From: Sulfuricaulis sp.
GTDB lineage: Bacteria > Pseudomonadota > Gammaproteobacteria > Acidiferrobacterales > Sulfurifustaceae
Direction of reading: 5' to 3'
Assembly: GCF_024653915.1 (NCBI RefSeq)
Contig: NZ_JANLGY010000014.1
Location: 1 to 54,017, forward strand
Length of the DNA stretch: 54,017 bases
Shown piece after piece: positions 1 through 54,017 of the stretch. Every line of letters starts with the position of its first letter. Positions within the stretch are counted from its first letter, which is position 1. A model generated the notes under the pieces. That model saw only the letters and a list, made by a program, of their open reading frames with translations, searched no databases and had not been told where the DNA came from. A program made the translations under genes and the position numbers.

Positions 1-97
1 GATCAACCCCATCGCCATGGAACAGGGCCTGCGCTTCGCCATTCGCGAAGGCGGCCGTACCGTGGGCGCGGGGGTGGTGGCGAAGGTGATTGAATAG
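1..97 (+). CDS. tuf: Elongation factor Tu, 3' end (partial)
   Basis: The reading frame from base 2 encodes the last 31 residues of EF-Tu, including the conserved stretch [18 protein letters not shown], and ends with TAG. EF-Tu is the GTPase that delivers aminoacyl-tRNA to the ribosome; this end belongs to domain 3. Only 17 bases separate its stop from rpsJ, so there is no room for the long L4-responsive leader that precedes the S10 operon in E. coli. I infer co-transcription of tuf with the S10 cluster. The 5' part lies outside the window. Confidence 0.96.
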
Positions 98-114
98 GAT
101 TCGAGCAATACGAC

Positions 115-426
115 ATGGCTAACCAGAAAATACGCATCCGTCTCAAGGCCTTCGATCATCGTTTGATCGACCGCTCTGCCGCGGAAATTGTCGACACGGC
201 GAAGCGCACGGGCGCGCTCGTGCACGGCCCGATCCCGTTGCCGTCGAAGGTGGAGCGTTACACGCTCAACCGCTCGCCGCACTGTGACAAGAAATCGCGC
301 GACCAGTTCGAGGTGCGCACGCACAAGCGGATCATGGATATCATCGAGCCCACGGACAAGACCGTGGACGCACTGATGAAACTCGACCTCGCCGCCGGCG
401 TGGACGTGGAAATCAAGCTTTCCTGA
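115..426 (+). CDS. rpsJ: 30S ribosomal protein S10
   Basis: The 103-residue protein has the usual S10 length and the conserved segments [13 protein letters not shown] and [19 protein letters not shown]10 is a small-subunit head protein and, as NusE, also part of antitermination complexes. It is the first ribosomal gene after tuf and is followed 9 bases later by rplC, the standard S10 operon order. The ATG start matches the family N-terminus ([14 protein letters not shown]). Confidence 0.98.
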
Positions 427-435
427 GACTAGAAC

Positions 436-1101
436 ATGGCACTCGGACTCGTAGGCAGAAAAATTGGCATGACCCGCTTGTTCACGGCGAGCGGTGAAGG
501 CACGCCCGTCACTGTGCTGGAAGTGACTGCCAACCGCGTCACGCAGGTGAAGGACGAGGCGAATGACGGTTATCGCGCGGTGCAGGTAACCATTGGCAAG
601 CGTCGCGCGGACCGCCTGACCAAGCCGCAAGCGGGCAAGTATGCCAAGGTCGGTGTCGAACCAGGTCGCGGGCTGTGGGAATTCCGCCTGGCCGCCAATG
701 AAGGCGCCGATCTTAAGACCGGTGCTGAGATCAAACTGGATCTCTTCCAGGTGGGCCAGCATGTGGATGTGCAGGGCACTTCAATCGGTAAAGGCTTTGC
801 GGGCGTTATGAAGCGTCATCACTTTGCCGGCGGGCGCGCCAGTCACGGTAACTCGTTGAGCCACCGGGTCCCGGGCTCGATTGGCCAGCGCCAGACGCCG
901 GGCCGCGTGTTTCCGGGAAAAAAGATGGCCGGCCATTTGGGCGACGCCACGGCCACCTGTCTTAATCTCGAAGTGATGCAGATCGATGCCGAGCGTAACC
1001 TGCTCATGGTCAAAGGCGCGGTTCCCGGGCCCAAGGGTCAGGACGTGATGATCCGCCCGAGCGTCAAGATGAAAGCCAAAGCCGCCAAGGCGGGGAAGTA
1101 A
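436..1101 (+). CDS. rplC: 50S ribosomal protein L3
   Basis: The 221-residue protein carries the L3 signature [20 protein letters not shown] near residues 150-170, the loop that reaches toward the peptidyl transferase centre and holds the glutamine methylated by PrmB in relatives. It is a little longer than E. coli L3 (209 residues), mostly through a Lys/Ala-rich C-terminus. It lies between rpsJ and rplD with about 9-base gaps, so the genes are very likely in one operon. Confidence 0.98.
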
Positions 1102-1110
1102 GGAACGGAC

Positions 1111-1728
1111 ATGAAAGTGCAATTAATGAGCGGTACGGGATCAGCGTCGGAACTTCAGGTATCCGATGCGGTATTTGCCGCGGCCTACAACGAACCGCTG
1201 GTGCATCAGGTGGTGGTGGCCTATCAGGCGACCGGCCGGCAAGGCACGCGCAAGCAGAAAACCCGTTCCGAAGTGCGTGGCGGTGGCAGAAAACCGTGGC
1301 GCCAGAAGGGCACCGGCCAGGCGCGCGCGGGCACCATCCGAAGCCCCTTGTGGCGCGGCGGTGGCAGGACTTTCCCGGCCTCGCCGGACGAGAATTTTAC
1401 TCAGAAGGTCAACCGCAAGATGTACCGCGGCGCCCTGCGCTCGATTTTGTCCGAGTTGCTGCGCCAGGGGCGGCTGGTGACGGTGGCCGAGTTCAAGATG
1501 GATCAACCCAAGACCAAGACGCTGGTGGATAAGCTCAAGAAGCTCGAGACACCGGATGTGCTGATCGTGACCGACGCGCTCGACCAGAATCTGTCGCTGG
1601 CGGCGCGCAACCTGCCGGACGTGGACGTGCGCATGGTAAGCGCCGCCGATCCGGTGAGCCTGATCCGTCATGCGAAAGTCATTCTGACGCAAGGCGCGGT
1701 CAAGAAATTCGAGGAGATGCTGGCGTGA
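1111..1728 (+). CDS. rplD: 50S ribosomal protein L4
   Basis: The 205-residue protein has the L4 extended loop ([21 protein letters not shown]) that lines the exit tunnel, followed by the globular C-terminal domain. In enterobacteria L4 also represses its own operon through the S10 leader. No such leader fits upstream of rpsJ here, so that control is probably absent or different (inference). The stop overlaps the GTG start of rplW by four bases (GTGA), indicating translational coupling. Confidence 0.98.
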
Positions 1729-2024
1729 GCACGAGTGAAGAAAAGTTGTTTCACGTAATTCTCGCACCGCACATCTCCGAGAAGAGTACGCGCTTGGCCG
1801 ATAAGCACCGGCAGATGGTGTTCAAGGTGCGTCCTGATGCTACCAAGCCCGTGATCAAGCAGGCGGTGGAAAAGATGTTCAACGTCCAGGTGGAATCTGT
1901 GACGGTGACGAACGTGCTGGGCAAGTCCAAGGGCGGACGCAAGGCCGGCCGTCGACAGGACTGGAAGAAGGCCTATGTGCGATTGAAGCCGGGTCAAGAC
2001 ATCAATTTTGTCGGACAGCAATAA
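1725..2024 (+). CDS. rplW: 50S ribosomal protein L23
   Basis: The 99-residue protein is L23, recognised by [15 protein letters not shown] and by [19 protein letters not shown]23 sits at the tunnel exit and docks trigger factor and SRP. The start is GTG, overlapping the rplD stop in the sequence GTGA; no better downstream start exists. rplB follows after 26 bases. Confidence 0.98.
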
Positions 2025-2050
2025 AGATTAAAGATTAAGGAATTCAGGCA

Positions 2051-2872
2051 ATGGCACTAGTCAAAATGAAACCGACGTCCGCAGGTTCGCGCGCCATGGT
2101 GCGGGTGGTGAAATCCGATCTGCACAAGGGCGCCCCCCATGCACGCCTGCTCGAAAAGAAGAATCGTGGTAGTGGTCGTAACAATCTCGGCCGAGTAACG
2201 ACGCGCCATCAGGGCGGTGGGCATAAGCAGCATTACCGTATTATCGATTTCAAGCGCGACAAGGATGGCGTTCCGGGCCGTATCGAGCGTCTGGAATATG
2301 ATCCGAATCGCAGCGCGAATATTGCCTTGGTGCTGTACGCCGACGGCGAGCGCCGTTACATCATCGCTCCCAAGGGCGTAGAAGCCGGAACTGAAATCCA
2401 GTCTGGCGCGGATGCCGCCATCAAGCCGGGGAATTGCCTCCCCCTGCGCAGCATTCCGGTCGGCAGCACGGTGCATTGCGTGGAGCTCAAGCAGCGCAGC
2501 GGGGCCCAACTTGGGCGAGCCGCGGGCGCCGGCATACAATTGGTGGCGCGCGATGGTGACTATGCCCAGCTGCGGCTGCGTTCAGGAGAAGTGCGCAAGG
2601 TGCATGTCGACTGCCGCGCTGTCATTGGCGAGGTTGGCAATGCCGAGCACTCTTTAAGAAAGCTGGGTAAGGCAGGAGCCTCGCGCTGGCGCGGTATCCG
2701 TCCGACGGTGCGTGGCACCGCCATGAACCCGGTGGATCATCCGCACGGTGGTGGCGAAGGCCGCACCAAGGGCGGACGTCATCCGGTTAGCCCGTGGGGT
2801 ACGCCAACCAAGGGCTACAAGACACGCGCGAACAAGCGCACCGATTCCATGATTGTTCACCGGCGCAAGTAG
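2051..2872 (+). CDS. rplB: 50S ribosomal protein L2
   Basis: The 273-residue protein matches the usual L2 length and has the conserved C-terminal segment [17 protein letters not shown], which contains the histidine close to the peptidyl transferase centre. L2 is a core 23S rRNA-binding protein needed for subunit joining. It is followed at 17 bases by rpsS, the normal order. Confidence 0.98.
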
Positions 2873-2889
2873 AAGAGGGGTTCTGATCC

Positions 2890-3180
2890 GTGCCACGTTC
2901 AGTTAGAAAAGGTCCATTCGTTGACGCGCACCTTGCCACGAAAGTGGATAAGGCGCGCATGGAAAGCAGCAAGAAGCCGATCAAGACCTGGTCGCGCCGC
3001 TCGACGATCACGCCGGACTTCGTCGGTCTGACGGTCGCGGTGCACAACGGACGGCAGCATGTGCCGCTGCTGATCACCGAGAACATGGTTGGCCACAAGC
3101 TCGGCGAATTCGCGGCGACCCGGACTTTTAAGGCGCACTCGGGCAACCGTAAAGTGACGACGGAAGAGACAACGAAATAA
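2890..3180 (+). CDS. rpsS: 30S ribosomal protein S19
   Basis: The 96-residue protein has the S19 hallmarks [11 protein letters not shown] at the N-terminus and the segment ending [18 protein letters not shown]19 is a head protein of the small subunit and pairs with S13. The start is GTG at 2890, which gives the family N-terminus exactly. Confidence 0.98.
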
Positions 3181-3184
3181 CGCC

Positions 3185-3553
3185 ATGCAAGCCACTGCTA
3201 TTTTGAAATTTGTCAGGGTGTCCGCGCAGAAGGGACGTCTCGTCGCCGACCAGATTCGCGGCCTGCCGGTCGCGCGCGCGCTGGAACTGCTCCAGTTCAG
3301 CCCCAAGAAGGCCGCGGGGCATGTGCGCAAAGTCCTCGAATCGGCCATCGCCAATGCCGAGCACAATGAGGGCGCGGACGTGGATGAACTGAAGGTTGCG
3401 ACGATTCAGGTGGACGGCGGACCGACGTTGCGCCGCTTCCATGCCCGCGCCAAGGGTCGCGGCGTGAGCATTCTCAAGCGCACCAGCCACATCACCGTGG
3501 TGGTGAGCGACGAGAAGAAGCGGACCAAGGCCGTGAAGAAGGAGAAGAGCTGA
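3185..3553 (+). CDS. rplV: 50S ribosomal protein L22
   Basis: The 122-residue protein is L22: helical N-terminal part ([21 protein letters not shown]) and the tunnel-lining beta hairpin around [15 protein letters not shown], the site of macrolide-resistance changes in other bacteria. A short Lys-rich tail follows the family core. Its TGA stop shares one base with the rpsC ATG. Confidence 0.98.
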
Positions 3554-4236
3554 TGGGCCAGAAAATCAATCCGATTGGATTCCGCATGGGGATTACCCGT
3601 GACTGGACCGCCAAGTGGTACGCGGGCACCAAGAACTATACCCAGAACCTGCTCTCGGATATCGCGCTGCGCGACTACCTCAAGCAGAGGCTCAAGAACG
3701 CGGCGATCAGCACGATTGTGATCGAACGCCCGGCCCAGAGCATAAATATTACTGTGCATACCGCGCGTCCTGGCATCGTGATTGGCAAGAAGGGCGAGGA
3801 CATCGAGAAACTGCGTCAGGAACTGACCAAGCTGGCCGGCCGTCCGGTGCAACTGGCGGTGGAAGAGGTGCGTCAACCGGAGCTGGATGCGCAGCTGGTG
3901 GCCGAGAATATCGCCCAGCAGCTGGAGAAACGCATCATGTTCCGCCGCGCCATGAAACGCGCCGTGACCAACGCCATGCGCCTGCGTGCGCTGGGCATCA
4001 AGATCATGGTTGCCGGGCGTCTGAACGGTTCCGAAATCGCGCGCACCGAGTGGTACCGCGAAGGACGTGTGCCGTTGCACACGTTGCGCGCCGACATTGA
4101 TTACGGTTTTTCCGAGGCCCACACGACCTACGGCAAAATCGGCGTGAAGATCTGGATATTCAAGGGTGAGATTTTCGACAAAGACGCGCCCAAGGTGGAA
4201 GATGCCGAGATTCAGAAGAAAGGGGCCTCGGCGTAA
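3553..4236 (+). CDS. rpsC: 30S ribosomal protein S3
   Basis: The 227-residue protein has the type II KH domain with the GXXG-type loop (VIGKKGEDI) and the C-terminal S3 domain. S3 forms part of the mRNA entry tunnel and the ribosomal helicase. The start overlaps the rplV stop by one base, so translation is probably coupled. Confidence 0.98.
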
Positions 4237-4253
4237 TTTAGGAATTCATCACG

Positions 4254-4664
4254 ATGTTGCAACCGAAACGAACGAAATATCGCAAGCAGATGAAAGGCCG
4301 CAACCGCGGCCTGGCGCAGCGTGGCAACAAGGTGAGCTTCGGCGAGTATGGCTTGAAGGCCACCACGCGCGGCCGCTTGACCTCACGCCAGATCGAATCG
4401 GCGCGCCGCGCGCTGACGCATTTCATCAAGCGCGGCGGGCGAGTGTGGATCCGTGTATTTCCGGACAAACCGATTTCCAAGAAACCGCTGGAAGTCCGCA
4501 TGGGCAGCGGCAAGGGTAACGTGGAGTACTGGGTGGCGTTGATTCAGCCGGGTGCCGTGCTTTACGAGATGGAAGGCATCAACGAGCAGGAGGCGCGCGC
4601 GGCATTCAAGCTCGCCGCCGCCAAGCTCCCGGTTCGAACCACATTTGTGACCAGGACACTTTAG
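4254..4664 (+). CDS. rplP: 50S ribosomal protein L16
   Basis: The 136-residue protein has the L16 N-terminus [19 protein letters not shown] and the core [18 protein letters not shown]16 organises the A-site region of the large subunit and helps tRNA accommodation. It is five bases upstream of rpmC, as in other gammaproteobacteria. Confidence 0.98.
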
Positions 4665-4669
4665 GCAGA

Positions 4670-4864
4670 ATGGCAATGAACGCAAAAGATTTTCGAGCGA
4701 TGGATGCCGCGGCACGCAAGAAGGAAATGACTGATATGCTGCGCGAGCAATTCAATTTACGCATGCAAAAGGCAACCGGACAATTGTCCAATACGGCCAA
4801 TCTGACCAAGGTACGGCGCAACATCGCGCGCCTGCGCACGGTCTTGAACGAGAAGTCAGGATAA
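4670..4864 (+). CDS. rpmC: 50S ribosomal protein L29
   Basis: This 64-residue, mostly helical protein is L29, recognised by its position between L16 and S17 and by the conserved ending [16 protein letters not shown]29 lies near the tunnel exit next to L23. The start context and length match the family. Confidence 0.96.
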
Positions 4865-4868
4865 GGGC

Positions 4869-5135
4869 ATGAGCGAACAGACGAAAAAAGCGCGTTCGGC
4901 CACCGGCCGGGTGGTCAGCAACAAGATGAACAAGACGATTACCGTGCAGGTGGATCGTCGCATCAAGCATCCGTTGTACGGCAAGATCATCACGCGTCAC
5001 TCCAAGCTGCACGCGCACGATGAAGGCAACGAGTGCAAGGAAGGCGATTTGGTGGTGATCGAGGAATGTCGTCCGCTTTCCAAGACCAAGGCCTGGCGCC
5101 TGGTCAAAGTGCTGGAGCAGGCCCGGGAAATCTGA
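4869..5135 (+). CDS. rpsQ: 30S ribosomal protein S17
   Basis: The 88-residue OB-fold protein has the S17 signature [19 protein letters not shown] and the segment KYH-type loop around [17 protein letters not shown]17 binds 16S rRNA early in assembly. In E. coli this is the last gene of the S10 operon; here it is followed by an 88-base gap, the longest so far, which holds a promoter-like sequence before rplN. Confidence 0.98.
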
Positions 5136-5149
5136 ATAAGGCCTTGTTT

Positions 5150-5178
5150 TTGGCCGTTTTTAAGGCAAATGATATAAT
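5150..5178 (+). promoter_or_regulatory. Sigma-70-like promoter before rplN (spc-type)
   Basis: A perfect TATAAT (5173-5178) lies 17 bases after TTGGCC (5150-5155, four of six matches to TTGACA). It sits in the only sizeable gap of the S10-spc region, at the place where enterobacteria start the separate spc operon. The promoter is an inference from sequence and position. Confidence 0.55.
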
Positions 5179-5223
5179 TGCGCGTTTTCGCCTGGAGCGG
5201 AGACGCCGTGTGGAGACAGGCTA

Positions 5224-5592
5224 ATGATTCAGATGCAAACCCTGCTGATGGTGGCAGACAACAGCGGGGCCAAAACAGTGCAGTGCATCAAGGTGCTGGG
5301 TGGTTCCAAGCGCCGTTATGCCGGCATTGGTGACGTGATCAAGGTCAGCGTGAAGGAAGCGATTCCGCGTGGCAAGGTCAAGAAAGGCGATGTCTACGAC
5401 GCCGTCATCGTGCGCACCCGCAAAGGCGTGCGGCGCACCGATGGCTCGGTCATTCGTTTTGACACCAACGCGGCAGTGTTGCTGGATAACAAACGCGAGC
5501 TGATCGGTACCCGTATTTTCGGGCCCGTGACGCGCGAGCTGCGCAGTGAGCAGTTCATGAAGATCATCTCGCTGGCACCGGAAGTACTGTAA
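5224..5592 (+). CDS. rplN: 50S ribosomal protein L14
   Basis: The 122-residue protein is L14, with [20 protein letters not shown] at the start and the conserved [13 protein letters not shown] near the end. L14 contacts 16S rRNA in an intersubunit bridge and is the docking site of the silencing factor RsfS. It opens the spc-type gene set and has its own candidate promoter upstream. Confidence 0.98.
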
Positions 5593-5603
5593 AAGGTAAT
5601 GAC

Positions 5604-5924
5604 ATGAACAAGATTCGCAAGGGCGACAAAGTGGTGGTGCTCACGGGCCGTGACAAGGGCAAGCAAGGTATGGTTCTGCGCGTGCTCGAGGACAGCCGTG
5701 TACTGGTTGAGAACGTGAACATGACCAAACGCCACACCAAGCCGAACCCCAACAAGGGCGTGACCGGCGGCATCATCGAACGGGAAGCGTCAATACACGT
5801 GTCCAACGTGGCCCTGTTTAACCCGGCAACGGGCAAGGGCGAGCGCGTGGGGCTGCGGATCATGCAGGACAAGAGCAAGGTAAGGGTTTTCAAAAAGAGC
5901 GGCGAAGTCGCCGACATGAAATAA
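5604..5924 (+). CDS. rplX: 50S ribosomal protein L24
   Basis: The 106-residue protein begins with the KOW motif ([20 protein letters not shown]) and has the typical [11 protein letters not shown] loop. L24 is an assembly-initiating protein near the tunnel exit. It is 11 bases after rplN. Confidence 0.98.
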
Positions 5925-5936
5925 GGTTTTAGAGCA

Positions 5937-6476
5937 ATGGCCAGGCTTAAGGAACATTATCGGAAAACGGTGCTACCCGCGTTGCAGGCCAAGTTTGGCT
6001 ACAAGAACGTGATGCAGGTGCCGCGGATTACCAAGATCACCCTCAATATGGGGGTGGGCGAGGCCATGGCCGACAAGAAGGTGATTGATAACGCTGCCAA
6101 TGACATGAAGCTGATCAGTGGCCAGAAGCCGCAAATCACGCATGCGCGCAAGTCGATTGCCAATTTCAAGGTGCGCGAGAACTGGCCGATTGGTTGCAAG
6201 GTTACGTTGCGCGGCGAGCGTATGTACGAATTTCTGGATCGCCTGATCAGTGTTGCGATTCCGCGCATCCGCGATTTCCGCGGTCTGCCATCACGTTCGT
6301 TCGACGGGCGCGGCAATTATTCGCTCGGCATTAAAGAGCAGATTATTTTCCCCGAAATCGAATTCGACAAAGTCGACGCGATTCGCGGAATGGACATCAC
6401 CATTGCCACCAGCGCCAGGACTGACGACGAAGCACGTGCGCTGTTGCAGGCTTTCAGTTTTCCGTTGCGCAGTTGA
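5937..6476 (+). CDS. rplE: 50S ribosomal protein L5
   Basis: The 179-residue protein has the expected length and the L5 motifs [36 protein letters not shown] and [18 protein letters not shown]5 binds 5S rRNA in the central protuberance and touches the P-site tRNA. It is 12 bases after rplX. Confidence 0.98.
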
Positions 6477-6486
6477 GGATATTTGC

Positions 6487-6792
6487 ATGGCCAAACAAAG
6501 CATGATCAACCGTGACCTGCGCCGTACCGCGCTGGTTGCCAAGTACGCCACCCGGCGCGCGGAGCTGCGCGACAAGGTGAAGAACGTGAAGTTGCCCGAC
6601 GAAGAGCGGCACGCGGCCATGATCGCACTGCAAAAACTGCCACGCGATTCAAGTTACACCCGTCGCCGCAACCGTTGCAGCCTGACCGGACGCCCGCGCG
6701 GCTTTTACCGCAAATTCGGGCTGTCCCGCAGCGCGCTGCGCGAGGTCATGATGCGCGGCGAAGCGCCGGGCGTGGTCAAGGCGAGCTGGTAA
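6487..6792 (+). CDS. rpsN: 30S ribosomal protein S14
   Basis: Starting at ATG 6487, the frame encodes a 101-residue S14 ([17 protein letters not shown]) ending in [12 protein letters not shown]. It has a single cysteine and no CXXC pairs, so it is the long, zinc-independent form. Longer in-frame readings from 6250 run back through rplE and are not credible; the start chosen leaves a 10-base gap after rplE. Confidence 0.97.
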
Positions 6793-6809
6793 TAAAAGGA
6801 AACGAATTT

Positions 6810-7202
6810 ATGATGACTGATCCGATCGCCGACCTGTTGACCCGCATCCGCAACGGCCAGATGGCCGAAAAGGTGAGCGTGCGCATTCCCGCTTCGCGGC
6901 TTAAGCTGGCGGTTGCCAAGGTATTGCAGGATGAGGGTTATATCGAAGCCTGCCGCGAAGTCACTGAAGAAGGCCGGCCGCTAATCGAGATTGCGCTGAA
7001 GTATCACGATGGCCAGCCGGTGATTGAGCGCATTCAGCGTGTAAGTACCCCCGGACTGCGCCGGTATGAAGGCAAGCACAAGCTGCCACGTGTAAACGGC
7101 GGTACGGGCGTGGCGATCATCTCCACCTCCCAGGGCATCATGTCCGACCGTGCCGCCCGCAAGGCCGGTCTGGGCGGCGAAATTCTTTGTATCGTTGCAT
7201 AA
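6810..7202 (+). CDS. rpsH: 30S ribosomal protein S8
   Basis: The protein of 130 residues has the S8 N-terminus [15 protein letters not shown] and the C-terminal signature ending [10 protein letters not shown]8 binds the central domain of 16S rRNA and in enterobacteria represses the spc operon by binding mRNA near rplE. Two adjacent ATG codons (6810 and 6813) could start it; the first is preceded by AAAGGAAACG, a fair ribosome binding site. Confidence 0.97.
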
Positions 7203-7215
7203 GAGTTATTGAACC

Positions 7216-7749
7216 ATGTCACGAATCGCGAATTATCCGGTGGCTGTCCCGAGTGGCGTGCAGGTGGCGCTCGCGGGCGACAAACTCAGCGTGAAGGGTC
7301 CCAAGGGGAACCTGGAGCATGAGATGCACCCGTTAGTGAAGCTAACGCAGGAGGGCAACCTGCTCAAGTTCCAGCGCACCAATGACTCGACGCTGGCGCG
7401 TGCTATTTCCGGCACTACGCGGGCGCTGGTGAATAACATGGTTAACGGCGTGGCCAAGGGTTTTGAAAAGAAGCTCACCATCATCGGCGTGGGTTATCGC
7501 GCCGCGGTGCAGGGCAAGAAGATCAACCTGACGCTGGGTTACTCGCATCCGATTGTTTACGACATCCCCAACGGGATCACCGTAGAAGCACCGGACCAGA
7601 CCAATCTTGTGATCAAGGGCGCGGACAAACAACTGGTGGGCCAGGTAGCCGCCGAAATTCGCGCGTACCGCTCACCCGAACCGTACAAGGGCAAGGGCGT
7701 ACGTTACGTCAACGAAGTGGTCGTGAAGAAGGAAGCCAAAAAGAAGTAA
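7216..7749 (+). CDS. rplF: 50S ribosomal protein L6
   Basis: The 177-residue protein has two alpha/beta repeats and the L6 C-terminal signature PEPYKGKGVRYVNE. L6 lies near the factor-binding site and is needed for late assembly. It follows rpsH after 13 bases. Confidence 0.98.
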   Translation: MSRIANYPVAVPSGVQVALAGDKLSVKGPKGNLEHEMHPLVKLTQEGNLLKFQRTNDSTLARAISGTTRALVNNMVNGVAKGFEKKLTIIGVGYRAAVQGKKINLTLGYSHPIVYDIPNGITVEAPDQTNLVIKGADKQLVGQVAAEIRAYRSPEPYKGKGVRYVNEVVVKKEAKKK

Positions 7750-7777
7750 CGGGCTTCGAATCAGGTAAACGAATTAT

Positions 7778-8134
7778 ATGAAAAGAGAAATTAACACACG
7801 CCTGCGCCGTGCGCGGCATATCCGGCGGAAGATAGTCAGCCTGCAGGCTGATCGCCTGTGCGTGCATCGTACGCCGCGTCATATCTATGCCCAGATTATC
7901 GACAAGACAGGCGGCAAAGTGCTGGCCTCCGCTTCTACACTCGAGGCGGATGTACGCACTCAGATCAAGCACGGCGGTAACGTCGAGGCGGCAAAACTGA
8001 TCGGCAAGCTTATTGCCGAAAAAGCGAAGGGTGCGGGCATCACGCGCGTGGCTTTCGACCGCTCCGGCTTCAAATACCATGGGCGCGTGAAGGCACTGGC
8101 CGACGCAGCGCGCGAAAACGGTTTGGAATTCTGA
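7778..8134 (+). CDS. rplR: 50S ribosomal protein L18
   Basis: The 118-residue protein has the basic N-terminus ([14 protein letters not shown]) and the L18 core with [12 protein letters not shown] and [24 protein letters not shown]18 binds 5S rRNA together with L5. Position and length fit the family. Confidence 0.98.
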
Positions 8135-8144
8135 GGACGATATT

Positions 8145-8654
8145 GTGGCAGCTTTCAAAGAATCCGATGCACGTAGCGACAATTTTCAGGAAAAACTGAT
8201 CAACATTCGGCGTGTGGCCAAGGTCGTCAAGGGCGGCCGGATTTTCGGCTTTTCCGCATTGACCGTGGTCGGTGACGGCGCCGGTCGCGTTGGTATTGGC
8301 CGTGGCAAGGCACGCGAGGTTCCAGCCGCGGTCAGCAAGGCCATGGAGAACGCGCGCCGCAACATGACGAAGGTTCAGCTCAAGGGGCCAACCCTGCATC
8401 ATTCGGTGATTGCCGCTCATGGTGCCTCCAAGGTTGTGATCAAGCCGGCCTCGGTCGGCACAGGCATTATCGCCGGCGGTGCCATGCGCGCGGTATTCGA
8501 GGTCGTGGGGGTGCAGGATGTGCTGGCCAAATGTCTCGGTTCGCGCAATCCGGTAAACATGGTGCGCGCTACCATTAAAGGCCTGCAAGCCATGCACAGC
8601 CCGGAATCGGTTGCACGCAAGCGCGGTAAACGAGTCGAAGAAATCCTGGGTTAA
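8145..8654 (+). CDS. rpsE: 30S ribosomal protein S5
   Basis: The 169-residue protein has the S5 double-stranded RNA-binding fold ([28 protein letters not shown]) and the C-terminal half with [23 protein letters not shown]5 affects decoding accuracy and forms part of the mRNA entry. The start is GTG at 8145. Confidence 0.98.
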
Positions 8655-8664
8655 GAGACGAGCC

Positions 8665-8865
8665 ATGCCAGCAAAACCGAAATCTGGAAAAAAGTTGCGC
8701 GTGACGCTGCTCAAGAGTCCGTACGGTACCGGCAAGAGTCACATGGCCACCGTGCGCGGTCTGGGTCTGCGCCGGTGTCATCACACGGTAGAGTTGGAAG
8801 ATACTTCCGCCGTACGCGGCATGATAAACAAGGTCTCCTATATGTTGAAGTGCGAGGAAGTATGA
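8665..8865 (+). CDS. rpmD: 50S ribosomal protein L30
   Basis: Starting at ATG 8665, the 66-residue protein has the L30 core [26 protein letters not shown] and ends YMLKCEEV. Its stop overlaps the rplO start (ATGA). The gene is short but its place between rpsE and rplO is diagnostic. Confidence 0.97.
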
Positions 8866-9308
8866 CTATGCAGCTGAATACGATGAAGCCGGGCCGCGGC
8901 GCTAAAACCTCGGCCAAGCGTCTCGGTCGTGGCGGCGGCTCAGGCCTCGGCAAGACCAGCGGCAAGGGCCACAAGGGCCAGACGGCACGCGCCGGTGGTT
9001 ATCACAAAGTCGGTTTTGAAGGCGGCCAGATGCCGATTCAACGGCGGCTGCCCAAACGCGGTTTCCGTTCGGCCATGAAGGTTGCCGGGCATACGGCAGA
9101 GGTTCGCTTGCACGAGCTGGCAAAGATCGAGGACGCTGTTATTGATCTGGCGGCGCTCAAGAAGGCGAATGTTGTTTCGGCGCAGGCGGAGCAGGCCAAG
9201 GTTTATCTCTCCGGCACGCTGGAGAAGCCGGTGACGCTGCGCGGTATCCGCTTGACCAAGGGCGCGCGCGAAGCCGTGATGAAGGCCGGCGGGAAGATCG
9301 AGGATTGA
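8862..9308 (+). CDS. rplO: 50S ribosomal protein L15
   Basis: The frame from ATG 8862 encodes 148 residues starting [20 protein letters not shown], the L15 N-terminus, followed by the Gly-rich region and [19 protein letters not shown] second ATG at 8868 is possible. The chosen start overlaps the rpmD stop by four bases, suggesting coupling. L15 is a late-assembly large-subunit protein. Confidence 0.97.
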
Positions 9309-9341
9309 GGTAATGAAGCCCTATTTCATTCGTCAGGTGGC

Positions 9342-10688
9342 ATGAGTAGTCCGGCGGGAAGCTTCGGCGGGCTCGCGGGCCTGGGCAAGCTCACGGAGCT
9401 GCGGCAGCGGATCTTCTTCGTTCTCGGGGTACTGATTGTTTACCGCATCGGGACCTATATCCCGGTACCGGGCATCAATCCCGCGGCCCTGGCCAAGATG
9501 TTCGAGGGCACGCAAAGCTCCATTGTCGGGTTGTTCAATATGTTTTCCGGCGGCGCGTTGGAACGGTTTTCGCTGTTCGCATTGGGAATCATGCCGTACA
9601 TCTCATCGTCGATCATCATGCAGCTGATGTCATCGACGATCCCGACACTGGAGCAGCTGAAGAAAGAGGGCGAAAGCGGGCGACGCAAGATTACGCAGTA
9701 CACCCGTTATGGCACGGTGGTGCTGGCGACTTTCCAGGCGCTCGGCATCGCCATCGCGCTGGAGAGCCAGACCTCGGCCGGCATGCCGGTGGTGGTCGCG
9801 CCGGGGTTCGGTTTCAAGATGGTCACGGTGATTTCGCTGGTGACCGGGACCATGTTTCTGATGTGGCTCGGCGAGCAGGTAACCGAGCGCGGGATCGGCA
9901 ACGGTATCTCGATCCTGATTTTCGCCGGCATCGTGGCGGGATTGCCGGGGGCCATCGCTCAAACGCTGGAACTGACCAGCCGCGGCACTTTCCAGCCGTT
10001 GTTCGTGCTGACCTTGTTCGCGGTCGCGCTGGCGGTGACTGCGTTCGTGGTGTTCGTGGAGCGCGGCCAGCGGCGTATCACGGTGAATTACGCCAAGCGC
10101 CAGCAGGGGCGGCAAATGATGGCGGGTCAAACGAGTCATTTGCCGTTGAAGGTTAATATGGCTGGGGTGATTCCGCCAATCTTCGCCTCGAGCATTATCT
10201 TGCTCCCGGCCACGGTGGTGAGCTGGTTCGGGCAGGCGGAGGGGATGGACTGGTTGCGCAATATTGCGACGACCTTGTCACCCGGTCAGCCGATTTACGT
10301 CATGCTGTACGCTTCGGCGATCGTGTTCTTCTGTTTCTTTTATACCGCCCTGGTGTTCAATCCCAAGGAGACGGCGGAGAACCTGAAGAAGTCCGGTGCG
10401 TTTATACCGGGCATACGCCCGGGGGACCAGACGGCAAGTTATATCGACGGGGTGATGTCGCGGCTGACCCTGGGTGGGGCGATTTACGTGACGCTGGTGT
10501 GTTTGTTACCGGAGTTCATGATCGTGAAATGGAACGTGCCATTTTATTTCGGCGGCACCTCGTTGCTGATCGTGGTGGTGGTGTGTATGGATTTCATGGC
10601 CCAGGTGCAGGCCCGGTTGATGTCGCACCAGTATGAGAGCCTGCTGAAGAAGGCGAATCTGACCGGCGGAATGGGCTTGCCGCGCTAG
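9342..10688 (+). CDS. secY: Preprotein translocase subunit SecY
   Basis: The 448-residue protein has ten predicted membrane segments and typical SecY stretches: [16 protein letters not shown] after TM1, [13 protein letters not shown] in TM2, and the cytoplasmic loop with [18 protein letters not shown] used to bind SecA or ribosomes. It forms the protein-conducting channel with SecE and SecG. As in other gammaproteobacteria it follows rplO and precedes rpmJ. Confidence 0.98.
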
Positions 10689-10719
10689 CGGCGGATTGAA
10701 GGTATTCAGGAGAAAGACG

Positions 10720-10833
10720 ATGAAAGTAAGGGCGTCCGTCAAGAAAATGTGTCGTAACTGCAAGATTGTGCGGCGCAAACGCGTAGTGCGCGTGATTTGC
10801 TCCGATCCGACCCACAAGCAGCGTCAGGGCTAG
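10720..10833 (+). CDS. rpmJ: 50S ribosomal protein L36
   Basis: This very short frame encodes 37 residues, [20 protein letters not shown] followed by a C-terminal part ending DPTHKQRQG. It is the zinc-binding form: C11, C14, C27 and H32 are present. An AGGAGAAAG ribosome binding site lies just upstream. It sits 31 bases after secY as in E. coli. The 89 bases that follow, before rpsM, have only a weak five-base hairpin (10835-10851) and could hold the alpha-operon leader. Confidence 0.96.
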
Positions 10834-10922
10834 AAACCTTGGGAATAGGTTGATTTTTACTTGGTGAATCAGTAACCTTGCGCGTTTTCTCGCAGGGGCA
10901 GGCAGCAGGAGACAGCTTCAAA

Positions 10923-11303
10923 ATGGCCCGAATTGCAGGCATTAACTTACCGAACCAGAAACATGTCTGGGTCGCGCTGACGTCGATATACGGTATCGGC
11001 GATACGCGCGCGCGCGATATTTGCGCCGCCACCGGCGTGGCCACGTCTACCAAGGTCAAGGACCTGACTGACGCGGAAGTAGACAAGATTCGCAATGAAG
11101 TGGCGAAAATCACCGTCGAAGGCGATCTGCGCCGCACCATGTCGATGAGCGTCAAGCGCCTCATGGACATGGGCGCCTATCGTGGCACGCGTCACCGCCG
11201 GGGATTGCCGGTACGCGGTCAACGCACGAAGACCAACGCCCGCACCCGCAAGGGGCCGCGCAAGAGCGTCATCCGCGGCACGGGCAAACCCACGACCGCA
11301 TAG
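10923..11303 (+). CDS. rpsM: 30S ribosomal protein S13
   Basis: The start at ATG 10923 gives [19 protein letters not shown], the normal S13 N-terminus, and 126 residues in total with the basic tail [20 protein letters not shown] longer reading from 10878 adds 15 unrelated residues and is rejected. S13 contacts tRNAs and S19 in the head. A run GCAGCAGGAGACAG before the start supplies the ribosome binding site. Confidence 0.97.
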
Positions 11304-11321
11304 CATACGGAACACTGAATC

Positions 11322-11741
11322 ATGGCCAACACTCCAGCTACACCTGAATCCTCCGCCAGCGCGCCGGCCAAGGTCAAGAAGCGCGCGAAGCGAAGCGTTT
11401 CCGAAGGCATTGCTCATATCCACGCTTCCTTCAACAACACCATCATTTCCATCACCGACCGTCAGGGCAATGTGCTTTCATGGTCGACCTGCGGCAATAC
11501 CGGCTTCAAAGGCTCGCGCAAGAGCACGCCGTTCGCCGCTCAGATGTCAGCCGACAAGGCGGGACGCGCGGCACAGGAGTATGGCGTGCGTTCACTGGAA
11601 GTGCATGTGAAAGGCCCGGGACCGGGACGCGAATCCGCCGTACGGGCGTTACATGCCTTGGGGTTCGAAATTGCCAATATTATCGACGTGACGCCGATGC
11701 CCCATAACGGGTGCCGTCCGGCCAAGCGGCGTCGCGTGTAA
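11322..11741 (+). CDS. rpsK: 30S ribosomal protein S11
   Basis: The 139-residue protein has the S11 motifs [22 protein letters not shown] and [21 protein letters not shown]11 lies on the platform near the Shine-Dalgarno helix. The N-terminus is slightly longer than in E. coli (129) and is Pro/Ala/Ser-rich. Confidence 0.98.
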
Positions 11742-11765
11742 ATTCATAACGGAGAGATCAACTCA

Positions 11766-12392
11766 GTGGCACGTTACAACGATTCCAAATGCCGTCTTTG
11801 CCGACGCGAAGGCGGCAAGCTGTTCCTGAAAGGCGAGAAATGCTTCACCGAGAAGTGTCCGGTGGAGAAACGCGCCTATGCCCCCGGCCAGCACGGCCAG
11901 CAGAAGAGCCGCCTGTCCGATTACGGCAAGCAATTACGCGAGAAGCAGAAGCTGCGCCGCATCTATGGGATTCTCGAGCGTCAATTTGAGAATTACTACA
12001 AGGAAGCCGCTCGCCACAAGGGTTCGCCCGGCGAGGATTTGCTGAAGATGCTCGAATCCCGACTGGATAATGTGGCCTATCGTATGGGGTTCGGTGTCTC
12101 GCGGTCGGAGACAAGACAGCTGGTGCGGCACAATGCCCTGCGCGTGAACGGTCGGCGCGTCAACATCCCGTCTTATCAGGTCCGGCCCAACGACCTCATC
12201 GAGATTTCCACGTCGGCACAGGAACAGTTGCGCATCAAGGCGGCGCTCGAGGCGGCCGGTCAGCGCGGGATTCCGGAATGGCTGGACGTGGACGTCAAAG
12301 CCATGAAAGGCACGTTCAAGAGCGTGCCGGAACGCAACGACTTGCCGTCGGATATCAACGAAAGTCTCGTCGTAGCGCTTTATTCGAAGTAA
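11766..12392 (+). CDS. rpsD: 30S ribosomal protein S4, zinc-binding form
   Basis: The 208-residue protein has the S4 N-terminal domain and the S4 RNA-binding domain ([35 protein letters not shown]). Unlike E. coli S4 it has cysteines C9, C12, C26 and C31 near the N-terminus, a complete zinc site of the C+ type. S4 nucleates 30S assembly and represses the alpha operon in enterobacteria. The start is GTG at 11766. Confidence 0.97.
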
Positions 12393-12422
12393 CGCAATCC
12401 GTATTTTAACGAGGACGCTATC

Positions 12423-13436
12423 ATGCAGAGTTCCGCTACCGAATTTCTGAAGCCGCGTCTGGTGGACGTGCAGACGCTTTCTTCCACCCACGCGAAAGTC
12501 ACGCTTGAGCCGCTCGAACGCGGTTTCGGCTACACGCTGGGCAATGCGCTGCGGCGCATCCTGCTTTCTTCCATGCCAGGGAGCGCGATCACCGAGGTGA
12601 AAATCGACGGTGTGTTGCATGAGTACTCCACCATGGAGGGTGTGCAGGATGATGTGATCGAAATTCTGCTCAATCTCAAGACGGTGGCGTTGCGCATGCA
12701 CGGCCGTGACGAAGTAACACTGAAGCTTTCCAAAAAGGGCCCCGGCATTGTCACGGCCGGCGATATCCAGCTGGAACATGACGTGGAAGTGGTCGATCCG
12801 AAGCACGTGATCGCCACCCTCACCAAGGACGGAACACTGAGCATGGAGCTCAAGGTAAATCGCGGGCGCGGTTACCAGCCGGTCACGGCGCGCGCCGTCG
12901 GCGCCGAGCCCCGCACCATCGGTGTCATGCAGCTCGATGCCTCCTACAGCCCGATCCGCCGCGTGGCCTATACGGTCGAGAATGCGCGCGTGGAACAGCG
13001 CACCGACCTCGACAAGCTGGTTCTCGATATCGAAACCAACGGCGCCATCAACCCCGAAGAGGCGGTGCGGCGCGCAGCCAATATCCTGCAGGATCAGATC
13101 TCCATTTTCGTCGAGCTCAAAAGCCCCGAGACCAAGGCGGAAGAGAAGCGCGAACCCGAAATGGATCCGCTGCTGCTGCGTCCGGTGGACGATCTCGAGC
13201 TCACGGTGCGTTCGGCCAACTGCCTCAAGGCCGAGAATATATTCTATATCGGCGATCTTATTCAGCGCTCCGAGTTCGAATTGCTTAAAACACCCAATCT
13301 CGGCAAGAAGTCGCTGACGGAGATCAAGGATGTTCTGGCACAGCACGGCCTGTCGCTCGGCATGAAGCTCGAGAACTGGCCGCCGGCGTCCCTGAAGGAA
13401 AGGGAAAAAACCCCAGAGATGGGCTCCGCCATCTGA
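12423..13436 (+). CDS. rpoA: RNA polymerase alpha subunit
   Basis: The 337-residue protein has the alpha N-terminal dimerisation domain ([20 protein letters not shown]) and a C-terminal domain ([16 protein letters not shown] followed by [19 protein letters not shown]) that binds UP elements and activators. Length is close to E. coli (329). An acidic, Glu-rich linker (about residues 235-255) joins the two. Order rpsD-rpoA-rplQ is that of the alpha operon. Confidence 0.98.
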
Positions 13437-13461
13437 TTTAAAGCGTCGAAGGTTAATAATC

Positions 13462-13992
13462 ATGCGTCACCACAAAAGCGGCCGTAAACTCAACCGCACC
13501 AGCAGTCACCGCGAGGCGATGTTCCGCAACATGGCGGTTTCGCTGCTGCGCCACGAGCAACTGGTGACCACGCTGCCCAAGGCGAAGGAATTGCGCCGGG
13601 TGGCCGAGCCCCTCATCACGTTGGGCAAGACGGCCTCGCTCGCCAACCGGCGCCTGGCCTATTCGCGCCTGCGCGACCGCGACATGGTGGGCAAGTTGTT
13701 CGATGATATCGGCGTGCGCTTCAAGGATCGTCCAGGCGGTTATCTGCGCATCCTCAAGACCGGTTACCGGCGTGGCGATGCCGCGCCCATGGCGCTGGTA
13801 CAGCTAACAGAGCTACATGCCACCGAGACGGCGGCGACTGAACCGGTCGCCGAAGCGGGTTCCGCTCCGGAAACCAAGACGAAAAAAGCCGCCAAGTCGA
13901 AAGGTGACAAGAAAACCACCGCCAAGGCCAAGAAGAGCACGACCAAGAAAAAGACCGCAAAAACCGCCAAGAAAGCGGCAAAATCGACCTGA
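13462..13992 (+). CDS. rplQ: 50S ribosomal protein L17 with long basic tail
   Basis: Residues 1-118 are a normal L17 ([20 protein letters not shown], then the C-terminal [24 protein letters not shown]). About 58 further residues follow, first acidic/Ala-rich and then made of Lys, Ala and Thr repeats such as [17 protein letters not shown], resembling a histone H1 or Hc1-type tail. Most L17 proteins end near residue 120-130. The tail is in frame and ends in a TGA before a clean terminator, so it is part of the gene. Confidence 0.96.
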
Positions 13993-14017
13993 ATTCAGCA
14001 GGTATCTAGAGAAAGAG

Positions 14018-14043
14018 AAGGCCGGGATCTCCCCGGCTTTTTT
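14018..14043 (+). terminator. Intrinsic terminator after rplQ
   Basis: GCCGGG (14021-14026) pairs with CCCGGC (14032-14037), a short loop lies between, and a run of Ts follows at 14038-14043. It closes the ribosomal protein region. Confidence 0.9.
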
Positions 14044-14248
14044 CTGCCCCCCGTCGTTTCATGCCGGCCGGCGCGCAGCCGGTTCCGGCGCTGCCGCAAT
14101 GTGGCATTGGGCTACATTTGCGGGTTATGCATCGCCCTAACAGGTTAATTCACAAAGCTAAATTCCAGACGGTATGTGGTATGTGAATTGCACACAGTTT
14201 CGATGGATTCCTGTGTCCCACGCTGAATTATTCGAGGCTTTCCAGCAG

Positions 14249-15481
14249 ATGTCTGCGGCAAAAAAGAAGATCAGCACCTTGGACCTCAAGCCAGGCATGT
14301 ATGTTTCCCGGCTGGACCGCCCATGGCGTGAGGCCGACGTGCTGTTTCAGGGTTTCTACGTCAACTCCTTTGAGCAGATAGAAGAACTGCGAAACAAGTT
14401 CAAGCATGTCTATATTGATACCTGGCGCAACAGTGCGCCGGGAAATAAAACAACCGCCGCCAACGAAGATGCGCTCGACGCAGAGTTGCAGAATATCTGC
14501 GGCCATCCCAAGCGCGATAACGTGTACAAGGATACGACAAGCGTCGAAGAAGAGCTTGTCGTCGCACAAGAGGTGCATAAGCAGGCCACGGAGGCCGTAG
14601 CCGAGATGATGGCGTGCCTGAAGGCGGGGAATTCGCTCAAGCTGGTCATGATCCACAATGTCGTTACTGACTTGATGGAAAGCATCCTGCGGAACCCGGA
14701 TGCGTTTTCGTGGTTGATGCACCTGAAGAAAAAAGATTCCTATACCTACACGCATTCCATCGACTCCTGCGCCCTGGCCGTCACGTTCGGCCGGCATCTC
14801 GGCTTGCCACGCGAAAGTCTGCTCAGTCTGGGTACCGGGGCGCTCCTGTTCGACGTGGGCAAGACCAAACTTCCCGAGGGTTTGTTAAACAAGCCCGGGC
14901 GGCTGTCACCGGATGAATTCCAGGTCATGAAGAAGCACGTTGATTACGGCGTGGATATCATCACCAAGATCAAAGGCAGCGGTATGGAAATGGTTGACAT
15001 GGTCAGGGCTCACCACGAGCGATTTAACGGTAGCGGTTACCCGCTGGGAACCCGGGGCCCGGACATCCCGCTGTTCGGACGTATCGCCGGCATCCTGGAT
15101 TGTTACGACGCCATCACCAGCGACCGTTCCTATCAGCAGGCGATTTCGCCGCATCAGGCGCTGCGAGTTCTTTATGGTGCTCGCAACACGGCTTTTCAGG
15201 AGGAGCTGGTTGAACAGTTCATCCAGTGTCTTGGTGTTTATCCGACTGGCAGCCTGGTGGAGTTGGTCAGTGGCGAAGTGGGTATCGTCATTGCGCAGAA
15301 TCGCGTGCGGCGACTGCGCCCGAAAATCATGATGATTCTGGACCATAACAAGGTGGCCCTGAAAAATTTTGAAACCATCGATCTTGACCGGGAAACTCCC
15401 GGAAAGAACCTGGAAATTGCCAACGTACTTCCTCCCGGCACCCATGGCATTGACCCCAAAGAATACTATCTCGGGGAATAA
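14249..15481 (+). CDS. HD-GYP domain protein with altered HD dyad
   Basis: From ATG 14249 the protein has 410 residues: an N-terminal DUF3391-like region (ISTLDLKPGMYVSRLDRPW), a linker, an HD-GYP domain (about 160-310) and a C-terminal tail. HD-GYP proteins usually hydrolyse cyclic di-GMP. Here the expected LLHDIGK reads LLFDVGK, so the metal-binding His is Phe201, while Asp202, the HH pair (255-256), the GYP motif (263-265) and DCYDAITSDRSY are kept. It may be inactive or a binding/sensing protein. An upstream ATG at 14174 would add 25 residues, but related sequence starts at the chosen site. A paralogue lies at 48329-49612. Confidence 0.9.
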   Translation: MSAAKKKISTLDLKPGMYVSRLDRPWREADVLFQGFYVNSFEQIEELRNKFKHVYIDTWRNSAPGNKTTAANEDALDAELQNICGHPKRDNVYKDTTSVEEELVVAQEVHKQATEAVAEMMACLKAGNSLKLVMIHNVVTDLMESILRNPDAFSWLMHLKKKDSYTYTHSIDSCALAVTFGRHLGLPRESLLSLGTGALLFDVGKTKLPEGLLNKPGRLSPDEFQVMKKHVDYGVDIITKIKGSGMEMVDMVRAHHERFNGSGYPLGTRGPDIPLFGRIAGILDCYDAITSDRSYQQAISPHQALRVLYGARNTAFQEELVEQFIQCLGVYPTGSLVELVSGEVGIVIAQNRVRRLRPKIMMILDHNKVALKNFETIDLDRETPGKNLEIANVLPPGTHGIDPKEYYLGE

Positions 15482-15571
15482 CATGAACAGCAGCAGTTTC
15501 CTTAATTACCGTGGGCGTCATGCGGTGCCCGCGGAATGCCGGAATTCACGGACTGTCGCAGGGTGCCCATC

Positions 15572-16879
15572 ATGAATTTTCCGATACCTAAACAGGATCG
15601 GTCGGCTTTTGTTGGCGAGCTGCAGAGGTACGTGGACAAGAGCCGCCGGGATGGTTCCCTGCTGGGCGTGATGCTGATCCATTTGCATCGCGTCGTCGAG
15701 CTCAATACATCATTCGGCTACAAGGTTGGCGATCGTCTGCTTGCCATCGTGCGTGACCGGATCGGAAAGATACTGCGTCCGAACGACAGCATCGAGCGCA
15801 TCGGCGATCATGATTTCGTGCTGGTTTTACCATCGCCCAAGAACGTGGGTCATGCGAGCCTGGCAGCTAACCGGATCGTAAATGTCCTTGAAGAGCCGCT
15901 CGAAATAGACGGCAATGCCATCAAGGCCAGTGTCGCTATCGGTATCGCCCTGTTTCCCGAACATGCCCAGGAAGCTGACGCGCTGCTGAGGTTGGCAGAC
16001 GTTGCTTTGGCAGGCGCAATCCAGTCGAACAGCCCCATCAAGATATGCGCTGAAGTGCCTGACAAAGGAACGCTTTCCTCGTTCATTATCGAGAGCGAAT
16101 TGCGTCATGCTTTGATGAATGACGAGTTTATCCTCTACTATCAGCCCAAAATCGATCTGGCTACGCGCCAGGTTTGCGGTGCCGAGGCTCTTTCGCGCTG
16201 GAACAATCCAGCGCGCGGGCTCGTCCCACCGGATGTGTTCATCCCGGTGGCGGAGCAGACGAATCTCATGCTGCCTTTCACGCTCTGGTCATTGAACCTG
16301 GCGGCGCGGCAGTTCGGTGAGTTCAACCGGCTCTCCAAGAATTTTTCCGTGGCGGTGAACCTCTCGGCAACGGTACTTTATGACCCCGACGTGGTTGATT
16401 TGATCAATCGCACCATCAAGATCTGGAGTATCAGGCCGGAGCAGCTGGTTCTGGAGGTCACGGAAAGCGCCATGATGGTGGACCCGAAGACCAGCCTGGA
16501 GACACTCAATCGGTTTCATGACCTCGGTGTGATGTTGTCCATCGACGACTTCGGGACCGGTTATTCGTCGCTCGCTTATGTAAAGAAAATGCCGGTGAAC
16601 GAATTGAAGATCGACAAATCTTTCGTCATGAACATGGATAAGGACAAGGGCGATGCCATGATCGTGCGCACCGTCATTGACATGGCGCATAATTTTGAAA
16701 TTGCGGTTACTGCCGAAGGTGTCGAGAGTCAGCTGATTCTTGAACAGCTGGCCGAGCTGGGCTGTGATTGCGCGCAGGGATTCTATCTGGCCAAACCGAT
16801 GCCAGCCGCGAATTTGATCGACTGGCTGCAGGTTTCGCCATGGGCCAGGCAAACCGGAATGCGTTCCGTAACCGGTTGA
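15572..16879 (+). CDS. c-di-GMP phosphodiesterase (EAL) with degenerate GGDEF
   Basis: The 435-residue soluble protein has a GGDEF-like domain (about 1-165) whose active motif reads GDHDF (78-82), so cyclase activity is unlikely, and an EAL domain (about 170-425). The EAL domain keeps EAL (205-207), a VNLSA segment, EVTES, the loop DDFGTGYSS, LKIDKSFV and AEGVES, all expected for an active phosphodiesterase. No membrane segment or sensor domain is seen. The start at 15572 follows an AGGG at fair spacing; an earlier ATG at 15536 is possible. It lies 90 bases after the HD-GYP gene and is probably co-regulated. Confidence 0.92.
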   Translation: MNFPIPKQDRSAFVGELQRYVDKSRRDGSLLGVMLIHLHRVVELNTSFGYKVGDRLLAIVRDRIGKILRPNDSIERIGDHDFVLVLPSPKNVGHASLAANRIVNVLEEPLEIDGNAIKASVAIGIALFPEHAQEADALLRLADVALAGAIQSNSPIKICAEVPDKGTLSSFIIESELRHALMNDEFILYYQPKIDLATRQVCGAEALSRWNNPARGLVPPDVFIPVAEQTNLMLPFTLWSLNLAARQFGEFNRLSKNFSVAVNLSATVLYDPDVVDLINRTIKIWSIRPEQLVLEVTESAMMVDPKTSLETLNRFHDLGVMLSIDDFGTGYSSLAYVKKMPVNELKIDKSFVMNMDKDKGDAMIVRTVIDMAHNFEIAVTAEGVESQLILEQLAELGCDCAQGFYLAKPMPAANLIDWLQVSPWARQTGMRSVTG

Positions 16880-16990
16880 TTGGTTTCGGCATCATTTCTT
16901 TCTGTCACCTCCTCCTTAGCAGACGTCAGACGTAACATCCGCCGGATAGGCGGCCATAGCGGCCTAATTAATAGTGTTACTATTCCAGAT

Positions 16991-17722
16991 GTGATCGTCC
17001 TGTTTACCGATTTCGGCTATGCCGATCCCTATGTTGGCCAATTGCACGCCGTATTGACGCGCGAGGCGCCGGGCGCGCCGGTTATCGACCTGTTCCATTG
17101 CGTTCCGGATTTCAATATCCGTGCGGCGGCCTATCTGCTGCCGGCCTACACTCGCGATTTTCCGCCGGACACGGTATTTGTCTGTGTTGTTGACCCGGGC
17201 GTAGGTGGTGATCGCCGCCCGGTCATGCTCCGGGCGGACAAGCGCTGGTATGTTGGCCCCGACAATGGCTTGTTAGAGATGGTGAAACGCCGAGCCAGCG
17301 AACATCAATGTCACTTGATTCGCTGGCGTCCGGAGAAGTTGTCAACGAGCTTCCACGGACGCGACCTGTTTGCACCGGTCGCGGCACGGCTGGCGCGCGG
17401 GGAGGTGCCGGAAGCCGATCCTGTCGAATTGACAGTCCCCGCTGATGCACCGTGGCCGGATGACTTGTCAGAAATTATCTATATAGATCATTACGGTAAC
17501 GCCATCACCGGTCTGCGGGCCACGTCGGTGTCTGTCAGCCAGGTCATTCGTGTCGGCGGAGAGGTGTTAAAATACGCCCGGGTTTTTTCCGATGTGCCGC
17601 CGGGCACGGCTTTCTGGTACGAAAATGCCAACGGACTCGTCGAGATTGCCGTTAATGGAGGCAGCGCGGCAGTGCGGCTAGTCCTCAAACTCGGTGACCC
17701 ACTTACATTAATACGGCCATGA
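16991..17722 (+). CDS. SAM hydroxide adenosyltransferase family protein (DUF62)
   Basis: The frame from GTG 16991 gives 243 residues beginning VIVLFTDFGYADPYVGQ, the conserved N-terminus of the SAM hydroxide adenosyltransferase (fluorinase-related) family. Other family stretches are VDPGVGGDRRPV, WYVGPDNGLL, TSFHGRDLFAPVAA and IYIDHYGNAITGL. Members hydrolyse S-adenosylmethionine to adenosine and methionine; the physiological purpose is not settled. In-frame sequence extends back to a TTG at 16880, but those 37 residues do not resemble the family. Its stop overlaps the next gene by four bases (ATGA). Confidence 0.88.
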   Translation: MIVLFTDFGYADPYVGQLHAVLTREAPGAPVIDLFHCVPDFNIRAAAYLLPAYTRDFPPDTVFVCVVDPGVGGDRRPVMLRADKRWYVGPDNGLLEMVKRRASEHQCHLIRWRPEKLSTSFHGRDLFAPVAARLARGEVPEADPVELTVPADAPWPDDLSEIIYIDHYGNAITGLRATSVSVSQVIRVGGEVLKYARVFSDVPPGTAFWYENANGLVEIAVNGGSAAVRLVLKLGDPLTLIRP

Positions 17723-20196
17723 CAACCTCGATGAAAGAATGGAATTTACAGAAGCGGGTGCTGTTTCTCGCCCTCGCCCCGCTCACCGTGGCGGTGCTGT
17801 TGTTGACACTGCACTTCACCAATGCCCGCATCCAGGACCTTGAAAATGCCCTGCGCAATCGTGGCCAGACCATCGCCACGCAGCTGGCCGCGATCAGCGA
17901 AGACGCGTTTCTGTCCGGCAACCGGAATAAGCTTCACTGGTTCGTGCAGTCGACCCTGCAGGAAAAAAACGTCATGTCGGTAACCGTCACCGACATAAAG
18001 GGCAGGGTCCTGGCGCACGCCTCCGAGACCGCTGACAAGAGCCAGCCCCCGCCCCTGGCTGAGAGTTCGCGTTACAAACTGTTGGCACCGGTGTATTACA
18101 GCGCAGGAGACAAAGGAGCGCCAAAAAATCAGGCAGGCTGGGTGACCGTGCAGCTGTCCAGTGCCGCACTGCAGACGGAGCAGAATAAAATCTTGTTCCA
18201 GAGCCTGTTTATTGTTTTCCTGGGTTTGGTGGTGACCATTGTCTTTGCCTTGCGCATGGCGCGCGGTGTGACACAGCCAGTGATTTCCCTGACCCGGGCA
18301 GTGGAGAAGATCAAAAACGGCGTGCTCGATTATCGTGTGTCGACACAATCGGGCGGAGAAGTGGGGCGGCTGGAGGATGGCATTAACGCCATGGCGGCGG
18401 CCTTGCAGGAGGCGCGTGAGCGGGAGAAGAAGCGTGCAGAGGACGAGCTGTTTCTGGAAAAGGTGCGCGCGCAGGTTACGCTCGAATCCATCGGCGACGG
18501 CGTTATCACCACCGACGCCGCGGGCCGAATTGTGTACATGAACCCGGTCGCGGAACAATTTACCGAATGGAAGGGCGACGAAGCTCACGGGAAACCGCTG
18601 AGCGAAGTTTTTAAAATCTTTGACGAGGAATCCAACCGCCTCGAGGAATACCCCATTCATTACTGTCTCAAGGAAGGCCGGACTATCCGCCACGACAGTC
18701 ATCACCTGTTGATGAGCCATGAGGGAGGCAAGATCGAAATCCAGGATTCGGCTGCACCGATCCGCGATCAGGACGGGTCGATTCTGGGTGCCGTGGTGGT
18801 GTTCCATGATGTGACGGAAATCCAGGGCATGGCGCGGCACATGGCCTTTCTGGCCTCACGCGATCCCCTGACGGGGCTCCTGAACCGGCGTGAATTCGAG
18901 TCACGCCTGCAACACGTGCTGGAGACTGCGCGCGCCGGCGAGCGCACGCACGGGCTGCTTTACCTCGATCTTGACCAGTTCAAGATTGTGAACGACACCT
19001 GTGGCCATATCGCGGGCGATCAATTACTCAAGCTGCTGGCGAATCACCTGCAAAAGGATATCCGCACCAGCGACATGCTGGCGCGTCTGGGGGGCGACGA
19101 GTTTGGCGTCATTCTTGAGGATTGCTCGATCGACAAGGCCGAGCAGATTGCCGATCTCCTGCGCCAGTCCGTCAAGGATTTCCGGTTCATGTGGGAGAAG
19201 CGCGCGTTCGAGATCGGTGTTTCCATCGGCCTGGTTCCGATCTCGCGTGACAGTGGTGGCCTCACGGAGGTGCTGAGCGCTGCCGATTCCGCCTGTTATA
19301 TAGCCAAGGATCGCGGGCGTAATCGCATTCACATCTATCAGCCGGATGACCGGGCGTTCACCCAGCGGCGTGGCGAGATGCAGTGGGTGCACCGGTTGCG
19401 CGAGGGGCTCGAAAACAACAGTTTCGATTTGTATTGCCAGGCTATTGTCCCGCTGCGTGACGGAATGAAACAAACCGGTCCTTTCCATGAAATCCTGGTG
19501 CGCGTACAGGACGAAGACCTGGTGTTGCCGGCGGCATTCATCCCGGCTGCCGAGCGTTACCATTTGATGCCGTCCATTGACCGCTGGGTGATACGGACGG
19601 CTTTCCCGATGCTGGCAAAATATCAGGCGCAGGCTGAAAAAAACGGTAAGGCAGGTGGAGCGCTGTTCGCGATCAATCTCTCCGGCCAGTCCCTCGGAGA
19701 TGAACAGTTTCTCGACTTCGTCATGTCACAGTTCGCCCAGCATCGGGTCGATCCACATACCATCTGTTTCGAAATCACCGAAACCGCCGCTATTGCCAAT
19801 CTCACCCGTGCGCGTGATTTCATTGCGCGCATCAAGCACATGGGTTGCCGTTTCGCGCTCGATGATTTTGGCTCGGGGCTGTCGTCTTTCAGCTATCTCA
19901 AAAGCCTGACCGTGGATTATCTCAAGATCGCCGGCGATTTCATTGAAGGTATGCTCGGCGATCCCCTGCAGTGCGCCATGGTGGAGGCCATCAACCAGGT
20001 TGGGCATGTCATGGGGCTCGTGACCATTGCTGAATCGGTAGAAAGTCAGGCGCTGATCGACAAGCTGCGCGAGATCGGCGTGGACCACGCGCAGGGCCAC
20101 GGCATCGATACCCCCAAACCGCTGCATCAGGTACTGCAGTTACCGGAGCAAGAGTGGAACTCGGTGCGTTCGCACGCGGGTGGAATCGTCAGCTGA
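17719..20196 (+). CDS. Membrane GGDEF-EAL protein with HAMP and PAS
   Basis: The 825-residue protein has TM1 (about 14-33), a periplasmic sensor region, TM2 (about 155-175), HAMP (VTQPVISLTRAVEKIKNG), a PAS domain (about 250-370), GGDEF and EAL. The cyclase motif GGDEF (458-462) is intact, as is an RxxD inhibitory site (RTSD, 449-452). In the EAL domain the signature reads EIL (591-593) and the loop is DDFGSGLSS, with AESVES present, so phosphodiesterase activity is uncertain. It starts by overlapping the upstream SAM-hydrolase gene. Its stop lies only two bases from the uvrA stop on the other strand. Confidence 0.94.
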   Translation: MTTSMKEWNLQKRVLFLALAPLTVAVLLLTLHFTNARIQDLENALRNRGQTIATQLAAISEDAFLSGNRNKLHWFVQSTLQEKNVMSVTVTDIKGRVLAHASETADKSQPPPLAESSRYKLLAPVYYSAGDKGAPKNQAGWVTVQLSSAALQTEQNKILFQSLFIVFLGLVVTIVFALRMARGVTQPVISLTRAVEKIKNGVLDYRVSTQSGGEVGRLEDGINAMAAALQEAREREKKRAEDELFLEKVRAQVTLESIGDGVITTDAAGRIVYMNPVAEQFTEWKGDEAHGKPLSEVFKIFDEESNRLEEYPIHYCLKEGRTIRHDSHHLLMSHEGGKIEIQDSAAPIRDQDGSILGAVVVFHDVTEIQGMARHMAFLASRDPLTGLLNRREFESRLQHVLETARAGERTHGLLYLDLDQFKIVNDTCGHIAGDQLLKLLANHLQKDIRTSDMLARLGGDEFGVILEDCSIDKAEQIADLLRQSVKDFRFMWEKRAFEIGVSIGLVPISRDSGGLTEVLSAADSACYIAKDRGRNRIHIYQPDDRAFTQRRGEMQWVHRLREGLENNSFDLYCQAIVPLRDGMKQTGPFHEILVRVQDEDLVLPAAFIPAAERYHLMPSIDRWVIRTAFPMLAKYQAQAEKNGKAGGALFAINLSGQSLGDEQFLDFVMSQFAQHRVDPHTICFEITETAAIANLTRARDFIARIKHMGCRFALDDFGSGLSSFSYLKSLTVDYLKIAGDFIEGMLGDPLQCAMVEAINQVGHVMGLVTIAESVESQALIDKLREIGVDHAQGHGIDTPKPLHQVLQLPEQEWNSVRSHAGGIVS

Positions 20197-20198
20197 AC

Positions 20199-23057
20199 CT
20201 AGCCCGCGCGACGCTGTTGCCGCTCGGCGGGTTCAAGCATCCGTTTCAGGAATTCTCCGGTATGAGAAGCGGAGTGGAGTGCCACTTCCTCCGGCGTGCC
20301 GGTAGCGAGGATTAGTCCACCACCGTCTCCACCTTCGGGACCCAGATCAACCAGCCAATCCGCGGTCTTGATCACGTCGAGATTGTGTTCGATGACGACC
20401 ACGGTGTTGCCGTGGTCACGCAGGCGGTTCAGTACCGCCAACAGTTGCTGGATGTCGTGGAAATGCAGCCCCGTGGTCGGTTCGTCCAGAATGTACAGCG
20501 TGCGCCCGGTGTCGCGCTTGGACAGCTCGCGCGCGAGCTTGATGCGCTGGGCCTCGCCGCCCGATAGGGTGGTGGCGCTCTGACCTAGCGTGATGTAAGA
20601 CAGGCCGACGTCGAGCAGCGTCTTGAGCTTGTGGCTCACCGCCGGGATGGCGCTGAAAAATTCCGCCGCTGTTTCCACGGTCATGGCCAGTACTTCGTCG
20701 ATGCTCTTGTCCTTGTATCGAATGTCGAGCGTCTCGCGGTTGTAGCGTTTTCCACGGCACACATCGCAGGGCACGTAAATATCCGGCAGAAAATGCATTT
20801 CCACCTTGATCAGGCCGTCACCCTGGCAGGGCTCGCAGCGCCCGCCCCGGACGTTAAATGAGAAGCGTCCCGGCGCATAGCCGCGTTCGCGCGCCATGGG
20901 AGTGGCGGCAAACAGTTCGCGGATCGGGGTGAACAGCCCGGTATAGGTGGCGGGGTTGGATCGCGGGGTACGTCCGATGGGCGATTGATCGATGTCCACG
21001 ACTTTGTCGAATTGTTCGAGGCCCTCGATGGCGCGGCAGGGGGCGGGTTCGAGCGTGGAACCGTACAGATGTTTGGCGACAGAGGCGTAAAGCGTGTCAT
21101 TGATGAGCGTGGATTTTCCCGAGCCCGACACGCCGGTCACGCAGGTTAGAAGACCCACCGGAATCGAAACATCGACTTCTTTCAGGTTGTTGCCGGTAGC
21201 CCCGCGAATCACGAGCTGGCGCGAGGGGTCGTTGTGCACGCGCACGGACGGAACCGCGATTTTGCGTTCGCCGCGTAAATAGGCGCCGGTGATCGAATTC
21301 GGATGTCGCACAATCTCCTCGGGTATCCCTTGTGCCACGACCTCGCCGCCGTGTACGCCCGCGCCCGGACCGATGTCCAGCACGAAATCTGCCGCGCGGA
21401 TCGCCTCTTCGTCATGCTCCACCACGATAACAGTGTTGCCGAGGTCGCGCAGACGTCGCAAGGTATCGAGCAGGCGTGCGTTATCGCGTTGGTGCAGGCC
21501 GATGGAGGGTTCATCGAGCACGTACATGACGCCCACCAGTCCGGCGCCGATCTGGGAGGCGAGGCGAATCCGCTGCGCTTCACCTCCCGAGAGTGTTTCC
21601 GCCGAACGTGCGAGCGTTAAATAATCCAGTCCAACACTCACCAGAAACCCGAGTCGATTGGCGACTTCCTTGACGATTTTGGCGGCGATTTCGCCGCGGC
21701 TTCCTGTTAAACGCAAGCCCTGAAAAAAATTAAGCGTCGCTGCCACGGGCAACTGGGTTATTTCGTGCAGCGCTTTGTCTGCCACAAACACATTCCGGGC
21801 CTCACGTTTCAGGCGTGAACCCTCACAGGTTCCGCAGGGCTGGTGACTGAGGAATTTTGCCAACTCCTCGCGTACGGAGTTGGATTCGGATTCGCGGTAG
21901 CGCCGCTCGATATTGGGAATCACGCCTTCGAAGGCGTGTTTGCGTTTGGCGCGCGGGCCCTGCTCGCTGAAATAGGTAAAGGCGATGAGTTCATCGCCAC
22001 TGCCATGCAGAATGACGTCACGCGCTTTTTGCGAGAGTTCCTCAAATGGCGTATCGAGATTGAATTTGTAATGCTTTGCCAGCGATTCCAGCATATGAAA
22101 GTAAAAGGCGTTGCGCCGGTCCCATCCGCGTATCGCCCCGGCCGGCAATGACAACGTGGGGTCGCTGACCACGCGCGCGGGATCGAAGAATTGACGCACG
22201 CCGAGACCGTCACAGCTCGGGCAGGCGCCGGCCGGATTGTTGAAGGAAAACAACCGCGGTTCGAGTTCGGCCAGACTGTATCCGCAATGCGGGCAGGCGT
22301 AGCGTGCGGAAAAAACAATTTCCTGCGTGCTATTGTTCTGTTCATCCAGCACGACCACGCGAATCAATCCTTCGCCCAGGTTGGCCGTGGTTTCGAAGGA
22401 TTCGGCCAGGCGCTGCTCCTGACCCTTGCGCACGACCACGCGATCCACCACTACCTCGATGGTGTGCTTGAAATTCTTCTTGAGTTCCGGCGTTTCATCG
22501 AGTGAAACCACCACACCATCGATGCGTGCGCGGATGTAACCCTGCGTGCGCAGCCGTTCCAGAATGTGCAGGTGTTCGCCCTTGCGCTCATCGATGAGGG
22601 GGGCCAGCAGCATGAGTTTGGCGCCCTCGGGCAGAGTCATGACGTGGTCCACCATCTGGCTCACGGTCTGGGCCGTGAGCGTAACGCCGTGTTCCGGGCA
22701 GCGCGGTTCGCCCACGCGCGCAAAAAGCAGGCGCAGGTAGTCATAAATCTCCGTGACGGTGCCGACCGTGGAGCGTGGATTGTGCGAGGTGGACTTCTGC
22801 TCGATGGAGATCGCGGGACTCAGACCCTCGATCAGGTCCACGTCGGGTTTTTCCATGAGCGCCAGAAACTGGCGCGCATAGGCCGACAGTGACTCGACAT
22901 AACGCCGCTGGCCTTCGGCATACAGCGTGTCGAAGGCCAGCGAAGACTTGCCGGAACCGGACAACCCCGTGATCACAATAAGTTTGTCGCGCGGCAGGTC
23001 GACGTCAATGTTCTTGAGATTGTGCGTGCGCGCACCGCGAATTCGAATAGTTTCCAT
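20199..23057 (-). CDS. uvrA: Excinuclease ABC subunit A
   Basis: The 952-residue protein is UvrA at the usual length: two ABC ATPase modules with Walker A motifs [10 protein letters not shown] and [13 protein letters not shown] signatures LSGGEAQRI in both halves, and zinc-finger cysteines ([14 protein letters not shown]...CPSC and CEPCQGDG...CDVC). UvrA finds bulky DNA lesions and loads UvrB in nucleotide excision repair. It is divergent from the MFS gene, an arrangement common in gammaproteobacteria. I did not find a convincing LexA box upstream. Confidence 0.98.
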
Positions 23058-23169
23058 GCTGCTCGTATCGTTATGACCTGGGCCCAGTTACGGCCGGAAC
23101 TGCAGGATTTCTGGGCAACCTGTTAATATACGCAAAAGCGATTCCTTTTCCCAATAATCCCCCGAGAAC

Positions 23170-24546
23170 ATGCCCTTAACCGACCGAATGTCCCCTTTCG
23201 AAGTGCGGGCCAGCCTCAGCCTGGCCAGCATTTACGGCCTGCGCATGCTCGGAATGTTCCTGATTCTGCCGGTGTTTGCGGTTTACGCGGAGCATCTGCC
23301 GGGTGGCGAAAATCATACCCTTATCGGATTGGCGCTGGGTGTCTATGGGCTGACCCAGGCGCTACTGCATTTGCCCTTCGGGATGGTTTCGGATCGTGTG
23401 GGACGCAAGCGCGTAATTTATTTTGGATTGGTGCTGTTCGTCCTGGGGAGTTTTCTCGCCGCCGCGGCCGATGACATCTACATGGTGATCATTGGTCGCA
23501 CGATTCAGGGTGCGGGCGCCATAAACTCGGTATTAACGGCACTGCTCGCGGATCTGACGCGCGAAGAGCATCGCACCAAGGCGATGGCCATGGTCGGCGG
23601 CACCATCGGCCTGACCTTCGCGCTCTCGCTGGTTCTGGGTCCAGCGCTTTATCATCTGATCAGTATTCCCGGCATCTTCGCCATGACGGGAGTGCTGGCC
23701 TTGCTGGCTATCCTGATGATGAAATATATCGTGCCCGACCCGAAGCAGAGCCATTTTCATTCCGACGCTGAAGCTGTTCCGGGTGGGCTCCTCGGCGTGT
23801 TGCGTGATCGCGAGCTCGGGCGGCTCAACTTCGGCATTTTCGTCCTGCACGTGGCGCAGATGGCCATGTTCGTGGTGGTGCCGTTTGCACTGAGGGAAGC
23901 GGGTGGTCTCGATGCCAGCCATCATTGGCAGGTGTATCTGCCGGTGCTGGCAATATCCGTTGTTTTCATGGTGCCGCTGATTCTCTACAGCGAGAAAAAG
24001 TCTCAGACCAAACTGGTCTTTGTCGGTTCAGTGGCGCTGATGCTGGCCGTGGAGCTTGCCTTTGTTCCCGCTCTCCAGCATTTCTGGGGTTTGGTTACGG
24101 TGCTGACGTTTTATTTCGTGGCCTTTAATGTGCTGGAGGCAAGCCTGCCCTCGCTCGTGAGCAAAATTGCCCCGGCCCGGGCCAAGGGTACGGCCATGGG
24201 TGTCTATAACACTTTCCAATCGCTGGGGCTTTTTGTCGGCGGCGCCATGGGCGGAATACTTTCAGATCATTTCGGGGCCGCCGCCGTGTTCAAGTTCGGA
24301 GCAGTACTGGTTGGCCTGTGGTTGTACCTGGCCTGGGGGATGAAATCGCCCCCGGCAGTGAAAAACCTGATGTTTCATATCAGCGCGCTGAGCGAGGAGG
24401 ATGCCCGCCGCTTGGAAAAACAACTCGGCGATGTGCCGGGCGTGACGGAAGCCACTGTGATGGTGGACGAGGGCGTGGCCTATCTCAAGGTGGATAGTCG
24501 CCGGCTGGATGAAGCGGCCATGCGTGCGTTATTACCTTCAACCTAG
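23170..24546 (+). CDS. yajR: MFS transporter, YajR-like, with C-terminal YAM-like domain
   Basis: The 458-residue protein has 12 predicted membrane segments and the MFS motif A (GMVSDRVGRKRVI) after TM2. After TM12 a soluble ferredoxin-like domain follows (about 390-458, with MFHISALSEEDARRLEKQLG), the YAM domain that marks the YajR family. The transported substrate of YajR is not established. It lies between divergent uvrA and ssb, as in many relatives. Confidence 0.9.
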   Translation: MPLTDRMSPFEVRASLSLASIYGLRMLGMFLILPVFAVYAEHLPGGENHTLIGLALGVYGLTQALLHLPFGMVSDRVGRKRVIYFGLVLFVLGSFLAAAADDIYMVIIGRTIQGAGAINSVLTALLADLTREEHRTKAMAMVGGTIGLTFALSLVLGPALYHLISIPGIFAMTGVLALLAILMMKYIVPDPKQSHFHSDAEAVPGGLLGVLRDRELGRLNFGIFVLHVAQMAMFVVVPFALREAGGLDASHHWQVYLPVLAISVVFMVPLILYSEKKSQTKLVFVGSVALMLAVELAFVPALQHFWGLVTVLTFYFVAFNVLEASLPSLVSKIAPARAKGTAMGVYNTFQSLGLFVGGAMGGILSDHFGAAAVFKFGAVLVGLWLYLAWGMKSPPAVKNLMFHISALSEEDARRLEKQLGDVPGVTEATVMVDEGVAYLKVDSRRLDEAAMRALLPST

Positions 24547-24777
24547 TTCATTTTTTGTGCCTGGTTTTATATTCAGATTTAGAAAATTCTCATAAGCTCA
24601 TGGACTGGCGCTGATTATTCGTCGAGTGTCGGCACATATCTGCAAGGTACTATTTTTTTGGCCGCCTGATTGTCGCCGTGTTTCAATCTGGCTATGATGT
24701 CCGCACCCTGAACTTCACGGAGAATCGGTTTTATCTTTCGGGCAAGGGCTCCGTGATCAACCAATGGAGAAACGAGC

Positions 24778-25248
24778 ATGGCACGCGGTGTAAACAAGGT
24801 AATTTTGATCGGTAATCTGGGGCGCGACCCCGAAGTGCGTTATTCCCCCAGCGGGTCAGCGGTGGCGAACGTCACGCTGGCTACCTCGGAGTCGTGGAAG
24901 GACAAGAATTCCGGCGAGAAGCAGGAGAAGACCGAGTGGCACCGCGTGGTGTTTTTCGGACGCTTGGCCGAGATCGCCGGCGAATACCTGAAGAAGGGTT
25001 CGCAGGTGTTCGTGGAAGGACGGCTGCAGACACGCAAGTGGCAGGACAAGGAAGGGCACGAACGCTATACCACTGAAATCGTCGCCAACGAGATGCAGAT
25101 GCTGGGCTCGCGCGGCGGTGCCGGAGTCCCGAACGACAGTTTCAACCAGGACCAGCCAGCCGTGGCGGAAAATTCCGCTCCGGCCGGGGCCAAGAAGGCG
25201 GGCAGCGCGGCCGTTGCCGGGGATTTCGACGACGACATCCCGTTCTAA
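24778..25248 (+). CDS. ssb: Single-stranded DNA-binding protein
   Basis: The 156-residue protein has the N-terminal OB fold ([21 protein letters not shown] and [21 protein letters not shown]) and a disordered linker ending in the acidic tip DFDDDIPF, which recruits partner repair and replication proteins. It is preceded by 231 bases without another gene, presumably holding its promoter. Two hairpins follow the stop. Confidence 0.98.
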
Positions 25249-25275
25249 CCAAGCCGATATTATTTAGAGTAGTTT

Positions 25276-25302
25276 TCGGGAAGGGGTAAAGCACTTTCCC
25301 GA
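25276..25302 (+). other. Hairpin after ssb
   Basis: TCGGGAA (25276-25282) pairs with TTCCCGA (25296-25302). It lies between ssb and the stronger terminator; no T run follows directly. Possibly an RNA-stabilising stem. Confidence 0.5.
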
Positions 25303-25314
25303 GTATCTTGTATC

Positions 25315-25348
25315 AAGGCGTGAAGGGCTTGTCCTTCACGCCTTTTTT
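25315..25348 (+). terminator. Terminator between ssb and the HIT gene
   Basis: AAGGCGTGAAGG (25315-25326) pairs perfectly with CCTTCACGCCTT (25333-25344) and a T run follows to 25348. The opposite strand also reads into As, and ends seven bases before the converging HIT gene, so it could serve both directions. Confidence 0.93.
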
Positions 25349-25355
25349 ATTTCTA

Positions 25356-25703
25356 CTAACCAGGTGGCCAGCGCATGGAGCGCCCGCCGAGCAGATGTAA
25401 ATGGATATGAAACACCGACTGGCCGGCATCGGCATTGCAATTCATGACGGTGCGGTAGCCCGATTCGGCAACTCCCGATTCCTTGGCAATATGGGCGGCC
25501 GTTTTGATCATCTTGCCGGTCAACTCGGTATGGCTGGCATCGAGGTCGTTCAACGTAGCAATATGTTTTTTGGGAATCACCAGGACGTGCACGGGGGCCT
25601 GCGGATTGATGTCCTTGAACGCCAGCACGTCATTGTCTTCGTACACCGTGCTGGGCTTGATCTGTCCTGACACCATTTTGCAAAACAGGCAGTCTGCTGT
25701 CAT
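25356..25703 (-). CDS. hinT: HIT-family purine nucleoside phosphoramidase
   Basis: The 115-residue protein has the HIT signature HIHLHLLGG near the C-terminus and an N-terminal CLFCKMVSGQIKP stretch typical of HinT-like (protein kinase C-interacting type) proteins. These enzymes hydrolyse adenosine phosphoramidates and aminoacyl-adenylates. The product is cytoplasmic, with no signal sequence. It converges on ssb across a shared terminator. Confidence 0.94.
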   Translation of the reverse strand: MTADCLFCKMVSGQIKPSTVYEDNDVLAFKDINPQAPVHVLVIPKKHIATLNDLDASHTELTGKMIKTAAHIAKESGVAESGYRTVMNCNADAGQSVFHIHLHLLGGRSMRWPPG

Positions 25704-25877
25704 ATAATTCCCCCCTGTAATCTCAGGAAAAAGCCGTGTTGGTCAAGTCGTGAGCCTGCCAGCATAGTGTGGTTAAGTCCGGGATAAAAGGGTGGTGGGT
25801 AATAGTAGTGGCGGAATGCAAAAGGCCGTCTATATATTTCTGTAAAGACGGGTATGTTTATTCGCGAGGGGATTGAA

Positions 25878-26153
25878 ATGCCTATGCATGAAGAGCCGGT
25901 GGTTGGGGCCAGTTACAAAGACCTGGAGGAGGATGGCCGCACGTTTGAGGTGCTCGCCTTTGATGAAAACATCGGGACGGTGGAAATCCAGTTCAGCGAC
26001 GGCACCACCAAAGAGATTGATCTGGATGACTGGTATGGCATGGATCTGGAGCAGCAGGAATCCGATGAAGACGACACGGATGACGTGGACGACACTGATG
26101 CGACTGACGACGATTCCGATCCGGACGATGATGACGAAGAAGAAGAGGAATAA
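25878..26153 (+). CDS. Small acidic protein, DUF6763-like
   Basis: Starting at ATG 25878, which follows a good GAGGGG ribosome binding site, the frame encodes 91 residues. Residues about 5-60 look like a small folded domain (VVGASYKDLEEDGRTFEVLA, then FSDGTTKEIDLDDWYGM); the rest is almost wholly Asp and Glu. The folded part recalls a family of small proteins in sulfur-oxidising gammaproteobacteria (DUF6763), but I recognise it only loosely. A start at 25854 would add eight residues. No function can be assigned. Confidence 0.75.
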   Translation: MPMHEEPVVGASYKDLEEDGRTFEVLAFDENIGTVEIQFSDGTTKEIDLDDWYGMDLEQQESDEDDTDDVDDTDATDDDSDPDDDDEEEEE

Positions 26154-26246
26154 AAGCGCTGCGCAAGGCCGATCTGGCAGGTAATGGCGGAGTTATTCCA
26201 GTAGTGAGTAATGCCCAGGCTTGGTACAACTTCTTTGATTCAAACC

Positions 26247-26297
26247 GGTATAACGAGACAACGATCCAATGGATCGTTGTCTCGAATCCGTTATACC
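26247..26297. repeat. Long palindrome between acidic protein and HU genes
   Basis: CGAGACAACGATCCA (26254-26268) is followed by one base and then its exact complement (26270-26284). Beyond a six-base interruption the pairing continues with GGTATAA (26247-26253) and TTATACC (26291-26297). It lies between the 3' ends of two converging genes, but no T run is present on the + strand. Confidence 0.85.
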
Positions 26298-26384
26298 CTC
26301 GACAAACATCAAACTTCACGTACCCTGGGGCACGTTAAATAAATATAGTGTTTCGGAAACGCTTAAATTCTCGCGAGTTTCCGC

Positions 26385-26705
26385 TTACACCATGTCCTTC
26401 AGCATTTTCAGCGGCTGGCACTTGACCACATTACGCGCCGGCTTGGCTTTGAAAATAACCTCTTCCTTGGTAAACGGGTTGATACCCTTGCGCGCTGCTA
26501 CTGCGGGCTTGTAGACCATTTTAATCTTCATCATGCCGACAAGATTAAAAATGCCAGGCCCTTTTTTCAGATCGCGTTCAATGAGGCTGGTCAACGTATC
26601 GAAAACCGCCACGACGTCCTTCCTCTTGAGGCTGGTTTTCTCGGCGATATGTGCGTAAATCTCAGACTTCGTTGTCGGTTTCTTTCCCGGTTTGTTGTTT
26701 GCCAT
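26385..26705 (-). CDS. HU-family DNA-binding protein
   Basis: The 106-residue basic protein has the HU/IHF fold: helical start (TTKSEIYAHIAEKTSLKRKDVVAVFDTLTSLI), then the DNA-binding arm and the ending GINPFTKEEVIFKAKPARNVVK-type sequence. It belongs to the longer, divergent HU-like class also seen in Xanthomonas, not to HupA/HupB or IHF. It probably acts as a nucleoid protein. A CAGGAG ribosome binding site precedes the start on the minus strand. Confidence 0.9.
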   Translation of the reverse strand: MANNKPGKKPTTKSEIYAHIAEKTSLKRKDVVAVFDTLTSLIERDLKKGPGIFNLVGMMKIKMVYKPAVAARKGINPFTKEEVIFKAKPARNVVKCQPLKMLKDMV

Positions 26706-27107
26706 GTGGTGCTCCTGAGTGGAAGGTTGGGTTAAGGGGTTCCTTCAAACGCGCATAATTTAGCGGAAAAAGCAGGGGGATAGAAGAGCAGAATTCATTT
26801 TTTCCCCAGTATTTCCGGTGTTCCTGACACGAGCTGTCAGGGAGCCGTCTCTGATTGTTCTGTCGCTCCATGGATGACCCCAGAGCCCAGGGCTCTCCTT
26901 ATGAAGCGGGCAAGCCCGCACTCCTGGTTTTTTGGCGAACTGTCCTCGTAGCCCGAGAAAGCCATATGTCTGTTGCTTTGACACCAGCCTGCAAGACAAT
27001 GCTTTAAAAATAATGCGTTAGAGGGGGGTGCCCATATATAATCAGGCATGTCTGGAGCGCTCTCCGCCCCCATACTTTGGGGGCGCGCTTTTTTCAGGAG
27101 ATTCCGT
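26706..27107. other. 402-base intergenic region
   Basis: No convincing gene is present. It holds the start region of the HU gene (minus strand), three short perfect hairpins (CCTGACA/TGTCAGG at 26823-26841, AGAGCCC/GGGCTCT at 26882-26896, GCGGGC/GCCCGC at 26907-26920), a perfect TATAAT at 27037-27042 without a clear -35, and the terminator-like stem at 27065-27094. Confidence 0.7.
27065..27094 (+). terminator. Terminator-like hairpin in the leader of the zinc-ribbon gene
   Basis: CGCCCCC (27065-27071) pairs with GGGGGCG (27079-27085), then CGC and six Ts. It lies between a TATAAT (27037-27042) and the ribosome binding site (CAGGAG) of the next gene, which starts 14 bases later, so it may act as an attenuator. 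Confidence 0.75.
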
Positions 27108-27389
27108 ATGCCGATTTACGAGTATGAATGTGGGTCCTGTGGCCATCGATTGGAATCCATCCAGAAGATGAGCGATCCGGTCCTCAAGGACTGTCCCGCC
27201 TGCGGCAAGTCCACACTCAAGAAACTGATTTCCGCGACCGGTTTCCAGCTCAAGGGCAGTGGCTGGTACGCCACCGACTTCAAAGACAGCGGAAAAAAGA
27301 AGGAAAAATCTGAATCCCCGGATACTACCCCACCGAAAAAGAAGGCTGAAGGCGGCTGTGGCGGCGGCGGTTGTGGCCATGCCCACTGA
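27108..27389 (+). CDS. FmdB-family zinc ribbon protein
   Basis: The 93-residue protein begins MPIYEYECGSCGHRLESIQKM and has a CxxC...CxxC zinc ribbon (CGSCG and CPACG), the FmdB/CxxC_CXXC_SSSS family. A Lys/Pro-rich linker and a Gly/Cys/His tail (GGCGGGGCGHAH) follow, which may add metal binding. FmdB was proposed as a regulator of formamidase; the general role is unknown. In relatives it often precedes the DUF502 gene and aspS, as here. Confidence 0.92.
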   Translation: MPIYEYECGSCGHRLESIQKMSDPVLKDCPACGKSTLKKLISATGFQLKGSGWYATDFKDSGKKKEKSESPDTTPPKKKAEGGCGGGGCGHAH

Positions 27390-27395
27390 GGCGTG

Positions 27396-28034
27396 ATGGG
27401 AACCCTGCGACGTTATTTGATGGCCGGGCTGCTGGTATGGGTCCCGCTCGGCGTTACCTTGCTCATTGTGGCGTTTCTGGTGGACTTGATGGACCAGACC
27501 CTGCTTCTGCTTCCCGAGGCCATCCAGCCGGAGAATCTCCTGGGCTTCCGCATTCCGGGTCTGGGGCTCGTATTAACGGCCGTTGTGGTTTTGGTGACCG
27601 GCATGATTGTCACCAACCTCTTCGGCATGCAGCTCTTTACCATCGGTGAGCGCATCCTGCAGCGTATCCCGCTGGTGCGGTCGATCTACGCTTCGGTCAA
27701 GCAGGTTACGGAGAGCATGTTTTCCTCCGGCAAATCGTTCCGCAAGGTGGTGCTGGTGGAATACCCGCGCCAGGGCATGTGGTCGCTGGCGTTCCAGACT
27801 GGCACAGGGGCGCGAGAGATCAGCGGCAAGACCGGACAGGAAATTGTGAATATTTTTATTCCCACCACGCCGAATCCCACCTCTGGTTTTTTTCTCATGG
27901 TACCGCGCGAAGACGTGATCGAGCTCGACATGAGCGTGGATCAGGGACTTAAAATGCTGCTCTCCGTCGGCGTGGTGGTTCCGGAACATAAAAAAGACGA
28001 AATTGTTGATCAACACGCGCGCCAGGTATCCTGA
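27396..28034 (+). CDS. DUF502 membrane protein
   Basis: Starting at ATG 27396 the protein has 212 residues with two N-terminal membrane segments (about 9-29 and 50-75) and a soluble domain containing the family segment [25 protein letters not shown]502 proteins are widespread in proteobacteria and plants; their function is not established. It follows the zinc-ribbon gene after six bases and is close to aspS, so co-transcription is likely. A GTG at 27393 would add one residue. Confidence 0.92.
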
Positions 28035-28071
28035 GCACTTCCCGTTTCTCATACCCAGAAAACAGATAAAC

Positions 28072-29877
28072 ATGCGCAGTCATTTTTGCGGTGAACTCAA
28101 CGAATCCTTTATCGGGAAGCGCGTTACCCTGTGCGGCTGGGCCCACAGCCGACGTGATCACGGCGGCGTGATATTTATTGACCTGCGCGATCGCGAAGGC
28201 GTGGCGCAGACCGTTTTCGATCCGTCGAAAAAAGAACCCTTCGCAACGGCTGAATCGGTACGTACCGAATTTGTCCTGCGCATTCAGGGCAGCGTGCGGG
28301 CGCGCCCGGCAGGCACGGAAAATCCGCATTTGCACACCGGCAAGGTGGAAGTCGTTGCTGACAGCATTGAGATTCTCAACCGCGCCGAGGCACTACCGTT
28401 CCAGCTCGACGAGGACGATTTGTCCGAGTCAGTGCGCCTGACCTACCGCTATCTTGATCTGCGGCGCGACTTCATGCAGAAGAATTTACGTCTGCGCCAC
28501 AAGATAACCCAGATACTGCGCCGCTTCCTGGAAGATCGCCAATTCGTCGAAATCGAAACGCCGATGTTGACCAAGTCCACGCCCGAAGGCGCGCGCGACT
28601 ACCTCGTCCCCTCACGCACGCATGCGGGGCATTTTTTCGCACTACCGCAGTCGCCACAGTTGTTCAAGCAGTTGCTGATGGTCGCGGGTTTCGAGCGTTA
28701 CTTCCAGATTACGCGTTGTTTCCGCGACGAGGATCTGCGTTCTGACCGTCAACCGGAATTCACCCAGCTCGATATCGAAACTTCGTTCCTCGATGAAGAC
28801 GGCGTGATGGGCCTGATGGAGGAAATGTTGCGCACGCTGTTCAAGAACGTGCTCGACGTTGATCTGCCCAATCCCATCCCGCGCATGAGCTACGACGAGT
28901 CCGTGCGCCGTTTCGGTTCCGACCGACCCGATTTACGCGTGCCGCTGGAACTGGTCGACGTCGGCGATCTCATGAAGAGCGTCGAATTCAAGGTCTTTGC
29001 CGGCCCGGCCAATAATCCGTCCGGGCGGGTGGCGGCGTTACGCGTGCCCAAGGGCGGTGAACTGCCGCGCAGCCAGATCGACGCTTATACGGCATTTGTC
29101 GGACTGTATGGCGCCAAGGGGCTGGCTTATATCAAGGTCAACGATGCCGCCAAAGGTCGCGACGGACTGCAGTCTCCGATCCTCAAGTTTCTGCCGGACG
29201 AGGTCATCGCGGGTATCATGCAACGTACCGGCGCACAGACCGGCGACCTGATTTTCTTTGGCGCCGATACGGCCAAGGTGGTCAACGACGCGCTCGGGGC
29301 GCTGCGCCTGAAACTGGGTGAGGATCTCAAGCTCATACAGGAGGGCTGGAAACTCCTGTGGGTCGTGGATTTCCCCATGTTCGACTACAATGCCGACGCC
29401 AAGCGCTGGGTAGCATTGCATCATCCCTTCACCTCACCCAAGACCGAAGACCTGGAACGTGTGGATATCGATCCGGCGAACGTGAAGGCGCGCGCCTATG
29501 ACATGGTGTTGAACGGTTCCGAGATCGGTGGCGGTTCGATCCGTATCCATCGTGCGGACGTGCAGGAAAAGGTATTCGCCGCGCTCGGTATCGGTCCCGA
29601 CGAAGCACGCGCCAAGTTCGGCTTCCTGCTCGATGCACTCCGGTATGGCGCGCCGCCCCACGGTGGCATTGCCTTCGGCCTCGACCGCCTGTGCGCGCTC
29701 ATCAGTGGTGTGGATTCGATACGCGACGTGATCGCCTTCCCCAAGACTCAGAAGGCCTCGTGCCTGATGACCGAAGCCCCCAGCCCCGTGGACGAGATGC
29801 AGTTGCGCGAGCTGCACATAAAATTACGCAAGCCTCCGGAAAAAACCGCCGGTGTCCCTGCCGACGAAAAAGCTTAA
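28072..29877 (+). CDS. aspS: Aspartyl-tRNA synthetase, bacterial type
   Basis: The start at ATG 28072 gives [23 protein letters not shown], the usual N-terminus, and a 601-residue enzyme with the OB anticodon-binding domain, class II catalytic core ([18 protein letters not shown] as motif 2 and GIAFGLDRL as motif 3) and the GAD insertion domain of bacterial AspRS. An upstream in-frame ATG at 28003 is inside DUF502 and rejected. Whether it also charges tRNA-Asn depends on genes outside the window. Confidence 0.97.
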
Positions 29878-30343
29878 GCGGCCCGAATCGGTCCTGGTCG
29901 TGGTCTACACCCTGACCGGAAAGGTGCTGTTGCTTCGACGTACCGACGCTCCTGATTTCTGGCAATCGGTGACCGGCAGCCTGTCGTGGGAAGAGACGGA
30001 GCCCCGGCAGGCAGCGATACGGGAACTGCGGGAAGAGACCGGCTTGGAGGCTCAGGGTCTGCAGGATGCCGGATTAATCAACCGCTATACGATACTGCCG
30101 CAATGGCGCCACCGCTATGCGCCTGAGGTGAAAGAGAACACAGAAAATGTGTATTTCCTTGCACTCCCCGCGGAAAAGGTTATAACTTTGAATCCTGACG
30201 AGCACCTGGAATACGGCTGGTATGCCTTCGATGAAGCCGCGTCAAAAGTTTTCTCATGGACGAATCGCGAAGCAATTCTAAAAGTGAAGAACTCTTACTC
30301 CCTCTCTCCCGCGAAGGCGGGAGAGGGCAAGGGGAGAGGGTGA
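29852..30343 (+). CDS. nudB: Dihydroneopterin triphosphate diphosphatase, Nudix family
   Basis: The 163-residue protein has the NudB start [21 protein letters not shown], then DFWQSVTGS, and a Nudix box. The box reads from G through EETEP to RELREETGL and is one residue longer than the canonical GX5EX7REUXEEXGU spacing. NudB removes pyrophosphate from dihydroneopterin triphosphate in folate synthesis. The GTG start overlaps aspS by 26 bases. The last about 15 residues ([14 protein letters not shown]) are encoded by a common intergenic hairpin repeat, so the native protein end is probably shorter. Confidence 0.9.
30300..30342. repeat. Intergenic hairpin repeat at the nudB 3' end
   Basis: CTCTCCCGC (30304-30312) pairs with GCGGGAGAG (30317-30325), followed by GGCAAGGGGAGAGGG. 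This low-complexity CCCTCTC-type hairpin is a familiar dispersed element in gammaproteobacteria. It supplies the C-terminal codons and stop of nudB. Confidence 0.75.
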
Positions 30344-30365
30344 CAAATTTGAATCGATAGCAAGC

Positions 30366-31463
30366 ATGGCAACTGCACTGGCCTACGATCAATTCGACAG
30401 CATTCCCGACGGGGATTGCGATGCGCGCATTCGCGAGGCCAAAGCCAGGCTTGGCAAACGCCTGGTGATTCTTGGGCATCACTACCAGCGCGATGAGGTC
30501 TTCCGGCACGCGGATTTCACCGGTGACTCGCTCAAGCTCTCGCGTCTCGCGGCCTCGAGCGATGCCGACTACATTGTTTTCTGTGGCGTGCATTTCATGG
30601 CCGAGGTGGCGGATATTCTTTCGCGCCCGGATCAGGTATCCATCCTGCCCGATCTCTCCGCCGGTTGTTCCATGGCCGACATGGCGAATTACACGGCGGT
30701 GCAGCGCGCCTGCAAGGAACTCGGCGCGTTGTTCGATCCGGATCAGCGCATGACGCCCATCACCTATATCAATTCCTCGGCCGACCTCAAGGCCTTTTGC
30801 GGCAACCATGGTGGACTCGTGTGCACCTCGTCGAATGCGGCGCGCGTGCTCGAGTGGGCGTATAAACAGCGCGAGAAAGTATTGTTCTTTCCCGATCAGC
30901 ATCTCGGCCGCAACACGGCGCATCGAATGGGTATCCCGTTGGATGAAATGGCGGAGTGGGATTTCAACCAGCCACGCGGCGGTCTGACTCAGGAACAAAT
31001 CGAAAAAGCCAAGATCCTGCTATGGAAAGGTTTCTGCTCGGTGCACCAGATGTTCAAGCCGCAACACATCGACGCGTTCCGGAACGCACATCCGGAAGGC
31101 AAGGTGATCTCGCATCCCGAGTGTTCGTTCGAGGTCTGCCAGAAATCGGATTATGTCGGCTCGACCGAATTCATCATTAAAACCATTGAACAGTCGGCGC
31201 CGGGCAGCCGCTGGCTCGTTGGCACCGAGCTCAATCTTGTGAATCGTGTTGCCGAACAGGGTCGGGCTCAGAAAAAGATTGTCGAATTCATGTCGCCCAC
31301 GGTGTGCATGTGTTCGACCATGTTCCGCATTGATCCCCAGCACCTGCTGTGGACGCTGGAAAATCTGGTTGTCGGGCGCGTGGTCAATCAGATCAAGGTG
31401 GCTCCGGCCGAAGCCGAGGCCGCACGTCTGGCGCTCAGCCGCATGCTTGATGTCTCGCCATAG
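30366..31463 (+). CDS. nadA: Quinolinate synthase
   Basis: The 365-residue protein is NadA, the [4Fe-4S] enzyme that joins iminoaspartate and dihydroxyacetone phosphate in NAD synthesis. Recognised stretches are LVILGHHYQRDEV, DSLKLSRLAA, FCGVHFMAEVA, VCTSSNA, HPECSFEVC and TVCMCSTMFR, which provide the iron-sulfur cysteines. Length matches family members. The tail of the stop TAG overlaps a possible ATA start of the next gene. Confidence 0.98.
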   Translation: MATALAYDQFDSIPDGDCDARIREAKARLGKRLVILGHHYQRDEVFRHADFTGDSLKLSRLAASSDADYIVFCGVHFMAEVADILSRPDQVSILPDLSAGCSMADMANYTAVQRACKELGALFDPDQRMTPITYINSSADLKAFCGNHGGLVCTSSNAARVLEWAYKQREKVLFFPDQHLGRNTAHRMGIPLDEMAEWDFNQPRGGLTQEQIEKAKILLWKGFCSVHQMFKPQHIDAFRNAHPEGKVISHPECSFEVCQKSDYVGSTEFIIKTIEQSAPGSRWLVGTELNLVNRVAEQGRAQKKIVEFMSPTVCMCSTMFRIDPQHLLWTLENLVVGRVVNQIKVAPAEAEAARLALSRMLDVSP

Positions 31464-32104
31464 CTGTCACTAAGCCTCAAGCCGTCGTTCTCGTTCATGG
31501 CCTGTGGTTCTCGGGCTACATTCTGTTTGTGTTGGCGCGGCGCTTGCGCCGTCAGGGGTTTATTGTTCATACGTTTTCCTATGCTTCCGTGCGTGCCGAT
31601 CTCCATGCCAATGCCGCGAGGCTGGCGCATTTCCTGGAAGCGCTCGACGCCGATACCGTGCATCTCGTGGGACACAGTTTGGGTGGCATCCTGATCCGTG
31701 CGCTGTTTCATGATCATCCCCAACAGAAGCCCGGGCGCATCGTCACGCTGGGCACACCGCACGGCGGCAGCCGCGTAGCGCAACATCTCAGCCGGTTCAG
31801 CTTCTGGCGCACAGTGATGGGAAAAAGTGTTGCGCAATTACTGGCAGGCGAACCGCAGCATTGGACAGTTCCCCCACGTGAAATCGGCGCAATCTGCGGC
31901 ACCCGTTCTGTCGGCCTCGGCCGACTGCTGTATCGTGGCCTGCCGCGACCGAACGACGGCCTGCTGACGGTGAAAGAAAGCGCCTTGGCCGCCGCGTGTG
32001 AACACCTGGCGTTACCGGTCTCTCACACCGGCATGATGTTTTCGCGGACGGTGGCCAATCAGATCGGGCATTTTCTGGTTTCTGGGAAATTTCTTGTAGT
32101 GTAA
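31460..32104 (+). CDS. Alpha/beta hydrolase (lipase-like), non-canonical start
   Basis: The frame encodes an alpha/beta hydrolase with the oxyanion-hole stretch VVLVHGLWFSG, the nucleophile elbow VGHSLGG (Ser73 from the chosen start), a lipase-like TLGTPHGGS, and a C-terminal HTGMMF containing the likely catalytic His. The frame is open from 31451, but no ATG, GTG or TTG precedes the VHG motif. The first usual start (GTG 31529) would remove that motif. I chose ATA at 31460, which overlaps the nadA stop as ATAG, as the least bad start. The substrate is unknown. Confidence 0.75.
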   Translation: MAVTKPQAVVLVHGLWFSGYILFVLARRLRRQGFIVHTFSYASVRADLHANAARLAHFLEALDADTVHLVGHSLGGILIRALFHDHPQQKPGRIVTLGTPHGGSRVAQHLSRFSFWRTVMGKSVAQLLAGEPQHWTVPPREIGAICGTRSVGLGRLLYRGLPRPNDGLLTVKESALAAACEHLALPVSHTGMMFSRTVANQIGHFLVSGKFLVV

Positions 32105-32209
32105 GTAAACCCGACATTCATTAGCTTCCCTTTGCGGTTCCGCATGTTGCGCTTTCCACGCGCAGCACCTCCTCATTCGTTCCATTCAGAGCAATTGACC
32201 CAAGGATGA

Positions 32210-32219
32210 GGGGGGGGGG
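32210..32219 (+). repeat. Run of ten G residues
   Basis: Ten consecutive Gs lie 107 bases before the lipoprotein start. Such tracts slip during replication and can switch nearby promoters on and off. No clear promoter elements flank it. Confidence 0.9.
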
Positions 32220-32326
32220 TAGGCTCATACCTGAAAACAACCAGACGCTTGCCCACGCCTGATATTCGGCGCATTGGCTTAATGAAGGGCGCTAAAACAA
32301 TTCAACGAAAAATGAGGAGGAGGAAT

Positions 32327-33031
32327 ATGTTTAACAAATACAAATTGGTTATTGTATCGTTAGGCATCGCGTTGCTGAGCGCATGCGGTTCGGGTGGAGG
32401 GGGCGGTGATGGCAGTAGTACCCCTGCCCCTGTGCCTACGGATACGAATATAGCCTTTCAGTTTATCCCGCCAGGCTATTTTTCAAACGGGTACAAGGAG
32501 ACATATCAGTTGACTGGGAGCGATACGGCCGGAGGCACGTATACAGCTACAATATCGGTAACCACGCTGGCCCAGACAACATTCAATAGCCAGCCGGCTA
32601 TTCCAAGTCAATCGTTGGTCAATATCACAAATACCAGTACCGGTGCTTTTGTCACGGGAACAGGCACTTCATATTTCTCAGTGGACAGCGCAAGCAGGAT
32701 GTATCTTGGTTTTACAGATTCTGATGGCATCACCCATACTGCCGTATCATTAAGCGTCATCCCTCAAAGCGCGAAGATCGGTGATTTTGGTACTGTCGGG
32801 ACATATTCTGGAGCGAGCGAATCTACCCAGATCACATGGCGGCTGACAAACGCTAATAACGGATTGGCCAATCAGGTAATAAGCGAAACCACCACGATAT
32901 TTGGAAATCTTGAGTTTTCGGAAGAAACCAGTTACGTGATCGACCAGTCCGGGAATCGGAAATCAGTGACCGCAAAAATTTACTACGATGACAGCGGCAT
33001 AACAATAACCCTGTCCGGAAATAAGCAATGA
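32327..33031 (+). CDS. Predicted lipoprotein, orphan
   Basis: The ATG at 32327 follows a strong AGGAGGAGGAAT site. The 234-residue product has a lipobox (LLSAC, Cys20) and a Gly-rich linker, then a Thr/Ser-rich region of about 180 residues without a family I can name. It should be anchored in the outer or inner membrane facing the periplasm. Base composition is clearly more AT-rich than the neighbours, and it lies next to a mobile element, suggesting recent acquisition. Confidence 0.85.
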   Translation: MFNKYKLVIVSLGIALLSACGSGGGGGDGSSTPAPVPTDTNIAFQFIPPGYFSNGYKETYQLTGSDTAGGTYTATISVTTLAQTTFNSQPAIPSQSLVNITNTSTGAFVTGTGTSYFSVDSASRMYLGFTDSDGITHTAVSLSVIPQSAKIGDFGTVGTYSGASESTQITWRLTNANNGLANQVISETTTIFGNLEFSEETSYVIDQSGNRKSVTAKIYYDDSGITITLSGNKQ

Positions 33032-33052
33032 AAAAGGCATGAAGAGGATATC

Positions 33053-33094
33053 AACCAAAACAAAAAGCCCCGATAGGGGCTTCTTGTTTTGGTT
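33053..33094 (+). terminator. Terminator after the lipoprotein gene
   Basis: AAGCCCC (33065-33071) and GGGGCTT (33076-33082) form the inner stem around GATA; outer pairs extend it with AACCAAAACA (33053-33062) and TGTTTTGGTT (33085-33094). The 3' side carries several Ts. Confidence 0.85.
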
Positions 33095-33099
33095 ACCAT

Positions 33100-33121
33100 G
33101 TAGGATGGGTGAAACCCATCA
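33100..33121 (+). repeat. REP element, left
   Basis: The tetranucleotide GTAG (33100-33103) precedes the hairpin GATGGGT-gaa-ACCCATC. GTAG 5' of the stem is the feature that RAYT transposases recognise in known REPs. The same sequence occurs inverted at 33824-33845. Confidence 0.88.
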
Positions 33122-33155
33122 TTCTTAATTAAAGGGAACCTCTAATAATTCAAAT

Positions 33156-33186
33156 GTAGGGTGGGCTGAGCGAAGCGAAACCCGCC
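33156..33186 (+). repeat. REP-like hairpin inside the MITE-like element
   Basis: GTAG (33156-33159) followed by GGTGGG and, after a loop, CCCGCC (33181-33186), one wobble pair in the stem. Confidence 0.65.
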
Positions 33187-33201
33187 GAACAATATGATTT
33201 T

Positions 33202-33238
33202 GTTGGGTCCGCCGCTGACCCGGCTTGACCCAACCTAC
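33202..33238 (-). repeat. Inverted REP-like hairpin inside the MITE-like element
   Basis: On the minus strand GTAG (33238-33235) precedes a GTTGGGT/ACCCAAC stem (33234-33228 with 33208-33202). It faces the hairpin at 33156-33186, a head-to-head REP pair. Confidence 0.65.
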
Positions 33239-33292
33239 ATGAGAAGCGATTTTTTAGAGGTTCCCTAAAGGCTCGCATGATATTTTCGGCCC

Positions 33293-33826
33293 ATGACGAA
33301 TTACCGCCGCGCGAAGACCCCCGGAGGAACATACTTTTTCACGGTGAATCTCTCTGAACGCCAAAGAGCGACGCTCATAGAGCATATTGATCTGCTCAAG
33401 CGTTCACTGCGGGAAGAGAAAAAACTGAATCCTTTTCGGATTAACGCACTGGTGATATTGCCGGATCATTTGCATGCCGTGCTCACGCTGCCGGACGGTG
33501 ATGCCGACTATTCAGGACGGTGGCGACGCGTCAAGGCTGCGTTTTCGGCGGCGCTACCGCCTACCGAGAGACGCTCAACGAGCCGCAGAACGAAAGGCGA
33601 GCGGGGCATCTGGCAACGACGTTTCTGGGAGCATCTTATCCGCGATGAAGGGGATTACGCCCGGCACTTGGATTATGTTCATTTCAACCCGGTTAAACAT
33701 GGCCACGTGACACGGGTGCAAGACTGGCCACACTCGACGTTTCATCGGTTTGTTCGGGAAGGAAAATATCCGCTGGATTGGGCCGGGGGCGATCAGACGG
33801 ATTTTGCCGTTGGTGAACGGGAGTGA
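33293..33826 (+). CDS. REP-associated tyrosine transposase (RAYT)
   Basis: The 177-residue protein belongs to the Y1 transposase family of the RAYT branch. The HUH metal site is His59-Leu-His61 (LPDHLHAVL) and the nucleophile is probably Tyr128 ([13 protein letters not shown]). [16 protein letters not shown] is also typical of RAYTs. These single-copy domesticated transposases are thought to move or process REP hairpins. Its TGA stop is the first three bases of the right REP, which ties the gene to its repeats. It appears intact. Confidence 0.93.
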
Positions 33827-33845
33827 TGGGTTTCACCCATCCTAC
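33824..33845 (-). repeat. REP element, right (inverted)
   Basis: Perfect inverse copy of the left REP, ending in CTAC (33842-33845), the complement of GTAG. The first three bases are the stop codon of the transposase. Confidence 0.88.
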
Positions 33846-33939
33846 GTGTAATGCGGGTTGGGGCGGGACGGGCGGCGGTGTTAAACTGTGCGCTGCGGTG
33901 AAAAGACCGCCAAAACCAGCGAAAACCACAGGAACCCGC

Positions 33940-34689
33940 ATGGCCGGCCACAGCAAATGGGCCAACATCAAGCACCGCAAGGGCGCTCAGGACGCCCGAC
34001 GCGGCAAGATTTTTACCAAACTGATCCGCGAAATCACCATCGCCGCACGCATGGGCGGAGGCGGTGACCCCAAGCTCAATCCGCGCCTGCGTGCCGCCAT
34101 CGATAAGGCTCTCAGCACCAACATGACCCGGGACACTATCGAGCGCGCCATCAAGCGCGGTACCGGCGAACTCGAAGGCGCGCAATACGAGGAAGTGCAT
34201 TATGAAGGCTATGGCCCGGCCGGGGTCGCGATCATGGTCGAGTGCACCACCGATAACCGCACCCGCACCGTGAGTGACGTGCGCCATGCCTTCTCCAAGC
34301 ATGGAGGCAATCTGGGTCAGGACGGTTCAGTGGCTTTTCTCTTCAACAAAACTGGTGTGCTCAACTATGCCCCCGGGACAAGTGAAGACAAGATAATGGA
34401 GGCCGCGCTCGAGGCCGGGGCCGATGACGTGGTCACGGATATGGACGGCTCGATTGAGGTCCTGATCACACCGGAGGCGTTCCATGCCGTGGTCGAGGCC
34501 ATGGACAAGCGTGGCCTCAAGCCCGAGCAGGCCGAGATACAACAGCGCGCCACTACCTCTGCTCCTGTTATGAGCGAGGACGCGGAAAAAATGCTCAGGC
34601 TGCTGGAAGCACTGGATGATCTGGATGACGTGCAGAGTGTGTATTCAAATGCAGAGTTTCCCGAAGAATTATTAAAGCAGGCGAGTTGA
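33940..34689 (+). CDS. yebC: YebC/PmpR-family protein
   Basis: The start at ATG 33940 after CAGGAA gives [19 protein letters not shown], the invariant YebC N-terminus. The 249-residue protein has the family length. YebC proteins were described as transcription regulators and recently as factors that relieve ribosome stalling. A longer frame reaching back to 33823 crosses the REP element and is rejected. Its stop shares one base with the ruvC start. Confidence 0.96.
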
Positions 34690-35225
34690 TGCGAGTCCTC
34701 GGCATCGATCCTGGTTCCCGCATTACCGGCTTCGGTGTGGTGCAGGTGTTACGCAATGGCCGTATCGAATACATCGCCAGCGGTTGCGTGCGCATGCCCA
34801 AGGCAGATCTCGCTGGCCGGCTCAAGACGGTGTATGACGGCGTGTCTGAAATCATCCGAACCTATCAACCGACAGTGCTGGCCATTGAAAAGGTATTTAT
34901 GGCAAAAAACGCGGATTCCGCGCTTAAGCTCGGGCAGGCACGCGGCGCGGCGATACTCGCCGGCGCCAACCAGATGCTCAACATCGCCGAATACACCGCG
35001 CTTCAAATAAAGAGTGCCGCGGTCGGTAAGGGCCATGCCGGCAAACAGCAGGTACAACACATGGTGAAGGCGTTGCTCGGTCTTTCCAGTGCGCCCCAGG
35101 CCGATGCCGCCGATGCGCTTGCTTGCGCCATATGCCATGCGCATCATGCGGTCGGCCATCTGTCGTTGGCGCAGGCCTTGACCCGGCGCAAATCAGGCCG
35201 GCGTGGTATGAGGTTGCCCCTGTGA
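34689..35225 (+). CDS. ruvC: Holliday junction resolvase RuvC
   Basis: The 178-residue protein has the RuvC start [17 protein letters not shown], which contains the first catalytic Asp, [11 protein letters not shown] with the second acidic residue, and the C-terminal [14 protein letters not shown]. RuvC cuts Holliday junctions brought by RuvAB. It overlaps yebC by one base and ruvA by four (GTGA). Confidence 0.97.
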
Positions 35226-35821
35226 TCGGCCGGCTGCACGGCGTGCTGCTGCGTAAGGAGCCCCCAGCGCTGCTGGTGGACGTGGGCGGCGTGGGTTACG
35301 AACTGGAGGCGCCCATGACTACCTTTTACGACCTGCCCCCGGTGGGTGAGCAGATCACGCTCTACACGCATCTGGTTGTGCGCGAGGATGCACACCTATT
35401 ATATGGTTTCGTGCGCGAGTCACAGCGGCGGCTGTTTCGCGATCTGCTCAAGGTCAATGGCGTGGGACCGCGCGTGGCCCTGGCGGTACTTTCGGGGTTG
35501 TCGGATGTAGAGTTCACACGCTGTGTGGCGGAAGAAGACATAACACGATTGACCAAGGTGCCGGGCATTGGACGCAAAACCGCTGAGCGACTCGTTATCG
35601 AAATGCGCGACAAATTACCGAAAGAAATCCCGCTGCCAAGTCCCAGCACGGCGGCAGAGGGACCCGCGGCACCGGCCGATCCGGTGAGTGAGGCGGTTGG
35701 TGCGCTGGTGTCGCTCGGCTACAAACCGAACGAGGCGAGCCGGGCAGTGCGCGGCATGGCCACCAAGGGATTGAGTGCGGAAGAAATCATTCGTCAGGCC
35801 CTGAAGGGCATGGCAGTATAG
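35222..35821 (+). CDS. ruvA: Holliday junction DNA helicase subunit RuvA
   Basis: The start GTG at 35222 gives [27 protein letters not shown], the family N-terminus, and 199 residues in total: OB domain, two helix-hairpin-helix motifs ([19 protein letters not shown] and [19 protein letters not shown]), a Pro/Ala linker, and the C-terminal domain that touches RuvB. An ATG reading from 35123 runs through ruvC and is rejected. Confidence 0.97.
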
Positions 35822-35827
35822 ATAAAT

Positions 35828-35910
35828 GGACAGGATTAACAGGATTTTCAGGATTAAAAGCGAAGCCAAGATTTTTGTTTCTAATCCTGTTAGCCCTGTA
35901 GATCCTGTCT
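35828..35910. repeat. Inverted-repeat element between ruvA and ruvB
   Basis: Two arms of about 30 bases (35828-35857 and 35881-35910) pair imperfectly; both are built of ACAGGAT-type units. The segment GGATTAACAGGATTTT (35833-35848) occurs again after ruvB at 37006-37021, so it is a dispersed intergenic element. Confidence 0.78.
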
Positions 35911-35924
35911 ATTGGGTTTTTTGA

Positions 35925-36971
35925 ATGATTGAGACCGACCGACTGGTATCCGCGCACGCGGTGGAGGCGACCGACGAAACCATCGACATTCGCCGGTTGC
36001 GTCCCGCACGCTTGGCGGAATACGTCGGTCAGGAGCCGATCCGCCGGCAAATGGAAATTTTCATTGCCGCCGCCCGCGGGCGCGACGAGGCACTGGACCA
36101 CGTACTGCTGTTCGGACCGCCCGGCCTCGGCAAGACCACGCTGGCGCATATTGTGGCCAATGAAATGGGCGTGGGTCTGCGCCAGACCTCCGGGCCGGTG
36201 CTGGAACGTCCCGGCGATCTGGCCGCCATCCTGACCAATCTGCAACCCAACGACGTTCTTTTCATCGATGAAATTCACCGGCTGAGTCCCATCGTCGAGG
36301 AAATCCTCTATCCCGCGATGGAGGATTATCAGCTCGACATCCTCATCGGCGATGGACCCGCGGCGCGCTCCATTAAGCTCGACCTGCCACCGTTCACACT
36401 CGTGGGCGCGACCACGCGCGCGGGGCTGCTGACCTCGCCGTTGCGTGACCGCTTTGGCATCGTCCAGCGCCTGGAGTTTTACAATCCTGAGGAACTCGCC
36501 CGCATCGTGGCGCGCTCCGCCGGGATTCTCGAGATACCGATCGAGCCCGATGCCGTGTCCGCGATCGCGACCCGCTCACGCGGCACCCCGCGCATCGTCA
36601 ACCGCCTGTTGCGGCGCGCGCGCGATTTCGCCCAGATCAAAGGCGATGGACGCCTGACGGGCGACATCGCCGAACTGGCGCTCAACATGCTAGAAGTGGA
36701 CCAGTGCGGCTTCGACATGCTTGATCGCAAGCTGTTGCTGGCTGTCATCGAGAAATTTTCCGGTGGTCCGGTGGGGGTGGACAACCTGGCCGCGGCCATC
36801 GGCGAGGAGCGTGATACCATCGAGGACGTGATTGAGCCGTTTCTGATTCAGCAGGGATATCTCATGCGCACGCCACGCGGACGCCTGGCCACCGCCATGG
36901 CGTGGCGGCACTTCGGGCTTAGCGCCCCGGCCGCAGACGAGCGGCCGCAGCGCGATATTTTTCGGGAATGA
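35925..36971 (+). CDS. ruvB: Holliday junction DNA helicase RuvB
   Basis: The 348-residue AAA+ protein has the RuvB start segment [14 protein letters not shown], Walker [13 protein letters not shown], Walker [12 protein letters not shown], sensor 1 GATTRAGLL, and the winged-helix C-terminus ([16 protein letters not shown]-type). RuvB drives branch migration with RuvA. It is separated from ruvA by a hairpin repeat, so its translation is not coupled. Confidence 0.98.
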
Positions 36972-37005
36972 ATAATATTGTTTAGCGCAAAGGCGGAAGA
37001 TATTC

Positions 37006-37021
37006 GGATTAACAGGATTTT
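37006..37021 (+). repeat. Second copy of the ruv-region repeat unit
   Basis: GGATTAACAGGATTTT matches 35833-35848 exactly. It lies in the 85-base gap between ruvB and ybgC, which otherwise shows nothing notable. Confidence 0.8.
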
Positions 37022-37056
37022 TTTGCGCTCTTGGCGTTCTTGCGGTGAAAACTAAC

Positions 37057-37464
37057 ATGGGTTCTGTTTTTTCGATTCCGATTCGTGTGTATTACGAAGA
37101 CACTGACGCAGGCAATGTCGTGTATTACGCCAATTATCTGAAATTCATGGAACGGGCCCGCACCGAATGGCTGCGTGCTCTGGGCTTCGAGCAGGATGAA
37201 CTTTTGCGCCGCGACGGTGTCTTGTTTGCCGTGCGCTCCGCCCGACTGGAATTTCTGAAGCCGGCCCGTTTCAACGATCTGTTGCAGGCAACGGTGCGGG
37301 TGAATCGGCGCGGCAAGGCCAGCATCACCTTTGCCCAGGAAATCCGGCGCGAAGAACTCACACTTTGTGAAGGCGAAGTGAAAGTGGCCTGTCTCGATGC
37401 CGCCACGTTTACCCCACGACCGATTGCGGAAGGCATGGGATCAAAAATCGACGCAGGAATTTAA
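37057..37464 (+). CDS. ybgC: Tol-Pal system acyl-CoA thioesterase
   Basis: From ATG 37057 the protein has 135 residues and the hot-dog thioesterase signature PIRVYYEDTDAGNVVYYANYLKFMERARTEW, with the catalytic Asp in EDTDAG. YbgC hydrolyses acyl-CoA thioesters and is always near tol genes. A GTG at 37045 would add four residues. tolQ follows after three bases. Confidence 0.96.
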   Translation: MGSVFSIPIRVYYEDTDAGNVVYYANYLKFMERARTEWLRALGFEQDELLRRDGVLFAVRSARLEFLKPARFNDLLQATVRVNRRGKASITFAQEIRREELTLCEGEVKVACLDAATFTPRPIAEGMGSKIDAGI

Positions 37465-37467
37465 AGC

Positions 37468-38163
37468 ATGGACATAACCACGAACGAAGGGATTGCACTG
37501 TTGTCACTCATCCAGCACGCCTCGCTGCCGGTGCAGCTGGTCATGCTGCTCCTGATGGTGGCCTCGGTGCTTTCCTGGACCATGATTTTCCGCAAATGGT
37601 TCGCGATTAAATCCGCCGGATCGGTGGCCGACCGTTTCGAAGCCAAGTTCTGGTCCGGCGCCAATCTCAATCAGATGTTTACCGAGCAGTCGAAGAAAGA
37701 CGCTAATGCCACCGGCATGGCCAGCATTTTTGTCGAGGGGTTCCGTGAATACAAGCGTCTCAGTCAGGAGACCAAGATCGAGCCCATGGATATCCTCGAG
37801 GGCGTGCAGCGTGCCATGCGCGTGGGGCTGTCACGCGAAATCGATTATCTGGAAACGCATCTTTCGTTTCTGGCCACGGTCGGTTCGACCAGCCCCTATG
37901 TTGGCCTGTTCGGTACCGTTTGGGGCATTATGAATTCCTTCCGTTCCCTCGGCATGGTGCAGCAGGCCACCATCGCGCATGTGGCTCCGGGCATTGCCGA
38001 GGCCCTGATCGCCACGGCCATCGGCCTGTTTGCCGCTATCCCGGCGGTGATTGCGTATAACCGTTATTCCAACAAGGTGGAACGGCTGGTGACGCGCTAC
38101 GAGATATTCATGGACGAATTTTCCAGCATTCTCCAGCGCCAGGCCTACGCGGCAAGGGCCTAG
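37468..38163 (+). CDS. tolQ: Tol-Pal system protein TolQ
   Basis: The 231-residue inner-membrane protein has three membrane segments (about 15-40, 135-160, 170-195), with the segment STSPYVGLFGTVWGIMNSF and GIAEALIATAIGLFAAIPAV typical of MotA/TolQ/ExbB channels. TolQ and TolR use proton motive force to energise TolA. First gene of tolQRAB-pal-cpoB. Confidence 0.97.
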   Translation: MDITTNEGIALLSLIQHASLPVQLVMLLLMVASVLSWTMIFRKWFAIKSAGSVADRFEAKFWSGANLNQMFTEQSKKDANATGMASIFVEGFREYKRLSQETKIEPMDILEGVQRAMRVGLSREIDYLETHLSFLATVGSTSPYVGLFGTVWGIMNSFRSLGMVQQATIAHVAPGIAEALIATAIGLFAAIPAVIAYNRYSNKVERLVTRYEIFMDEFSSILQRQAYAARA

Positions 38164-38165
38164 AC

Positions 38166-38579
38166 ATGGTGCCTTACCGCAAGCGCCACAAGAAACTGAT
38201 GAGCGAGATCAATGTCGTGCCCTACATCGATGTCATGCTGGTGCTGCTCGTGATCTTCATGATAACTGCTCCGTTACTCTCCCAGGGCGTGAAAGTGGAC
38301 TTGCCGAAAGCAGCTTCACAACCGGTTGAATCCCAGGACCAGGAAACGCTGGTGGTGACGGTGGATCGCGAAGGCAGTTATTATCTCGATGACCGGCGCA
38401 TCGCATCCGAAGAGCTGCGCAGAAAAGTAGCGGCCATTCTGAAATTGAGACCAAAAACGCCGGTATTGATTCGTGGCGACCGGACAGCGAATTATGGCGA
38501 AGTTGTGAAAGCGATGACCTTGCTCCAGTCTGCGGGCGCGTCGAGTGTGGGGCTGCTGACCGAGCCGCCTGGAAAATAG
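38166..38579 (+). CDS. tolR: Tol-Pal system protein TolR
   Basis: The 137-residue protein has a cytoplasmic start (KKLMSEINVVPYIDVMLVLLVIFMITAPLL) with a single membrane segment containing the functional Asp, and a periplasmic domain. It is the partner of TolQ. It begins two bases after tolQ and ends one base before tolA. Confidence 0.97.
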   Translation: MVPYRKRHKKLMSEINVVPYIDVMLVLLVIFMITAPLLSQGVKVDLPKAASQPVESQDQETLVVTVDREGSYYLDDRRIASEELRRKVAAILKLRPKTPVLIRGDRTANYGEVVKAMTLLQSAGASSVGLLTEPPGK

Positions 38580-38580
38580 C

Positions 38581-39336
38581 GTGTTGCCGAGAACCTTACG
38601 TCACAATCCCGGGAGGGTCCGGGCCATTATATATGCCGTGCTGGTGCACGCGGTGATAATCGGACTCGCCATCATCGGTTTCCGCTGGACGGTGGATTCG
38701 CCTTCCTCGGAGAAAGTGATACAGGCCACGGCCGTGTCAGAACCGCCGATACGCCATCCAGAAGAGGACAAGAAACGTGCCCAGGAGAATGAGGCGCAGC
38801 AGAAGAGCGAAGCCGACAAGCGCCGTCAGAACGAGCTGAAAAAAAAGCAGGATGAAGAACAAGCGCAGCAGCGTCTGATTACGGAGCGCAAGAAAAAGGA
38901 AGCCGAGGAAAAGGAAAGGCAAAAGCGCGCGGCGGACGATGAACGCAAGAACGAGCAAAAACGTCGGCAGAAACTGACCGAGCAATCGCTTCAGGAGCAA
39001 TTGGAGGCGGAAGAGAAGGCCCGCCAACAAGCAGCGCATACCGCGCGCACGGCCTCCGAGGTCGATAAGTACCGATCGCTGATTGGTCAGCGTGTCAGCC
39101 GCAGCTGGAACCGGCCGATGGGTGTGGCGAAAGGTCTTAAGTGTGTGGTGAGTGTGCGCTTGGCGCCGGGTGGCGAGGTGTTGTCGGCCAATGTGGTACG
39201 CTCCAGCGGGAACGCGACTTTTGATCGTTCGGTGGAAAACGCTGTTTACAAGGCCGCGCCCTTGCCTTTGCCGGAGGATCCGACCTTGTTTAATAATTTC
39301 CGAGAAATTGAGTTTTTGTTCAATCCCGAGGAATAG
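38581..39336 (+). CDS. tolA: Tol-Pal system protein TolA
   Basis: The 251-residue protein has one N-terminal membrane segment (about 15-33), a long helical, Lys/Glu/Gln-rich periplasmic arm (about 60-160), and a C-terminal domain (SRSWNRPMGVAKGLKCVVSVRLAPGG) that binds TolB and Pal. The arm is shorter than in E. coli TolA (421 residues in all). The start is GTG at 38581. Confidence 0.95.
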   Translation: MLPRTLRHNPGRVRAIIYAVLVHAVIIGLAIIGFRWTVDSPSSEKVIQATAVSEPPIRHPEEDKKRAQENEAQQKSEADKRRQNELKKKQDEEQAQQRLITERKKKEAEEKERQKRAADDERKNEQKRRQKLTEQSLQEQLEAEEKARQQAAHTARTASEVDKYRSLIGQRVSRSWNRPMGVAKGLKCVVSVRLAPGGEVLSANVVRSSGNATFDRSVENAVYKAAPLPLPEDPTLFNNFREIEFLFNPEE

Positions 39337-39351
39337 GAAACTGGACACTTG

Positions 39352-40668
39352 ATGCGACTTATTGCCAAAGTTATTGCCCTGCTGGGATTAGTGGCGTGCC
39401 CTGTCTTTGCTCACGCCGTGCTAACTATCGAAATTACGCGTGGCGTGGATGTCGGCACGCCCATCGCCATCGTGCCATTCGGTTGGGACGGCGCTGCTCC
39501 GCTGCCGCAGAATATATCTGACGTGATTGAGTCAGATCTGGCGCGCAGTGGCTACTTTGCCGTGCTGTCGCGCAAGGATTTTATTTCATTACCACGCGAG
39601 GACAAGGACGTGGTGTTCAAGGATTGGCGCATCCTCAAGGCCGAGGCCCTGGTGATTGGCAGCGTGCGTCAGGTGGCTCCGGGAAAATTCCAGGTGCAGT
39701 TCAGACTTTATGATGTTTTCAAGGGGTCCCAAATCGCCGGCTTTCGTTATATCATTGGGGCTGAAATGCTGCGCTCGGTAGCGCATCAGATCAGTGACAT
39801 TATTTACGAGAAAATTACAGGCGAACCTGGCGCGTTCAACACCCGGATCGCCTATGTGACGCGCGAGGAACCGCCCGGTGTGAAGCCGGTCTATAAGCTG
39901 CAAGTGGCGGACTCGGATGGCGTTAATCCCCAGACGGTGGTGCGTACTCCCGAGCCGCTGATGTCGCCAGCCTGGTCTCCGGATAGCAAACGTCTGGCCT
40001 ATGTATCTTTTGAAGACAAGCGATCGAAGGTGTATATCCAGAACATGATGGACGGCCGGCGGGAGATGGCCGCTGAATTTTCTGGTATCAATGGGGCGCC
40101 GGCGTGGTCGCCGGATGGCCGGAGCCTGGCGCTGACGCTGTCACGCGATGGCAATGCGGAGATTTATGCGATGCAACTTGATACCCGCACGCTCAGACGA
40201 TTGACCCATGATCCGGCCATCGATACCGAGCCATCCTGGTCGCCTGATGGCCGTGATATTATTTTTACTTCCGATCGTGCCGGTACGCCGCAGATATACC
40301 GAATGAGCGCTTCCGGCGGCTCAGCGGAGCGCCTGACTTTTGATGGGGATTATAATGCCCGTGCCTCCTATGCCGCGAACGGGAAGTCCATCACGCTCGT
40401 TAGTCGCAGCCAGGGGGGCTTCCGCATCGCGACGCTGCAGGTGGACAAACGTACAATGCAGATACTGACGGAGACTTCACTCGATGAATCGCCCAGTTTT
40501 GCGCCAAATGGGCGTATGATTATCTATGCCACCGAGGTGAGGGGCCGCGGCGTTTTGGCCTCGGTTTCCGCCGACGGGCGCGTGCGTCAGTTGTTCAAGT
40601 TAGAGGAGGGTGATGTACGTGAGCCCGCCTGGTCGCCTTACAATCGTGAACTGCAATATAAGGAGTAA
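39352..40668 (+). CDS. tolB: Tol-Pal system beta-propeller protein TolB
   Basis: The start at ATG 39352 gives an N-terminal signal peptide (MRLIAKVIALLGLVACPVFAHA) and a 438-residue periplasmic protein: an alpha/beta domain followed by a six-blade propeller with repeated PAWSPDGR and PSWSPDGRDI-type strands. TolB bridges TolA and Pal. The whole length agrees with the family (about 430). Confidence 0.97.
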   Translation: MRLIAKVIALLGLVACPVFAHAVLTIEITRGVDVGTPIAIVPFGWDGAAPLPQNISDVIESDLARSGYFAVLSRKDFISLPREDKDVVFKDWRILKAEALVIGSVRQVAPGKFQVQFRLYDVFKGSQIAGFRYIIGAEMLRSVAHQISDIIYEKITGEPGAFNTRIAYVTREEPPGVKPVYKLQVADSDGVNPQTVVRTPEPLMSPAWSPDSKRLAYVSFEDKRSKVYIQNMMDGRREMAAEFSGINGAPAWSPDGRSLALTLSRDGNAEIYAMQLDTRTLRRLTHDPAIDTEPSWSPDGRDIIFTSDRAGTPQIYRMSASGGSAERLTFDGDYNARASYAANGKSITLVSRSQGGFRIATLQVDKRTMQILTETSLDESPSFAPNGRMIIYATEVRGRGVLASVSADGRVRQLFKLEEGDVREPAWSPYNRELQYKE

Positions 40669-40671
40669 GTT

Positions 40672-41193
40672 ATGAAAAACAGGAAACATCTCGCTGTATC
40701 GCTGGTTATCGCTCTCGCACTCGCCGGATGCGCCAGCGACGAAGCCGTCAAACCCTCATCGGATGAAAAAGGCGCGACCTCGGCACAGACGTCGCCTGCC
40801 GGTGATAAGTCCGGCACGGCAGGTACTGGCCTGTCCGATCGTGAAAAGCAGAGACGTGCCGAGCTTCTGTCTCAGCGGCGCGTGCATTTCGCCTTTGATA
40901 GCAGCTCTATCGATGACGAGGCGCGCGCCATCATTGAGGCGCATGCCGCCCATCTCGTGGCCAATTCGCAACTCAAGCTGACGCTCGAAGGCAATTGCGA
41001 CGAGCGCGGCACGCGTGAATACAATCTGGCGCTGGGTGAGAGGCGCGCGCAGTCCGTCGAGAAGATGATGAAGGTGCTCGGCGTTGCCGGCAATCGTATC
41101 AAAACGGTTTCCTATGGCGAGGAAAAAGCGCTGTGCCAGGAGCACAATGAGTCCTGCTGGCGTCAGAACCGCCGCGCCGAGATCGGCTACTAA
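40672..41193 (+). CDS. pal: Peptidoglycan-associated lipoprotein Pal
   Basis: The 173-residue protein has a lipobox LALAGC (Cys20) and an OmpA-like peptidoglycan-binding domain (VHFAFDSSSIDDEARAIIEAH, then GNCDERGTREYNLALGERRA). It anchors the Tol system in the outer membrane. The gene begins three bases after tolB. Confidence 0.97.
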   Translation: MKNRKHLAVSLVIALALAGCASDEAVKPSSDEKGATSAQTSPAGDKSGTAGTGLSDREKQRRAELLSQRRVHFAFDSSSIDDEARAIIEAHAAHLVANSQLKLTLEGNCDERGTREYNLALGERRAQSVEKMMKVLGVAGNRIKTVSYGEEKALCQEHNESCWRQNRRAEIGY

Positions 41194-41202
41194 GTCAGGT
41201 TA

Positions 41203-41997
41203 ATGATCATGCGGCATCCCCGGCATGTCGGTGTGTGGGCGGTGGGGGTGGTTCTTACCGGCCTGCTCGCGCCGGCGTGGGCGGCGGATGCGGCATCGGG
41301 TGGACGTAATTTACCGCCGGTAGTGGAGATGGGTGTCGGAGGAGCCTCTGCCACCTCGCCCTCGCGTGAGGTGCTGGCCGATCTTCTGCAACAGCTTGAA
41401 ACGCTGCAGACGGAGCTTCGCAACCTGCGGGGTCAGGTCGAGGTGCAAGCCAACGAGATCGAGCGCCTGAAGGCGCGACAGCGCGATCTGTTGGCCGATA
41501 TTGACCGGCGGGTCACCGAGCTGGAGCGTCGTGGCATTTCCCCGACAGCGCCTGAGGTGGCCCCGGCAGCGGAGAGTGCCCCCCCGGGTCCTGCCGGGCA
41601 GGCCGCCTCGGCACAGGAACAGAAAGATTACGACGCGGCATTCAGCCTGATGAAACAGGGAAAATACGATCGTGCCGCCAAAGGCTTTCGTGATTTCACC
41701 GTGAAATATCCGCAAAGCGCCCTGCGTGACAACGCTCAGTACTGGCTCGGCGAGGCCTATTACGTCACGCGTGATTTTCGCAAGTCGCTGACGGAGTTCA
41801 CCCGACTCATGAGTGAGCACCCCAAGAGCCCGAAAGCACCGGATGCCCTGCTCAAGATCGGTTACAGCCATTATGAACTCGGTGAGTGGGTCAAGGCGCG
41901 TGAACATCTCAATCAGGTGGTCGCGCGTTACCCCGGCCAACTCGCGGCCAAATCGGCGGAACTGCGGCTGGCGAAGATGAAGAAACAGGGGCATTAG
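41203..41997 (+). CDS. cpoB: Cell division coordinator CpoB
   Basis: The 264-residue periplasmic protein has a signal peptide (up to about residue 28), a coiled-coil segment (about 62-105, LQQLETLQTELRNLRGQVEV), a Pro/Ala linker, and C-terminal TPR repeats (DYDAAFSLMKQGKYDRAAKGF onward). CpoB couples Tol-Pal with PBP1B during division. ATG 41203 or 41209 may be used. Confidence 0.94.
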   Translation: MIMRHPRHVGVWAVGVVLTGLLAPAWAADAASGGRNLPPVVEMGVGGASATSPSREVLADLLQQLETLQTELRNLRGQVEVQANEIERLKARQRDLLADIDRRVTELERRGISPTAPEVAPAAESAPPGPAGQAASAQEQKDYDAAFSLMKQGKYDRAAKGFRDFTVKYPQSALRDNAQYWLGEAYYVTRDFRKSLTEFTRLMSEHPKSPKAPDALLKIGYSHYELGEWVKAREHLNQVVARYPGQLAAKSAELRLAKMKKQGH

Positions 41998-42000
41998 TTT

Positions 42001-42693
42001 GTGCCGCCATCGGAGACAACCGCTGTAACCCTTCGGCCGGATTCCTCCGCCAGCGACCGGCTGCGCATCACGGAAATCTTTTATTCATTGCAAGGCGAGG
42101 CCCGCACCGTGGGCTACCCCACGGTGTTTATTCGTCTGACCGGTTGTCCGCTGCGTTGCAGCTATTGCGACACCGAATATGCCTTCTATGGCGGGCAGTG
42201 GATGGAGCTCGAAGATATATTGAAACGCGCCGATGAACACACGCCGCGCTACGTGACCGTGACGGGCGGCGAGCCGCTGGCGCAGCGTCCCTGTCGCGAA
42301 CTGCTTGCGGCGCTGTGCGACCGTGGTTATGAAGTGTCGATTGAAACTGGTGGTGCGATCGATATTGCCGGTATCGACCCGCGCGTGAGCATCGTGATGG
42401 ACCTCAAGACACCTGGCTCCGGCGAAGAGCGTCGCAATCTTTATACCAACATCCCGCATCTCGCCCGCAAGGACCAGGTGAAATTCGTCATCTGCGATCG
42501 TGTCGATTACGAGTGGAGCTGCGCCAAGCTTGCCGAGCATCAGTTGGATCAGCGCTGCGAGGTGCTGTTCTCTCCCTGTCATGGGCAACTGAGCCCGACT
42601 GATCTGGCTGAGTGGATTTTGCAGGATCACTTGCCGGTACGCATGCAGATACAACTGCACAAGATTCTCTGGAACGATGCCCGCGGACACTGA
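42001..42693 (+). CDS. queE: 7-carboxy-7-deazaguanine synthase
   Basis: The 230-residue radical-SAM enzyme has the start segment [24 protein letters not shown] and the cluster motif CPLRCSYC. QueE makes 7-carboxy-7-deazaguanine in queuosine synthesis. The start is GTG at 42001, just after cpoB. The gene overlaps queC by 17 bases. Confidence 0.96.
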
Positions 42694-43360
42694 GGCCGGC
42701 AACAGGGCGGTGGTGCTGGTCTCCGGCGGTCTTGATTCCGCCACGGTGCTGGCGCTGGCCATGGCCGCCGGGGCGCGCTGTTATGCGCTTACGTTCGATT
42801 ACGGGCAGCGACACCGGGTGGAGCTTGAAGCCGCCCGTCGTGTAGCCGAAAGGCAGGGCGCGGTGGAACATCGCATCGTCAAGCTCGACATCGGCTGGAT
42901 GGGCGGTTCAGCCCTGACTGACACTCGCGTCGCCGTGCCGCACGTGTCATCCCCGGGAATCCCCGTCACCTACGTACCGGCGCGCAACACGGTGTTTCTT
43001 TCGATCGCGCTAGGCTGGGCCGAGGTGCTGGGCGCGTCGGATATTTATATCGGTGCCAACGCCGTGGATTATTCCGGCTACCCGGACTGTCGTCCGGAAT
43101 TCATCCGGTCCTTCGAGAGCCTGGCCAACCTGGCGACCCGGGCGGGGGTGGAAGGAAAGGGTTTTCATGTGCATGCACCGCTCATGAATATGCGCAAGCA
43201 TGAAATCATTCGCACCGGCACGCGTTTGGGTGTCGATTACGCGCTCACGCTGTCGTGCTACGACCCAGATGCATCCGGATTGGCCTGTGGACGCTGCGAT
43301 GCTTGCCGCTTGCGCGCGCAAGGGTTTGCCGAGGCAGAAGTGGCCGACCCCGCTCACTAG
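42677..43360 (+). CDS. queC: 7-cyano-7-deazaguanine synthase
   Basis: The 227-residue protein has the ATP-pyrophosphatase loop [15 protein letters not shown], the [16 protein letters not shown] segment, and the zinc cysteines ([10 protein letters not shown] with an upstream Cys in LSCYDPD). QueC converts the queE product to preQ0 for queuosine. Adjacent placement after queE and the tol genes is common in gammaproteobacteria. Confidence 0.97.
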
Positions 43361-43474
43361 CGATGATCGCGGGCCTTGGAATTTTCCTTCTTTCTTGGCA
43401 ATATTCAGCTACCCTTTTGAGGGGAGTAGTCTCCTGAGCAGTACTGAGCACGATTCAAATATTTCGGAGCAAGA

Positions 43475-43831
43475 ATGAAAATATCAGTACTGATTCAGGA
43501 AGGTCCCTACAATCACGAAGCCTCAGACAGCGCCTACAACTTCATTCAGGCCGCTCTCGCCAAGGGTCATACCATCCGCGGTATCTTCTTCTACGACGAT
43601 GGCGTGTACAACGCCACCAGGCTCATGGACCCGCCGCAGGACGACCGGCATATCTCCAAACGCTGGTCGGAGCTGGGCGCAACCGGCATCGACATGATCG
43701 TCTGTGTCGCCGCGGCCAAACGCCGCGGCATCACCAACGAGGTGCTGGTGCCGAATATCCGCATTTCGGGACTGGGGCAGCTGGCCAGCATGATCGATGA
43801 ATGCGACCGGTTTGTGACGTTTGGCGACTGA
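43475..43831 (+). CDS. dsrE: Sulfur relay protein DsrE (TusD-like), shortened
   Basis: The 118-residue protein matches DsrE/TusD: GPYNHEASDSAYNFIQAAL, PPQDDRHISKRWSEL, and the active-site cysteine Cys77 in CVAAAKRRGI. After it, the sequence runs almost directly into ISGLGQL; remembered DsrE and TusD proteins (about 128-130 residues) have about a dozen more residues there. DsrE, with DsrF and DsrH, carries persulfide sulfur to DsrC. The PPQDDRHI stretch looks more like DsrE of sulfur oxidisers than TusD of E. coli. First of three closely spaced genes. Confidence 0.9.
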   Translation: MKISVLIQEGPYNHEASDSAYNFIQAALAKGHTIRGIFFYDDGVYNATRLMDPPQDDRHISKRWSELGATGIDMIVCVAAAKRRGITNEVLVPNIRISGLGQLASMIDECDRFVTFGD

Positions 43832-43858
43832 TTTTCAGATTACACAGAGACACAATTC

Positions 43859-44260
43859 ATGGCAGCGACGGGAAAAAAGGTCATGGTGACGGTGCGCAGG
43901 GCGCCGCACGGCAGCATTTACGTGCAGGAATCCGTCGAGGTCATGTTCATCTTCGCGACTTACGACATGGACCTCTCGGTGGTTTTCCTTGACGATGGTG
44001 TGCTGGCGCTGCAGAAGGGGCAGGACACGAAAGGGCTCGGCATCAAGGGCTTCATGGCCTCGCTCGGTGCGCTCGTGGACTGGGAGGTCACCAACGTTTA
44101 CGTGGACCGGCAATCGCTCAAGGATCGCAATATCGCGGAGGACGCGATCATCTCGATCGGCAAGGATGACGACACCGACGCGCCCATCCGGCCCAAGGTG
44201 CTGGATAGCGCCGAGATCGCCAAAATGATGGCGGCACAGCACGCCATCGCTTCATTCTAG
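43859..44260 (+). CDS. dsrF: Sulfur relay protein DsrF (TusC-like)
   Basis: The 133-residue protein is of the DsrF/TusC type: KVMVTVRRAPHGSIYVQESVEVMFIFATYD, then VFLDDGVLALQKGQDTKG, and YVDRQSLKDRNI. It has no cysteine, so it would serve a structural role in the DsrEFH hexamer. It starts 27 bases after dsrE and ends eight before dsrH. Confidence 0.92.
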   Translation: MAATGKKVMVTVRRAPHGSIYVQESVEVMFIFATYDMDLSVVFLDDGVLALQKGQDTKGLGIKGFMASLGALVDWEVTNVYVDRQSLKDRNIAEDAIISIGKDDDTDAPIRPKVLDSAEIAKMMAAQHAIASF

Positions 44261-44268
44261 GAATCCCC

Positions 44269-44562
44269 ATGCTCCATACCGTCAACAAGTCCCCATTTCA
44301 AAACAGCTCGCTGGAGGACTGCCTGCGCGTGGCGCAGAAGGGCGATGTCATCCTGTTGCTGGAGGACGGCGTGTACGCGGCGTCAGCAGGAACGGCGAAA
44401 TCGTCCTTGATTGAAAAGGTCGTGAAGCAAAATGCGGTTTATGCCATTGAAGCAGACCTGAAGGCGCGCGGCCTTGGAAACCTCATCAAGGATGTTGGTA
44501 TTGCCAGCTACGGCGATTTCGTTGACTTGGTGGAGAAGCACACGGCTCACGCCTGGTTATGA
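44269..44562 (+). CDS. dsrH: Sulfur relay protein DsrH (TusB-like)
   Basis: The 97-residue protein has the DsrH/TusB start MLHTVNKSPF, the cysteine Cys18 in LEDCLRVA, and LLLEDGVYAA. It completes DsrEFH. Its stop is followed after 11 bases by a hairpin repeat and then the converging tusA gene. Confidence 0.93.
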   Translation: MLHTVNKSPFQNSSLEDCLRVAQKGDVILLLEDGVYAASAGTAKSSLIEKVVKQNAVYAIEADLKARGLGNLIKDVGIASYGDFVDLVEKHTAHAWL

Positions 44563-44573
44563 AATGACTTATC

Positions 44574-44693
44574 ACCACGGGGAGCACGGGGCGTGAAAGT
44601 ACTCAGAAAAAATGGGAATGCCATTCTTACCTTTTATGTTTCCCCCCGTGTCCCCCGTGGTTTGAATTCATTTTGTATCGGTTCTAAGACGCC
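44574..44693. repeat. Duplicated hairpin element, copy 1
   Basis: It begins ACCACGGGGAGCACGGGG, ends near CCCGTGGTTTGAATT and a TAAGACGCC tail, and its arms pair to a long hairpin. The same element recurs in the same orientation at 52444-52559. The tail overlaps the last codons and stop of tusA. It lies between the 3' ends of dsrH and tusA, so it may also terminate both. Confidence 0.88.
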
Positions 44694-44917
44694 TTCCTGA
44701 TATAGAAGTGAATCTTTCCGCCTTCTTCGCTGGTTTCGACAAGTTGATCGCCGGTCTTGTTGACCAGCGCCGGGATATCGCTGCGGGTGCCGGGGTCTGT
44801 CGCCAGCAGATGCAGCACCTGTCCTGCTGTCAATGACTGCAACATTTTCTTGCATTTCATGATGGGCATGGGGCAGTTGAGTCCCGTGGTGTCCAGTTCT
44901 TTATCAAATGTCGGCAT
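44684..44917 (-). CDS. tusA: Sulfur carrier protein TusA
   Basis: The 77-residue protein has the TusA signature DTTGLNCPMPIMKCKK; Cys15 in the CPxP motif carries the persulfide sulfur. TusA passes sulfur to DsrE or TusD and to other acceptors. It converges on dsrEFH and diverges from the YeeE-type transporter gene, so all lie in one functional group. The last codons overlap the hairpin repeat. Confidence 0.95.
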   Translation of the reverse strand: MPTFDKELDTTGLNCPMPIMKCKKMLQSLTAGQVLHLLATDPGTRSDIPALVNKTGDQLVETSEEGGKIHFYIRKAS

Positions 44918-45020
44918 TGGCGTACCTCATGGTAAACGACTAAATGTTGATTTTACTATCCTGTTTTTTCCGGGGGAAGCGCTATCTGCCTGTGTCAGAA
45001 TGCCACGAGTAATACGCTGG

Positions 45021-45036
45021 TACTCACGGGTGAGTA
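45021..45036. promoter_or_regulatory. Palindrome between tusA and transporter genes
   Basis: TACTCACGGGTGAGTA is a palindrome with 7-base arms and a 2-base centre, in the 245-base gap between divergent tusA and the transporter gene. It could be an operator; no regulator gene is nearby. Confidence 0.45.
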
Positions 45037-45162
45037 TGGCGCTAGACGCGAATACGACGCAAAATAATCCCATGCCCGGGTTGTCAGGAATAAAGTGATG
45101 TGTGGTAACGTCTCTGACAGTCCAAAGTTTTTCATGAATCAAGGTGGCAGACGGGGGTTTCC

Positions 45163-46299
45163 ATGGAATTGAGTAACATTCATAACGTGGCGCTGTGGGG
45201 TTTCCTGGCGGCGGTGGTGTTTGGCGCCATCGCCAACAAGACCAATTTCTGCACCATGGGGGCGGTCAGCGACTGGGTCAACATGGACGACAAGAACCGG
45301 CTGCGGGCGTGGTTCCTCGCCATCGGCGTCGCCATCATCGGTTCGCAATTATTGCAGGCATGGGGATTTATCGATCTGGGCCAATCCATCTATCTCACAG
45401 CCAATTTCGGCTGGCTGGGTCACGCCCTCGGCGGGTTTCTCTTCGGTGTCGGCATGACCCTGAGTGGCGGTTGCGGCCAACGTACCCTGGTGCGGGTTGG
45501 CAGCGGTAATCTGAAATCGCTGGTGGTGATGTTGCTGATGGGCATCACAGCCTACATGACCTTACGCGGACTGCTGGCCCCCGTACGCATCAATGTCATT
45601 GAGACTACCAATCTGGATCTTGCTGCGCGCAACCTGTCCAGCCAGGGTCTTCCGACCTTGATCCAGTCTGTCACCGGCATTGCTGACATGCAGGTAGTAC
45701 GATGGGTGGTGGCAGCGGTTGTGGGACTCGGATTCACTTTGTATGCACTGGCGAGCAGTGAGTTTCTCAAAAGCTACTGGAATCTTTTTGCCGGGTTCAG
45801 CGTCGGTCTGCTTGTCGTCGCTGGTTGGTACATTACCGGCAAGATTGGCTTTGACGAGTTTGAACCCGTGCGCCTGGAATCCTTCACCTTTGTTGCCCCG
45901 GTAGGCGAGAATTTGAATTATCTGATGACCTACACCGGATCGACGATCAATTTTGGCGTCGCCGCCGTGCTCGGTGTCATCGCCGGTTCATTCCTGTATG
46001 CCGTGTTGTCCGGTACTTTCCGCATTGAAACCTTCAGCACGCGCGAAGACATGGTGAATCATGTCATCGGCGGCGTGCTCATGGGTTTTGGCGGCGTTAT
46101 TGCGCTGGGCTGCACCATCGGCCAGGGCGTCACCGGCATGTCCACGCTGGCGCTCGGTTCGGTGATTACTCTGGTCACGATCATTTTCGGCGCTGCGCTT
46201 ACCATGAAGATGGAGTACTACTTGATGGATGAGCAAGGCTTCTTCCGCGCGCTGAGATTGTCGCTGTCAGACTTGAAGTTGCTGCCCGCGGCCCGTTAA
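45163..46299 (+). CDS. YeeE/YedE-family transporter (thiosulfate importer TsuA-like)
   Basis: The 378-residue protein has about nine to ten membrane segments and the YeeE/TsuA cysteine motifs: NFCTMGA (Cys30), SGGCGQRT (Cys104) and LGCTIGQG (Cys317). In Spirochaeta and E. coli such proteins take up thiosulfate via surface cysteines, together with TusA. Divergence from tusA and proximity to dsrEFH fit a role in importing a sulfur compound; the substrate is an inference. Confidence 0.88.
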   Translation: MELSNIHNVALWGFLAAVVFGAIANKTNFCTMGAVSDWVNMDDKNRLRAWFLAIGVAIIGSQLLQAWGFIDLGQSIYLTANFGWLGHALGGFLFGVGMTLSGGCGQRTLVRVGSGNLKSLVVMLLMGITAYMTLRGLLAPVRINVIETTNLDLAARNLSSQGLPTLIQSVTGIADMQVVRWVVAAVVGLGFTLYALASSEFLKSYWNLFAGFSVGLLVVAGWYITGKIGFDEFEPVRLESFTFVAPVGENLNYLMTYTGSTINFGVAAVLGVIAGSFLYAVLSGTFRIETFSTREDMVNHVIGGVLMGFGGVIALGCTIGQGVTGMSTLALGSVITLVTIIFGAALTMKMEYYLMDEQGFFRALRLSLSDLKLLPAAR

Positions 46300-46341
46300 A
46301 ACCCTAACTTCCCGAGCAGTGCTTTTTCCTCGTTATCCGGT

Positions 46342-46370
46342 TTGACAGGGTAACGTGGCCTCAGGATAAT
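46342..46370 (+). promoter_or_regulatory. Promoter of tRNA-Lys
   Basis: TTGACA (46342-46347), 17 bases, then GATAAT (46365-46370). A GC-rich stretch (GCCGCCC) follows, as in stringently controlled stable-RNA promoters. The tRNA begins 30 bases downstream. Confidence 0.8.
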
Positions 46371-46400
46371 GCCGCCCTCCTGTTTTTTCCCTTCCCACGC

Positions 46401-46476
46401 GGGCCGTTAGCTCAGTCGGTAGAGCAGCTGGCTTTTAACCAGTTGGTCGGCAGTTCGAATCTGCCACGGCCCACCA
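46401..46476 (+). tRNA. tRNA-Lys (UUU)
   Basis: A 76-base cloverleaf: acceptor GGGCCGT pairs with ACGGCCC, D arm GCTC/GAGC, anticodon stem GCTGG/CCAGT with loop CTTTTAA (anticodon TTT), T arm GGCAG-TTCGAAT-CTGCC, and an encoded CCA end. It has its own promoter just upstream. Confidence 0.97.
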
Positions 46477-46514
46477 TTTTTGCATGAGCTCTCCCGAGTT
46501 CGCATATATTATTG

Positions 46515-47078
46515 ATGACTCCTGCCGATACGCCATCCTCCACAGCACCAATACCGCGATTGTTTTTTGCGCTGTGGCCGCCGATCGAATTGAGCCAAGA
46601 GCTGTATCGGCTTGCGGGTAACGTTCTTCGTGACGGATCTGTTCGGCGCGTGGTGCCGGAAAACATTCATCTGACCTTGGCCCTTCTGGGTTCCGTCGGC
46701 GCATCGTTTCGGGGGTGTGCTGAACAGACGGCCTCGGCGGTTCGTGTTGAGCCTTTTATGCTGGCCCTGGAACAGATGGGTTGCTGGCCGAAATCGGGCA
46801 TCCTGTGGGTGGGGCCGGGACAGTCGCCGGAACCGTTGTCAGGGCTGGTGCAGGTTTTGAATACCGGACTGGGTGCCTGTGGCTATCGAGCGGAGAAACG
46901 TCCTTATGCCGCGCACCTGACGCTTTCGCGTAAGTTGCGTCCTTGTGTGCCGTCGTATTCCATTGAACGCCATCCGTGGGAAATAAACCAATTCCACCTC
47001 GTGCAATCGCACACGTTCGCGGACAGTGCGCATTACCAGATTCTCCGTTCCTGGCCGCTTAATTCGCCAGCAGCGTAA
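46515..47078 (+). CDS. thpR: RNA 2',3'-cyclic phosphodiesterase
   Basis: Starting at ATG 46515, the 187-residue protein has the two HXTX motifs of the 2H superfamily (NIHLTLALLG and AAHLTLSRK) and the ThpR/LigT start RLFFALWPPIELS. It opens 2',3'-cyclic phosphate ends on RNA. It lies 38 bases after the tRNA. Its 3' end overlaps the next, opposite gene by 20 bases. Confidence 0.94.
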   Translation: MTPADTPSSTAPIPRLFFALWPPIELSQELYRLAGNVLRDGSVRRVVPENIHLTLALLGSVGASFRGCAEQTASAVRVEPFMLALEQMGCWPKSGILWVGPGQSPEPLSGLVQVLNTGLGACGYRAEKRPYAAHLTLSRKLRPCVPSYSIERHPWEINQFHLVQSHTFADSAHYQILRSWPLNSPAA

Positions 47079-47523
47079 GCACGCGTTCCTTCGACGGCAG
47101 CTTCTCGTAGAGCAGGGCACGCATAGCAATCAGGTGAGGTAGTGAGCCTTGGTCGGACAGAATTTTCAGGGCGCTGTGTCCTTGGCGATCCGCCATGCTT
47201 TGGCGCCGCCGCAGGTCCTGAATACTCAGCGCCGGGTCGCTATAGGAAAAATAGGCGATTCGCTGGCGATGCCGGATGAGCTCGAGGGTAACGGTGCGAT
47301 TTTTCAGATCGCCGCGCATGCCAATAACCAGTGCCAGCTCGCCGCGCTTGGCGATGAGATAACTGAAATAATTGGTGTCGCTGGCGGTGCAAATCATGCG
47401 CGCGATGTCCTGCTGTACCAGTTCCGTCAGAGGGCTGCGTTTTTCCTCGTAACGACACTTTCCGCGAGCTCGGACGTTCCGGAGCTGGGCGGTTATTTCT
47501 TCGATGGTGAAATATCCCGTCAT
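47059..47523 (-). CDS. Hypothetical protein
   Basis: The 154-residue protein has no family I recognise, no signal peptide and no membrane segment. It is fairly basic and has three cysteines only in the N-terminal third. It converges on thpR with 20 overlapping bases and lies just beyond the 3' end of the Rieske fusion gene in the same direction, 27 bases away, so the two may be co-transcribed. The protein-like composition and steady frame support a real gene. Confidence 0.65.
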   Translation of the reverse strand: MTGYFTIEEITAQLRNVRARGKCRYEEKRSPLTELVQQDIARMICTASDTNYFSYLIAKRGELALVIGMRGDLKNRTVTLELIRHRQRIAYFSYSDPALSIQDLRRRQSMADRQGHSALKILSDQGSLPHLIAMRALLYEKLPSKERVLTLLAN

Positions 47524-47550
47524 GCCGTAGCCGTCCAGCCGGAATGGCCC

Positions 47551-48177
47551 CTACCAGCGCGCGTAGAGTCGACCGTTTTCAACCTTGGTCTCGAAACGTT
47601 TCAGGGGGCGATTGCCTTTTTCCACGCACTCGCCGGTTTTGATGTCGAAGGCCCAGTGATGTTTGGGGCAGGTGAGACGAAAACCCTCTAGCGCCAGATG
47701 CGGAATATTGGTGACCTGATGGGGGCAACGACTGTCGTATACCTGGAACTCCCCGTTGGCGCGGTAGATGAACAGGTTGCGGCCGTCGCTGTCGCTGTAG
47801 GTGATTTTACCATCCGGAATCTGATCCGCCGGTTTAACATCGTGCCAGCGCTTTTCCGCGCCCAGGTTCTCAGCGCGGAATTCCGGAATATCCATGTCGA
47901 GCAGGATGTCGACGGCCCACACGATTTTGGCCAGCCCGAGCGCCGGGAAGGCATGCAAGATGGCGTCGAGGATTTCGCTGGGTGTGGCGCCGGCGTCGAG
48001 CGCGCGTGGAAGATACTGGCGCAATCCACCTTCGGTCTGGACCGCGATCTTGGTGATGACCGTGATCAGCATACGCGTTTTGGGATCGAGCGATTTGCCC
48101 GTTTCCTTGAGAAATTTCAGGTAGGCCTTCATCGCCTCGGGGCGGGCGCTGACCAGATAATTTAGAGCGTCGCTCAT
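47551..48177 (-). CDS. Carboxymuconolactone decarboxylase-like/Rieske fusion protein
   Basis: The 208-residue protein has an N-terminal helical domain of the AhpD/carboxymuconolactone decarboxylase type (about 1-95; LDAGATPSEILDAILHAFPALG) and a C-terminal Rieske domain: Cys151-Pro-His153 and Cys170-Pro-Lys-His173 hold a [2Fe-2S] cluster. The CxxC of redox-active AhpD proteins is missing (TKIAVQTEGGLRQYLP stands there). I expect a soluble electron-transfer or ferredoxin-like component; the partner is unknown. No signal peptide is seen. It lies between an orphan gene and the second HD-GYP gene. Confidence 0.88.
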   Translation of the reverse strand: MSDALNYLVSARPEAMKAYLKFLKETGKSLDPKTRMLITVITKIAVQTEGGLRQYLPRALDAGATPSEILDAILHAFPALGLAKIVWAVDILLDMDIPEFRAENLGAEKRWHDVKPADQIPDGKITYSDSDGRNLFIYRANGEFQVYDSRCPHQVTNIPHLALEGFRLTCPKHHWAFDIKTGECVEKGNRPLKRFETKVENGRLYARW

Positions 48178-48328
48178 CCAATACTCTCCTGTGATTTACC
48201 GTATAAAGCGCAAGGACAATGTCCTGTACAGATGAGGTGGGTATTATGCGCAGCGTGCGCTTGATGCGCCAGTCGTCGAACGCGGTGACAACAGCTTATT
48301 TCAAATCTGAGTCAGATGAGCCCATGTC

Positions 48329-49612
48329 TCAGGCGCCCATGGGGATATATTTGGTGGGTATGACGCCGTGCTCGCCCGGCGGAAGGACCTTGCGGATCTC
48401 CAGCTTGCTGCTGCTTTTTTCGTTGGCATACTCCATCAGGTCGATGACCCTGGACGGTGTAAACGGGGTCTTGTCCGAGTTCAGTACCATGGCTACCTTG
48501 GGTCGCAGGCGGCGCGCACGGTTGATCGAGACCACCACCCCGATGCTGCCATTGCTGAGTTCGACAACACTGCCGATGGGGTAGATGCCCATGCATTGGA
48601 TAAACTGCTCCACCAGCAACGGTTGGAAATCCCGGCCGCGCCAAGAGTACATTTTCGTGAGCGCCTCGTGCGCCGATAGCCCGGCGTGGTAAGAACGATC
48701 CGAGGTGATGGCGTCGTAGCAATCCACAATGCCCCCGACGGATCCGAAGAGCCCGATCTGATCTCCCTTGGAACCGACGGCATAGCCCCCGCCCGCGTAA
48801 CGTTCATGATGGTAGCGGGCGACGTCAATGGAGGCGGAAGCGATGCCGTGCGTCTGTTCGAGGATACTCACTCCATGAGGGACGTGGCTCTTCATGAGGG
48901 CGAACTCCTCCTCGGTGAGCTTGCCTGGTTTATTGATGATGTCATTTGAAACTTTCATCTTGCCGATGTCATGCAGCAACGCGCCGATACCGAGGAGATT
49001 CAGCTCCTCGTCTGAGAGTTCCAAATGCCGGCCAAAGGCCAGCGCCAGAATGCAGACCCGCAGGCTGTGCAGCGCGGTGTACTCGTCCTTGTCCTTGAGC
49101 TGGTTGAGGCACATGAGCGCGTCCGGATTGCGGATGACGCTGTCCACCATATCGGCCACAACCTTCTTGGCCGCCTTAGTGTCGATACTGCGGCCAAGGC
49201 GCACATCGCCCATGATGCCGTAGACGGCCTCGCGGGTTTCGGTCACGATCTCCCGAGCGTGTCCGATTTCTTCCTCGAGCACGGTGACGTCCTGGTATCG
49301 CGGGGGACGCTGGTGTCCCGGTGTGAACCGTTCCAGAACCTTTTCGAATATGATGACATGCTCTTTCTGTTCCTTGGGAACAGTCAAGGCTGGCGCCACG
49401 TTGGCGGAAGGGCGGGGCTTCGATGAGACGCTATGCCCCTGTTCAGTGTCAACGTAAACGTGCTGACAGTAACGACCGATCTCCTCGATCTGATCGTCCG
49501 ATTGAACTTCGAAACCCTGAAAAAGGAACTTTGTATCACGCCAATGGCGACCCACCAGCTCGGACACATACATGCCGTGCCGAAGATCCTGAACGGGAAT
49601 CTTCTTTTTCAT
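48329..49612 (-). CDS. HD-GYP domain protein with altered GYP motif
   Basis: From the ATG at 49612 the protein has 427 residues: DUF3391-like N-terminus (MKKKIPVQDLRHGMYVSEL), linker, HD-GYP domain (about 175-330) and tail ending PPGEHGVIPTKYIPMG. The metal-site motif LLHDIGK is intact (His214, Asp215), as are HH (268-269) and DCYDAITSDRSY, but the GYP motif reads GYA (276-278). It is a paralogue of the gene at 14249-15481. Cyclic di-GMP hydrolysis is plausible but the motif change could alter specificity. It lies between the Rieske fusion and phosphoribulokinase genes. Confidence 0.92.
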   Translation of the reverse strand: MKKKIPVQDLRHGMYVSELVGRHWRDTKFLFQGFEVQSDDQIEEIGRYCQHVYVDTEQGHSVSSKPRPSANVAPALTVPKEQKEHVIIFEKVLERFTPGHQRPPRYQDVTVLEEEIGHAREIVTETREAVYGIMGDVRLGRSIDTKAAKKVVADMVDSVIRNPDALMCLNQLKDKDEYTALHSLRVCILALAFGRHLELSDEELNLLGIGALLHDIGKMKVSNDIINKPGKLTEEEFALMKSHVPHGVSILEQTHGIASASIDVARYHHERYAGGGYAVGSKGDQIGLFGSVGGIVDCYDAITSDRSYHAGLSAHEALTKMYSWRGRDFQPLLVEQFIQCMGIYPIGSVVELSNGSIGVVVSINRARRLRPKVAMVLNSDKTPFTPSRVIDLMEYANEKSSSKLEIRKVLPPGEHGVIPTKYIPMGA

Positions 49613-49681
49613 AACATAAAGATAGCAGCAAGATTCGCGCCAAATTGGCGCAAATTTCAATTAATGAGGGAAGGGAGGGGC

Positions 49682-50578
49682 CTAGGCTTTCTTTTTGTTT
49701 TCAAGCAGTTCTTGGATTAGCGGGGTGAGGATGATTTCCATGGCAAAGCCCATCTTTCCGCCGGGTACGACGATGGTATTGGGGCGGGACATGAACGATC
49801 CCTGAATCATGCTCAGAAAGTAGGGGAAATCGACCTTCTTGGGGTCGCGGAAACGAATGACCACCATGCTCTCATCGGGGGTCGGAATATCGCGTGCGAT
49901 GAAGGGATTGGAGGTATCCACCACGGCCACGCGCTGGAAGTTCACGTGCGAGCGTGAAAACTGCGGTGTGATGTAGTGCACGTAGTCGTACATGCGGCGC
50001 AGAATGGTGTCCACTACCGCCTCGGCCGAATAGCCGCGCTCGGCGGTGTCGCGGTGAATTTTCTGTATCCACTCAAGATTGACGATTGGCACCACGCCCA
50101 CAAGCAAGTCTACCCATTTGGCAGCATCCACGTTGGCCTTGGCGTCCACTACGCCGCCGTGCAGTCCTTCGTAAAACATGAGGTCGGTGCCGCGCGAAAT
50201 ATCTTCCCACGGAGTGAACTCGCCGGCCTTGAGGCTGATGTTGAGGCGTTTGTTGTGCTCCGCCGCTTCGCCGTCACTGTGCAGGTAATAGCGTTTTTTG
50301 CCCGCGCCGGTCTCGCCGTAGGATTTGAACTGTTTTTCCAGCTCGGCGAATATATTGGCCTCAGGACCGAAGTGACTGAAATTGTGATTGCCGCTGGTCT
50401 CGGCCTTTTTCATCGCCTCGCGCATCTCAACGCGGTTATAGCGGTGAAAGCTGTCACCCTCGACGATGGCCGGATTAATTTGCGCACGCCGAAAGATGTG
50501 CTCGAAGGCGCGCTTGACGGTGGTGGTGCCGGCACCGCTCGAACCGGTGATGGCAATGATCGGGTGCTTCCTGGACAT
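49682..50578 (-). CDS. prk: Phosphoribulokinase
   Basis: The 298-residue protein (start at 50578, MSRKHPIIAITGSSGAGTTT) has the P-loop at residues 12-20 and later EGDSFHRYNR and LMFYEGLHGG, typical of the proteobacterial class I enzyme (about 290 residues). It makes ribulose 1,5-bisphosphate in the Calvin cycle. Rubisco is not in the window. Lying beside the sox genes it ties thiosulfate oxidation to CO2 fixation. A start at 50614 would add 12 residues that do not fit. Confidence 0.97.
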   Translation of the reverse strand: MSRKHPIIAITGSSGAGTTTVKRAFEHIFRRAQINPAIVEGDSFHRYNRVEMREAMKKAETSGNHNFSHFGPEANIFAELEKQFKSYGETGAGKKRYYLHSDGEAAEHNKRLNISLKAGEFTPWEDISRGTDLMFYEGLHGGVVDAKANVDAAKWVDLLVGVVPIVNLEWIQKIHRDTAERGYSAEAVVDTILRRMYDYVHYITPQFSRSHVNFQRVAVVDTSNPFIARDIPTPDESMVVIRFRDPKKVDFPYFLSMIQGSFMSRPNTIVVPGGKMGFAMEIILTPLIQELLENKKKA

Positions 50579-50678
50579 CGTTGAGAACCCCTTGGGCCGA
50601 TAAAAGCGGCACATTCTACATCAGGGCGATTAGCGTATACCACCATCGGTGGTGGTGCCGATTCGTGCCTGGCAGGTG

Positions 50679-52415
50679 TTACACCGCAATTCCGGGGTTG
50701 CCAGAAACGCCCTTCAGGCGCGGGGTATAGGGGCGGTCAATGCGGACGGATTTTTTAGAGCGCAGATATTCGGCGACGATGTCCCATACGGGCTTGCCAG
50801 GTTCGATCGGTTGAACGCTGGCCCAACCGGCGACCTTGTATTTTTTGCCGGGATCGAGCGGCTTGCCCCGGACCACCATATTCTGGATACGCTTGCCGTG
50901 TTTCTCGGCGACGTCGAGCGTGTACTCCAGACCGCCGACACGAACCATGTCGCCACCCTGCTGGTAGTAGGGATCGGTGTGGTAGAGGTTGTCGGCGATG
51001 TCTTCCAGGATGACCTTGATCTGTTGGCCGGTGAGATGGTTGGCCGTCGCGGTGGCGTAGGTGATCGCGGTCTGATCCATGAGATTTTCCATCGTGATCG
51101 GGTCGCCCGGCAGCAGCGTGGTGCCCCAGCGAAAACCGGGCGAGAAAGCGATATCAGCGCCTTGCACCTTCAGCAGCGCGTCGATAATAAGCTGATCGAA
51201 GGTACCGTTGAAATTCCCGCGTCGGTACAACAGCCCCTCCGTTACAGCGAGTTTTTCGCCTAGCTTGTCCGCAAACGGCGCACGCACTTTCTCGATGTAG
51301 GTGGCCATTTCCTGATCGGGCGGGAGCAGATTGGCGAAAACCGGCAGCATTTTGAAACGATAATCCGCCACCTTGCCGTTCCTGACATCGAGATCAAGTA
51401 CCGCCAGGTATTTGCTGTTGGAGCCGGAGTTGATGACCAGCGTCTTGCCGCCAGCATTCTTGACCAGTGACGGTGCTGGAACGGCGTCATGCGTGTGCCC
51501 GCCGAGAATGACGTCAATGCCGCGCACGCGGCGGGCCATCTTGAGATCAACGTCCATGCCGTTGTGCGACAGCACCGCGACGACCTGCGCCCCTTTGCTG
51601 CGAACCTCGTCGACCATTTTCTGCATGTGGTCGTCGTTGATACCGAAGGTCCAATCCGGGACAAAGTGGCGAGGGTTGGCAATCGGCGTGTACGGGAATG
51701 CCTGGCCGATGATGGCTACTGGCACTTTATTTAATTCGCGAATGACATAAGGCTTGAATATCAGCTCGCCCCAGGTAGCGTCGTAGACATTCTGTGCCAG
51801 GAATTCGATCTGACCTTTCATGTCCTTGTCGACGATTTCCTTGACGCGTTCGGCCCCGTAAGTGAATTCCCAGTGCCCGGTGGCGATGTCCACGCCGAGC
51901 AGTTTCTGCGCGTCCACCATGTCCTGTCCCTTGGTCCACAGTGCCGTAGCCGATCCCTGCCAGGTGTCGCCGCCATCAAGAAATAGTGTGCGATCAGGAC
52001 GGCTGGCGCGCAGGTTCTTCACCAGCGTCGCGAGGTGCGCATAGCCGCCGATTTTGCCGTAACGCCGCGCGGCTTCCTCAAATTCGAGATAAGTGAAAGC
52101 GTGCGCTTTGATGGAGCCCGGCGCGATGTTGAAGTGCGTGAGCAGCGCCTCGCCGACCAGGTGCGGCGGTTTTCCATGAGCGGCGCCGACACCGATATTG
52201 ATGTTGGGCTCGCGGAAATAGGTGGGCATGAGTTGGGCGTGGGAATCGGTCATGTGCAGCAGCGTGACATTCCCGAATGGCGCGACATCGTAAAGATCGA
52301 CCGGTTTTTTGCTGCTGGCATACGCCTTGCGGCCGTTCAAACCGTCTTCGAATATGAGACCGGCTGCCGCTCCCATGGCCAGCATTTGCAGGAATTCGCG
52401 TCGGGATAGGCTCAT
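50679..52415 (-). CDS. soxB: Thiosulfohydrolase SoxB
   Basis: The 578-residue protein has a twin-arginine signal (SLSRREFLQMLAMGAAAG) and a metallophosphatase-like core with the metal ligands in HMTDSHAQL, GGDTWQGSAT, LSHNGMDVDL and GGHTHDA. SoxB removes the terminal sulfone group, as sulfate, from thiosulfate bound to SoxY. It is exported folded to the periplasm. It is separated from soxA by a 227-base gap with a terminator and a hairpin repeat, so it may be transcribed separately from soxYZA. Confidence 0.98.
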   Translation of the reverse strand: MSLSRREFLQMLAMGAAAGLIFEDGLNGRKAYASSKKPVDLYDVAPFGNVTLLHMTDSHAQLMPTYFREPNINIGVGAAHGKPPHLVGEALLTHFNIAPGSIKAHAFTYLEFEEAARRYGKIGGYAHLATLVKNLRASRPDRTLFLDGGDTWQGSATALWTKGQDMVDAQKLLGVDIATGHWEFTYGAERVKEIVDKDMKGQIEFLAQNVYDATWGELIFKPYVIRELNKVPVAIIGQAFPYTPIANPRHFVPDWTFGINDDHMQKMVDEVRSKGAQVVAVLSHNGMDVDLKMARRVRGIDVILGGHTHDAVPAPSLVKNAGGKTLVINSGSNSKYLAVLDLDVRNGKVADYRFKMLPVFANLLPPDQEMATYIEKVRAPFADKLGEKLAVTEGLLYRRGNFNGTFDQLIIDALLKVQGADIAFSPGFRWGTTLLPGDPITMENLMDQTAITYATATANHLTGQQIKVILEDIADNLYHTDPYYQQGGDMVRVGGLEYTLDVAEKHGKRIQNMVVRGKPLDPGKKYKVAGWASVQPIEPGKPVWDIVAEYLRSKKSVRIDRPYTPRLKGVSGNPGIAV

Positions 52416-52443
52416 ATTGTCTGATTTACTCCAAGAGTCTTAA

Positions 52444-52559
52444 ACCACGGGGAGCACGGGGAGTGAAAAGTACCGGAAAAACAGAGAGCCATTCTTAATC
52501 TTTCCTTTCCCCGTGTTCCCCGTGGTTTGAATTGGTTTCGTTATGGGTTTTAAGACGCC
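52444..52559. repeat. Duplicated hairpin element, copy 2
   Basis: It shares with 44574-44693 the start ACCACGGGGAGCACGGGG, an inner CCATTCTTA, the end CCCGTGGTTTGAATT, and the TAAGACGCC tail. The outer arms pair as a long hairpin. It lies between soxA and soxB. Confidence 0.88.
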
Positions 52560-52595
52560 CGGTGGCAATCTGGTATTCCGCGCCTGCCGGAAAAG

Positions 52596-52625
52596 AAAAC
52601 CCGGCGTTACCTCGCGCCGGGTTTT
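52596..52625 (-). terminator. Terminator after soxA
   Basis: AAAACCCGGCG (52596-52606) pairs with CGCCGGGTTTT (52615-52625); on the minus strand it is followed by TTTTCTTTT. It lies 17 bases past the soxA stop. Confidence 0.88.
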
Positions 52626-52642
52626 AGTACATCCGGGTTTTC

Positions 52643-53503
52643 CTAGTTGCGCATGGCCGGCGCCGTCAAGGGCAGGCCGCTGCTCATGTAGGTTTCGTAA
52701 AGCTGGAGATGGTTATAGATCTCGTCGCCGTGCTTGAAGGGCTTGGCGCGCACCTGTGAATTGCAGGTTTTATAGCGCTGATGGATGGTCTCCAGGCGGC
52801 CCCATTCCAGACGCTGGGCCGGCCAGGCCGTGGTATGGCCGAGCGCGGCGCTGAGCGGCTGGTTGCCGCCAAAATTTTTGCCCGCCAGATCCATATGACA
52901 ATTGGAACATGCGAAATTGAGCTGGCCGCGGCGCGACCACCAGAATTTCTTGCCCTCCTCGTAGGCCTTGACGGCGCCGGGGCTGGAAATATCAATCTTG
53001 ACGCGCTGACCCGCGGACAACGAGTAGAAATAAGCGGTCAACTCGGCCAGCTTGACGCGCGCCCCCTGATTCTTGTCGAGATCGGTGAATTCGGGCTCAC
53101 CATTTTTTTTCAGGCAGTCGTTCAAGTCCATTTCCGCGGTGCGGATCTTTTGCGTGGCCTCGTCCCAATAGGGATAGCCTTGGGCGATATTTTTACCCCC
53201 GTTTTTGAAACAGCTGGTAAAACTCTTGCCATTCTTGAACGGTGTTTCCCACATTTTTTTGCCCAGAGACAGTCCTAGCTCGTAGGGTGGAAATTCATTG
53301 AACATTTCCCATTGTTCGCGGTATACCTCCAGGCCTGGCAGGGCATAAAGGCCGTTAGAGAATTCATCGAACGGAACGGTGGGGAATTTTTTCTTGAAAA
53401 ACGCCTGGAACTGCTTCAGGTCGGTAGCCGGATCGGCCAGTACTGCTGGCATGGTTCCAGCGACAATACCCAGAGCAGCCAGAAGTAGTAAAATTTTTTT
53501 CAT
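52643..53503 (-). CDS. soxA: Sulfur-oxidising cytochrome c SoxA, monohaem
   Basis: The start at 53503 follows an AAAGGAGA site. The 286-residue protein has a signal peptide (about 1-23) and one haem motif CSNCH (199-203). The site of the second haem of dihaem SoxA holds only Cys98 and, further on, Cys130, probably a disulfide. Cys247 (KTCNSQVR) is the likely persulfide haem ligand. SoxAX joins thiosulfate to SoxY. An upstream ATG at 53530 would add nine residues and lacks the ribosome binding site. soxX is not in the window. Confidence 0.95.
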   Translation of the reverse strand: MKKILLLLAALGIVAGTMPAVLADPATDLKQFQAFFKKKFPTVPFDEFSNGLYALPGLEVYREQWEMFNEFPPYELGLSLGKKMWETPFKNGKSFTSCFKNGGKNIAQGYPYWDEATQKIRTAEMDLNDCLKKNGEPEFTDLDKNQGARVKLAELTAYFYSLSAGQRVKIDISSPGAVKAYEEGKKFWWSRRGQLNFACSNCHMDLAGKNFGGNQPLSAALGHTTAWPAQRLEWGRLETIHQRYKTCNSQVRAKPFKHGDEIYNHLQLYETYMSSGLPLTAPAMRN

Positions 53504-53556
53504 CGCGGGTTCTCCTTTTGGTGAATTCACGGACCGGATAAAGCGACGCTCCTCGT

Positions 53557-53877
53557 TCAGCCGACGGTGGCTTCCCCGCTGCCGCTTTCTCCCTTGTTGT
53601 CGCTCCAGGTGACCTTGATCTTGTCGCCGGGTTTGGCGCCCTTCAGCTTGATCCCGACCAGCGGGTCTTTCGATACCGCCGGGCCGAGATCGGTGGAGGC
53701 GACTTCCTTGCCGTTCAGGGAGAAGCTCAGTTTCTGAATGTAATGCGCCGGGACTTTCTTGTCCTTGTCCTTGGGGTCCGGGCGTTGACCGGTTTCCATC
53801 GGATGGTCAACCAGCACCAGGACGTCGGTTACGCCGCCTTGGGTTTTGGTCCGGATTTTAGTCTGCATGTCTGCCAT
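53557..53877 (-). CDS. soxZ: Thiosulfate-carrier subunit SoxZ
   Basis: The 106-residue protein is SoxZ, an immunoglobulin-like partner of SoxY, with VLVLVDHPMETGQRPD, the segment HYIQKLSFSLNGKEV and the end WSDNKGESGSGEATV. No signal peptide is present, since SoxZ is exported with SoxY. It lies between soxY and soxA in the usual order. Confidence 0.96.
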   Translation of the reverse strand: MADMQTKIRTKTQGGVTDVLVLVDHPMETGQRPDPKDKDKKVPAHYIQKLSFSLNGKEVASTDLGPAVSKDPLVGIKLKGAKPGDKIKVTWSDNKGESGSGEATVG

Positions 53878-53916
53878 GTCGTTTTCCTCAGAAGTATTCG
53901 TTAGCCGTTATGAGGG

Positions 53917-54017
53917 TCAACCCCCACACCCGCCCGCCGTGACCTTGATGTTCTGCTTGGCCACGTGGAGCTTGCCGCCGGCCTTGACGACGGCGTAGAC
54001 GTCCGAGGTGTTGCCCA
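53917..54017 (-). CDS. soxY: Thiosulfate-carrier subunit SoxY, 3' end (partial)
   Basis: The last 33 residues are present and end in KVTAGGCGG. This terminal GGCGG is the SoxY swinging arm whose cysteine carries the oxidised sulfur intermediates. The rest of the gene, and probably soxX, lie beyond the window end. Confidence 0.96.
   Translation of the reverse strand, partial: GNTSDVYAVVKAGGKLHVAKQNIKVTAGGCGG

Follow-up and report, generated by a model that had tools for sequence, protein, structure and literature searches.

A Sulfuricaulis HD-GYP variant with GYA for GYP is probably a working phosphodiesterase, and its FD-GYP paralogue may pair with an adjacent GGDEF–EAL protein

Two paralogous HD-GYP proteins are encoded 33 kb apart in the window (the whole 54,017 nt stretch of Sulfuricaulis sp. 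DNA analysed here, which is contig C14 of a 2.73-Mb genome), and each is changed in a different motif. Has each of them lost what the other has kept? The original prediction had read the two as complementary decay, hinting at a working hetero-oligomer or at a divided function with catalysis in one protein and recognition in the other. From sequence comparison we think it rather probable that one protein, with GYA for GYP, is a working phosphodiesterase of the Y/F subfamily whose GYP proline is drifting, and that the other, with FD for HD, is a non-catalytic regulator paired with an adjacent GGDEF–EAL protein. The gene of the GYA protein has the following features.

48329..49612, minus strand: GYA protein, DUF3391 + HD-GYP, 427 aa, predicted active dinuclear cyclic-dinucleotide phosphodiesterase
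48968..48973, minus strand: HD motif H214-D215 (PmGH H221-D222), intact
48779..48787, minus strand: G276-Y277-A278 (PmGH G284-Y285-P286), GYP changed to GYA
48722..48724, minus strand: D297 (PmGH D305), last metal ligand, intact
48686..48688, minus strand: H309 at the position of PmGH K317 (guanine contact)

The gene had been located correctly and lies on the minus strand. Translation confirmed that LLHDIGK is kept and that GYA stands in place of GYP; the protein also contains HHERYAGGGYAVG and PPGEHGVIPTKYI. Pfam assigned DUF3391 (PF11871) to the N-terminal part (E 5.4e-27), followed by HD_5 (E 7.8e-20), which gives the DUF3391–HD-GYP architecture. The trinuclear enzyme PmGH of Persephonella marina (PDB 4mcw) was the best PDB match by sequence (E 6e-30) and also by fold, and the structure model of the GYA protein (mean pLDDT 87.6) matched HD-GYP structures. 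All seven ligands of the HD-GYP metal site are present: H182, H214, D215, H243, H268, H269 and D297 align with H189, H221, D222, H250, H276, H277 and D305 of PmGH and are thus common to both proteins. K225 (K218 in the GYA protein), D308 (D300), R314 (R306) and I294 (I286) are kept as well, and the changed positions are E185 (Y178), P286 (A278) and K317 (H309). PmGH, unlike the GYA protein, has E185, GYP and K317, and it carries GAF rather than DUF3391 at its N-terminus. In the loop after HHE the GYA protein retains the Gly, the Tyr and the later Ile (I286) and reads GYA; since the GYP triad is incomplete, we describe the protein as an HD-GYP variant.

Y178, at the position of PmGH E185, places the GYA protein in the Y/F subfamily (Tyr or Phe at this site), which Bellini et al. 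judged more likely to be dinuclear in their report on PmGH (PMC4159591). Tyr was found at this position in 127 of 150 family members. Loss of E185 was considered as a defect of the GYA protein and ruled out, because Tyr is normal in the Y/F subfamily. Among the PmGH mutants reported in PMC4159591, H221A had essentially abolished activity, and G284A, Y285A, P286A, I294A, R314A and K317A showed no substantial decrease. P286A mimics GYA; since this mutant kept its activity, the GYA form would be the natural counterpart of an active mutant. The role of GYP is puzzling here, as alanine changes barely affect PmGH catalysis and yet the motif is highly conserved. According to statements in a review, the GYP triad occurs in all active HD-GYPs (PMC8177086), and a GYA protein that is active in nature, as predicted here, would break this rule.

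Further known systems resemble the GYA protein to different degrees. DUF3391 is presumably also the uncharacterised N-terminal domain of PA4108 of Pseudomonas aeruginosa. PA4108, which we liken to the GYA protein by description, is reported to hydrolyse c-di-GMP and to carry an additional domain at its N-terminus (PMC3774798). VC2497 of Vibrio cholerae, likewise likened by description, has the DUF3391–HD-GYP pair as written in PMC4212101, where it is the sole DUF3391-labelled member of the set; unlike the predicted state of the GYA protein, it was inactive in all assays used there, and one conserved residue is given as missing. The inactive dinuclear Bd1817 of Bdellovibrio (PDB 3tm8) gave a fold match over ~335–360 columns that included the N-terminal domain, at high rmsd; as described, it is without the GYP Tyr and the last Asp ligand, both of which the GYA protein has.

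The paralogue lies near the other end of the window, followed by the GGDEF–EAL gene.

14174..15481, plus strand: paralogue, DUF3391 + FD-GYP, 435 aa from the first ATG, predicted non-catalytic
14849..14851, plus strand: Phe codon at the catalytic HD histidine (PmGH H221)
15035..15043, plus strand: intact GYP
15536..16879, plus strand: GGDEF–EAL protein, 447 aa, GGDEF degenerate (GDHDF), EAL motif kept, putative FD-GYP partner

The conserved part of the FD-GYP protein begins near the ATG at 14249, and the structure model of this 410-aa form (mean pLDDT 88.7) matched HD-GYP structures; the models of the two proteins speak for the fold and not for any contact. The protein is 46% identical to the GYA protein, with DUF3391 and HD_5 matches in both, and reads LLFDVGK, HHERFNGSGYPLG and PPGTHGIDPKEYY. 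Phe replaces His in its HD dyad and GYP is intact, so the opposite motif states seen in the original prediction hold. DSY in place of DEY was considered as a lost ligand and ruled out by the alignment to PmGH. Because the FD site is the position whose loss kills PmGH, the paralogue is predicted to be non-catalytic. Two V. cholerae proteins without an intact HD, VC1087 and VCA0895, are likewise listed as inactive in PMC4212101.

We take RpfG of Xanthomonas as the model for the FD-GYP paralogue. According to PMC3749722, RpfG needs GYP to bind two GGDEF proteins, whose DxD motif mediates the contact, while some other outputs of RpfG were unaffected by alanine changes in GYP. The paralogue retains this GYP. 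RpfG carries a REC domain and is enzymatically active, unlike the paralogue, which lacks the catalytic His and for which a GGDEF contact is putative. NosR of Burkholderia pseudomallei, a degenerate (HG-GTP) response regulator, is presented in PMC12570481 as a dead HD-GYP whose suggested targets are other c-di-GMP enzymes; as described there, it differs from the paralogue in its REC domain, in having both motifs changed and in its operon.

A third DUF3391–HD-GYP paralogue, on contig C13, is 60% identical to the GYA protein and has an intact HD and GYI. The DUF3391–HD-GYP paralogues of this genome are thus a set of three, and two more matches align with the GYA protein over the HD-GYP part only. 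An ORF on contig C17 (L005, 1-2001) carries, by reading, GGDEF and HD-GYP in one chain, with HE for HD and an intact GYP. Two same-genus paralogues, L078 3989-5293 (G005) and L072 3968-5275 (G004), do not belong to the FD clade and differ in both motifs, since LD replaces HD, and GYG or GYL replaces GYP.

Is GYA a sign of decay? We searched 60 genomes, own included, and the family was present in 47 at E 1e-40 or better. Motifs were read in 110 proteins and later, once named loci had been added, in 150 distinct proteins. All seven ligands were present without Pro in 76 of these and with Pro in 32, a broken ligand was found with Pro in 32 and without Pro in 7, and 3 proteins were gapped. Pro was therefore kept in 32/39 proteins with a broken ligand. 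Among ligand-intact proteins it was absent in 76/95 from the 60 related genomes and in 0/13 from the other named loci. The substitutes in intact proteins were diverse (A 24, I 18, V 10, M 9, S 5, N 4, K 3, L 3). Beyond the order, 24/24 readable class-wide proteins of either kind and 40/40 His-intact proteins of a further set carried Pro. In a 178-protein tree, Pro/non-Pro required at least 6 state changes and His/no-His at least 7. Relaxation of the GYP proline, with the full catalytic set kept, looks like a feature of the order as far as its sequences tell.

An orthologue of the GYA protein was detected in 8 of 9 genus genomes, always with GYA and all seven ligands, although the synonymous codons varied. 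Pairwise dN/dS was 0.05–0.16 for these orthologues (8 genus genomes) and 0.09–0.15 for the FD paralogue (4 genomes), by a simple Nei–Gojobori count in which several dS values were saturated. We conclude that GYA is not decay, because it is conserved in orthologues at low dN/dS, non-Pro residues are common in the order and PmGH P286A is active; on conservation, on the PmGH mutants and on the distribution of the two forms given below, we rejected the complementary decay of the original prediction. The GYA protein is probably an ordinary, working signal-degrading enzyme, and we propose that it is a free-standing phosphodiesterase. For annotation, this is a caution that a missing GYP proline need not mean lost activity.

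Other positions varied as well. HDIGM replaced HDIGK (PmGH K225) in 25/147 classed proteins, e.g. L085 and L091; 16 of these 25 have all seven ligands and GYP, and the corresponding alanine change hurts the activity of PmGH. In three proteins of Cellvibrionaceae and Pseudoteredinibacter (L146, L148, L155), four of the seven ligands are changed (HKDFHCS) and GFP or GYP is kept.

The original prediction had suggested looking for co-occurrence of both variants across related genomes. We found independent presence and absence, one of the two things that it had named as refuting it, with the GYA orthologue in 8/9 and the FD or SD form in only 4/9 genus genomes (G000, G001, G003, G006). G005 (one contig, 99% complete) has the GYA orthologue and no FD form; G003 (87% complete) has the SD-GYP protein and no GYA orthologue. 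Across the 46 genomes with a classifiable protein, the intact non-Pro form occurred in 45 and an FD-clade member in 6. Both were present in 5 of the 46, the non-Pro form stood without the FD clade in 40 of its 45 genomes, and an FD-clade member alone was found in G057. The two forms are therefore not an obligate complementary pair. In a class-wide search of other families, the HD histidine was replaced by Phe, Leu, Met, Cys, Ser or Ala with Pro kept, and the intact non-Pro form was not found in these families with His-lost proteins, in either the class-wide or the further set.

The FD-GYP gene has a neighbour of its own. The GGDEF–EAL gene starts 54 nt downstream on the same strand. In nine loci of other families (L223–L231; FD-, LD- or MD-GYP), a same-strand downstream GGDEF–EAL match occurred in 9/9, with aligned ends at most ~0.66 kb apart, and the other window genes tested had no match downstream in these nine loci. 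Nine other DUF3391–HD-GYP loci (L232–L240) gave one match 1.45 kb downstream, one on the opposite strand and one GGDEF piece. For all distinct proteins with enough flank, a downstream same-strand GGDEF–EAL gene was found with 28/43 His-lost vs 1/115 His-intact proteins (8 and 15 with too little flank were left out, and most of the 115 are from the own order); for loci from L127 onward, the His-intact count was 1/28. For further genomes (60 loci), with the prediction stated beforehand, the neighbour was present in 13/22 His-lost vs 0/39 His-intact proteins, one His-intact protein without flank being set aside.

Shared descent limits these comparisons. Raw Fisher tests gave p 4e-19 for the first set and 8e-8 for the further set, and these values overstate the adjacency: the first set has 51 His-lost members, of which 44 fall into a single clade (support 100). 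The adjacency of FD-GYP and GGDEF–EAL genes rests largely on this clade, in which Pro is kept in 42/44 and Tyr in 41/44 members. Independent-pairs tests on the tree gave no support for a link of His loss with adjacency (5 pairs) or of lost Pro with lost His. Mirror-tree comparison of FD-GYP proteins and their neighbours yielded r 0.86 (0/2000 permutations), which is no proof of contact since shared descent predicts the same. By the rule used, the neighbour was absent in 10/38 His-lost clade members with enough flank, one of which (L230) has a GGDEF–EAL match ~0.44 kb away, and in 9/22 His-lost proteins of the further set. Pro is also kept in 39 His-intact proteins that have enough flank and no such neighbour, and the neighbour is therefore not the sole reason for Pro.

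In G003 the GGDEF–EAL neighbour (L215, 16299-16688) is cut to its last 130 residues (318–447), and the SD-GYP gene upstream of this remnant is open and under constraint. No fusion of FD-GYP and GGDEF–EAL genes was seen among the matches listed from 229 genomes of the class, the longest frame being 540 aa, and the sole ORF matching both profiles in loci up to L240 was the HD-GYP protein L005, whose alignment with the GYA protein is confined to the HD-GYP part. Our literature searches, mostly outside subscription papers, found no prior description of an FD-GYP + GGDEF–EAL module.

The two domains of the neighbour differ in state. Canonical [GAS]G[DE]EF was found in 0/27 neighbours with the motif region vs 16/21 comparison GGDEF–EAL proteins; nearly all of the comparison set belongs to one genus (20 loci of the own genome and of G005, and the 825-aa protein of the window). 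In the further set it was again absent (0/13, hence 0/40 overall). The EAL glutamate was kept in 26/26 neighbours and the DD pair in 25/26, and both were kept in 13/13 neighbours of the further set. DDFG reads DDPG in four Rhodocyclales/Sulfuritalea neighbours and DD is missing from L142, so some of the EAL domains may be inactive. All 26 longer neighbours group together, separate from the comparison proteins (support 99).

From these comparisons we infer enzymatic activity, substrate, physical contact and regulation as follows. The GYA protein would be a Y/F, probably dinuclear DUF3391–HD-GYP protein that hydrolyses c-di-GMP or a related cyclic dinucleotide. Hydrolysis would be independent of the GYP proline, which appears to vary freely in the order, and the ligand-intact non-Pro proteins would not use the proline for whatever preserves it elsewhere. 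The FD-GYP protein belongs to a clade in which the catalytic His is gone and GYP is retained, and it most likely works with the adjacent GGDEF–EAL protein. Through its GYP loop the dead HD-GYP would touch the degenerate GGDEF, and this contact would tune the EAL phosphodiesterase of the neighbour. Such a role is suggested by analogy with the GYP–GGDEF contact of RpfG and with CC_3396, given in PMC12943098 as an example of a degenerate GGDEF that can control an attached EAL. The divided function put forward originally fits what is seen, a catalytic set in one protein and a recognition motif in the other, and function may indeed be split in this way; the pairing of these two proteins is not supported, and the likelier partner of the recognition protein is the adjacent GGDEF–EAL protein. 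We hold more tentatively, at somewhat under even chances, the broader notion that the two genes form a module widespread in Gammaproteobacteria, whose dead DUF3391–HD-GYP docks by its GYP on the degenerate GGDEF of the neighbour and switches the EAL, with GYA and GYI proteins as the reverse case, live, freed from docking and with a drifting proline. If this were true, one live domain would be controlled by two pseudoenzyme domains. A single genome holds both halves, ligand-intact proline-drifted proteins and a dead GYP-keeper of the kind often found beside a GGDEF–EAL gene, which makes a docking role of GYP directly testable.

Three other readings have to be weighed. The one with some standing, which we consider unlikely, is a changed substrate: having lost the GYP proline and gained His at K317, the enzyme would act on pGpG or on a different cyclic dinucleotide. 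His at K317 occurred in 53/76 intact non-Pro proteins, in 1/32 intact Pro proteins and in 0/39 proteins with a broken ligand (relatedness uncorrected), and GYP is called a substrate-specificity element for c-di-GMP and 3'3'-cGAMP in PMC8177086. This covariation strengthens the changed-substrate reading and slightly lowers our estimate for the preferred one. However, P286A and K317A of PmGH are both reported to have retained c-di-GMP hydrolysis, and the residue after GY is so diverse (A, I, V, M, S, N, K, L) that it looks more like relaxed constraint.

A complementary hetero-oligomer, in which the GYA protein gives the metal site and the FD-GYP protein the GYP recognition surface, seems to us improbable and is unsupported as first proposed, since GYA is conserved and the two forms are distributed independently. 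The 46% identity of the proteins and the joint presence of both orthologues in 3/9 genus genomes (G000, G001, G006) agree with it, as does the anti-association of broken ligand and lost Pro among the 147 classed proteins, with 7 having both (Fisher p 1.5e-8, relatedness uncorrected). Against it stand, besides the distribution, the distance of 33 kb between the genes, a third paralogue with intact HD and GYI, the reported harmlessness of P286A in PmGH and the recurrent neighbour that the FD gene has of its own. We give hardly any credence to a decaying pseudoenzyme heading for loss. Its departure from the textbook signature would fit such a fate, but the frame is open with all seven ligands in 8 orthologues, dN/dS stays at 0.05–0.16, gene order is kept in the 4 genomes compared and the fold is confidently predicted. 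A working GYA enzyme and an FD-GYP regulator with its own neighbour thus remain our preferred reading.

Elsewhere in the window, a 509-aa open frame at 11934-13463 (minus strand) is antisense to rpsD and rpoA, has no Pfam match and is probably spurious. The gene directly upstream of the GYA gene is prk.

49682..50614, minus strand: phosphoribulokinase/uridine kinase-family gene (prk)

The order soxZ–soxA–soxB-like–prk–GYA gene is kept in G001, G004 and G005, and soxB-like–prk–GYA gene in G007 over the part covered; the name soxB is putative, Pfam giving the 5'-nucleotidase C-terminal domain only. At 47551-53877 the soxZ, soxA, soxB-like, phosphoribulokinase-family, GYA and CMD–Rieske genes lie on one strand. 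G004 keeps soxZ through the GYA gene, with no Rieske match thereafter; G001 and G005 share the full order, as does G007 as far as it is covered, and this run of genes may point to a connection with sulfur oxidation and carbon fixation.
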